The notes beneath the pieces were generated by a model. That model was not told where the DNA came from and ran no database searches. It saw only the letters and a program-made list of their open reading frames with translations. Position numbers and translations under genes: made by a program. DNA of 42,007 bases. Origin: a bacterium (GTDB lineage: Bacteria > Actinomycetota > Acidimicrobiia > Acidimicrobiales > Bin134). Of the stretch, positions 1 through 42,007 are shown piece by piece (position 1 is the stretch's first letter; every line of letters starts with the position of its first letter). Location of the stretch: the NCBI GenBank assembly GCA_026709025.1, contig JAPOTT010000050.1:29857-71863 (forward strand), given 5' to 3'.

Positions 1-46
1 TGCAACTTTCAACGCGTCCATTTTGCAACTTTCAACGCGTCCATTT
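1..46. repeat. Tandem repeat, 23-base unit, two copies
   Basis: Positions 1-23 and 24-46 are identical copies of a 23-base unit beginning TGCAACTTTCAACGCG. The array touches the window edge, so more copies may lie upstream. The end of the second copy runs into the TATAAT box of the following gene, so the repeat sits where the -35 region should be. Confidence 0.9.
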
Positions 47-48
47 TG

Positions 49-54
49 TATAAT
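49..54 (+). promoter_or_regulatory. -10 box for leaderless ATPase gene
   Basis: A perfect TATAAT lies at 49-54, seven bases before the ATG at 62. This predicts a transcript starting at or next to the start codon. No Shine-Dalgarno is present. No good -35 hexamer is seen at 17 bases; TTGCAA at 23-28 is spaced too far. Confidence 0.6.
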
Positions 55-61
55 TGGCCTC

Positions 62-1336
62 ATGGAAGCCTACCTACCCAGGATTGTGGATATTGAACTC
101 GACGAATTGCTCGCTGGCTTGCCAGCGATTTCTATTGAGGGGCCACGAGCAGTTGGAAAAACCGAAACAGCTCTGCAACGAGCCGCTACAGTGTACTGCC
201 TTGATAATGCAGCCCAAGCAGAAACGCTGCAAGCCGAACCTGATCGCATAGTAAAAGGCAATGCTCCAATTCTCATCGATGAGTGGCAACGCATGCCGTA
301 CTCGTGGGATATGGTGCGAAGAGCTGTCGACCAGAACCCGGTTGCCAGCCAATTCTTGCTGACGGGATCAGCTGCTCCAGCAGAGTCCCCAACCCACTCA
401 GGGGCAGGTCGCATCGTCACCGTCAGGATGCGTCCTTTGTCGCTGGCAGAACGCAATCTAGGAGAATCAACGGTGGCACTTAAGGAACTTCTTGCTGGCC
501 GAAGGCCACCTCTACAAGGGGAGACAGATATTGGACTAGTCGACTACGTAGCTGAAATAGTCAGATCTGGCTTTCCCGCAATCAGAATGCTGTCAGATCG
601 CCTCCGAAGGGTACAGCTAGATAGCTATCTTGATCGGATCTTAGAGCACGATCTCAGCAATTTAGGACACAATATCCGTGATCGCGCCACGCTACGACGA
701 TGGATGACCGCTTTTGCAGCAGCTACCTCAACTACTGCAAGCTATGCAACCATACAAGATGCTGCAACCCCAGGCGAACCTGACAAACCAGCGAGAGCAA
801 CCACAGCTATATATCGTAGAATGCTAGAACAGCTTTGGATGATTGAAGAAGTACCAGCATGGCTACCAACAGGCAATCGTTTTCGTCGCCTAGCTTCCTC
901 TCCTGTACATCAGCTTGCCGATCCTGCTTTAGCCGCACGTTTGCTTGGAGTTGATATAGATGCTCTCATAAATGGTGCTGATGTAGGGCCACCTATACCC
1001 CGAGATGGAACGCTGCTAGGAGCGCTGTTTGAATCCCTAGTAACCATGTCTGTGCGAACTTATGCCCAGCATAATGAGGCTCAAGTCTCTCACCTACGTA
1101 CAAGAGGTGGGGAACAAGAGGTAGATCTAATTGTTGAGAAGGCCGACGGCAGTGTTGTGGCCCTAGAGGTGAAGCTTTCAGCGCTCGTGAATGACTCAGA
1201 TGTACGACATCTCCACTGGCTCGCCCGGCACATTGGGCCGCGCTTGTTAGATGCTGCTGTAATCTCCACCGGACCACAGGCTTACCGCCGTCACGATGGT
1301 ATCGGCGTGATTCCTGCAGCACTGCTAAGCCCCTAG
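62..1336 (+). CDS. AAA ATPase with DUF4143 C-terminal domain
   Basis: A 424-residue protein of the ATPase-plus-DUF4143 family, whose cellular role is poorly defined. The Walker A motif GPRAVGKT is at residues 27-34. A Walker B-like ILIDEWQ and a FLLTGSA strand follow. The C-terminal part holds the typical EVDLIVEK...VVALEVK segment, a nuclease-like fold in this family that is not proven active. The ATG at 62 is preferred over an in-frame upstream start at 23 because the TATAAT box at 49-54 places the transcript start at this ATG. Local GC is lower than in gltB (a sampled line was about 43%), which suggests horizontal acquisition. No partner gene is visible; it stands alone before gltB. The family call is firm; the function is unknown. 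Confidence 0.85.
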   Translation: MEAYLPRIVDIELDELLAGLPAISIEGPRAVGKTETALQRAATVYCLDNAAQAETLQAEPDRIVKGNAPILIDEWQRMPYSWDMVRRAVDQNPVASQFLLTGSAAPAESPTHSGAGRIVTVRMRPLSLAERNLGESTVALKELLAGRRPPLQGETDIGLVDYVAEIVRSGFPAIRMLSDRLRRVQLDSYLDRILEHDLSNLGHNIRDRATLRRWMTAFAAATSTTASYATIQDAATPGEPDKPARATTAIYRRMLEQLWMIEEVPAWLPTGNRFRRLASSPVHQLADPALAARLLGVDIDALINGADVGPPIPRDGTLLGALFESLVTMSVRTYAQHNEAQVSHLRTRGGEQEVDLIVEKADGSVVALEVKLSALVNDSDVRHLHWLARHIGPRLLDAAVISTGPQAYRRHDGIGVIPAALLSP

Positions 1337-1502
1337 TTGCTTGAGATTGCAACAAAAAAGCAAATTTCGGTGCCACATCGTGCTGCCACAAAGCAGCCTT
1401 TACTAGCAAACTTGGAAGATAGCAGTATGGAAACGGTAAATTTGTACATGGCGCTGGCTAATGCTGTCTGAGCGCAACCTGCTAATGCTAAGAAAGGATG
1501 CA

Positions 1503-4500
1503 ATGAGGAACCCGCCGCAGCCGCCAGAAGCTCAGGGGCTTTACCACCCTCAAAACGAGCACGATAGCTGCGGGGTAGGGTTTTTGGTACACCTGAAAGG
1601 TCAACCGAGCCACGAAATAGTGGCCGGTGGCTTCGGAGCCTTATGCAACCTGCAACACCGCGGTGCCCTCGGCGCAGAACCCAACACCGGCGACGGTGCC
1701 GGGTTGCTGATTCAGATACCAGATGCCTTTTACCGAGAGGTGTGCAACTTTGAGCTTCCGCCTGCGGGTAGTTACCTCACAGGCATTGGTTTTTTGCCCG
1801 ACACCCCAACCGCAGCTAACAACGCCCGCCGCGATATGGACGCTATCGCTGCCAGTGAGGGCCTTACGCCTTTGGGTTGGAGAGAAGTACCAACCCGTTC
1901 AGACATGTTGGGTACCCAAGCTATAGCCACCATGCCATCTTTTTGGCAGCCCTTTTATGCTGCGGCAGATCTAGATGCAGATGCGCTCTGTCGGCGAGGC
2001 TACATCGTGCGAACCCGCATCCGCCATGAGGTGCGTTACGAAACCGACGACCAATCCCACTCAGCAGGCTTGGGTGGCAAAACCCGCCAACTTAGCTACG
2101 GTTACTTTGCCAGCCTGTCCAACCGCACCATCGTCTACAAGGGAATGCTCACCACCCCACAGTTGGACAATTTCTATGCAGATTTAAGCGATCAACGGGT
2201 TACCAGCGCGCTGGCGATGATCCACTCTCGGTTTTCCACCAACACCTTCCCTTCTTGGCAACTAGCACATCCGTATCGCTTCATCTCTCACAACGGAGAG
2301 ATCAACACCGTGCAAGGCAACCGCAACTGGATGCGCACCAGAGAAGCGCTTTTGAGCACCCCGCATCTTCCAGGAGATTTAAGCCGCCTGTTTCCCATTT
2401 GCCCCGATCAGATGAGCGACACAGCCAGCTTCGATCAGGTGTTGGAGTTGCTATACATGGGCGGCTACTCCTTGCCTCAAGCAGTGCTCATGATGATCCC
2501 GGAGCCCTGGGAGAATCATGAATCCATGTCGCCCGAACTACGTGCCTTCTACCGCTATCACGCCTCGTTGATGGAACCCTGGGATGGGCCCGCTGACATC
2601 GTCTTTAGCGATGGCACCCTGATTGGTGCAGTACTAGACCGCAACGGTTTGCGCCCATCTAGGTACTGGGTAACCGAGGACGACCTTGTAATAATGGCTT
2701 CTGAAGTTGGGGTTATGCAGGTGGAACCCTCAACCATCCTAGAAAAGGGCCGCCTACAGCCTGGCCGAATGTTTTTGGTGGACACCTCCCAAGGCCGCAT
2801 TGTGCGAGATGCCGAGATCAAAACCACCCTAGCTTCTGCCAAGCCGTACAGTAAGTGGCTAGCCGACAACCAGGTAGATCTAGACGATCTACCAAACCGC
2901 CCCTTGCCTCCAGCAGAGGCCACCCCGCTTGTGGTGCGCCAACAGGTTTTTGGTTATACCCATGAGGAGCTAAAGGTGTTGTTGGCACCGATGGCCAGAG
3001 ATGGCAAAGAAGCTTTGGGCTCAATGGGAACCGACACCCCGGTAGCCGTGCTTTCCAATAGGTCTCGGCTGTTGTTTGACTACTTCCAGCAACTTTTTGC
3101 CCAAGTGACCAACCCGCCCTTAGATGCCATCAGAGAAGAGATCATCACTGCTACCTGCGGTTGGCTAGGGCCCGAAGGCAACCTCCTAAACCCCCAACCC
3201 GAATCTTGTCGCCAAATCTTTAGCCAACATCCGGTAATCACAGATCAGCAGCTAGCCAACCTCATAGAAGTAGATGGCCCTGATGGTTACAGTCACTGCT
3301 CTAGCGAGGTGGTGGCGTGCCTTTATGCCGTAGAAGATGGCGGGCCGGGTCTGCGCTCTGCCATTGAGCGAATCTGTCGACAGGTAACCAAAGCCATAGA
3401 TGCGGGCAAGAACATCATCATTCTGTCAGATCGAGGTGCCGATGCTCACAACGCGCCGGTGCCCTCACTGTTGGCTACCGCTGCGGTTCATCATCATCTA
3501 ATCTCTGAGAAAAAGCGCACCAGAGCAGGGTTAGTTGTTGAGGCTGGCGATGCGCGTGAAGTGCATCACATTTGTTTATTGCTGGGATACGGTGCCACTG
3601 CGGTAAATCCATACTTGGCCTTTGAGACCATCGACGACATGATCCACCAACAACTGTGTGGCTTTGGGCCCAAAGACAACAAAGAAACAGCCCGCCATAA
3701 CTACATAGCTGCCTGCGATAAGGGTGTGCTTAAGGTGATGTCCAAGATGGGCATTTCCACCGTAAAATCCTATGTGGGAGCACAAATATTTGAGGCTATT
3801 GGGTTGGGCCAAACTCTGGTGGATCAGTGCTTTCGTGGCACCGTCAGTCGTTTAGGAGGGGTGGGCTATTCGCAGTTGGCTGAAGAGGTGCGCTTGCGAC
3901 ATCGCATAGCTTTCCCCGAGGATCCCACAGAGCGTGCTCACCGTACTTTGGAGGGCGGTGGAGAGTACCAGTGGCGCAGGGAGGGGGAGTACCATCTGTT
4001 CAACCCCGAGACGGTATTCAAGCTTCAGCATGCCACCACACAGAAGCGTTACGACATCTTCAAGCAGTACACAGACAAGGTAGATACCCAATCCGAACGC
4101 TTAGCCACCCTGCGGGGCTTATTTAAGTTTCGCACCGACTTACGCCCTGCGGTACCCATTGAAGAGGTAGAACCGGTTTCAAAGATAGTGGCACGCTTTT
4201 CCACTGGGGCAATGTCTTATGGCTCCATCTCTTCAGAGGCCCATGAGACCCTAGCCATTGCAATGAACCGCATTGGCGGCAAATCCAACACCGGTGAAGG
4301 GGGTGAAGATCCCAGACGTTACATACCCGATGCCAACGGAGATTTACGCCGTTCTGCCATCAAGCAAGCTGCGTCGGGGCGATTTGGGGTAACCAGCGAG
4401 TACCTGGTGAACAGCGACGACATTCAAATAAAGATGGCCCAGGGGGCCAAGCCCGGCGAAGGCGGACAGTTACCGGGACACAAGGTGTGGCCGTGGATTG

Positions 4501-6113
4501 CAGAGGTACGTTATTCCACCCCAGGGGTTGGGCTGATCTCGCCACCGCCACATCACGACATCTACTCCATTGAGGATCTCGCCCAGCTCATCCACGACCT
4601 CAAAAACGCCAACCCAAAAGCACGGATTCATGTAAAGCTGGTATCGGAACTAGGAGTAGGCACTGTTGCTGCCGGGGTAGCTAAAGCACATGCCGATGTG
4701 GTTCTCATTTCGGGACACGATGGCGGCACTGGTGCTTCACCCCTCACATCCATAAAGCATGCTGGCACACCATGGGAGTTGGGTTTAGCCGAAACGCAAC
4801 AGACCTTGTTGCTCAATCGACTACGAGATCGCATTGTGGTGCAAACCGACGGCCAACTAAAAACAGGGCGCGATGTGATGATTGCGGCTCTTTTGGGTGC
4901 AGAGGAGTTTGGCTTTGCCAGCGCGCCTTTGGTGGTGATGGGCTGCGTGATGATGCGCGTTTGCCACCTAGACACCTGTCCGGTTGGGGTGGCTACTCAA
5001 AACCCTGAACTACGCAAGAAGTTCACTGGTAAGCCAGAGTTTGTGATCAACTTCATGGAGTTCATAGCCACCGAGGTACGCGAGCTGCTGGCCATGCTGG
5101 GTTTCAGAACCCTCAAAGAGGCCATTGGTCAGGTGGAGTGTTTAGACGTAAGCGGTGCGGTGGATCACTGGAAGGCATCGGGATTAAACCTTGCGCCAAT
5201 CTTGTATGCCCCCGAAATCAGCCAAAATGCCCCCCGAAACTGCACCACTGATCAATACCATGGCTTGGACAAGGCCTTAGACAACGAACTTATAGCTCTG
5301 GCTAAGCCCGCGTTGCGTGATGGCCAAAACGTGGAAATTAATCTGCCAATCAGCAACGTCAACCGCACGGTGGGCACCATGTTGGGTTCGCAGGTAACCA
5401 ACATCTGGGGGGCTAAAGGTCTGCCCGACGACACCATAAAAGTCAACCTAACTGGTTCGGCTGGCAACAGCTTTGGGGCATTTGTGCCTTCGGGCATCAC
5501 CTTGAAGCTGAATGGGGATGCCAACGACTATGTGGGCAAGGGCCTCTCTGGGGGCAGGATCATCGTTACCACCCATCCCGATGCTCGTTTTGTGGCCGAA
5601 GAGAACGTAATCGCTGGCAATGTGATTGGCTATGGGGCCACTAGTGGCGAGATTTTCTTGCGAGGTCTAGTGGGGGAGCGCTTTTGCGTTCGCAATTCTG
5701 GTGCCATCGCGGTTGTGGAAGGTGTGGGCGATCACGGTTGTGAGTACATGACCGGCGGTAGAGCAGTGATCTTGGGGCCCACCGGTCGCAACTTTGGCGC
5801 GGGCATGTCGGGCGGCATTGCCTATGTGCATGACCCTCAAAACGTGTTTGCCGCAAAGGTCAACGCAGAGATGGTGAGCTTGGAAACTCCCGATGCAGAC
5901 GATCAAGAGTGGCTCAAAGATCGCATTACCAAGCATCTAGCTGCAACTGGATCTACTTTGGCTGAGCGTCTATTGGCGAATTGGGCCAGCGAGGTTACCC
6001 GTTTTGTGAAGGTAATGCCCGAAGATTACAAGCGGGTTCTAGCTGCGATTGCTGCTGCCGAACGCAGCGGCGCTAGCCCCCAAGAAGCAATTATGGCGGC
6101 TGCTCATGGGTGA
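1503..6113 (+). CDS. gltB: Glutamate synthase large subunit
   Basis: This subunit of NADPH-dependent glutamate synthase (GOGAT) hydrolyses glutamine and passes ammonia to 2-oxoglutarate on FMN. It is 1,536 residues, normal for the family. The ATG at 1503 follows AAGAAAGG (1490-1497) with a 5-base gap; an in-frame ATG at 1461 has no ribosome site. The start gives a 22-residue propeptide before the nucleophile Cys23 (HDSCGVGF), the expected N-terminal Cys after processing. The FMN/3Fe-4S region shows [20 protein letters not shown], with three cluster cysteines. The C-terminal beta-helix domain is complete ([23 protein letters not shown]). It overlaps gltD by 8 bases, so the two are translationally coupled. 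A weak promoter-like TTGGAA...GTAAAT lies about 1412-1440. Confidence 0.97.
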
Positions 6114-7566
6114 TGTGCGGGGTTTCTTAAAACATGACAGGGAACTTCCCCAGCGCCGTGCTGTGCCCGTGCGGATCAAGGACTGGAAAGAGGTCTACAC
6201 AGATTTTGATGCCCAAACACTGCAAGCACAGGCATCTCGCTGCATGGACTGTGGAATACCCTTTTGCAACAACGGCTGCCCTCTAGGAAACCTAATCCCC
6301 GACTGGAACGATTTGGTTTACCGCAACCACTGGCAAGAGGCCATCGAACGGCTGCACGCTACCAACAACTTTCCTGAATTCACTGGACGTCTGTGCCCGG
6401 CACCATGTGAGGCGGCATGTGTGTTAGGTATCAACGAAGACCCTGTCACCATCAAACAGGTTGAGGTAGAGATAGTAGACAGAGCATGGCAAGAGGGGTG
6501 GATCACTCCGGTGATGCCCAGCGAACAAACCGGCAAGAAAGTAGCTGTGGTGGGATCTGGGCCTTCAGGGTTGGCCGCAGCACAGCAGCTCACCAGAGCG
6601 GGTCACGCTGTGGTGGTTTATGAGCGGGCCGACCGTATCGGCGGGCTGCTGCGCTATGGCATTCCAGAGTTCAAAATGGAAAAGCGGCACCTAGACCGCC
6701 GCTTAGAGCAGATGACCGCTGAGGGCACAGAGTTCAAAGCTGGTGTAAATGTTGGGGTAGACATCACCGCTTTGGAACTTACCGAGGAGTTTGATGCGGT
6801 GGTCTTAGCGGGTGGGGCTACCAAATGGCGAGATCTGCCTATTGCAGGCCGGGAACTGCAAGGGGTGTATCAGGCAATGGAGTACCTGCCACCTGCTAAT
6901 CGGGTGCAACAGGGTGATTTGGATGATCACCCCTTTTCTGCGGCCAACAAACATGTGATCATCATTGGTGGGGGAGACACCGGTGCAGATTGCTTGGGCA
7001 CCGCCCATCGTCACGGTGCTGCTTCCATTCATCAATTTGAGATAATGCCCCGCCCGCCTGATGAACGGGCCGACTCTACGCCTTGGCCCACTTGGCCTCT
7101 CATGTATCGGTCGTCCTCAGCACATGAGGAGGGGGGCACGCAGGTCTATGCCATTAACACGGTGGAGTTCACCGGTTCGGCAGGCAAACTGCAAGCCTTA
7201 CGCACGGTAGATGTGGAGCAGTCTTTTGCTGATGGACGTATGAGCTTTACACCCATCCACGGCACAGAACGCGAGTTTCGGGCCGATTTGGTGTTGCTAG
7301 CAATGGGCTTTGTGGGGCCCGAAACCAGCGGGTTGCTGCAAGACCTCGGTGTGGAGCTAACACCTCAGGGCACCGTGGCCCGCAACGAACAGTGGATGAC
7401 CAACATAGCTGGCGTGTTTGTGGCAGGCGACATGGGCCGAGGTCAAAGCCTCATCGTTTGGGCAATAGCCGAAGGCAGAGCTTGTGCGGCTGCGGTAGAC
7501 CATTACCTCACCGGCGACACCCTATTGCCCTCACCCCTCATACCAACAGCCCAACAACTCCGCTAA
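6106..7566 (+). CDS. gltD: Glutamate synthase small subunit
   Basis: The 486-residue NADPH-oxidising beta subunit feeds electrons through FAD and 4Fe-4S clusters to GltB. The N-terminal cysteine motifs are [14 protein letters not shown] and [12 protein letters not shown]. The FAD-binding site is [12 protein letters not shown], and the NADPH-binding Rossmann motif is [20 protein letters not shown]. The C-terminal [23 protein letters not shown] closes the FAD site. The ATG at 6106, giving MGDVRGFLK, matches the usual family start and overlaps the gltB stop by 8 bases. An in-frame start at 6049 would overlap gltB by 65 bases and is unlikely. The stop is followed at once by a run of ten C. Confidence 0.97.
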
Positions 7567-7576
7567 CCCCCCCCCC
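7567..7576. repeat. Homopolymer run of ten C
   Basis: Ten consecutive C lie directly after the gltD stop codon and 94 bases before the methyltransferase start. Such runs are slippage-prone. It is outside both reading frames, so any effect would be on transcription or on the gltD 3' end. Confidence 0.9.
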
Positions 7577-7670
7577 TGTACCCCATAACCTAGCTATCCC
7601 CAAAAGCGTCACAGCAGATGCATAGTATGGAGCGTGTCAAGTGCTAAAACACATACACAAGGAGGTTTTG

Positions 7671-8456
7671 ATGAAACCAGATTTCACAGCCGACAAGGTT
7701 GAGCTTTACAACGCAGACAGTCTGACGTGGATGGGCAAGGTGTCGGCTGAACATCCCGGCGGCCTTTTCGACATGATCTTCGCCGACCCCCCGTATTTCC
7801 TCTCAAATGGAGGGATCACCTGTCAGGCGGGTCAGATGGCCAGCGTACACAAGGGAGATTGGGACAAGTCTCAAGGACCTAAGGAAAACCATGAGTTCAA
7901 TGTGAACTGGATCGGGCTATGTCAGCACCTGCTAAAACCAAACGGCACGCTTTGGGTATCTGGCACCCATCATGTGATCCACTCAGTTGGATACGCTATG
8001 CAATGCTGTGGCATGAAAATCTTGAACAGCATCACATGGGAAAAACCCAATCCCCCTCCTAACCTGTCGTGTCGTTACTTTACCCACTCCACTGAGACGG
8101 TGTTATGGGCAGCCAAGACCAAACGCTCTAAGCACATTTTCAATTATCAAGATATGCGTACTGCCAATGGTGGCAAGCAGATGAAGAGTGTGTGGCGATA
8201 TACCCCGCCCGCTAAATCTGAGAAGGCTTTTGGCAAGCACCCAACCCAGAAACCTTTAGGTCTTCTAGATCGCATAATCCTTGCGTCTACTAACCCCGGA
8301 GATAGGGTATTCGATCCGTTTGCTGGCTCAGCAACAACAGGCGTATCGGCCATTGCTCATGGCCGCCATTTCACAGGCTGCGAAGCAGACTCAGATTACT
8401 TTTCCCTCGCGGTGAAGCGTCTCTCAAGCATAATCCCAAAGCAAGCAGTAGCATGA
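7671..8456 (+). CDS. DpnA-like adenine-N6 DNA methyltransferase
   Basis: A 261-residue beta-class site-specific DNA methyltransferase. Catalytic motif IV is DMIFADPPYFLSNGG near residue 30, and the SAM motif DPFAGSATTG comes near the C terminus; this order defines the beta class. Recalled similarity to the second methylase of the DpnII system (DpnA) is strong: GDWDK, LSCRYFTHSTETVLWA, KQMKSVW and KHPTQKP are shared. GATC specificity is therefore plausible but inferred. The ATG at 7671 has a perfect AAGGAGG (7659-7665) five bases upstream, so the longer in-frame start at 7641 is rejected. A TAGTAT box (7625-7630) could be the -10. The next gene overlaps by ATGA and encodes a candidate restriction nuclease. 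Base composition is lower in GC than gltD, which points to transfer. Confidence 0.93.
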   Translation: MKPDFTADKVELYNADSLTWMGKVSAEHPGGLFDMIFADPPYFLSNGGITCQAGQMASVHKGDWDKSQGPKENHEFNVNWIGLCQHLLKPNGTLWVSGTHHVIHSVGYAMQCCGMKILNSITWEKPNPPPNLSCRYFTHSTETVLWAAKTKRSKHIFNYQDMRTANGGKQMKSVWRYTPPAKSEKAFGKHPTQKPLGLLDRIILASTNPGDRVFDPFAGSATTGVSAIAHGRHFTGCEADSDYFSLAVKRLSSIIPKQAVA

Positions 8457-9007
8457 AACAAGGAGGTACAGGCGGCGCAAACACAGGTAGCGGCCTCATA
8501 TTTGAGGACAAAGCTGATCTGTTCAGCACATTCAATGCTACTCCTGGATATTCAATCAGACCGAGAGCAACTAATGACGGATCAGAGGTACTGTATGAAT
8601 TAGAACCTGTGGCACTCTGTTTCAAGAAACACCAGTTCTACAAATATCTGGAAGCACAAGGCGTAGCATGGAAGGACGTACTATCAAAGCGGTTGTTACC
8701 TGATAACGCACTGTTGGTCATTTTTCACAACACCTTATTCATAATTGAAGTGAAGTATCAGGCTGTCGAGGGATCAGTTGATGAAAAATTGCAGACCTGC
8801 GATTTCAAGCGCAAACAGTACACAAAGCTAGTGAAGCCGTTAAACTTGAGAGTTGAATATGTGTATGTGTTGAATGATTGGTTCAAGCAAGATAAATATG
8901 CTGACACTCTAGAATATATCAAGAATGTGGGCTGTAGCTACTGGTTTCAAGAAATACCCTTATCATGGCTTGGACTTCCAGTGGCAGATGAAGTAGAAAG
9001 CCAATAG
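8453..9007 (+). CDS. Probable type II restriction endonuclease, PD-(D/E)XK fold
   Basis: A 184-residue protein overlapping the methyltransferase by ATGA, so translation is probably coupled. It shows P83-D84 then FIIEVKYQ with E99-x-K101, the metal-binding core of PD-(D/E)XK nucleases. This is followed by SVDEKLQT...FKRKQY, a pattern common in small type II enzymes. The N-terminal GGTGGANTGSGLIFEDK segment resembles a glycine-rich start seen in some restriction nucleases; this is from memory. I cannot assign it to DpnII, Sau3AI or another named family, so the recognition site is unknown. Hand GC counts of about 37-45% on sampled lines are the lowest of any gene here. An AAGGAGG at 8460-8466 lies inside the first codons, with no start after it, and is probably incidental. 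Confidence 0.8.
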   Translation: MKQGGTGGANTGSGLIFEDKADLFSTFNATPGYSIRPRATNDGSEVLYELEPVALCFKKHQFYKYLEAQGVAWKDVLSKRLLPDNALLVIFHNTLFIIEVKYQAVEGSVDEKLQTCDFKRKQYTKLVKPLNLRVEYVYVLNDWFKQDKYADTLEYIKNVGCSYWFQEIPLSWLGLPVADEVESQ

Positions 9008-9014
9008 TTCTCGG

Positions 9015-9752
9015 TTAGCATCCGCCGGGTACTACTTGTGTGTCTACGTTGAACAAACAGCGATACGCATTCAAGAGGTTTTCTTGCGCTGTTATCAGAT
9101 CGCTTTGCGATACTAAGGTGGCTTCTAGTTCTTTTATTCGTTGCTGTTCAGCGCTTGAAGTTGGCTCTGCTGTGGGCACATCTAATAACGGGCCTACCCC
9201 TGTGGCAGCCACTTCGTTGGTGCCATTACCGAAAGCAAACACCACAATATCTTGGGATGCAGCCCCAACCGTGATCTCTTGACTGAACACCCCTAAAACA
9301 GGCTCCACAGTGGCTCTACCCACTGTGAACTCAGAGTTGGCCCCACCTGTCACGCACTGCCGCTCCACATCATAAGCGTTGACTTGCACGATTACCGGAG
9401 GTATACAAGCTATGAGGCTCACCATGGGAGCTTCCCAGTATTCGCCAAACACAACGATCTTCGTGAATGGGCGGTCGCCTGTTTGTTCTTCAAGCAAAGA
9501 CACGCGCAAAGTTGGCCTACTGTCGTCTAGATCGTCTATACCGCGAGTAACCGCTTCTACAGCAGTTAACGCAAACCCCGAGGCTGCAAGCGCCAACGCC
9601 GCTATAAGAGCCGCCACACGAGTGTTCCAATACTTGCATCGGTGAGTATCTGAAGCCGCCACGTCTATGAGCCTACTCCTGATTGAGCGGCTCACCATCA
9701 AACGCGTGCTGCTGTGGGGCTTAGAGCTATGGTCGGTAGGAAAATACCGCAC
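9015..9752 (-). CDS. Membrane-anchored hypothetical protein
   Basis: A 245-residue protein of unknown function. A basic N-terminal stretch is followed by one hydrophobic segment near residues 46-68 (VAALIAALALAASGFAL), so most of the protein should lie outside the membrane. The middle looks beta-rich and has a Cys pair. Residues about 200-235 (EQQRIKELEATLVSQSDLITAQENLL in part) look like a short coiled coil, and the protein ends in GGC. The GTG start at 9752 lies two bases after the stop of the alpha/beta hydrolase gene, suggesting coupling. An internal ATG at 9698 would remove 18 residues and is possible, as no clear ribosome site supports either. It converges with the restriction gene, with a 7-base gap. 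Confidence 0.6.
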   Translation of the reverse strand: MRYFPTDHSSKPHSSTRLMVSRSIRSRLIDVAASDTHRCKYWNTRVAALIAALALAASGFALTAVEAVTRGIDDLDDSRPTLRVSLLEEQTGDRPFTKIVVFGEYWEAPMVSLIACIPPVIVQVNAYDVERQCVTGGANSEFTVGRATVEPVLGVFSQEITVGAASQDIVVFAFGNGTNEVAATGVGPLLDVPTAEPTSSAEQQRIKELEATLVSQSDLITAQENLLNAYRCLFNVDTQVVPGGC

Positions 9753-9754
9753 CT

Positions 9755-10480
9755 CTAAAGAGGTTGGGCATCTAGGAAGGCTAAGGCTGCGTCTATAACG
9801 GCGAAGGATTTGGGGGTGGCAAAGTGATCGATGCCCTTAAGCACCTTTAGCTGTGCGTTAGGTAGAGCTTCTAGAAGCTCATCTGCTGGCCACGCAAAGT
9901 CTTCGTCGCCTAGCACCACCAAGGTGGGAACGGTGATTTGGCTGAGACAGTTTGGGTCAAACAAAGGGAGAGCACTCATCATGATAGCTACTGCTTGAGG
10001 GTCTACATCAGGAGCTTTGGCAAGATGAGCAAAATGGCGAGAATGAGGATTTTGCGGATCAGGATTCCCTGTAATGGCGTTAGCAACCATCTCTTTTTGC
10101 GAGGTGTCTTGCTGAAAGAGATTCCGGCCCGCCCCTGTTACCACCAGTTTGCGAAACCTCTCAGGGGCTTGAGCAGCCACCGTCAACAAGGTGGCAGCGC
10201 CTAACGAAAACCCAATGGCATCTACTGGCTCTTTAGGCAACTGCTCTAGAACGTGTTCGTAAAAATGTGCATAAGCCTCTGGCTCATGAGGCTTTGGAGA
10301 AGTCCCATGGCCCAAGAGATCTATGCCTATGGGTTGACGGCCTGCGTCGTCTAGCAGGGCGAACCAGCCGTTATCTACCCAAGTGCGCTGTGATGATCCT
10401 GCTAGGCCATGCAGGAATACAACAGCCGGTTTCACCGCTTGAACGTCCACATCGCTCACGGTGTTTACGCTAGCTTGCAA
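9755..10480 (-). CDS. Alpha/beta hydrolase
   Basis: A 241-residue alpha/beta-fold hydrolase. The oxyanion-side motif VVFLHGLAGSS is near residue 20, the nucleophile elbow is GFSLGAA with Ser92, the acid is in LGDEDFAW (Asp192 or Asp194), and the catalytic His219 is in GIDHFATP. The full triad is present, so it should be active; the substrate (ester, lactone or similar) cannot be told. The longest frame uses TTG at 10480; a GTG at 10459 is equally possible and neither has a clear ribosome site. Upstream lie 13-base tandem repeats and a probable non-coding RNA on the same strand. The downstream membrane-anchored gene follows after two bases. Confidence 0.88.
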   Translation of the reverse strand: MQASVNTVSDVDVQAVKPAVVFLHGLAGSSQRTWVDNGWFALLDDAGRQPIGIDLLGHGTSPKPHEPEAYAHFYEHVLEQLPKEPVDAIGFSLGAATLLTVAAQAPERFRKLVVTGAGRNLFQQDTSQKEMVANAITGNPDPQNPHSRHFAHLAKAPDVDPQAVAIMMSALPLFDPNCLSQITVPTLVVLGDEDFAWPADELLEALPNAQLKVLKGIDHFATPKSFAVIDAALAFLDAQPL

Positions 10481-10498
10481 CCTCGGCTAGCTAGCCAT

Positions 10499-10550
10499 TG
10501 TACAGGTGAACTGTACAGGTGAACTGTACAGGTGAACTGTGCCGGTTAAC
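10499..10550. repeat. 13-base tandem repeat, three exact copies plus one decayed
   Basis: TGTACAGGTGAAC occurs exactly at 10499-10511, 10512-10524 and 10525-10537, then a diverged copy TGTGCCGGTTAAC at 10538-10550. Each unit opens with the palindrome TGTACA. The array lies just upstream of the alpha/beta hydrolase start and downstream of the candidate RNA. It could be a set of protein-binding sites or slippage debris; nothing decides between them here. Confidence 0.9.
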
Positions 10551-10599
10551 CTTTAGGGCATTGCGACTAGGTGACGTGTGCATAACTCGCCTAAACGCC

Positions 10600-10842
10600 A
10601 AAGAGGCCCCGAGTAGCCTCCCGACAGAGCCGGTCAACTTCTCGGGGCCTTCCCGTCGGCCTCAGCAAAGCAGTGAGCTTTCGCCCTAACTCGCCGAGTC
10701 CTACCTAACAGACAACCGGGCAACAAAACACCCTAGGGGCTTCGGATGGAAGGTGGTGCCACCAGTTTCCTCTACCCACTAAAGCGATCTTGCTAATCAC
10801 GCTATTTCTAACGCCCTAGCACACCTTAGTTGCTGCTAAGCG
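10600..10842 (-). ncRNA. Probable structured non-coding RNA, family unknown
   Basis: A minus-strand transcript of about 240 bases is suggested by a TTGACA-16-TAGAGT promoter (10875-10848) and a GC-rich terminator-like stem (10650-10604). Between them, reading 5' to 3', are: a hairpin CTTAG/CTAAG (10840-10825); a two-part stem TGCTA/TAGCA with inner CGTTA-GAAA-TAGCG (10821-10791); a nested hairpin GGAA..GGTG-GCAC-CACC..TTCC; ACTC-GGC-GAGT; and GGGC-GAAA-GCTC (10686-10675). Two GAAA tetraloops are typical of folded RNAs. No open reading frame of note lies in it. I see none of the conserved signatures of RNase P RNA, tmRNA, SRP RNA or the common riboswitches. It may be a free small RNA or the leader of the alpha/beta hydrolase gene that starts about 120 bases further on. 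Confidence 0.55.
10604..10650 (-). terminator. Terminator-like hairpin of the candidate RNA
   Basis: Ten perfect base pairs join AGGCCCCGAG (10650-10641, minus strand) to CTCGGGGCCT (10613-10604), with a 27-base loop and a short CTTT after it. The T-run is weak. A competing pairing CCGACGGG (10659-10652) with CTGTCGG-type bases (10628-10621) crosses this stem, so the two form a switch or a pseudoknot. Confidence 0.5.
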
Positions 10843-10847
10843 TGGTC

Positions 10848-10875
10848 ACTCTAGCGCCTGATATGGCCCTGTCAA
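10848..10875 (-). promoter_or_regulatory. Sigma-70-type promoter on the minus strand
   Basis: A perfect TTGACA (10875-10870) is separated by 16 bases from TAGAGT (10853-10848) on the minus strand. The predicted transcript start is near 10841. This is the best full two-box promoter seen in the window, and it does not point directly at a protein start. Confidence 0.6.
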
Positions 10876-11034
10876 GCCCAAAAATAAAATCCACAGGGTT
10901 ATCCACTGCTGCGAGCAGAAATCCCCAGAAACCTAGTGTCGTGTATTAGGTTTAGCGCCACAGTTTGTGACGGTAGCAGCAGGTCTTGTGCTGTGCAGGG
11001 TTGATCGTTGCGCTTATATCGTTGAGTATTGCAC
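10876..11034. other. Gene-free stretch with one DnaA-box-like site
   Basis: This is the rest of the 554-base gap between the alpha/beta hydrolase and the phosphodiesterase gene. It holds TTATCCACT at 10899-10907, one base off the DnaA-box consensus TTATCCACA, and a small hairpin CTGCT-GCG-AGCAG at 10906-10918. I see no gene, and no cluster of boxes that would suggest an origin. Confidence 0.4.
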
Positions 11035-11793
11035 CTACATCCATGACCCTCGGGCAATGAGCACCTCTTTGAGCAAGCCGGGCCGATCGGTCATAATGCC
11101 ATCCACCCCCATATCCAACAAACGATGCATTTGTTGGGGCTCATCTATCGTCCAAACTAAAACAGCCACGCCATAGGTATGCGCGGCTTGCACAAAACGG
11201 CGATTAACTATCGGCACTCCTTTGGCCACAGGAGGCACCTGAGCACAAGCACCGGAAGGGTTGCGTAACCGCAGACCTGCACCGGCAGCTTGGAGCTGTG
11301 CGATTTCTACAGGGCTCATGCCGGTACAAAGCTGTGGCCCGCCCAAACGCCTAGCCAACTGCAATCTGCGCCTACTAAACGACCCTATACAAGCCCGCCC
11401 GATGGAGTTAGTTTGTTGGAGCAGACCAACCAAAGGCGCAGTAGCCGCATAGTGTTTGGGGTCTACAGCTATTTTCACCTCAGGCCATGCCTCTAATACC
11501 TCTACAAACTGTGGAATAGCATGCGCGCCGCTTACCCGTAGCGTTGTCAGATCGCGCCAAGCCAACTTGGTGATGTCTTCGGAGATTCCACAAAGACGCT
11601 CCAAACTGCGATCGTGAAACGCCACCAACACCTTGTCGCTGGTGAGGTAGACATCGGTTTCTAGGTACCGATAACCCATCTCTACAGCAGCAACAAACGC
11701 ATCCATGGTGTTCTCTGTGGCTTCGGCAGCACCACCCCGATGCGCGATAGCAATGGGCCCATCATGGTTTAGATAATTCCAGCGCGTCACCAT
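11035..11793 (-). CDS. Glycerophosphodiester phosphodiesterase family protein
   Basis: A 252-residue GDPD-family TIM-barrel enzyme, expected to split glycerophosphodiesters into glycerol 3-phosphate and an alcohol. The hallmark AIAHRGGAAEATENTMDAF carries the catalytic His and the metal-binding Glu. ETDVYLTSDK supplies further metal ligands, and VAFHDRSLERL the second His. The C terminus has the usual VLVWTIDEPQQMHRLLDMGVDGIMTDRP. No signal peptide is seen, so it is probably cytoplasmic. The ATG at 11793 is preferred over the TTG just before it. A TAGTCT box (11804-11799) five bases upstream fits leaderless transcription. It is divergent from pyruvate kinase, with a short shared promoter region. 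Confidence 0.93.
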   Translation of the reverse strand: MVTRWNYLNHDGPIAIAHRGGAAEATENTMDAFVAAVEMGYRYLETDVYLTSDKVLVAFHDRSLERLCGISEDITKLAWRDLTTLRVSGAHAIPQFVEVLEAWPEVKIAVDPKHYAATAPLVGLLQQTNSIGRACIGSFSRRRLQLARRLGGPQLCTGMSPVEIAQLQAAGAGLRLRNPSGACAQVPPVAKGVPIVNRRFVQAAHTYGVAVLVWTIDEPQQMHRLLDMGVDGIMTDRPGLLKEVLIARGSWM

Positions 11794-11818
11794 CAATCAG
11801 ACTAGTGTCTCCAAGCGG

Positions 11819-11824
11819 TAGCGT
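11819..11824 (+). promoter_or_regulatory. -10 box for pyruvate kinase, TAGCGT
   Basis: TAGCGT lies eight bases before the GTG at 11833. The same hexamer precedes the starts of dop (33753-33758) and of the FIST gene (25161-25156) at seven bases. No ribosome site is present, so leaderless transcription is likely. Confidence 0.5.
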
Positions 11825-11832
11825 TATTGTCT

Positions 11833-13251
11833 GTGCCTCGTAGAACCAAAATAATCGCAACCATCGGCCCCGCCTCAGAATCTCCTGAACAAATGCGGGC
11901 CATGGTGGATGCGGGCATGGATGTTGCCCGTATCGGTCTAGCCCACGGAACCCTAGAAGAAGCTTTGGGGCGTATGCGCCGAGTACGGCAGGTGTCCAAA
12001 GAAGCCAACCGCCGTGTTGGCGTGTTGGTAGACCTCCCCGGCCCCAAAGTGCGAACCGCTAGCTTCGGCTCAGAAGGCGTTGAGCTTCTGCCCAACACCG
12101 AACTCCAAATAGAAGTAGGCAACAGCCTCAGCAACGCCACGCTAATTCAGGTGGATTACGAGCACCTCCTCAACGACATCGCTGTGGGCGATCATGTGGC
12201 TTTGGGCGATGGCCAAGTGCTGCTAGAGATACGTGACATCGACAGCACCCAAGCCACAGCCCGCGTGCTAAACGGCGATGTTATTCACGGTAGACCTGGC
12301 TTTCGCATCCCCTCGGATCGTCTAAGCATCTCCACCCCAACACCAGAAGACATGCGTTGTCTTGCTGCGTTCGTGGAGGAGGGGGTGGACATGGTGGCCA
12401 TTTCTTTTGTGCGTAACGGTGATGAGATTAGGCGAGTGCAACTAGATCCGCACCCCGACGGGCCGCTCATCATCGCCAAGATTGAAACCCAAGCTGCTAT
12501 TGCCAACCTAGACGACATCATCGAAGCATCATCTGGCATCATGGTAGCTAGAGGAGATTTGGGCACTGAGTGTTTAATCGAAGAGACCCCGCACTTACAA
12601 AAACGCATAATTCGCGAGTGTATCGCCGGGGGATTACCGGTAATCACCGCCACACAAATGCTGGACTCCATGGTGCAAGCCTCTACCCCTACCCGAGCTG
12701 AAGCCTCAGATGTGGCAAATGCCGTGTTTGACGGAACCAGCGCGGTGATGCTGTCGGCTGAAACGGCTATTGGCGCACATCCTGCTCATACCGTAGCCAC
12801 AATGGCACGTATAGCGCAGCGGGCTGACGAGGAGTTTGACTACGTGCGCTGGGCCGAAAACATCCGAGCCATACGCATGACCGACGCAGATGCGCCCTCT
12901 TCGGTGACTGATGCCATGACAAGCTCAGGTGCGGCAGCAGCTAACGAGTTGAACCTAGCAGCCATAATCTGCATCTCCGCCTCGGGATTTACCGTGAGGT
13001 CTATGGCCCGGTTTCGTCCGAAAACCGGCATCTTGGGCTTTAGTGTGTGTGAGCGTACAGTGCAGCAGCTCACTTTGAGTTGGGGGGTAACACCCATTTT
13101 GGCCAGCAACTTAGGCAGCTACGAAAGTCGTGTTGCCGAAGCCTTATCTTTAGCCAAAGATGCAGGGCATCTAGTACCGGGAGATTTGGTAGCAGTGTTA
13201 GCGGGCATGACCGAAGCCACCGATGTGCTGCGCTTAGTGCGCGTCAGTTGA
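11833..13251 (+). CDS. pyk: Pyruvate kinase with altered cation site
   Basis: A 472-residue pyruvate kinase, the last step of glycolysis. Retained parts are KIIATIGPAS at the N terminus, the catalytic Lys and metal Glu in IIAKIETQAA, MVARGDLGTE, TATQMLDSM, and TRAEASDVANAVFDGTSAVMLSAETA. The usual RLNFSHG segment, however, is R33-I-G-L-A-H-G, replacing the Asn and Ser that bind K+. The usual DTKGPEIRT is D67-L-P-G-P-K72-V-R-T, with Lys in place of the Glu linked to K+ dependence. In the family, Lys at that place goes with K+-independent enzymes. The Asn-to-Gly and Ser-to-Ala changes go further than usual. The GTG at 11833 is preferred (TAGCGT box eight bases upstream); a TTG at 11827 would add two residues. 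Confidence 0.92.
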   Translation: MPRRTKIIATIGPASESPEQMRAMVDAGMDVARIGLAHGTLEEALGRMRRVRQVSKEANRRVGVLVDLPGPKVRTASFGSEGVELLPNTELQIEVGNSLSNATLIQVDYEHLLNDIAVGDHVALGDGQVLLEIRDIDSTQATARVLNGDVIHGRPGFRIPSDRLSISTPTPEDMRCLAAFVEEGVDMVAISFVRNGDEIRRVQLDPHPDGPLIIAKIETQAAIANLDDIIEASSGIMVARGDLGTECLIEETPHLQKRIIRECIAGGLPVITATQMLDSMVQASTPTRAEASDVANAVFDGTSAVMLSAETAIGAHPAHTVATMARIAQRADEEFDYVRWAENIRAIRMTDADAPSSVTDAMTSSGAAAANELNLAAIICISASGFTVRSMARFRPKTGILGFSVCERTVQQLTLSWGVTPILASNLGSYESRVAEALSLAKDAGHLVPGDLVAVLAGMTEATDVLRLVRVS

Positions 13252-13282
13252 TCATTGAAGTGACCAGAGGAGGAACTACTTT

Positions 13283-13729
13283 ATGAGCGATGCACCCATC
13301 AACTTGAGCGGCTCTGGTCCCCCTGAGACGGTGTTAGATCCAGAACCCATCGCAGCTGTCACCGCGTTGCAGGCAGCTCTTGATAAACCCACCGCACAAC
13401 AACGCGACGCTGTAGCCGCAGTGGTGGCACGCTTCCCGCGATTTTTGGATGGCTGGGCTCGTTTAGGCCAGCTTGCGCGCGATCCGGTAGAAGCCTATGG
13501 AGCTTTTCGGGTTGGTTACCATCGAGGGTTAGATCGGCTACGTCAAAACGGTTGGCGGGGGTCTGGCTATGTACGCTGGGAGCACGAACAGAACAGAGGT
13601 TTTTTGCGGTCACTAGCAGGTTTGCAAGCCGCTGCTGAAGCCATAGGCGAGGCAGATGAGCAACAGCGCTGTTCACATTTCCTCCATCAGCTAGACCCAT
13701 CTTGGCCTCCAGCTGATTTGCAAAGCTGA
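13283..13729 (+). CDS. DUF3151 family protein
   Basis: A 148-residue protein of the actinobacterial DUF3151 family, function unknown. Typical features are the acidic, Pro-rich start, the helical AVVARFPRFLDGWARLG segment and the block AYGAFRVGYHRGLDRLRQNGWRGSGYVRWEHEQNRGFLRSLAGL. It has no membrane segment or signal peptide. The ATG at 13283 has AGAGGAGGA about 9 bases upstream, one of the stronger ribosome sites in this part. It follows pyruvate kinase after 31 bases and precedes the flavin reductase-like gene by 3 bases, so the three are probably co-transcribed. Confidence 0.85.
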   Translation: MSDAPINLSGSGPPETVLDPEPIAAVTALQAALDKPTAQQRDAVAAVVARFPRFLDGWARLGQLARDPVEAYGAFRVGYHRGLDRLRQNGWRGSGYVRWEHEQNRGFLRSLAGLQAAAEAIGEADEQQRCSHFLHQLDPSWPPADLQS

Positions 13730-13732
13730 GCC

Positions 13733-14296
13733 GTGGCTGCACCCGGCGGAACAGGTCCGATTGGCCCGTTTCCAGATGCAGTAGGCGATGATACTGAAGC
13801 TCAGCAATCCTACGATCGGCTACGCCGACGGGTACTGTGGAGTCTGCCCTATGGCCTATACATAGTGGGTAGCAGAGACAAAGAACGGCGCAACGCCATG
13901 ACCTTAAACTGGGCTACACAGCTAGCTTTTGAACCCAAGCTGATTGGTATCGGGGTAGAACACCCCGCTTACACCCATGAGCTCATCACCGCAGGTGGGG
14001 TGTTTAGCCTATGTACTGTGGCTCGTTCCAACAGAGCCATCGTGCGCAAGTTCACCAAGCCTGTTGAGGTAGATACAAAAGCGATGACGCTCAACGGCTT
14101 TGGCTTTCGCGATGGGGTGACTGGAGCACCAATTTTGGATTGCGCGCCCGCATATTTGGATTGCGTGGTGCAACAAGCTGTGGTTACCGGTGCTCACACC
14201 TTGTTTATTGGCGAGATTGTGGACTGCGGGTTCCAAGCAGCAGAAGACACACCGGTGCTGCGTATGGAAGATACCCGAATGAACTACGGGGGCTAG
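13733..14296 (+). CDS. Flavin reductase-like, FMN-binding split-barrel protein
   Basis: A 187-residue protein of the flavin reductase-like domain family. RRVLWSLPYGLYIVGSRDKERRNAMTLNWATQLAFEPKLIGIGVEHPAYTHELI is the usual N-terminal half, with the NAMTxxW segment and the following FEPxLIGIG strand near the flavin site (quoted in part). The C-terminal VVTGAHTLFIGEIVDC closes the barrel. Members reduce flavins or serve as partner of oxygenases; no oxygenase is nearby, so the role is open. The GTG start at 13733 lies 3 bases after the DUF3151 stop. The downstream ribonuclease frame begins at its stop codon. Confidence 0.88.
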   Translation: MAAPGGTGPIGPFPDAVGDDTEAQQSYDRLRRRVLWSLPYGLYIVGSRDKERRNAMTLNWATQLAFEPKLIGIGVEHPAYTHELITAGGVFSLCTVARSNRAIVRKFTKPVEVDTKAMTLNGFGFRDGVTGAPILDCAPAYLDCVVQQAVVTGAHTLFIGEIVDCGFQAAEDTPVLRMEDTRMNYGG

Positions 14297-14298
14297 CC

Positions 14299-15495
14299 AT
14301 CTCCACCCGCTCCCCGCAACTAATTACCACCGAGCGCGATCTAACAGCAGCGCTAGACGAAGCAGTTCAGGCTGATGCTTACGCTATAGACACCGAATTC
14401 CATCGTGAGCGCACCTACTATCCCTGTTTGGGCTTGCTGCAACTTGCTTGGGCAGACCGCCTAGTACTCATCGACCCTTTAGCCGTGAGCGTTGCTCCGC
14501 TTGTTGAATTGCTTGCAGGCGATGGCGTAGCTGTGCTGCACGCTGCCGAACAAGACCTAGAGGTGTTCATGCATGAGTGCAACAAGCTGCCCAAAAAGAT
14601 ATTCGATACCCAGCTAGCAGCAGGCTTTATCGGTTACACCACGCCGTCGCTAGCCACCCTCCACGAACGCCTTTTGGGGGTAAAACTAACAAAACAAGCT
14701 CGCCTGTCAGACTGGCTGCAGCGTCCTTTACCTCCCAACATGGTTGCCTATGCGGCAGCCGACGTAGCTCGCCTTTTGGAAATCCAGAGCATCTTAACCA
14801 CCGAACTTATGACCCGTGGGCGACTTGGCTGGGCACAGCAAGAGTTCGCGTTGCTCTCAGAGCGAGTTCACCAATCTCGCAATGCCGCAGATGCATGGCT
14901 CAAGATCAAAGAAATTCGCAATCTGCAAGGTGTACACAAAGCAAGGGCACAAGCAGTAGCCGAGTGGCGCACACAGTACGCCGCACGCACAGATCAGCCG
15001 CTGCGCCACGTGTTGTCAGATTTGGGGGTTGCGTCTGTAGCACAACACATGCCCACCTCTTTACAACAACTCAGACAACTGCGAGGCGTGGAACCAAGAA
15101 ACTTACGCAGAGGAGCAGGCAAAGAACTCTTAGAGCAACTAGCCGCGCTAAGGGCTGCCGATTTATTACCCAAGACCTCTCCAGCAGCACCCAAGCTGCC
15201 TACCCAACTGAAGCCCGCCGTTAGCCTCATTACTTCTTGGGCCGCCCAACACGCCACCACCGCAGAGTTAGATCCAGCATTGCTAGCCACCCGCAACGAC
15301 ATAGAACAACTACTAGCGGGGGATCCTAATAGCAGAGCTGCTAAAGGCTGGCGGGCTGAGATGATCGCAGCACCAGTACAACAACTGTTGGCTGGTCAGG
15401 TTGCAATTGCCTTTGATCCCCAAGGCAAGCTCATCTTAGAAAAACGTTCTGGCTGTCCGCTAACACCAGTTGCAGATACAGATGCAGCCAAATAG
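14299..15495 (+). CDS. rnd: Ribonuclease D, start codon unclear
   Basis: A DEDD-type 3'-5' exoribonuclease. The exonuclease domain shows AYAIDTEFHRERTYYPCLGLLQLA (Asp and Glu of motif I), then VAVLHAAEQDLEVF (motif II Asp), and YAAADVARLLEI (motif III Tyr/Asp). An HRDC domain follows near LKIKEIRNLQG, then a second C-terminal helical part. Family proteins begin just before QLITTERDL, but no ATG, GTG or TTG lies in frame there. The nearest is a TTG at 14140, which would overlap the flavin reductase-like gene by 157 bases and add about 53 residues unlike the family. I give the ATC at 14299, placed six bases after a GGGGG, as the best guess; ATT at 14323 is another. Product call firm, start not. 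Confidence 0.9.
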   Translation: MSTRSPQLITTERDLTAALDEAVQADAYAIDTEFHRERTYYPCLGLLQLAWADRLVLIDPLAVSVAPLVELLAGDGVAVLHAAEQDLEVFMHECNKLPKKIFDTQLAAGFIGYTTPSLATLHERLLGVKLTKQARLSDWLQRPLPPNMVAYAAADVARLLEIQSILTTELMTRGRLGWAQQEFALLSERVHQSRNAADAWLKIKEIRNLQGVHKARAQAVAEWRTQYAARTDQPLRHVLSDLGVASVAQHMPTSLQQLRQLRGVEPRNLRRGAGKELLEQLAALRAADLLPKTSPAAPKLPTQLKPAVSLITSWAAQHATTAELDPALLATRNDIEQLLAGDPNSRAAKGWRAEMIAAPVQQLLAGQVAIAFDPQGKLILEKRSGCPLTPVADTDAAK

Positions 15496-15558
15496 CTGCG
15501 GGTATTGCTCACGGTGCGTTTTGATTATTTTCCGATTAGGAGCAAAGAAAGGAACAAG

Positions 15559-16071
15559 ATGAACTCTGTTGTTGAACGAGAGTGGCTGGATTGGTCTGCC
15601 TATGGGGTAGCCGTCAGAGAACTAGCCAACATGGTGGCAAGCGATGGCTATCGACCAGAGATGATCCTAGCTATAGCCAGAGGTGGCTTGTTTTGCGCTG
15701 GTTCGCTGGGCTACGCCCTGTCGGTGAAGAACATATACGTAATGAACTGCGAGTACTACACCGGTGTGGATGAACGACTGCCAGTACCGGTGATGCTGCC
15801 ACCGGCAGTGGATTTGGTGGATCATCGCAACTCTAAGGTGCTTATCGCCGATGACGTGGCCGATACAGGGCACACCCTCAAGATGGTGTACGACTACTGT
15901 AAAAATACCGTGAGAGATGTGCGCTCTGCTGTTTTATATGAAAAATCCCACTCTTTGGTGAAATGTGATTATGTGTGGCAGCGCACCGACTTGTGGATCA
16001 ACTTCCCGTGGTCAACTGAAAAGCCTCTAGTAAGCGCCGAGTTAGCTCGCCACAAGGTGCTAGATGCTTGA
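15559..16071 (+). CDS. Predicted phosphoribosyltransferase
   Basis: A 170-residue type I phosphoribosyltransferase of the group annotated as hypoxanthine/xanthine-type (COG2236-like). The PRPP-binding motif is VLIADDVADTGHTL, preceded by MILAIARGGLFCAGSLGYAL, which forms the N-terminal PPi loop. The C-terminal KCDYVWQRTDLWINFPWS is typical of this subgroup. It would transfer a ribose phosphate from PRPP to a purine-like base, but the acceptor is not known. The ATG at 15559 follows AAAGAAAGGA (15545-15553) at proper spacing; the in-frame start at 15505 lacks a site. It is cytoplasmic and appears to be a single gene after RNase D. Confidence 0.85.
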   Translation: MNSVVEREWLDWSAYGVAVRELANMVASDGYRPEMILAIARGGLFCAGSLGYALSVKNIYVMNCEYYTGVDERLPVPVMLPPAVDLVDHRNSKVLIADDVADTGHTLKMVYDYCKNTVRDVRSAVLYEKSHSLVKCDYVWQRTDLWINFPWSTEKPLVSAELARHKVLDA

Positions 16072-16094
16072 TTGTGTACCTTATTGTGTACCTG
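16071..16094. repeat. 12-base tandem duplication
   Basis: ATTGTGTACCTT (16071-16082) is followed directly by ATTGTGTACCTG (16083-16094), beginning within the stop codon of the phosphoribosyltransferase gene. There is one mismatch in the last base. Confidence 0.85.
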
Positions 16095-16170
16095 ATTGCT
16101 CAATTTTTTATTAAAGCCCTGTAAGGGTATGCATTTAACCCTCACAGATTGACTAGACTAGGAGATATGA

Positions 16171-16251
16171 CAGTTTAGGGGGCAACCCCTTAGTTGTTGG
16201 GGATAGATGCCGGGCACAGATTGCTCCCGGCTTGATATAGCGGAGACGCCC
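16171..16251 (+). promoter_or_regulatory. Structured leader before the small Cys-rich gene
   Basis: Two hairpins lie upstream of the ATG at 16252: AGGGG-GCAA-CCCCT (16177-16190), with a GNRA loop, and GCCGGG (16209-16214) paired with CCCGGC (16226-16231) over an 11-base loop. The second is perfect and sits about 20 bases before the start codon. It may affect translation. No known riboswitch motif was recognised. Confidence 0.35.
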
Positions 16252-16470
16252 ATGAAAAAGGGACGCCACCGTCGTTATGAAGAGGCCCGCGCGCTGAAGC
16301 ATACTAGCGACGATTTTGACACCAGATTCCAAGACAATGAGGAACCTTGCGTGGAGTGCGGAGCCATTCCGGGTGAGGAATGTCGCTTGGTTAAGGTTGG
16401 TGCTAAGCCGTGGTGCGAGTACCGAGACCCACCTAAATCAAATGAGGTAGATGATCTGTTTCCTAGCTAA
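16252..16470 (+). CDS. Small Cys-rich, probably zinc-binding protein
   Basis: A 72-residue protein of unknown function. It starts with a basic stretch (KKGRHRRYEEARALK). The C-terminal half holds CVECGAIPGEECRLVKVGAKPWC, in which C-x2-C and two later Cys could bind zinc (quoted in parts: CVECG, EEC, PWC). The ATG at 16252 has GGAG (16242-16245) six bases upstream. An in-frame ATG at 16207 would add 15 residues but lies inside the base of a leader hairpin. It converges with the CLC gene. The size and cysteine spacing suggest a small nucleic-acid or regulatory protein, but that is inference. Confidence 0.65.
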   Translation: MKKGRHRRYEEARALKHTSDDFDTRFQDNEEPCVECGAIPGEECRLVKVGAKPWCEYRDPPKSNEVDDLFPS

Positions 16471-16501
16471 AGGCAAGCAACTTCTGCCTAGCACTTCGTA
16501 T

Positions 16502-16521
16502 CACATCTAGCCACATCTAGC
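16502..16521. repeat. 10-base tandem duplication
   Basis: CACATCTAGC occurs twice in direct succession (16502-16511 and 16512-16521) in the short space between the convergent Cys-rich gene and the CLC gene. Confidence 0.85.
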
Positions 16522-16532
16522 TTGGCTCAGAT

Positions 16533-18245
16533 TCAAGTGCCTTCGGTTTCATCCAAGATCTCATCTAGGCGCAAGATCTCATCGGCCCTCACTACGCCAA
16601 TAAAGGTGTAATCATCATCTGTCACCGCCAGTTGATCGGTGTTATGGGCTTGCATCTGCGCCACTGCATCGCGCAATGTCCACGAGGGTCTAGCAGTGGG
16701 CTGTGTGGCATTAGCGATGGTACCCACCAAGGTTTCGTTCCACTGTTCGCGCTCTAGGTGACTGATCTGTTCGAGGCCACACATGCCTTTGTAACTGCCA
16801 CCGTCTACCACCGGCACCTCGCGCTCGCGCCTACCTAACAAATGCACATAAACCAGCTCACCCACGGTGGCATCCGACGGCACGGTGAGGGTATCGGTAA
16901 CTAAAGCCGACGTTAGGGGCAAGGCCATACGGCGCTCTATGTGGCCCTCGCGTTTTTCCATCTGATAAGAAGTTACCGAGCTACGACCTGCCACTAGCTG
17001 CGAGACAGCAGCAGCAATCAAAGCAGGCACCACGAAAGCCGAAGTGCCAGTTGTTTCGGCCACAAACATCACCGCAGTAATCGGCGCTCGGTAGCCAGCG
17101 GCCAAAAAAGCTGCCAAACCCAGGGTGCGATATAAGCCAATATCGGCTACCCCTAAGGCTTGTCCCACCAAACTGCCCACAATTACACCTTGAACTGCTA
17201 AGGGTATAAACAGCCCACCTGTGCCTCCGGCGCTAACCGTGGTGAGCGTGGCCAACACACGAAAGCCCAACAATGCAGCAACTAGCACCAAGGTATGCTC
17301 GTCATCTCTTAGCCACTCTGTGGCTTCTACTCCAGGGCCTAAGCTAAGAGGCTCACCAAACAAAGCATCAGTCGCTACCACCAGCCCCGCTAGGATTGCT
17401 CCACCCCAAAGAATCCTCGTAGCAAAGTGGTAACGCCCTTCTAGGCTTTTAGCTTGACGCACGAGCCAGGCAAAACCCCTGCCTCCCAATCCCGCAACCA
17501 AGCCCAAGAGCGCGCCGCCACCTAGATGGATGATGCTCAAGTCGGTGTCATGGCTGCCGAGGTTGATTACTGGTTCGGTTCCCAACAACGCCACATACAC
17601 CAAATACCCGGATGCTGAGGCCAACAAAGCTGGCAGCAGGGCTCGGCGAGCCACATCATCGCGGTAGGGGGCTTCTAAGGCGAAGATCACCCCGGTTGCG
17701 GGGGTCTTGAACACCGCCGCAATGCCAGCAGCCGCACCAGCGGTAAGGAGCATCTTAGTTTCCTCGCGCTGTAGCCACCGAGAAAAGATATTCTGCGTGT
17801 TGTGCCCTACTGTTGCTCCTGCATACACAGAAGGGCCTTCTAGCCCCATTGATCCGCCCAAGCCGATGGTAGCCACCCCAGCCATGAGCTTGGCGGGCAG
17901 TTGTGCTAAGGGAAGCTTCGGGTGACGTTCGTGAAAGGCTCGCACATACTCATCGGAGGTGGAGGAGGTGGCTCCTCTGCCCAACAGATGCAAGATGGCC
18001 AACCCAAAACCTAACCCAACAGTTGGCGCAAGAGCCTGCCACCAGAGCGGCCCTTGCAACAAGCGCTCCAAAAGAACTTCTACGGTGAGCTGCTCAAAAG
18101 CTGCTACCAAAAGCCCCACCACAGCTCCCGTCACCACAGATAGCAGCATCATGGCGGGAAAGATACGTTGCGGTAAAAAAGAACCGAGCAGTTCCGCGCC
18201 CGACCTGGCGATCCCTGCTCTGCGAACTACTCTAATTGGTTGCAT
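16533..18245 (-). CDS. CLC-family chloride channel/transporter with CBS pair
   Basis: A 570-residue membrane protein: a CLC core of many membrane segments (residues about 25-420) followed by two cytoplasmic CBS domains (about 445-565). The anion-pathway motif GLGGSMGLEGP has the gating Glu136. GGTGGLFIP (residues 340-348) is the second selectivity motif. The position of the internal proton-relay Glu of the E. coli exchanger (second Glu of FIIEE) is Ala192 here (VIFALEAP), so proton coupling may be lost and it may act as a channel. The usual GSGIP segment is not recognisable (SSTSDEY instead). AAGGAG touches the ATG at 18245 with no spacing, which is odd. The CBS pair suggests nucleotide control. 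Confidence 0.9.
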   Translation of the reverse strand: MQPIRVVRRAGIARSGAELLGSFLPQRIFPAMMLLSVVTGAVVGLLVAAFEQLTVEVLLERLLQGPLWWQALAPTVGLGFGLAILHLLGRGATSSTSDEYVRAFHERHPKLPLAQLPAKLMAGVATIGLGGSMGLEGPSVYAGATVGHNTQNIFSRWLQREETKMLLTAGAAAGIAAVFKTPATGVIFALEAPYRDDVARRALLPALLASASGYLVYVALLGTEPVINLGSHDTDLSIIHLGGGALLGLVAGLGGRGFAWLVRQAKSLEGRYHFATRILWGGAILAGLVVATDALFGEPLSLGPGVEATEWLRDDEHTLVLVAALLGFRVLATLTTVSAGGTGGLFIPLAVQGVIVGSLVGQALGVADIGLYRTLGLAAFLAAGYRAPITAVMFVAETTGTSAFVVPALIAAAVSQLVAGRSSVTSYQMEKREGHIERRMALPLTSALVTDTLTVPSDATVGELVYVHLLGRREREVPVVDGGSYKGMCGLEQISHLEREQWNETLVGTIANATQPTARPSWTLRDAVAQMQAHNTDQLAVTDDDYTFIGVVRADEILRLDEILDETEGT

Positions 18246-18363
18246 CTCCTTTGCCTATCCTACTGCCCGATACGGCTTGCGTCTTAGTGGCGTGTCATTG
18301 ATTGAGCCACTGCTCAAGTTAGGGTAATGCTCCCGCAGGCAAACAAGCAGGAGGCGCTAAACG

Positions 18364-18546
18364 GTGAGTGTCGAAGGTATCAAAAGCCAACTAGAACAGG
18401 TGGCAGAACAAATGGACGATCTGATCACCGCCATCTTGCACGAAGCAGTGCAAGCAGGTGCCAGCCAGCGTCCCGAAGCAGAAAAGAAGCTCAGCCGCGC
18501 CCGGCGCTCAGTGGAGAAAGCTATTTCGCTGCTAGACAACCTCTAG
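18364..18546 (+). CDS. Small helical hypothetical protein
   Basis: A 60-residue, charged, helix-forming protein, probably a short coiled coil (IKSQLEQVAEQMDDLI, then KKLSRARRSVEKAISLLDNL). There is no known family. The GTG at 18364 has a strong AGGAGG (18349-18354) nine bases upstream, which is the main reason to believe it is real. Its last 15 bases overlap the end of fbiC on the other strand. It is divergent from the CLC gene, with a 118-base gap. Function unknown. Confidence 0.7.
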   Translation: MSVEGIKSQLEQVAEQMDDLITAILHEAVQAGASQRPEAEKKLSRARRSVEKAISLLDNL

Positions 18547-20913
18547 GCAGGAGTCGTACAAAGTGCTTCGCTGGCGCAAGGGTCGGTTGAGAGGGACACA
18601 AAGCTTGGTTAGTTCTGCGGGCGTTACCTGTTGTCCATGAGAAGCACCAGCAGCGCGGGAGATGTTTTCGTTAATGAGCGTGCCACCTAGATCATTGGCC
18701 CCAGCTCTAAGCATCTGCGCGGCACCGCTCAAACCTAACTTAACCCAAGATGCCTGTATGTTCGGAATCCAATCACGATACGCAATACGACCAACAGCAT
18801 GCATCAACAAAGATTCGCGAAAGGTGGGGCCACGCCGAGCCCGTTTTTGCAAGTAGATGGGAGCAGCCATGTGTACAAATGGCAGGGGCACAAACTCCGT
18901 AAAACCTCCGGTTTGCTTTTGCAAGCTACGGGTAGCTAGCAGGTGACGCGCCCAGTTAATGGGTTGTTCTACGGTGCCAAACATGATGGTTACATTAGAG
19001 CGCAAGCCCAACCCATGAGCGGTGCGATGAGCTTCTAGCCACTCCTCGGTGTTGAGCTTGTCGGGGCAGATTATGGCGCGTACCTCGTCATCTAGTATTT
19101 CTGCTGCAGTGCCGGGCAACGAGCGCAGACCTGCATCCATAAGACGCTGCAAATAGTGTGCTAGCGGTTCTTGCAGCCTTTTAGCACCTTCGGTTACCTC
19201 TAGAGCAGTAAAGCCGTGTACATGCACCTGTGGTGCGGCTTTTTTCACGGCTTTTGTTACTTCCAAGTAGTAGTCACCATCAAAATTAGGGTGGATGCCA
19301 CCTTGTAGACAGACCTCAGTAGCGCCCGCTGCCACAGCGGTGGCTGTGCGGGTTGAAATCTCATCTAGGCTCAAAAGATAAGGCTCACCGCGCAGGTTAA
19401 GCGATAGGGGGCCCTTAGAGAAACCACAAAAACGGCACTTGAAGGTACAAACGTTGGTGTAGTTGATGTTGCGGTTAGACACCCAAGTAACGTCGGGGCC
19501 GACTATTTCGCAACGCAGCTCATCTGCTGCCTCTGCAACCTCTGCAACCTCAGTGCCACGAGCCCCAAACAGGGCTACGATCTCGGTTAACCCCACCTCT
19601 TGGCCTAACTGAACCCCTGCCAACACCTCACCCACTTGGCTCTTGGCGTTTGCGTGACCCGCATACAGGCGCTGATGCCCAACATCGGTGCGAGCTAGGT
19701 GCAACAAATCGGGAGGCTCAACATCGACCCCTGCAAACCAGCCTGCATCTTGGTCGCGTGCCAAACCCTCAGCATCGCTGAGGTTCAAAACCCCAAACTG
19801 CATGGGCTCGGCAATCCAACGCTTTGGGTTGCATACAAAGCCGGGATAAGCGGTGAGGCGCGGAGCCAGCGTAAACCCCTTAGCCTCGGTGACTGCCCGC
19901 AAACGTGCAATGGCTGGCCACGGGCGCTCGGGGTTCACATGATCCGCAGTCACCGGCGAAACCCCGCCCCAGTCGTCTATCCCTGCATCCAACAACGCGC
20001 CAAAGTCCTCAGACAAGTTAGGCGGGGCTTGCAAGTGAACCTCTGGAGGCAAAATAAGCCTTGCTAGGGCAATGGCTTCTAGGTAGTCCGCCGTATCGCA
20101 AGGCGGTGAGGCAACCATGGCAGTACCAGGTTTTGGCAGAAAGTTCTGCACTATCACCTCTTGGATATGCCCCCAACGATCATGGGACGCAGCGATGGCC
20201 TCTAAGGCCGCTATGCGATCAGCTTTGGTTTCACCAATGCCAACCAAAATGCCCGTAGTAAAAGGAATGGACAGCTGCCCTGCGGCCTCTAGCGTGTCTA
20301 AACGCCGCTTAGCGGTCTTGTCTGGTGATCCTCTGTGGCAGACGATTTCTGCCAATGTTTCTACCATCATGCCCTGAGAAACCGCTACCGGGCGCAGCAA
20401 GGCAAGCTCATCAGCCATCAGTGCTCCAGCATTAGTGTGAGCCAACAGACCGGTTTGTTCATGCACTACACGACACACATGCGCTAGATACTCCACGGTA
20501 GAGCCAAAGCCGTGTTCGGCCAACCAACGAGCTGCTACCCGATAACGCAGCTCAGGTCTTTCTCCCAGAGTAAACAGAACTTCGCGGCATCCGGCTTCGG
20601 CACCAGCCGATGCAATGGACAGCACCTCTTGTTCGCTCAAAAAAGGGTTTTTCAGACGAGCCGGTGGTTGTGCAAACGTGCAGTAGCCGCACTTATCGCG
20701 ACACAGCATAGTAAGGGGCACAAACACCTTGGGGGAGTAGGTGATGCGGTTGCCGTGAGCGCTGTTTCGCACTGCGCGTGCTTGGGCCAAAAGAGCGCTA
20801 TGGTCTTGTTGCAACAAACCTTGCCCGACAGCAGCGTGCCCGTCGCTCGTGTGACCGACACCAGCGTGACTGGCCGCTAGGTCGAGTGCGCCTACATCAG
20901 ATACTGGCATCAT
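18532..20913 (-). CDS. fbiC: F420 biosynthesis radical SAM fusion FbiC
   Basis: A 793-residue FO synthase: a CofG-like and a CofH-like radical SAM domain fused in one chain, as in actinobacteria. It makes the deazaflavin FO, precursor of coenzyme F420, from tyrosine and a ribityl-pyrimidine. The two SAM-radical clusters are C71-x3-C75-x2-C78 (CRDKCGYC) and C489-x3-C493-x2-C496 (CTFKCRFC), one per half. GILVGIGET in the first half and CLQGGIHPNFDGDYY in the second are family marks. The ATG overlaps the transaldolase stop (ATGA, 20913-20910), so it is translated from the same message as tal, tkt and the FIST gene. The end overlaps a small convergent gene. Other F420 genes (fbiA, fbiB, fbiD) are not in the window. 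Confidence 0.97.
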   Translation of the reverse strand: MMPVSDVGALDLAASHAGVGHTSDGHAAVGQGLLQQDHSALLAQARAVRNSAHGNRITYSPKVFVPLTMLCRDKCGYCTFAQPPARLKNPFLSEQEVLSIASAGAEAGCREVLFTLGERPELRYRVAARWLAEHGFGSTVEYLAHVCRVVHEQTGLLAHTNAGALMADELALLRPVAVSQGMMVETLAEIVCHRGSPDKTAKRRLDTLEAAGQLSIPFTTGILVGIGETKADRIAALEAIAASHDRWGHIQEVIVQNFLPKPGTAMVASPPCDTADYLEAIALARLILPPEVHLQAPPNLSEDFGALLDAGIDDWGGVSPVTADHVNPERPWPAIARLRAVTEAKGFTLAPRLTAYPGFVCNPKRWIAEPMQFGVLNLSDAEGLARDQDAGWFAGVDVEPPDLLHLARTDVGHQRLYAGHANAKSQVGEVLAGVQLGQEVGLTEIVALFGARGTEVAEVAEAADELRCEIVGPDVTWVSNRNINYTNVCTFKCRFCGFSKGPLSLNLRGEPYLLSLDEISTRTATAVAAGATEVCLQGGIHPNFDGDYYLEVTKAVKKAAPQVHVHGFTALEVTEGAKRLQEPLAHYLQRLMDAGLRSLPGTAAEILDDEVRAIICPDKLNTEEWLEAHRTAHGLGLRSNVTIMFGTVEQPINWARHLLATRSLQKQTGGFTEFVPLPFVHMAAPIYLQKRARRGPTFRESLLMHAVGRIAYRDWIPNIQASWVKLGLSGAAQMLRAGANDLGGTLINENISRAAGASHGQQVTPAELTKLCVPLNRPLRQRSTLYDSCLEVV

Positions 20914-22013
20914 CGTGGGCCGGTCAAAAGACGATCTGCGGTGGTGCTAAGGCTTTCCAACAAATCTTCAAATGACTTCACAAACGCAGCTACACCCTCA
21001 TCAGCCAAACGCTCAGACACCTCATCTAGGTCTACTCCTGCGCGTCTAACCCTATCTAAAATTGCTTGCGCCTCATTTGGATCTGCATCCACAGTACGAC
21101 ACAAACTGCCGTGATCCGCAAACGCCTCCAAGGTAGTTTCAGGCAAGGTGTTCACAGTGTTGGGGCCTATCAGCTCATCCACATAAAGCGTGTCCCTGTA
21201 CGCAGGGTTCTTAGTGGAGGTAGAAGCCCACAAGGGCCGCTGCGGATTGGCCCCACGAGCCGCTAACGCTTCCCAGCGAGGCCCCGAGAACTGATCGCAA
21301 AAGATTTGATAAGCCACTTGGCCCTGTGCAACCGCAGTTTTGCCTCGCAAGGCCAACGCTTCAGAGGTACTTAGGGCCTCTAGGCGGCGGTCAACTTCGG
21401 TGTCGGTGCGGCTAATAAAAAAAGATGCCACACCGGTTACTTGAGATAGATCGCCCGGGTGTGCTTCTAAACCCCGCAGATAAGCGTCGATCACCTCCCT
21501 GTAGCGCGCCAAAGAAAACAATAAGGTCACGTTCACGCTGCGACCTTGCGCTGTCATGGCTTCAATGGCCGACAACCCTGCGGCAGTTCCTGGGATCTTC
21601 ACCAAAAGGTTGGGACGATTCAGCCGCTCACTGATTGCCACTGCTGCGCTCAAAGTGCCTTCTGTGTTGTGGGCTAGCTTGGGATCTACCTCTACCGACA
21701 CATAGCCATCTGCGCCGTTGCTTTGGGCATGCACAGGCGCTAAGGCGTCTAGAGCGCCGCTGATATCGCTGTACACCATCTCCCAGTAGGCTTCGGCCAC
21801 GCTCAACCCATCTTTTAGCAGATGGCTAAACTGCTGTTCGTAAGCCGTACCCGTAGTCATGGCAGCCTGAAAGATGCTGGGGTTAGAAGTGAGACCTCTC
21901 ACGCCGCGCTCCACCCAGCGGGCAAGCTCACCGTTGTGCAACCATTCGCGGCGCAGGTTGTCTAGCCAGGGGCTCTGACCATACACAGAATATAAATCAA
22001 CCAGATTGCCCAC
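20910..22013 (-). CDS. tal: Transaldolase
   Basis: A 367-residue transaldolase, exchanging a dihydroxyacetone unit between sedoheptulose 7-phosphate and glyceraldehyde 3-phosphate. The start GNLVDLYSVYGQSPWLDNLRR, the segment RGLTSNPSIFQAAM, the Schiff-base lysine in NLLVKIPGTAAGL, and VNVTLLFSLARYREVIDAYL are all present. The length fits the actinobacterial type. The start overlaps the end of tkt by 17 bases, and its stop overlaps the fbiC start by 4. It belongs to a pentose phosphate unit whose message also carries F420 synthesis. Confidence 0.96.
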   Translation of the reverse strand: MGNLVDLYSVYGQSPWLDNLRREWLHNGELARWVERGVRGLTSNPSIFQAAMTTGTAYEQQFSHLLKDGLSVAEAYWEMVYSDISGALDALAPVHAQSNGADGYVSVEVDPKLAHNTEGTLSAAVAISERLNRPNLLVKIPGTAAGLSAIEAMTAQGRSVNVTLLFSLARYREVIDAYLRGLEAHPGDLSQVTGVASFFISRTDTEVDRRLEALSTSEALALRGKTAVAQGQVAYQIFCDQFSGPRWEALAARGANPQRPLWASTSTKNPAYRDTLYVDELIGPNTVNTLPETTLEAFADHGSLCRTVDADPNEAQAILDRVRRAGVDLDEVSERLADEGVAAFVKSFEDLLESLSTTADRLLTGPR

Positions 22014-24027
22014 GAGTTGCTCCTTGCCTGCTAGCTAACAGTTCTCCTGCTTGGTTGGCTAGGTTCGCTGCGTTGATGCCCAGCTTTTCCATAACAATTT
22101 CCCCCGGAGCTGACATGCCAAAGCGGTCGATGCCAACAGCGCGATTTACCCAACGCTGCCAGCCCAACGTAACCCCCGCTTCTAGAGACAGCTTAGGCAC
22201 ATTGGGCTCTAACACTGAGCTTTGATAGCTATCGTGCTGTGCCTCAAACAACTCCCAGCAGGGCATAGAAACAACCTTGGCCCCAACACCATCTGTTGCC
22301 AAAAGCTCAGCAGCTTCCACACATACCGCTACCTCGCTTCCAGTGCCCACCAAGATCACATCTGTCTGAGATGGCTCCAACAGCGTGTACGCACCGTAGC
22401 TAACGGTGTTTTGGCTAGCTGTGCCCTCCAAAGTTGGCACGTTTTGGCGGGTAAGCACCAGCGCAGTGGGCCCTGAAAGATCTATGGCTAACCGCCAAGC
22501 TTGAGCCACCTCATTGGCATCGGCTGGCCGAAACACCCGCAAGCCCGGAATGGCCCTTAGCGACATGAGCTGTTCAATGGGTTGATGCGTGGGGCCGTCT
22601 TCACCTACGCCCACAGAATCATGGCTCCAAACAAAAATGCTGTGGGCCCCAGAGAGTGCAGCAAGCCTCACCGCAGGGCGCATGTAATCGCTAAACACCA
22701 AAAAGGTGCCACCCACAGGCACAACACCACCGTGCAAAGCAGCACCGTTTAGCAACGCTCCCATGGCATGCTCACGCACACCAAAAAAGAACTGCCGCCC
22801 CGCAGGCGTAGCAGCGCTGAGAGGTTCTTGATGCGCCAGATTGGTGCCGGTATTGCCGGTAAGGTCGGCACCGCCAGCAATTATCCCGGGCACCACCTCT
22901 GCAAGGGCGTTGAGGCACGCCGAGCTAGCTTTTCGGGTTGCCAGGGATTCCCCAGCCTCCCATTGCGGCAGCTTGTCCTGCCAACCAGCCAGCCCTTTGC
23001 CAGCCAAGCAAGCCTGATAGTGGGCTTTGTCTTTGCCTAAAGCATCAACACGCTCTAGCCAACTGGCCCGTTCGCCAGCCCCACGACCACCACAGGCTTG
23101 GTAAGCCTCAGCTACCTCAGATGGCACAAAGAAGGCCTCGGTGTCCAAAAGCCCCATCACCTTTTTGGTGGCAGCAATCTCATCTTCCAACAAGGCGTAA
23201 CCATGGGCTTGTGGGCTGTCGGTAAGGTTCGGAGACGGATAACCCACATGGCTACGCAAGATCACCAACGAGGGAGCTTGTTCGTTGGCCATAGCTGCCC
23301 GCAGACCAGCTTCAATGACACCAAGATCGTTGGCCTGATCGCCTAGATCAAGCACATGCCAACCGTAAGCACCAAAGCGCTGCGCGGCATCATCTGATAA
23401 GGCCAAATCGCTTTTACCGTCAATGGTTATACGGTTGTCGTCGTAAACGCAGATCAAGCGGCCCAAGCACTGATGCCCAGCCAAAGAAGCAGCTTCGTGG
23501 CTGAGGCCCTCGCTGAGGTCGCCATCACTGCACACAACGAATGTGCGATGGTTGCAAACGTCTTGTCCAAAGCGATTCCGCAGCCAGCGCTCGGCAATGG
23601 CCATGCCCACAGCGTTAGCTATGCCTTGGCCAAGCGGACCGGTGGTTACCTCTACACCGGGTGTATGGCCTGCTTCAGGGTGGCCTGGGGTGCGGCTGTC
23701 CCACTGGCGAAACTCCCGTAGGTCACCCAGGCTCAAACCCTGACCGGTCAAGCACAGCATTGCGTACAACAAAATAGATGCGTGCCCGGCGCTCAGCACA
23801 AAGCGGTCGCGGTCAGCCCAAGTGGGATCAGCAGCGTCGTAGCGCAAGATTCGTGTCCACAGCACATGAGCTAGCGGCGCTAAGGCCATAGCGGTGCCTT
23901 GGTGCCCTGAACGGGCCTGATGGGGTGCATCCATAGCCAAACCACGGATCACGTTGATTGCTAGGTTCTCCAATTCAGCTGGAAAAGCAGTGAAGTTGGG
24001 TTGTTGAGTGTCAGCCTGAGCGCTCAT
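21997..24027 (-). CDS. tkt: Transketolase
   Basis: A 676-residue thiamine-diphosphate enzyme that moves two-carbon units between sugar phosphates. Visible marks are HQGTAMALAPLAHVLWTRIL, the early LSAGHASILLYAMLCL, the ThDP/metal motif around CSDGDLSEGLSHEAASLAGH, and the pyrimidine-domain GVGEDGPTHQPIEQL. All three domains are full length. The ATG at 24027 overlaps the FIST stop by ATGA. With transaldolase downstream it forms the non-oxidative pentose phosphate branch. Confidence 0.97.
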   Translation of the reverse strand: MSAQADTQQPNFTAFPAELENLAINVIRGLAMDAPHQARSGHQGTAMALAPLAHVLWTRILRYDAADPTWADRDRFVLSAGHASILLYAMLCLTGQGLSLGDLREFRQWDSRTPGHPEAGHTPGVEVTTGPLGQGIANAVGMAIAERWLRNRFGQDVCNHRTFVVCSDGDLSEGLSHEAASLAGHQCLGRLICVYDDNRITIDGKSDLALSDDAAQRFGAYGWHVLDLGDQANDLGVIEAGLRAAMANEQAPSLVILRSHVGYPSPNLTDSPQAHGYALLEDEIAATKKVMGLLDTEAFFVPSEVAEAYQACGGRGAGERASWLERVDALGKDKAHYQACLAGKGLAGWQDKLPQWEAGESLATRKASSACLNALAEVVPGIIAGGADLTGNTGTNLAHQEPLSAATPAGRQFFFGVREHAMGALLNGAALHGGVVPVGGTFLVFSDYMRPAVRLAALSGAHSIFVWSHDSVGVGEDGPTHQPIEQLMSLRAIPGLRVFRPADANEVAQAWRLAIDLSGPTALVLTRQNVPTLEGTASQNTVSYGAYTLLEPSQTDVILVGTGSEVAVCVEAAELLATDGVGAKVVSMPCWELFEAQHDSYQSSVLEPNVPKLSLEAGVTLGWQRWVNRAVGIDRFGMSAPGEIVMEKLGINAANLANQAGELLASRQGATRGQSG

Positions 24028-25148
24028 GGGAAAAGCACCACCGATGCTGTGAATCCATGCAGAAAGTTTTTACCAGCAATGGGGCCAATTTCGCCTGCAC
24101 AAAACATACCTGCAACGTTGGCATCTCCCAGCGCTTGCTTTACTACCTGAGCATCGTGATGCGGCTCTGAAAACAGGTGGGTTCCCCGACCATTGCAGGT
24201 GAACACCAACGCTGCGTTTGCTTGAACATCAGCCATCAAACCCCTGAGGTCTGCATCGGCCGAAGCAGCATCGCGCACCTGAAACTGCACGGTGGTTCCT
24301 ACCTCCACCGTCTCGCCCACAGCCAACACGCCAGCTTGTTCGTCTGCACCCAACAAGGAACGAATCAAAAAATCTCCCCGCTCAAACTCCGACTTGTGCT
24401 CATCAATCACAATACCCATGTGCAACCCCTTACCTACTAGCACACGGTCGGCTTCATCCAAGCCAGCCAGAGTTTCCCGCAAGCGCTGTACAGCAGATCG
24501 TCCGCCCATCTCCAAGATCAAGTTGCCATGCGATTTGGTAATCGTAAAGGGCATACCTATAGGACGGCAACCTTGCGAAACCACGCTTTCTATCCGCACG
24601 CTAGGGTCTGTGAGCACTGCAACTGCACCATCGTCATAAACCGATCTGTTCAAGATCAAGCGGTTGCTGCGGATGTGTCCCACAGCCGAAGCCATACCGC
24701 CAACCACAGTTAGCCGGGGGTGTTGTTTCCATAAAGCGTTGCTAGGAAAGCTAAACGGGTCGCTCAGCAACAGCAACGTTCCCTGTGCATCATCTTCTAA
24801 ACCGCAGATGCGCCAGTCTTGAGAAGATTCGGGCGACTTGGCTGCGGTTAAGCGCACGGAACGCACCGGACAATCTTTTGCCGCCCACAGAGCAATGGCT
24901 GGGCTGTCTTCTACTTCTTTGGCTCCACATAGCACCGACACTGCCGATGCCCCGATTGTTGCTTTGGGGTTTAAGCCTGTGTGAATAGCAGACAGAATCT
25001 CGCTTGCTTTGTGAAGGTGGTGGCCGGTAATGAACACAACCACCAAATCAGGCGAATCACCCACCGCGCCGAGGATTTCGCTAATGGCTTCTCCAACTGC
25101 GCGGGCTGTGTCGGGATGCTCCGACAAAGCTGCCCCATAACTGCTCAC
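24024..25148 (-). CDS. FIST domain sensor-like protein
   Basis: A 374-residue protein with FIST N and FIST C domains, thought to bind small ligands such as amino acids. VVVFITGHHLHKASEILSAI and ATIGASAVSVLCG are in the N part; ALVFTCNGRGTHLF and GMFCAGEIGPIAGKNFLHGFTASVVLF are the classic C-terminal FIST_C end. There is no membrane segment and no attached kinase or cyclase domain, so it stands alone. The GTG at 25148 is seven bases after TAGCGT (25161-25156), which suggests a leaderless message. It is first in the operon FIST-tkt-tal-fbiC and shares its message with central carbon genes, perhaps as a regulator; that is inference. Confidence 0.88.
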   Translation of the reverse strand: MSSYGAALSEHPDTARAVGEAISEILGAVGDSPDLVVVFITGHHLHKASEILSAIHTGLNPKATIGASAVSVLCGAKEVEDSPAIALWAAKDCPVRSVRLTAAKSPESSQDWRICGLEDDAQGTLLLLSDPFSFPSNALWKQHPRLTVVGGMASAVGHIRSNRLILNRSVYDDGAVAVLTDPSVRIESVVSQGCRPIGMPFTITKSHGNLILEMGGRSAVQRLRETLAGLDEADRVLVGKGLHMGIVIDEHKSEFERGDFLIRSLLGADEQAGVLAVGETVEVGTTVQFQVRDAASADADLRGLMADVQANAALVFTCNGRGTHLFSEPHHDAQVVKQALGDANVAGMFCAGEIGPIAGKNFLHGFTASVVLFP

Positions 25149-25155
25149 CTGTTGA

Positions 25156-25161
25156 ACGCTA
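25156..25161 (-). promoter_or_regulatory. -10 box for FIST-tkt-tal-fbiC operon
   Basis: TAGCGT on the minus strand (25161-25156) ends seven bases before the GTG of the FIST gene. It is identical to the boxes before pyk and dop. No good -35 was seen. Confidence 0.5.
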
Positions 25162-25189
25162 CTCCCACATTAGACACAGGAGGAGCAAT

Positions 25190-25297
25190 TTGGTTGAAGT
25201 TTCCACTAAGCAACAAAAACCACAACCCGCCAAAGGGCTGCTAAACCACCTGCTCCATATCCGTGTGGGCATCTTGGTGGGTGCTTCGTTTGTCTAG
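25190..25297 (+). CDS. Possible 35-residue peptide
   Basis: A strong plus-strand ribosome site AGGAGGAG (25178-25185) lies between two minus-strand genes and is unexplained by them. A TTG at 25190 opens a 35-codon frame (MVEVSTKQQKPQ...) with a hydrophobic end (VGILVGASFV). A second TTG at 25194 in another frame gives only 16 residues. The frame overlaps the end of the desaturase gene. There is no family, and no promoter was seen. It may be chance. Confidence 0.2.
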   Translation: MVEVSTKQQKPQPAKGLLNHLLHIRVGILVGASFV

Positions 25298-26017
25298 CAG
25301 AGCGTCCACGCCTGAATGACGTACCTGCGCCAAGCCCAAAAACTGAGAGACGCTGATGAACCACCATCCCAAATCAAAGTTGTACCAGCGCCGTCCAAAA
25401 CGAGCCGAGGTAGGTGCCGCGTGGTGGTTGTTGTGATAGCCCTCTCCACAGGTTAGCCAAGCTAACCAAGTGACGTTCGTGGCGCTGTTGTCAAAGGGAC
25501 GTCTGCCGAAGGTATGGGCTACGCTGTTCACCGAACCGCCCAGCCCAATGTATCCAACGGTGTGGACAACAGCGGCAATCCCTCCACCTAGCCAGCCCAA
25601 CCAAAACACCAACACAGCGATGCCCAGAACTAGCCCAATGGTGCCGCGATTCAACAAGATGCGGTCGGGCCATGTAACTGGAATATCCTTGGCATATCGC
25701 CCGGTGGTTAGGGGGTCGCGCGCTGAGCGTCTGTACAGACCTGCGTTGGTAAGTTGAACCCGAACCCAGCCCAAGCGAGCTGGTGAGTGCGGATCCTCGT
25801 CTGTATCTGTAAATGCGTGGTGTTTACGATGAACTGCTGCCCACTGGCGAGCATTGATCCCCGTAGAGAGCCACAAGAAAACCTTAAAGCAACTACGCAG
25901 CACCGGGTGTAACTTGACAGCTCGGTGGGCTAGGTCGCGATGAAGGTAGACGGTAGTGGCCAAGTTGGCTAGCTGGGTGAGACCCAACCCGACTGCTATG
26001 GCTATTCCGATTTCCAC
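25241..26017 (-). CDS. Fatty acid / acyl-CoA desaturase
   Basis: A 258-residue membrane di-iron desaturase, likely making a delta-9-type double bond in acyl chains. The histidine boxes are HRDLAH (26-31), HRKHH (63-67) and HNNHH (195-199), with an extra His168 in NSVAHTFGRRPF. Hydrophobic segments lie near residues 1-22 and 128-160. The protein is shorter than many relatives, but all boxes are present. The GTG at 26017 is the first start in frame; TAAGGT (26032-26027) nine bases upstream could be the -10 of a leaderless message. It is upstream of the FIST operon with a 92-base gap and is probably separate. Its substrate could be acyl-CoA or a lipid. Confidence 0.92.
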   Translation of the reverse strand: MEIGIAIAVGLGLTQLANLATTVYLHRDLAHRAVKLHPVLRSCFKVFLWLSTGINARQWAAVHRKHHAFTDTDEDPHSPARLGWVRVQLTNAGLYRRSARDPLTTGRYAKDIPVTWPDRILLNRGTIGLVLGIAVLVFWLGWLGGGIAAVVHTVGYIGLGGSVNSVAHTFGRRPFDNSATNVTWLAWLTCGEGYHNNHHAAPTSARFGRRWYNFDLGWWFISVSQFLGLAQVRHSGVDALLDKRSTHQDAHTDMEQVV

Positions 26018-26034
26018 GGGGTTGAGACCTTAGA

Positions 26035-26064
26035 ACATTCAGAAGGGTTACATTCAGAAGGGTT
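26035..26064. repeat. 15-base tandem duplication
   Basis: ACATTCAGAAGGGTT occurs twice in direct succession (26035-26049 and 26050-26064) in the divergent promoter region between the desaturase and acyl-CoA synthetase genes. Confidence 0.9.
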
Positions 26065-26091
26065 ATATGAGGTCGTACAGCAAATTTCGGG

Positions 26092-26097
26092 TAGCTT
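26092..26097 (+). promoter_or_regulatory. -10 box for acyl-CoA synthetase pair
   Basis: TAGCTT ends seven bases before the ATG at 26105, fitting a leaderless transcript. No ribosome site is present. Some of the hexamer would be coding if the TTG at 26096 were used. Confidence 0.45.
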
Positions 26098-26104
26098 GAC
26101 AGCA

Positions 26105-26749
26105 ATGGGGGTTTTATCTGAGTTCGACTCCAAGCAACTGCTAGCAAGCCATGGTGTGCAGATAAGCAACGATCTTCTGGTTGCGTCGGCAGATGCTGCT
26201 GCCGAGGCAGCTCTGCAGTTAGCTGGCCCTGTAGCTCTCAAACTCTGTGGCCAAGCCCTAGCTCACAAAAGCGAAAGAGGCTTGGTAAAGCTGGGTTTAG
26301 ATGATCCCGCTAGCGTCAAACGAGCCGCGCAGGAGCTTTTGGCAACCATAACTGCCGAAGACGGCGAGGTTGCTTTGTTGGTATCGCAGATGGTCACAGG
26401 CCACCGCGAGTTCATCATTGGCGTTGCACGCACCGCACAATTTGGAGCAGTTCTCATGTTAGGTCTAGGGGGAGTGCTGGCCGAAGCAACGGCTAACGCC
26501 GTGTTCCGGCTCTTGCCGGTAACCCACCAAGATTGTCAAGACATGATCCACGATCTAGATGCTGAGCCTTTGTTGACTGAGTTCAGAGGAGAAGCAGCAG
26601 TAGACCAACATAGCTTAGTAAACGCTTTGTTGGCCATAGCTTCAGCCGCTGCTACAGACGGGATTGAAGAAATAGATGTCAACCCACTAATCATTTGCCA
26701 AGGTCAGCCGGTAGCAGTAGACGCTCTGGTGGTAACAACCAACTCATGA
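26105..26749 (+). CDS. ADP-forming acyl-CoA synthetase, ATP-grasp (beta) subunit
   Basis: A 214-residue ATP-grasp protein matching the beta part of ADP-forming acetyl/acyl-CoA synthetases. Marks are VALKLCGQALAHKSERGLVKLGL, REFIIGVARTAQFGAVLMLGLGGVLAEA (in part), and the C-terminal IEEIDVNPLI. It would make or use an acyl phosphate with ATP, together with the alpha subunit 20 bases downstream. The size fits a separate ATP-grasp_5 subunit. The ATG at 26105 is chosen because a TAGCTT box is seven bases before it; a TTG at 26096 would add three residues. The acyl substrate is not known. Confidence 0.88.
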   Translation: MGVLSEFDSKQLLASHGVQISNDLLVASADAAAEAALQLAGPVALKLCGQALAHKSERGLVKLGLDDPASVKRAAQELLATITAEDGEVALLVSQMVTGHREFIIGVARTAQFGAVLMLGLGGVLAEATANAVFRLLPVTHQDCQDMIHDLDAEPLLTEFRGEAAVDQHSLVNALLAIASAAATDGIEEIDVNPLIICQGQPVAVDALVVTTNS

Positions 26750-26769
26750 ACACAGCCCCCTGAGAACCC

Positions 26770-28263
26770 ATGACCGAAAACCCCACAACAGCTGCACCAC
26801 TAGAGCTATCACAGCTTGACCTTTTGTTTAATCCACGCGGCATTGTTATTGCAGGTGCCTCTACCCATCCGGGCAAGTTTGGCTTTGTGGCCCTTCACAA
26901 TGTGCTAGCCGGACAGTTCGGTGGGGCAGTGTTTGCTACCAACCCCGAACGCCCCACCATCTTGGGCATCCAAACTCTGGCATCGGTAACAGAGGTTCCG
27001 CATGGAGCAGCCGACCTCATATTCATCTGCACCCCTCCACACACCTGTGCAGACATCTTGCGAGCTGCCGCTGATCGAGGTATCGGCGCGGCGTTTGTGG
27101 CCTCAGGGGGGTTTGGCGAAGCAGGTCCACAAGGAGTAGAACTACAAAAAGAGCTTGTGGAGCTAGCCGAGTCTTTGGGCATGGTGCTAGCCGGGCCCAA
27201 CGGACAAGGCATAATCTCCACTCCAGCAAAGCTGGCCGCACAGATCGTGGCACCCATACCACCGGCCGGGCACATAGCAGTGGCCAGTCAGTCGGGTAAT
27301 TTGGTTTCGGCGTTCTTGAACCACGCCAGCCACAGCGGAGTTGGCATTAGCCGCGCAATAAGCGCAGGCAACGCTGCAATGGCTCAGGTAACAGATTACC
27401 TGAGGTGGTTTGCACAAGATCAGCACACCAAAGCCATGGCAGCTTATGTAGAAGGCGTGGGAGACGGACGGCGCTTTGCCGCTGCCATCCACCAAGCTGC
27501 CCAAAACAAGCCAGTTGTGTTGGTGAAAGGTGGTACCACTACCCGAGGTGCCCAAGCAGCAGCTAGTCATACTGGCGCGTTAGCCACAGATGACCGAGTG
27601 TTTGATGGCATGGCCCGCCAATGCGGTGCTGTGCGCTGTCATACCATTGAAGAGGCATTTGACGCGGTGGCTGCCTTTGCCACTTGTCCGTTACCTGCGG
27701 GGCCACGCACGGTGGTTTTGTCTAGCGCGGGCGGTTGGGGCGTGATCAGCGCCGATGCAGTGTCTAAATCCAAGCTAGAGTTGATCCACCTGCCAGCCGA
27801 TCTAAAAGCTGCTATTGACAAGCTAGTACCCCCGCGTTGGAGTCGTCATAACCCCATCGATCTAGCTGGTGGAGAAGGCCGTGACACGATTGTTGAGGTC
27901 ATTGGGTTGCTCGCAGATCACCCGGATGTAGATGCGGTGCTGTACTTAGGTATGGGCATCCAATCCAATACAGCAGCACACCTACGCTCTAGCCCCTTTT
28001 ATGGCGAAGCAGAACTAGACCGCATCTGCCAATACCACGAACGCCAAGACAGCCGCTTTGCCGCAGCTGTAACTGAAGCCTCCAACAGGGTTGGCAAACC
28101 CATATTGGCAGCAACCGAGTTGGGCGTAACCCAGCCACAAAACCCAGGCCCAGCCACCTTGGCAGAACAAGGCGGCTATTGCTTTGCCTCTGCTGATCGA
28201 GCGATCCGTGCCCTAAACCATTTATGGTGGTACGCCGATTGGCGCAAGCGGCATCTAAGCTGA
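26770..28263 (+). CDS. ADP-forming acyl-CoA synthetase, CoA-binding (alpha) subunit
   Basis: A 497-residue protein with an N-terminal CoA-binding Rossmann domain (IVIAGASTHPGKFGFVALHN) and two succinyl-CoA-ligase-like domains. The marks are AGPNGQGI near residue 141, VASQSGNLVSAFLNHA, and the phosphohistidine loop ASHTGALATDDRVFDG with His267. With the ATP-grasp subunit just upstream it forms a split ADP-forming enzyme that interconverts an acyl-CoA and the free acid with ATP. In archaea and some bacteria such enzymes handle acetate or amino-acid-derived acids; the substrate is open. The ATG start at 26770 lacks a clear ribosome site. A PBP4-like gene follows after 6 bases. Confidence 0.9.
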   Translation: MTENPTTAAPLELSQLDLLFNPRGIVIAGASTHPGKFGFVALHNVLAGQFGGAVFATNPERPTILGIQTLASVTEVPHGAADLIFICTPPHTCADILRAAADRGIGAAFVASGGFGEAGPQGVELQKELVELAESLGMVLAGPNGQGIISTPAKLAAQIVAPIPPAGHIAVASQSGNLVSAFLNHASHSGVGISRAISAGNAAMAQVTDYLRWFAQDQHTKAMAAYVEGVGDGRRFAAAIHQAAQNKPVVLVKGGTTTRGAQAAASHTGALATDDRVFDGMARQCGAVRCHTIEEAFDAVAAFATCPLPAGPRTVVLSSAGGWGVISADAVSKSKLELIHLPADLKAAIDKLVPPRWSRHNPIDLAGGEGRDTIVEVIGLLADHPDVDAVLYLGMGIQSNTAAHLRSSPFYGEAELDRICQYHERQDSRFAAAVTEASNRVGKPILAATELGVTQPQNPGPATLAEQGGYCFASADRAIRALNHLWWYADWRKRHLS

Positions 28264-28269
28264 ACTGTC

Positions 28270-29808
28270 ATGCGGAAAATTGTGGTGCCTGTAGTGCTGT
28301 TGGCGATAGCTGTTGGTGCTTTGGTGATTGCTCACCATTGGAGCAGTCAAATCCACAGCGACCTCGGCACAATAGCCACAGACGATACGCGTCCTGCGGG
28401 TGTGCAAACCCCGCTGATATCCACGCGTCGTCTCACCAACTTGGTGGCCCCTTCTTTGATCACACCTGAGTTCACCAACACTTTGGAGAACCTAATGTCT
28501 GAGGCCCCAGACACTGCCTGCTTGAGCGTAACCGTAACCGAAAGAGCTGGCACCGTTTACCAAAGCGGCTCCAACCTGCTCTTGAGGCCTTCAGGAGCAC
28601 TCATGTTGGCAACACTAGCTGTGGCTTTGGTGGAGCTTGGCCCCGATCACACATTCACCACATCTGTGGCTTCGCTAGTGGAACCAGAAAACGGCGTGAT
28701 AAACGGCGACATCTACCTGATTGGTGGAGGCGATCCCATGCTATTTACTGCGGCGTACATTGAGACGCTGCAATATGCATCTGCTGGCGTGTACACCCCT
28801 ATAGACAATCTAGCCCAACAGTTGGTAGACGATGGCTTGACTCTTGTAACCGGTGCCGTGGTGGGAGATGCTTCATACTTTGACGAGCTTCGCCATGTGC
28901 CTACCTGGCCTGAAGGCTTGGCTGCAGAACAACAGGTTGGAACGCTTTTGGGGCTGCAATTTGATGACGGCTGGGTGCGGTTCCCTAATGCCAGCGAGAA
29001 CCAAGCTGGCTCTCAACAAGAACAAACAGGCCAACAACTAGAAGACGACCTTGGTTTTGTTGCAGCTGAAGACCCGCCGTTTTATGCAGCTGCTCTCTTT
29101 GACGACATGTTGGAAGCACGCGACGTAATAATCCGACGCAGCCCTCGTTCTGAAGCCCTTCCAAACGAGACAGAGGTGTTCATGCTAGGTGCCATTGAAT
29201 CTCCCGCTCTAGGTGAGTACGCCACGCAAATGTTGCAAAACAACGATGTTGAGATCGCCGAGATGCTCCTTAAGGAAATTGGCAAGCACACCACAGGCCA
29301 AGGCACCACCCGGGCGGGGCTAGAAGGCGTTGCAAGCACCCTAGCGGAGTTAGGCATCAACCTCAGCGAGATGCAAATGCTGGATTTTGACGGCTCAGGC
29401 CTGGACCCCGCTAACCAAACAACATGTACACTGTTTGGTGCGTTGTTGGAAAACGACAAGCTTCGCCCACTTTTTGAAAACGTGCTAGCCGATGCTGGCG
29501 AACCAGGGCCTTTGCAAACCAGACTGGACAGCATAGCTGCCACAAGCACTCCCAGGGTTACCGACCCCGCAAGCTCTGGCCGCATCCTCGGGTTAGCTGC
29601 TCAAGGAACCGACGCAACGGCGCTGCTGGGCTACATCGATATTGGGCTCGGCCAAGAGCTTACCTTTGTGTTCATGGCCAACGAGCCCAATGCGCCCAAC
29701 AACTCGGCCCTAGAACGCTTGCAAGCACGCATCGTTGCTTACCTAGCAGAACTTGAAGCTAAACCCAGCGTGGACGACATCTTCGTGTTGCCTGTGCGTA
29801 TCAGTTAA
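28270..29808 (+). CDS. PBP4/DacB-like protein lacking catalytic motifs
   Basis: A 512-residue protein of the S13 peptidase (PBP4, DacB) family, membrane-anchored by a signal/anchor at residues 4-21. The family frame is clear: ALVELGPDHTFTTSV, VINGDIYLIGGGDPML, TRAGLEGVASTLAELGIN and FDGSGLDPAN. The three active-site motifs are changed. The SxxK motif of PASTxK is PSGALM: gapless alignment to E. coli DacB puts Gly109 at the nucleophile and Met112 at the lysine. The SxN motif (MLKxSDN) is MLQNNDV, giving Asn325 and Val327. The KTG motif is AQG (444-446). It is very likely catalytically dead and may bind peptidoglycan or a partner. The ATG at 28270 is 6 bases after the acyl-CoA synthetase gene. 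I see no frameshift, so it is a pseudoenzyme, not a pseudogene. Confidence 0.85.
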   Translation: MRKIVVPVVLLAIAVGALVIAHHWSSQIHSDLGTIATDDTRPAGVQTPLISTRRLTNLVAPSLITPEFTNTLENLMSEAPDTACLSVTVTERAGTVYQSGSNLLLRPSGALMLATLAVALVELGPDHTFTTSVASLVEPENGVINGDIYLIGGGDPMLFTAAYIETLQYASAGVYTPIDNLAQQLVDDGLTLVTGAVVGDASYFDELRHVPTWPEGLAAEQQVGTLLGLQFDDGWVRFPNASENQAGSQQEQTGQQLEDDLGFVAAEDPPFYAAALFDDMLEARDVIIRRSPRSEALPNETEVFMLGAIESPALGEYATQMLQNNDVEIAEMLLKEIGKHTTGQGTTRAGLEGVASTLAELGINLSEMQMLDFDGSGLDPANQTTCTLFGALLENDKLRPLFENVLADAGEPGPLQTRLDSIAATSTPRVTDPASSGRILGLAAQGTDATALLGYIDIGLGQELTFVFMANEPNAPNNSALERLQARIVAYLAELEAKPSVDDIFVLPVRIS

Positions 29809-29830
29809 CCAAATCGCAACCCTCAAGCGG

Positions 29831-29836
29831 TAGGCT
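29831..29836 (+). promoter_or_regulatory. -10 box for small membrane gene cluster
   Basis: TAGGCT ends six bases before the GTG at 29843, with no ribosome site, which is consistent with a leaderless transcript for the cluster that ends with trmI. Confidence 0.45.
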
Positions 29837-29842
29837 AAAGAC

Positions 29843-30151
29843 GTGGCCGAAGAACTCAAGAACCTGATCAAGTCTTATGCCCGCCAAGAGATAGTCGCAC
29901 CCCTTTTAACATTAGGTAAAACCCTAAAATATGGCATTTTAGGGGCATTGAGCTTGGGAATCGGGCTTATCTTTTTATCTCTAGCAGGGTTGCGCTTGTT
30001 GCAAACTGAAGCCTCAGGTGTGTTTGATAACAACATGAGCCCGCTGGCCTATGTTGCAGTCATGGTGGGATTAGCGGTGGCCTTAGCGGTATTGTTCTTA
30101 GGACGCTCCAAGCTCTCACAAAGAGGCCGAAATACTGAGGAAGAGCACTAA
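29843..30151 (+). CDS. Small membrane protein, holin-like
   Basis: A 102-residue protein with two hydrophobic helices, about residues 31-54 (YGILGALSLGIGLIFLSLAG) and 68-87 (YVAVMVGLAVALAVLFLG), between a charged N-terminal helix and a basic tail. It resembles actinobacterial proteins annotated as phage holin superfamily, though no phage gene is near, so a lysis role is unlikely. The GTG start is six bases after TAGGCT. It overlaps the next gene by one base (TAATG). It is the first of three small genes before trmI. Confidence 0.7.
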   Translation: MAEELKNLIKSYARQEIVAPLLTLGKTLKYGILGALSLGIGLIFLSLAGLRLLQTEASGVFDNNMSPLAYVAVMVGLAVALAVLFLGRSKLSQRGRNTEEEH

Positions 30152-30363
30152 TGGACAACCCACAAGAGCCGATTACACGAGATGACATTCGCGATAAGTT
30201 TGCCGAGCTAACCCACAATGTGCAGGGTTCAGCTGCAAATGCCAAAGCTCCGATATTGGGGGGCAGCGCCGCTCTGGGGGTGACGCTTATCGTGTTGGCA
30301 TTTTGGCTGGGCAAACGAAAGGGCCGAGCAGGTCGCACTGTGGTAGAAGTACGCCGAGTATGA
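30151..30363 (+). CDS. Small single-pass membrane protein
   Basis: A 70-residue protein with an acidic amphipathic N-terminal half (ITRDDIRDKFAELTHNVQG), one membrane segment (GGSAALGVTLIVLAFWLG, about 37-54) and a basic end (KRKGRAGRTVVEVRR). No named family was recognised. The start overlaps the preceding stop by one base, so it is likely co-translated. It may act with its two small neighbours at the membrane; that is inference. Confidence 0.65.
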   Translation: MDNPQEPITRDDIRDKFAELTHNVQGSAANAKAPILGGSAALGVTLIVLAFWLGKRKGRAGRTVVEVRRV

Positions 30364-30379
30364 GCGCTAAAGACAGATC

Positions 30380-30592
30380 ATGTTTGACCCTCTGGGCTAC
30401 CTGAGACGCCAAGGCGCTACTAGGGGGCTACGAGGTGGAAGTCGCGCGTGGTTGGTTGTAGGCGGGCTGGCGTGGGCCGTTCGCATCATCGGGCGGGCTA
30501 GCAGCACCAAGAGATTGCGGCCTGCCCTTACCGAAGAAATAAGACCCGGGCAGAGCTTGGTTGTCTCGCATCTATCTGACACGCCCGAGTGA
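30380..30592 (+). CDS. Small basic hypothetical protein
   Basis: A 70-residue protein with a basic N-terminal part (LRRQGATRGLRGGSRAW), a short hydrophobic segment (WLVVGGLAWAVRII) and the end ALTEEIRPGQSLVVSHL. The end motif resembles tails of small actinobacterial membrane proteins, but I can give no family. The stop overlaps the GTG of trmI (GTGA), so it probably belongs to the same message as trmI. Confidence 0.6.
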   Translation: MFDPLGYLRRQGATRGLRGGSRAWLVVGGLAWAVRIIGRASSTKRLRPALTEEIRPGQSLVVSHLSDTPE

Positions 30593-31389
30593 GCCAAGCC
30601 TTCCAAGCTGGAGACCAAGCCTTCCAAGCTGGAGATTTGGTGCTGCTGAGCGACCGCAAAGGTAGGCAGTATCTGGTAAGGCTTGTGCCGGGCAAGTTGT
30701 TTCATACCCATGCTGGCTCTGTGTCCCACGACAGCTTGATTGGCGCTAACGAGGGCACCCAAATGCGTACCACCCGCAATGCAGAACTCACGGTTTGGCG
30801 GCCTACCCTGCAAGATTATGCGCTCAAAATGCGGCGCGGCGCGCAGGTGATATATCCCAAAGACAGCGCAGCAATCTTAATGTTGGCCGACATCTACCCC
30901 GGAGCCAAGGTGTTGGAATCTGGTGTGGGCTCGGGGGGGCTGTCGCTTTGCTTGCTCAGGGCCGGAGCCGAGGTTGTGGGCTATGAGATTCGTGAAGATT
31001 TTGCCGCACAAGCCCGCCAAAACGTAACGGACTTCATGGGCACTCAAGCCGAACAACACTATGAAGTGCAGGTGCGAGATTGTTACGAAGGCATCCAAGC
31101 AGACTGCCTAGACCGCATCATCTTGGACTTAGCAGAGCCGTGGCATGTGGTTCCCCATGCAGTTAGCGCCCTGCGGTCTGGAGGGATGCTAGCGGCCTAT
31201 ACGCCTAGCATCATGCAAGCCAAACACCTACGCGAAGCATGCAGCAGCAAAACTTGGGGTCAGGCTCAAACCACCGAGATACTTCACAGAAACTGGCACA
31301 TAGATAAAGAAGCAGTACGCCCAGAACACCGCATGATAGGCCACACGGGGTTCATCACCACGGTGCGCCGCTTGAGTGCCGATGCTTAG
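30589..31389 (+). CDS. trmI: tRNA (adenine-58-N1) methyltransferase
   Basis: A 266-residue TrmI-type methyltransferase that puts m1A at position 58 of tRNAs. The N-terminal small domain is followed by a Rossmann fold with VLESGVGSGGLSLCLLRAG (SAM site), EIREDF, and the catalytic LDLAEPW. It usually lies beside mpa in actinobacteria, as here. The first residues carry an exact internal duplication (QAFQAGDQAFQAGD) caused by a 21-base tandem repeat, so the true N terminus is uncertain. The GTG at 30589 overlaps the previous stop. The stop codon is inside the stem of the following terminator. Confidence 0.94.
   Translation: MSQAFQAGDQAFQAGDLVLLSDRKGRQYLVRLVPGKLFHTHAGSVSHDSLIGANEGTQMRTTRNAELTVWRPTLQDYALKMRRGAQVIYPKDSAAILMLADIYPGAKVLESGVGSGGLSLCLLRAGAEVVGYEIREDFAAQARQNVTDFMGTQAEQHYEVQVRDCYEGIQADCLDRIILDLAEPWHVVPHAVSALRSGGMLAAYTPSIMQAKHLREACSSKTWGQAQTTEILHRNWHIDKEAVRPEHRMIGHTGFITTVRRLSADA
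30594..30635. repeat. 21-base tandem duplication inside trmI
   Basis: Two identical 21-base copies (30594-30614 and 30615-30635), each beginning CCAAGCCTTCC, encode the duplicated seven residues QAFQAGD at the TrmI N terminus. The length is a multiple of three, so the frame is kept. Confidence 0.95.
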
Positions 31390-31411
31390 ATCGCAGGTTA
31401 CCTGCGATCTA
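31387..31411. terminator. Bidirectional hairpin terminator
   Basis: TAGATCGCAGG (31387-31397) pairs perfectly over 11 bases with CCTGCGATCTA (31401-31411) around a TTA loop. GTTTCT follows on the plus strand. It starts in the trmI stop codon and lies before the end of the convergent ferredoxin gene, so it can serve both. Confidence 0.8.
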
Positions 31412-31424
31412 GTTTCTGCAAACT

Positions 31425-31664
31425 TCAGACCTCAATGAAGATGCACTCTCCGGGACACTCTTCGGCTGATTCAATGGTGGCCTCTTCTTGGCCTTCTGGC
31501 ACTATGGCAAGCCCTTCAACCCCGCCGGGCTCGCTGAAAACCTTGTCTCCCTCTTTTACGTAGGCCAGACCATCGTCTAGTAGTGTAAAAACATCTGGAG
31601 CGATCTCTTCGCAGAGTCCATCTCCTGTACATAGATCCTGATCGATCCATACCTTCATTTGCAT
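31425..31664 (-). CDS. Small ferredoxin, CxxDxxC type
   Basis: A 79-residue ferredoxin. DLCTGDGLCEEIAPDVF has Cys12-x2-Asp15-x2-Cys18, and the end has ECPGEC with Cys70 and Cys74. The Asp in place of the second Cys is typical of 3Fe-4S ferredoxins that serve cytochrome P450s; in some ferredoxins such an Asp can bind a fourth iron. No P450 or oxidoreductase is adjacent. The ATG at 31664 gives MQMKV; an ATG two codons later is also possible. It lies antisense between trmI and mpa, interrupting the usual order. Confidence 0.9.
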   Translation of the reverse strand: MQMKVWIDQDLCTGDGLCEEIAPDVFTLLDDGLAYVKEGDKVFSEPGGVEGLAIVPEGQEEATIESAEECPGECIFIEV

Positions 31665-31752
31665 CAGAGGTAGTACCCTTTCGTGGTCTTAGACATTTTG
31701 AGACTTATTCAGAAACCAAAGATAGCTAAAAGACAGCTAGCTAGTACACAGT

Positions 31753-31858
31753 TACTGTATGTGGATAGTTTAGTACTGTATGTAGATAGTTTAGACAACA
31801 CAGACACTATGAGCATAACCATTCAAATCCAGAACCCCACACAACAACCCACACAACA
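31753..31858. repeat. Two tandem duplications upstream of mpa
   Basis: A 21-base unit (begins TACTGTATG) is repeated at 31753-31773 and 31774-31794, with one mismatch. A 12-base unit (CCCACACAACA core) is repeated at 31835-31846 and 31847-31858. Both lie in the 246-base region before mpa, which has no recognised gene and lower GC than the surroundings. They could be binding sites for control of the proteasome locus. Confidence 0.85.
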
Positions 31859-31896
31859 GCTACCGAACATTGCCACCCCAGACCATCCAAGCCGTG

Positions 31897-31902
31897 TAAA
31901 GT
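31897..31902 (+). promoter_or_regulatory. -10 box for mpa
   Basis: TAAAGT ends eight bases before the ATG at 31911. There is no ribosome site; a leaderless transcript is predicted. Confidence 0.5.
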
Positions 31903-31910
31903 CGCGTTGA

Positions 31911-33671
31911 ATGCCAAACTCAAAAGAACCCGCAGCACACGAGCCTAAACAAACCCCAGAGCAGATCAGCGCGCAGATGGCCGCACTGCAAGACGAAATA
32001 ACCTCGCTCCGGCTGCGCCTCGCTGATAGCCCCAAGCAGATACGCTCCCTAGAAGAACGGCTGCTAGATGTCAAAAGCCAGCTATCTCAAGCTGTAGCGC
32101 AAAACGAAAAGCTTACCTACACATTGCAACAAGCCCGTACCCAGGTGGCTAACCTGCGCGAAGAGGTAGACAAGCTCACCCAGCCCCCTTCAGCTTATGG
32201 AACCTACTTAGCAAGCAACTCAGATGGAACGGTGGATGTGTTTTCCAACGGTCGCAAGATACGCGTTGCGCTGCATCCCGAAATATCTGCTGACAAGCTC
32301 TCCCGCGGTCAAGAGGTGGTGCTGAACGACTCCCTCAACGTGGTGCTTAGCTGCACAACAGATGGCACCGGCGAAGTTGTCACCATCAAAGAGATGCTCG
32401 CCGATGGCACGCGGGCCATCGTTACGGGTCGCGCTGATGAAGAGCGGGTGGTAGAGCTTGCCAACGGTTTGCTTCTACAACCCCCGCGCAGCGGCGACAT
32501 AGCCCTCATGGATACTCATTCTGGCATGCTCCTAGAGCGCTTACCTCAGGCCGAGGTGCAGGACTTGGTGCTAGAAGAGGTGCCCGATGTCACCTACGCA
32601 GATGTTGGTGGCCTCGACACCCAGATTGAGCAGATTACCGATGCGGTGGAGTTGCCCTTTATGCATCCAGATTTGTTTGCACAGTACCGCTTGCCCGCAC
32701 CTAAGGGGATCTTGCTATACGGCCCGCCGGGATGCGGTAAAACCCTCATCGCCAAAGCAGTTGCCAATTCGCTGGCCCAAAAAGTGGCCGACATGAACCC
32801 CAACAAAGAAGCTCGCTCTTATTTTTTTAACATCAAAGGCCCCGAGCTGTTAAACAAGTACGTGGGGGAGACCGAGAGACAAATACGCATGGTGTTTCAG
32901 CGGGCTAGAGAAAAGTCCGCCGAGGGCTGGCCTGTAATCGTGTTCTTCGACGAGATGGAGTCGCTGTTTCGCACCCGCGGCACCGGTATAAGCTCCGACA
33001 TGGAATCCACCGTGGTGCCACAGTTGCTAGCTGAGATTGACGGCGTGGAGACCTTGCGCAACGTAATCGTGATTGGGGCCTCTAACCGCGAAGACCTGAT
33101 TGACCCAGCAATCTTGCGGCCGGGGCGTCTAGATGTGAAGATAAAAATTGAGCGTCCCGACAGCGAAGCCACCCAAACCATCTTCTCCCGGTACCTCACG
33201 GCCAGCTTGCCCATAGCTACTGAGATGGTGGAGACCCTCGGCGGCGGTGACCCCGACAAAGCCATCCGCGCCATGATCGAACAAACCACACAAGAGATGT
33301 TCCTAGAACAAGAGCGCAACGAGTTCTTGGAGGTGACCTACCAAAACGGCGATCGTGAGGTGATGTACTTTAAAGACTTCACCTCTGGTGCCATGATTGA
33401 GAACATCGTACGCAGGGCCAAAACTCTGGCCATCAAGCGCTCACTCCAAGGCGGCATCCAGGGCATTCAGCTAAGCGATCTGTTGAACTCCGTGCATCAG
33501 GAGTACCGCGAACATGAAGACCTGCCCAACACCACCAACCCCGATGATTGGGCCAAAATCTCAGGCAAAAAAGGTGAGCGCATCGTGTTTGTCCGCACGC
33601 TGTTAGCTACCGAGGAGGCCAGCGAGGGTGGTCGCTCCATTGAAGGAATTAGCCCAGGCCAGTATCTCTAA
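31911..33671 (+). CDS. mpa: Proteasomal ATPase Mpa/ARC
   Basis: A 586-residue AAA unfoldase that captures Pup-tagged proteins and feeds them to the 20S proteasome. Order: an N-terminal coiled coil (about 18-90) that binds Pup, OB folds (about 95-215), then the AAA domain with Walker A GPPGCGKT (271-278), Walker [11 protein letters not shown] (DE 347-348) and arginine residues near [11 protein letters not shown]. The C terminus ends SPGQYL, the expected proteasome-docking tail. Length and parts are normal. The ATG at 31911 is eight bases after TAAAGT. It starts the locus mpa-dop-pup-prcB-prcA-pafA-pafB-pafC. Confidence 0.98.
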
Positions 33672-33672
33672 G

Positions 33673-33694
33673 CGATCTCTAGTCGATCTCTAGT
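33673..33694. repeat. 11-base tandem duplication
   Basis: CGATCTCTAGT occurs twice in a row (33673-33683 and 33684-33694) just after the mpa stop codon. A third partial match (ATCTCTAAG) is found before it. Confidence 0.85.
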
Positions 33695-33752
33695 CAACAC
33701 CACGCAACAACAATCCTGTTGGGGTAACCCTAATGTGGCCTGTTCGGTAAGC

Positions 33753-33758
33753 TAGCGT
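33753..33758 (+). promoter_or_regulatory. -10 box for dop
   Basis: TAGCGT ends seven bases before the ATG at 33766, as for pyk and the FIST gene. This suggests a promoter of its own for dop and the genes after it. Confidence 0.45.
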
Positions 33759-33765
33759 GCCAACG

Positions 33766-35286
33766 ATGGTGGTACCCAAGATCTGCGGGATTGAAACAGA
33801 GTACGGCATCGTCCACACCGGTGTGGAGTGCCCCGACCATGCGCTGGCCGCATCGCTGTTGATCAATGCCTATATTGCTACCGCAATACGCTCGGGAAAC
33901 GAGGGCCCTGTGCCCGGCGTTAGCTGGGATTTTGAAGACGAAATGCCCGGCAACGACGTGCGCGGGGTATGTGTGGCACATTCTATGGCACCTCGGGTGG
34001 AGCCACACTTGGTTAATTCCGTTTTGACAAACGGGTCTCGCTACTACGTAGATCACGCCCATCCCGAACTCTCCACACCAGAGTGCAGCAATGCTTTAGA
34101 TGTGGTGCTCTACGACAAGGCCGCCGAACAGATCATGATTCGCTCTATGGCCGCCGCCGCAGACATATTGGCCCCACACGAGGAGTTAATCGTCTACAAA
34201 AACAACTCCGATGGTAAAGGCCATAGCTACGGTTGCCACGAAAACTACCTGATGTCGCGCAATACCCCGTTTTCCGACATAGTGGTGCATGCCACAGCGC
34301 ACCTTGTCACACGGCAGATCTTTACGGGGTCGGGCAAGGTGGGGGTGGAGGCATCCGGGCTGAGTGCCGCAGACGTGCCGTTTCAAATCACCCAAAGAGC
34401 AGATTTTTTTGAAGAAGAGGTGGGGTTGGAAACCACCTTGCGCAGGCCCATCATCAACACCCGCGACGAACCCCACGCAGATATGCGCGCCTATCGGCGC
34501 CTGCATGTGATTACCGGCGATGCCAACATGTCGGAGGTGGCCACCTTCTTGAAGGTAGGCAGCACGGCCATTGTTTTGGCCATGGTGGAAGATGAGGTGC
34601 TGCCAAAACAACACCGTTTCGCAGCACCAGTACAAGCCATGCGGCAAGTTTCCTACGACCTTAGCTTGACCAAGCCGTTGGAGATGTTCGACGGTACCAC
34701 CGCCACTGCCTTAGAAATCCAATGGGATTTTTTGGATCAGGCCCGCAAATACGCCAACACGCACGGGCTGGAAAACGTAGGTGGCGAGGTTGTGACCACC
34801 CACGTAATTGATCGCTGGGAGCAAGTTCTAACCTTGCTGGAAACCAACCCAACCTCACTCGCAGATCAGCTAGATTGGGTGGCTAAGTTGAGACTTCTGC
34901 AAGGTCTAGCTGACCGACACGGGCTCAGCTTAGACGATAGCCGATTACGAGCGTTAGACATCCAATACCATGATCTTCGGCCCAATAAATCGGTTGCAGC
35001 CCGTGCTGGCTTACAAACTCTGGTATCTCCACGCAGTGCCCAAGCAGCCATCGCTAACCCGCCTAGAGACACTAGGGCCTATTTTAGAGGTGAGTGCCTC
35101 AGACGCTGGGCTGACAACATCGTGTCGGCAAACTGGGATTCTTTGGTATTTGACTTAGGGGAGGGTCGTGTGCGGCGGGTGCCTCTATATGAACCAACCA
35201 AAGGCACCGCTGCTCTAGTAGAGGGTTTGTTGCAGGAATGCGAATCGGCATCTGAGTTGCTGCAACGCTTAGCCAATATAGGCTAA
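33766..35286 (+). CDS. dop: Pup deamidase / depupylase Dop
   Basis: A 506-residue enzyme of the PafA/Dop family (glutamine synthetase-like fold). It converts the C-terminal Gln of Pup to Glu and can remove Pup from proteins. The ATP/metal start is CGIETEYGI. Further marks are [49 protein letters not shown] and [14 protein letters not shown]. It is longer than the neighbouring PafA and has an extra loop near residues 40-60 (SGNEGPVPGVSWDFEDE), the Dop-specific loop. The ATG at 33766 is preferred; a GTG at 33757 lies inside the putative promoter. It is needed here because Pup ends in GGQ. Confidence 0.96.
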   Translation: MVVPKICGIETEYGIVHTGVECPDHALAASLLINAYIATAIRSGNEGPVPGVSWDFEDEMPGNDVRGVCVAHSMAPRVEPHLVNSVLTNGSRYYVDHAHPELSTPECSNALDVVLYDKAAEQIMIRSMAAAADILAPHEELIVYKNNSDGKGHSYGCHENYLMSRNTPFSDIVVHATAHLVTRQIFTGSGKVGVEASGLSAADVPFQITQRADFFEEEVGLETTLRRPIINTRDEPHADMRAYRRLHVITGDANMSEVATFLKVGSTAIVLAMVEDEVLPKQHRFAAPVQAMRQVSYDLSLTKPLEMFDGTTATALEIQWDFLDQARKYANTHGLENVGGEVVTTHVIDRWEQVLTLLETNPTSLADQLDWVAKLRLLQGLADRHGLSLDDSRLRALDIQYHDLRPNKSVAARAGLQTLVSPRSAQAAIANPPRDTRAYFRGECLRRWADNIVSANWDSLVFDLGEGRVRRVPLYEPTKGTAALVEGLLQECESASELLQRLANIG

Positions 35287-35362
35287 CCAACCTAACCCGA
35301 TAGCCTTAGCGCGCTATGGTGCTACAAACACCAACAAGCCGTCCACTGCGAGGGAACCTTAG

Positions 35363-35557
35363 ATGAGCCAACGCAACCAGATCAAAAAGTCCAAACCCGC
35401 ACAGAATCCTGCGGAGGCAACCCAAGCCTCAGTTGCAACCACCAGCAGCGTTGATCTCAAAGCCAACCTTGATGAGTTGCTAGACGAGATCGACGAGGTG
35501 CTGGAGTCAAACGCTGAAGACTTTGTAAAGTCCTATATCCAAAAGGGTGGCCAGTGA
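35363..35557 (+). CDS. pup: Prokaryotic ubiquitin-like protein Pup
   Basis: A 64-residue, disordered, acidic modifier. The C-terminal half DELLDEIDEVLESNAEDFVKSYIQKGGQ (in part) is the Mpa-binding helix, ending in the conserved Gly-Gly-Gln. The final Gln means Dop must deamidate it to Glu before PafA can attach it to lysines. The ATG at 35363 has GAGGGA about 8 bases upstream. The stop overlaps the prcB GTG by GTGA, so tag and protease are translated together. Confidence 0.98.
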   Translation: MSQRNQIKKSKPAQNPAEATQASVATTSSVDLKANLDELLDEIDEVLESNAEDFVKSYIQKGGQ

Positions 35558-36339
35558 GGTTGCCCACTTTTGCAGCACAAGACGACCCGGGCCCCAACTT
35601 TGTAGCCCTCTTGCAAGCTGCTGGCCTAGCACCCCCACTACCAGATTCTGCAACCAACGACCTGTCCATCACCCACGCCACCACGGTGGTAGCCATTCGT
35701 TGCGCCAACGGTGTGGTGATGGCTGGGGATAGACGAGCCACCGCCGGGCATCTCATCAGCCATAGCTCCATAGAAAAGGTATTCCCCGCCGACCGCCACA
35801 GCGGTATTGCAATCGCTGGAGCCGCCGGGCCTGCTATGGAGATGGTGCGGCTCTTTCAATTGCAGCTTGAGCATTATGAAAAGGTTGAATGCAGACCCCT
35901 CAGCCTAGAAGGCCAAGCCAACCAGCTATCCATCATGGTGCGTAACAACCTGCCAGCGGCGCTTCAAGGCTTCGCGGTAGTACCTTTGTTTGCCGGTTAC
36001 GACACCGCTAGCGAGGTGGGCAGGCTGTTTCAATACGATGTTACTGGAGGCCGCTATGAAGAACGCGAGCACGCGGCAATGGGCTCGGGCAGCTTGCACG
36101 CCGGTACCGTCATCAAGCTGGGTTATCGCCCCGATGCCACCCCCGATGAGATGATTGATCTGGCAGTATCAGCGCTTTATCGCACTGCTGAGGAAGATAC
36201 CGCTACCGGCGGCCCCGACTTGGTACGGGGTATTTTCCCTGTGGTGGCCGTTGTCGGGCCAGAAGGTTTTGAGCGGGTAGATGATACAGATGTGGAACGG
36301 CGCTTCCGCGATCTGCTAGCTAGCATGGACAACAGCTAA
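35554..36339 (+). CDS. prcB: 20S proteasome beta subunit
   Basis: A 261-residue proteolytic subunit. A 42-residue propeptide precedes the active-site Thr43 (HA-TTVVAIRC). The supporting residues are in place: Asp59 (MAGDRRAT) is Asp17 of the mature enzyme and Lys75 (SIEKVFPAD) is Lys33. The residue before the cleavage point is Ala42, where almost all relatives have Gly. The rest (MGSGSLHAGTVIK near the Ser/Gly loop) is normal. GTG start at 35554, overlapping pup. Confidence 0.96.
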   Translation: MRLPTFAAQDDPGPNFVALLQAAGLAPPLPDSATNDLSITHATTVVAIRCANGVVMAGDRRATAGHLISHSSIEKVFPADRHSGIAIAGAAGPAMEMVRLFQLQLEHYEKVECRPLSLEGQANQLSIMVRNNLPAALQGFAVVPLFAGYDTASEVGRLFQYDVTGGRYEEREHAAMGSGSLHAGTVIKLGYRPDATPDEMIDLAVSALYRTAEEDTATGGPDLVRGIFPVVAVVGPEGFERVDDTDVERRFRDLLASMDNS

Positions 36340-36352
36340 GGAGCCCACAAAT

Positions 36353-37072
36353 ATGACCATGCCATTTTATGTAGCTCCTGAACAGATGATGAAAGACCGC
36401 GCCGACTTTGCCCGCAAAGGCATCTCCCGAGGGCGGGCACTAGCAGCTGTGAGCATTCAAGAAGGCATCTTGATCTGTGCTGAGAACCGCTCTCGCACGC
36501 TCCGCAAGGTGAGCGAGATATACGACAGGGTAGCTTTTGCAGGGGTAGGCCGCTACAACGAATTTGATCAGCTGCGTATTGCGGGCATACGTCACGCCGA
36601 CATGAAGGGCTACACCTTCAGCCGCCAAGATGTGGATGCACGCAGTTTAGCTAACCAGTACGCCCAACTTTTGGGCCAAACCTTCACACACGAGATGAAG
36701 CCCTTGGAGGTAGAAATACTGGTAACCGAGGTAGGCCCAACCCATAACACAGATCAGATGTTCCACATTCTCTACGATGGAACCGTCAACGATGAGTCGG
36801 GTATAACCGTATTGGGAGGCTCTTGCGAGGTGATAGCCGACAAACTACAAGAGAGCTATGAGCCCACTTGGCAGTTGCCCGAGGCCATCGGGGCCGCCGC
36901 TCAAGCGCTATCTAGCAGCGATGCAACGCACAACACCGAAGACCTCACTGCTCCCAACAACGCTGTGTTGGGAGCAGACGAATTAGAGGTAGCACTGCTA
37001 GCTCGAGGAAAAAGCGGACGAGCCTTTCAAAGAATTGAAGGCCAAGCGCTTGCAGAGCATCTGGAGCGCTAA
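36353..37072 (+). CDS. prcA: 20S proteasome alpha subunit
   Basis: A 239-residue subunit of the outer, gating rings. The start [24 protein letters not shown] (in part) is the usual alpha N-terminal gate and H0 helix. [22 protein letters not shown] and the C-terminal [17 protein letters not shown] are typical. The ATG at 36353 follows AAGGAG (36338-36343) with 9 bases between, one of few clear ribosome sites in this locus. It lies 13 bases after prcB and 2 bases before pafA. Confidence 0.96.
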
Positions 37073-37074
37073 GG

Positions 37075-38433
37075 GTGGACAAACGCATATTTGGCATTGA
37101 AAACGAATACGGTGTCACCTGCGCTCTGCGTGGACATCGTCGACTAACCCCAGATGAGGTTGCTCGCTACTTGTTTAGGCGCGTGGTGCATTGGGGTCGT
37201 AGCAGCAACGTTTTCTTGGTCAACGGGGCGCGGCTTTACTTAGATGTTGGATCGCATCCCGAGTACGCCACCCCCGAATGCGATTCTGTGTACGACCTAG
37301 TAGCGCACGACAAAGCAGGTGAACGCATATTGGAAGACCTAGTTGCAGGTGCAGAGCGTCGCTTGCACGAAGAAGGCATCTCAGGCGATGTCTACCTCTA
37401 CAAAAACAACACAGACTCCGCAGGCAACAGCTACGGGTGCCACGAAAATTACCTCACAATAAGGCGTGAAACAACACCTGAGTACAGCTCGGTATTGATT
37501 CCATTTTTGGTGAGTCGCCAGATATATGCCGGAGCTGGCAAAGTTCTGCAAACCAACCGCGGTGCCACCTATTGTCTCAGCCAACGAGCCGAACACATCT
37601 GGGAAGCGCTATCTAGCGCCACAACTAGATCTCGCCCCATTATCAACACCAGAGATGAGCCTCACGCAGATGCCGACCGCTACCGTCGACTTCATGTAAT
37701 AGTGGGCGACTCGAACATGAACGAGTACGCCACTTTCTTAAAAGTGGGGGCTACTGCCATTATTTTGCGAATGTTAGAAGATCCTTCGGTGGCTCTACGA
37801 GATATGACCTTAGACAACCCTATTAGAGCTATCCGCGAGATCAGCCACGACCCTTCATGCAAAAAGCGTATCCGCTTAGCTAGTGGGCGTGAGGCAAGTG
37901 CTTGGGACATACAAGCCGAATACCTCAACAGGGCCCTGAAGTATGCAGAAAACCGTGAGCTAGACGTTCAAGAAAAACAAGCCCTACAAATGTGGGAACA
38001 CTGCCTAACCCAGATTGCCAAAGACCCGCTGGAGTTGGTGGCAGAATGCGATTGGGTTATGAAGTACCAACTATTGGAGGCTTACAAGGCACGCCACAAT
38101 CTCACATGGAACGATGCCCGAGTTGCCCTAGTAGACCTGCAATATCATGATGTAAACCGCTCACGGAGCTTGTACTACCTCATGCAAAACCGCGGCATTG
38201 TAGAACGCATGTGCATAGATGCCGATATCACCCACGCAGTAGAACATCCTCCTGCAACCACACGAGCACGACTTCGGGGAGAGTTCATCAAAAGAGCAAA
38301 AGAGCAAAAGCGTAACTTCACCGTAGATTGGGTACATCTAAAAGTTAACGATCAAGCCCAACGCACCGTTCTATGCAAAGACCCATTCAAGGCTTACGAT
38401 GAACGGGTGGACAAGCTCATAGAAGCCCTTTGA
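37075..38433 (+). CDS. pafA: Pup--protein ligase PafA
   Basis: A 452-residue ligase that joins the C-terminal Glu of Pup to lysines of target proteins with ATP. It is a Dop relative: [39 protein letters not shown] (in part), [19 protein letters not shown] and [14 protein letters not shown]. The Dop-specific loop is absent, which separates it from the paralogue upstream. The C terminus [18 protein letters not shown] is normal. GTG start at 37075 two bases after prcA; pafB follows after 15 bases. Confidence 0.97.
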
Positions 38434-38448
38434 ATTAAGGGTGCTTAG

Positions 38449-39450
38449 ATGGCAAGCGAATCTCAACTCAAACCAGAGCAGTTCCGCTTAGAGCGCCTGT
38501 TACGTCTGATTGCCGCACTTATCAACTCACCGCGTTTTTTGTCCATTGCCGAACTGCAAACTCAAGTGGGCATAACCAAGAACAAATATAGTGCTGGCTA
38601 CCCGGCTGATTTCGCCTCGGCGCGACGAGCCTTTCATCGAGATATGAACGAGCTTAAGGCGTTGGGCATACCGGTGATTTCGGGCAAGATAAACGAACTA
38701 GAAAAAGACACTTGGGGCTATCTTATTCGCAAGCAAGATTACGCCCTACCAGAGATGGACTTTGAATCTGATGAGCTAGCTGCCTTACATCAAGCTTGTA
38801 CAGCAGTGCGCTTTCATGGGATATCAGGTGCTGAAGCCCTTTGGAAACTAGGGGGTCAAGTAGGTGAGGCCACCCCCACAGAACTAGCTACTGTGCCTAT
38901 AGACCCTTGCTTGGCCGAGCTTTTCAGAGCCGTCACCGAACAGCGCGTTTTGAGATTTAACTATTCCGGTCAACTCCGCTCGGTAGAGCCGTGGACACTG
39001 GCATTTGAGCAAGGACATTGGTACTTGATGGGCTACGACCATACCCGCAGAGACAAACGTACTTTTCGGGTAGACCGTATAGAAGAACCATCGCAAAACC
39101 AAGCGGCCACAAAAGCAACCCCCAAGGTGGAGTTGGGCTATCCGGGAGGTTTTGAACTGACCGCCGACATACCGGGTTGGTCACCAATTCAGCCGTGGAA
39201 ATTGGGCGATCAACCAGAGGTCACCGCGCACCTTTGGGTAACCTCCACACACGCTCCAACAGCTAGTCGCCGCCTCGGTCAAACCCCAGATGCCTACAAC
39301 CACGACGGATCGGTTATTTTTGAGGTGCCGGTTAGAAACCCTGTTGCCTTTCGCTCGGTGGTGCTTGAGTTCTTAGACCAAGCCGAAATCCTGAGGCCCA
39401 AAGAGTTACGCGACGATATGGTGTGGTGGCTTCAAGAGATTGCAAAATGA
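38449..39450 (+). CDS. pafB: WYL-domain regulator PafB
   Basis: A 333-residue transcription regulator. An N-terminal winged-helix part (RLLRLIAALINSPRFLSIAELQTQV, in part) is followed by a WYL domain (EPWTLAFEQGHWYLMGYDHTRRDKRTFRVDRI) and a WCX end. In mycobacteria PafB and PafC act as a pair to turn on DNA-damage genes independently of LexA. The ATG at 38449 has a weak AAGGG upstream. The stop overlaps the pafC start by ATGA, which keeps the two in balance. Confidence 0.94.
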   Translation: MASESQLKPEQFRLERLLRLIAALINSPRFLSIAELQTQVGITKNKYSAGYPADFASARRAFHRDMNELKALGIPVISGKINELEKDTWGYLIRKQDYALPEMDFESDELAALHQACTAVRFHGISGAEALWKLGGQVGEATPTELATVPIDPCLAELFRAVTEQRVLRFNYSGQLRSVEPWTLAFEQGHWYLMGYDHTRRDKRTFRVDRIEEPSQNQAATKATPKVELGYPGGFELTADIPGWSPIQPWKLGDQPEVTAHLWVTSTHAPTASRRLGQTPDAYNHDGSVIFEVPVRNPVAFRSVVLEFLDQAEILRPKELRDDMVWWLQEIAK

Positions 39451-40418
39451 GCAGATTAAGCGCACGCGACCGTTTGGGAAGGATGCTGGAGTTGGTACCG
39501 TGGGTGATGTCGCAAGGTGCCGCGGAGATCGGCGAAATCTCCCAAAGGTTTGACTACCCGCAAGACGAACTGCGCGAAGACCTCACCAAAGTGTTGTTCG
39601 TTGTGGGGCTCTACCCATTTACTCCAGATCAACTTATTAACGTAATCGGCTTAGACACAGAGGAGTGCCTCACCGATGCAGATGAAGACCAGGTTGCCAT
39701 CACCAACGCTGACTACTTCTCTAGACCCCTGCGCCTCACCTCAGCACAAGCCCTAAGTTTGATAGGTGCAGCTAAAGCCCTGCTGATGGAATCCGACACC
39801 GATGGTCCTCTCAGCAGGGGGCTAAAAAAACTCGCTGCTGGTTTAGACATAAGCCCTAACGAAGATTTAGAGATCAACTTGGGAGATGCACCACCAGAGT
39901 GGCTACAGCCTCTTCGGCTAGCGATACAGCAGCACAAAAAGACACAGATTACCTACTACAGTTTTGGCCGCGGTCAAATTACCGAGCGCATCATACAACC
40001 ACAGCAAATATTCTCAGAACGAGGCAACCTCTACGTTAGTGCCTACTGCGAAACGGCTGAAGGAATTAGGGTGTTCTTGATTGATCGAATTAGGGCAGTT
40101 CAAGTGCTAGACGAGCGGTTTGCACCTCTTACACAAACTAACCCTCCGTCAGCATTTCAGCCGCGCTTAGAAGACCCACGGGCGGTGATTCACTTAGCTC
40201 CGCAAGCATCTTGGGTGCTAGAAAAATATCCAATTGAACACCGCGAAACGCTGCCCAATAACAAAATTGCTATCACCATGCGAATTAGCGAAACAAGCCG
40301 TCTAGAGAGGCTGCTCTTGCAGTTGGGCGCACAGGCTGAGCTTCACAGCGTGGAACCACCTTTGCAAATACAGATCGCCCAAAGCGCTGCTACACGAGTG
40401 CTAAGTAGGTACTTGTAA
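39447..40418 (+). CDS. pafC: WYL-domain regulator PafC
   Basis: A 323-residue partner of PafB. The winged-helix start is ARDRLGRMLELVPWVMSQGAAEIGEISQRF (in part); the WYL-type part is ITYYSFGRGQITERIIQPQQIFSERGNLYVSAYCETAEGIRVFLIDRI (in part), and the end resembles WCX. The ATG at 39447 overlaps the pafB stop; a GTG eight codons earlier in the pafB end is less likely. It comes from the same message as the Pup ligase gene. The DNA sites it binds are not evident in this window. Confidence 0.93.
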   Translation: MSRLSARDRLGRMLELVPWVMSQGAAEIGEISQRFDYPQDELREDLTKVLFVVGLYPFTPDQLINVIGLDTEECLTDADEDQVAITNADYFSRPLRLTSAQALSLIGAAKALLMESDTDGPLSRGLKKLAAGLDISPNEDLEINLGDAPPEWLQPLRLAIQQHKKTQITYYSFGRGQITERIIQPQQIFSERGNLYVSAYCETAEGIRVFLIDRIRAVQVLDERFAPLTQTNPPSAFQPRLEDPRAVIHLAPQASWVLEKYPIEHRETLPNNKIAITMRISETSRLERLLLQLGAQAELHSVEPPLQIQIAQSAATRVLSRYL

Positions 40419-40424
40419 CCTCCC

Positions 40425-41126
40425 ATGAGCAACCCGCAAGACACAGATCAGCACACAGACCAAAGCTACACCCGAAGCGACAGTCAAACCCGCACAGATG
40501 TAACGGCTCCCATACCATCAGAGGAACTTTTGTCTACAGATACAGTGGCTGAAACTACAATAGCTGAAACAGACCCTCCCAAATCTGCTACAAGGGTCGC
40601 TCTGGGATGGGTAACAATGCTCGCTGCGGCTCTAGCTTTGGCACTGCTTTTACGATCTGTTTTGTTTCAGGCTTACTACATTCGTTTTACGTCTATGGAA
40701 CCCACCTTACAAAACGGAGACAGGGTATTGGTACAAAAGGCTGGCAATAGCTTGGACAGAGGGGATCTGATTGTGTTTGGGCGCCCCAGCGGTGTTAGCG
40801 GAATGCAATCTGATGACCTCATCAAGCGGGTTATTGCATTGCCCGGTGAGGTTATTAAGTTGCAAGAAGGGGTTGTGTACATCAACAACCAGCGCCTGCA
40901 TGAGCCGTACCTCGATTCCAACAGAATCACCACCGGCGACCTCTCAGTGGCTTGTCCAGAAATGGTGGGGGAGGGTTGCTTGGTGGGAGAAAATGAGGTG
41001 TTTGTTATGGGGGATAATCGCACCAACTCCACAGACAGCCGCACATTTGGCCCTATCCTGACAAACCAAATTGTAGGCCAAGCCATCTTGCGGCTTTGGC
41101 CAATCGGCGATTTTGGTCGTATCTAA
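40425..41126 (+). CDS. lepB: Signal peptidase I
   Basis: A 233-residue type I signal peptidase, a membrane protease that removes signal peptides of exported proteins. A disordered, Thr/Asp-rich cytoplasmic N terminus (1-55) precedes one membrane helix (57-77). The catalytic Ser90 is in FTSMEPTL and the general-base Lys134 in DDLIKRVIALPGE; MGDNRTNSTDSRTFGPI is box E. The conserved Pro-Ser before the catalytic serine is Arg-Phe here (IRFTSM). The start lies 6 bases after pafC, so it probably continues the pafA-pafB-pafC message. In many actinobacteria tatA/tatC occupy this place. Confidence 0.94.
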   Translation: MSNPQDTDQHTDQSYTRSDSQTRTDVTAPIPSEELLSTDTVAETTIAETDPPKSATRVALGWVTMLAAALALALLLRSVLFQAYYIRFTSMEPTLQNGDRVLVQKAGNSLDRGDLIVFGRPSGVSGMQSDDLIKRVIALPGEVIKLQEGVVYINNQRLHEPYLDSNRITTGDLSVACPEMVGEGCLVGENEVFVMGDNRTNSTDSRTFGPILTNQIVGQAILRLWPIGDFGRI

Positions 41127-41132
41127 TTGGCT

Positions 41133-41993
41133 CTAATTGTGTGCCGCATCTGAACGGTGTGCATCAAAAAAGGGCACAAACTGACTAGCCTGGCTGCTGT
41201 CGTGCAACGCACAATCCTCATCAGCGCCCAAGATGCTTCGAACCCCATAAGCTGTCCTGAGGTTGGCCTTATTCAGCACATCGCAGGGCGTTCCAGCTGC
41301 CACCAAATATTTTGCCAACAACAACACCTGATCGCACACCTCGGCCTCCGCCAAATGGTGGGTTGATATCACCACAATCCGCCCGCGATTGCGCTCGTCT
41401 TCAATCACCGCCAAGATGGTCTCTTGGCTTGGCAGGTCTAAGCCGGTGATGGGTTCATCCATCAACAACACGGCGGCATCCTGCGCCAAAGCCTGAGCCA
41501 CCAGAACTCGTTGCCGCTGCCCCCCAGAAAGCTCACCAAACTGGCGCGACATAAGATCTGTCACCCCCAAACGTCGCGCTGCATCACCCACCATATCCAT
41601 GTCACTGCTGCTCAGCCGCCTCACGAGGCCACGGTTGCGGTAGCGGGCCATACGCAACACATTCGCTACTGATATAGGCAACCAAGTGTGCTGACGGTGT
41701 TGCTGAGCTACAAACGCAGATGATTGGAGGCCGGGTTCGGGGCTTATGTGCCCATCTGCGGGGGGATGTAGCCCGCAGATAACGCGCAACAAGGTGGTTT
41801 TGCCACAACCATTGGGGCCCATCAAAGCCGTAGAGGTACCGGGTTGAAAGGTGCAGGTAATGTTGCTCAGAGCTACCTGATCGCGCCGATAAGATGCGGT
41901 TACGCCGCTACACACGATTGGCTGCTCGCTGAGTTGAGCATCGCTGTGGGGGGTCGCAACCTTTGTTCGCATCGTTACCATCTGAGTGACCAT
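41133..41993 (-). CDS. ABC transporter ATP-binding protein, metal type
   Basis: A 286-residue ATPase of an ABC importer. Marks are Walker A GPNGCGKTT, Q-loop FVAQQ, signature ELSGGQRQRV, Walker B VLLMDEP, and the switch STHH. The short-loop layout resembles ZnuC/MntB-type zinc or manganese transporters, and the context (SFRDQVALSNI-like start, C-terminal Cys/His content) does not contradict that; the substrate is a guess. It reads toward lepB. Start sites at 41993, 41981 and 41972 are all ATG; TAGGAT (41998-41993) overlaps the first. The permease and binding protein would lie beyond the right edge. Confidence 0.88.
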   Translation of the reverse strand: MVTQMVTMRTKVATPHSDAQLSEQPIVCSGVTASYRRDQVALSNITCTFQPGTSTALMGPNGCGKTTLLRVICGLHPPADGHISPEPGLQSSAFVAQQHRQHTWLPISVANVLRMARYRNRGLVRRLSSSDMDMVGDAARRLGVTDLMSRQFGELSGGQRQRVLVAQALAQDAAVLLMDEPITGLDLPSQETILAVIEDERNRGRIVVISTHHLAEAEVCDQVLLLAKYLVAAGTPCDVLNKANLRTAYGVRSILGADEDCALHDSSQASQFVPFFDAHRSDAAHN

Positions 41994-42007
41994 CCTACCC
42001 GCGCTAG

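Follow-up and report, generated by a model that had tools for sequence, protein, structure and literature searches.

A predicted stand-alone RNA with a conserved 3' hairpin, uncatalogued in Rfam and spread through the class Acidimicrobiia

Stand-alone RNAs that are conserved across a class are few, and several have central jobs. Bacteria of the class Acidimicrobiia (sponge symbionts as well as soil, marine, and groundwater members) have hardly been studied by RNA methods, and we know of no 6S, Ms1, or CoRP RNA among them. Ms1 is known by its HAD-hydrolase neighborhood and by its binding to the core of RNA polymerase; its Streptomyces form, Ms1/scr3559, is ∼230 nt, and the main text of the paper that describes it makes no mention of Acidimicrobiia (PMC9130861). 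The CoRP RNA of Corynebacterium, at 516 nt, has tRNA genes on its flanks and is cut in two; it shows that RNAs binding RNA polymerase in Actinobacteria can be of similar size yet unrelated (PMC11077062).

The window is the whole analyzed stretch of 42,007 nucleotides from an Acidimicrobiales genome (2.2 Mb, 56 contigs), and its flanking open reading frames (ORFs) leave a gap at positions 10481–11034. A first-pass annotation had proposed that the minus strand of this gap holds an independent structured RNA with its own promoter and no Rfam signature, a proposal that is strongly supported by conservation, covariation, the promoter, and scans with Rfam. On the strength of these comparisons, the locus is very likely a gene for a stand-alone, trans-acting noncoding RNA. 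The predicted family is uncatalogued in Rfam and, judging by its homologs, is spread through the class Acidimicrobiia. The predicted features of the locus are:

10919–10927, minus strand: upstream box 1, TGGGGATTT, 52 nt before the -35 element (start to start)
10897–10906, minus strand: middle repeat, GTGGATAACC, DnaA-box-like, from an alignment of 21 loci
10887–10895, minus strand: upstream box 2, TGTGGATTT, 20 nt before the -35 element (start to start) and 32 nt after box 1
10870–10875, minus strand: -35 element TTGACA, of which TTGAC is kept across the family
10848–10853, minus strand: -10 element TAGAGT, which is TATGGT in most same-genus relatives
10600–10841, minus strand: the RNA, ∼240 nt, with a start near 10841 inferred from the promoter and a 3' end inferred from the hairpin
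10833–10840, minus strand: 5' arm of P1 (CTTAGCAG), pairing with 10711–10704, with compensatory changes in the genus alignment
10704–10711, minus strand: 3' arm of P1 (CTGTTAGG), partner of 10833–10840
10791–10821, minus strand: P2 arm with GAAA loop, differing in length between species and very short in L004 and L007
10725–10790, minus strand: P3 arm, a hairpin within domain 1, from the fold and the genus alignment
10752–10763, minus strand: GGTGGCACCACC hairpin tip, near-invariant in 20 genus members
10659–10700, minus strand: domain 2 hairpin with a GNRA loop, GAAA in the window and GCAA in most same-genus relatives
10602–10655, minus strand: domain 3, the 3'-terminal hairpin CCCCGAG R AGYYGA ... 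GAGGCT A CTCGGGG, hallmark of the family

Known RNA families do not account for the locus. The Rfam scan that the first-pass annotation had proposed returned no family match in the window or region; with Rfam 15, there are zero matches in the window at the curated gathering score, and the best score in the region is far below the cut-off. Scans of 16 relatives yielded no relevant match, only chance matches (F6 and EBv-sisRNA-2). The genome has its RNase P RNA on contig C27, its tmRNA on C32, and its SRP RNA on C45, all above the cut-off, and the RNA locus is on contig C30. The 6S RNA model (RF00013) recovers nothing from the genome at E ≤ 10 but does match in eight control genomes. No report of an Acidimicrobiia RNA was found in the literature searched, in which published catalogs of candidate RNAs were judged mainly via Rfam. 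A protein-coding reading is disfavored: only ORFs of 20–56 amino acids cross the region, and both the compensatory substitutions and the variation in length speak against coding.

The promoter region of the RNA is conserved in sequence and spacing. As first annotated, the minus strand has TTGACA at 10875–10870, a 16-nt spacer, and TAGAGT at 10853–10848; a promoter scan recovers this pair with 10 of 12 consensus matches, and the region has two promoter-like sites versus 0.4 in shuffles. Across the order, a TTGAC promoter and two TGKGGATTT-like boxes 32 nt apart are conserved. In most order members, the counterpart of box 1 is 52–53 nt and that of box 2 is 19–21 nt before TTGAC, and this spacing is the same even where at least ∼550 nt separate TTGAC from the 3' hairpin. 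Most members outside the order have TTGAC promoters that lack the boxes. In the window, the two boxes and the middle repeat form a set of three DnaA-box-like repeats upstream of the RNA promoter (10887–10927, minus strand), of which the outer pair keeps its spacing order-wide; the middle repeat reads GTGGAAAACC in most same-genus relatives, and GTGGATAACCCTGTGGAT has exactly one occurrence in the whole genome. The boxes resemble DnaA boxes, a resemblance that we treat as a lead only. A regulator site used genome-wide was rejected: the joined motif occurs once in the genome, and of two near matches, one is inside a GAPDH-like ORF and the other has no such context. Two further features of the window are a perfect tandem array at 10499–10540 (TGTACAGGTGAAC, 3.2 copies), positioned between the RNA and the hydrolase ORF, and, at 7641–9007 on the plus strand, a probable small restriction-modification pair made up of an N6/N4 DNA methyltransferase and, after it, a protein that weakly matches PD-(D/E)XK nucleases.

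The predicted fold is unusually stable and is supported by compensatory changes. Positions 10845–10595 fold at -116 kcal/mol versus -93 (SD 4.7) in shuffles (z = -4.9), with none of 200 shuffles equally stable. The 5' domain is closed by P1 but branched and is followed by two further hairpins, and no single rod brings the 5' and 3' ends together. Stems read from the window at first pass recur in the analysis of its minus strand, namely the GAAA-capped hairpins CGTTA-GAAA-TAGCG (10813–10800) and GGGC-GAAA-GCTC (10686–10675) and a perfect 10-bp GC stem (AGGCCCCGAG, 10650–10641, with CTCGGGGCCT, 10613–10604). The genus alignment (20 sequences) has 82 pairs with 95.6% of cells paired; except for the 3' hairpin, the alignments that test the structures are also those from which they were predicted, which favors them in a slid control. 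In this alignment of homologous regions, compensatory changes support the stems, with 12 pairs changed on both sides versus 3.2 in shuffles that preserve column make-up, not relatedness (0 of 500). The arms of P1, for example, are CUUAGCAG/CUGUUAGG in the window and CUGAUCAG/CUGAUUGG in L004. Domain 1 could not be aligned across families.

Conservation within the family is highest in the 3' hairpin, internal loop included. Its consensus, CCCCGAGRAG...RGGCTACTCGGGG, is built of a variable outer stem, CCCCGAG, a purine facing A, AG pairing with CU, and a variable upper stem and loop, followed by GGCUACUCGGGG. A GA/GA tandem mismatch is frequent, being called automatically in 38 of 72 distinct hairpins. 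Across 43 distinct hairpins, 90.2% of cells are paired versus 34–53% with slid partners, and 62 cells are changed on both sides versus 26.6 (SD 3.9) in shuffles (0 of 500). The first-pass annotation took this hairpin for a terminator. The stem is there, but the T-run is merely TTT, a terminator scan makes no call, and a T-run is absent after the hairpin of many members, such that "terminator" is at most half the story. In locus L024 (1380–1560, minus strand), the hairpin and its flanks are duplicated in tandem ∼98 nt apart, with decay in the 3' arm of the second copy.

Homologs are common in the genus and extend well beyond it. The RNA is single copy in its own genome, and homologs were found in 19 of 21 other same-genus genomes, all 19 with the promoter region and 3' hairpin at consistent spacing. 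The window RNA is a divergent member, with 68% identity to L002 over its whole length. One same-genus homolog is on a contig of Candidatus Poriferisocius aerobius, from which we infer that the window comes from a sponge-associated lineage of Acidimicrobiia. The pattern CCCGAGRAGN{12,32}RGGCTACTCGGGG of the hairpin, searched across 84,980 species, retrieved 66 stretches, where one to a few chance matches are expected by rough estimate. Their titles are Acidimicrobiia, Acidimicrobiales, Acidimicrobiaceae, Actinomycetota/Actinobacteria/Actinomycetes, "marine group bacterium Sva0996", a named Candidatus species, and plain "bacterium" (three), and none of the 66 names another phylum. With a covariance model, the hairpin was found in at least 49 of 246 genomes of the class, including families outside the order (L159–L170), and scored in at least 15 of 40 high-quality genomes from the order. 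Because the candidates scored per genome were limited in number, these counts are lower bounds and absence is uncertain.

The family probably reaches another class of Actinomycetota, to judge from covariance-model matches in a few genomes of other classes. Loci L131 and L133, from one genus, are convincing and have the same promoter and a closed 5' domain. L134 is plausible, with a compensated change of GAG/CUC to AAG/CUU, and a search of its class found no convincing second member. Weak matches that look unrelated were left uncounted: L137, L138, L140, and L141 are plain palindromes or loose matches, and in L132, L139, and L143 the hairpin is right behind the promoter without the GGCTACTC arm. 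The latter three, from another Actinomycetota family, share a related-looking hairpin directly behind a TTGAC promoter at ∼1501–1555 (GAGAGGCAG ... GAGGUUUCUCGGGGCAC in L139 and L143), possibly a separate conserved leader or small RNA.

Lengths of the RNA, counted from promoter to hairpin, vary greatly. The window RNA is ∼240 nt and those of its genus are ∼217–274 nt, the shortest forms are ∼149–152 nt (L078 and L184), and long forms are ∼560 nt in two large groups and ∼720 nt in L092/L105. In the long forms (∼560–725 nt), short stems are numerous and end in C(GNCG)G, UUCG, and GNRA loops. Folds of the two long groups, likewise predicted from the alignments on which they are tested, have 190 and 189 pairs, of which 16 and 55 have changes on both sides versus 7.4 and 31.6 in shuffles (0 of 300 each). 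In L063, L068, L070, L077, L096, and their relatives, several stems 5' of the 3' hairpin share the unusual loop C(GNCG)G as GACG, GCCG, or GUCG.

Genes next to the RNA differ among lineages. GDPD (upstream, same strand) and pyruvate kinase (opposite strand) are kept beside the RNA in many genera. The alpha/beta hydrolase gene is downstream mainly in the window's own genus and a few others (L019/L182, L024, and L072), and in L121/L148, of the same genus, the RNA has no adjacent hydrolase and is followed by GltD on the opposite strand. Elsewhere, the adjacent gene encodes a methyltransferase (L078, L115, and L129), a polyphosphate kinase (L065 and L104), an amine oxidase (L093 and L105), or yet another protein. 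A UvrD-type helicase follows the RNA in L086, L108, L160, L162, and L169, and complete ORFs among these also encode an HRDC domain. No constant link to one downstream gene or pathway was found across the lineages compared.

A trans-acting RNA that is part of a ribonucleoprotein is the best reading of these patterns because the kept internal loop with covarying helices resembles a protein-binding site and the body tolerates insertions. Under this model, a sigma-A-type promoter preceded by the two conserved boxes would drive the RNA, and the boxes may, speculatively, set its expression by growth state. The transcript would fold into a P1-closed 5' domain, a middle hairpin, and the 3'-terminal hairpin. 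The internal loop of the last (R/A mismatch, AGYY/RGGCU, and often tandem GA/GA) would bind a conserved protein, and the hairpin would also shield the 3' end and aid termination. The 5' part, variable between lineages, would serve as a scaffold or decoy. Two observations fit an independent trans-acting RNA less well: few RNAs with a single function vary so much in length, and only 15 of the 40 well-assembled order genomes scored in one covariance-model search, a count that is itself a lower bound.

RNA polymerase, or speculatively some other component of the transcription machinery, is favored as the partner because the class has no known 6S-type RNA. In this special case of a trans-acting RNA, the family would be the Acidimicrobiia counterpart of 6S, Ms1, and CoRP and would bind RNA polymerase, regulating it by growth phase, an idea that we regard as possible but doubtful. 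Like 6S RNA, the window RNA is of the fitting size class, single copy, and under its own conserved promoter, and the genome has no detectable 6S; unlike 6S RNA, its architecture has a separate 3' hairpin. It resembles Ms1 (Mycobacterium Ms1/MTS2823 and Streptomyces scr3559) as a free-standing structured actinobacterial RNA of ∼230–300 nt that is variable in length and undetectable by sequence between distant genera, and Actinobacteria use lineage-specific RNA polymerase-binding RNAs with little shared sequence (PMC9130861, PMC11077062). However, Ms1 lies beside a HAD-hydrolase gene, whereas GDPD, pyruvate kinase, hydrolase, methyltransferase, UvrD-type helicase, or polyphosphate kinase genes were found beside the RNA here, and no 6S-like rod joins its ends in the predicted fold. 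CoRP is also a lineage-specific structured RNA, and at ∼500 nt is comparable with the long forms, a likeness drawn from the published description; it differs in its tRNA-gene flanks and cleavage into two parts.

The long forms alone recall OLE, GOLLD, and ROOL, which are large, many-stemmed noncoding RNAs of unknown or scaffold function. The family could then be a large ornate RNA that self-assembles or is tied to a membrane or other large complex, with the window copy as a reduced form. Forms of ∼560–725 nt with many short stems under C(GNCG)G, UUCG, and GNRA loops are consistent with such a type, but no Rfam covariance model of OLE, GOLLD, or ROOL matches, the RNA is limited to Acidimicrobiia and near relatives, and forms of 150–250 nt, the window's included, would miss most of such a structure. 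We consider this explanation unlikely.

That only the 3' hairpin matters, as a class-specific transcription terminator or RNA-end element, is very improbable. No other part of the RNA comes close to it in conservation, and it has a tandem copy in L024, yet its own genome has one copy, which is linked to the promoter; the internal loop is kept, the outer stem covaries, the promoter boxes are conserved, and the rest of the RNA also covaries. Neither the own genome, the species-wide scan, nor the covariance-model search of the class revealed the hairpin behind many unrelated genes of one genome.

The first-pass annotation offered a leader of the alpha/beta hydrolase gene (10480–9755) as an alternative. 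Such a leader, acting in cis as a riboswitch or attenuator, is the hardest reading to credit and is excluded as a general function by the changing neighbors: the RNA is on the same strand ∼120 nt upstream of the TTG-started hydrolase ORF, and a hydrolase follows in most same-genus genomes, but L121/L148 keeps the RNA without it and other or opposite-strand genes are downstream in most other genera. The pairing proposed at first pass as a possible switch, of 10659–10652 with 10628–10621 across the terminal stem, is present in the window but not conserved, with an A-C mismatch in 19 of 20 aligned sequences (all but the window; seven homologs read directly and the rest from a pair-type count).

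We have thus described a strongly conserved predicted RNA that is absent from Rfam, in a group without a recognized 6S or Ms1 RNA. Its nearly fivefold range in length around a fixed 3' hairpin represents a natural experiment on what the RNA requires, and the hairpin model and promoter boxes make the RNA directly testable. We tentatively suggest, at somewhat less than even confidence and from comparative sequence evidence, that it may be an old, undescribed class of RNA in Acidimicrobiia and neighboring Actinomycetota, in which a constant 3' hairpin would bind protein and the body would range from 150 to more than 700 nt, and that would serve a housekeeping role such as control of RNA polymerase without 6S or as part of a new ribonucleoprotein.
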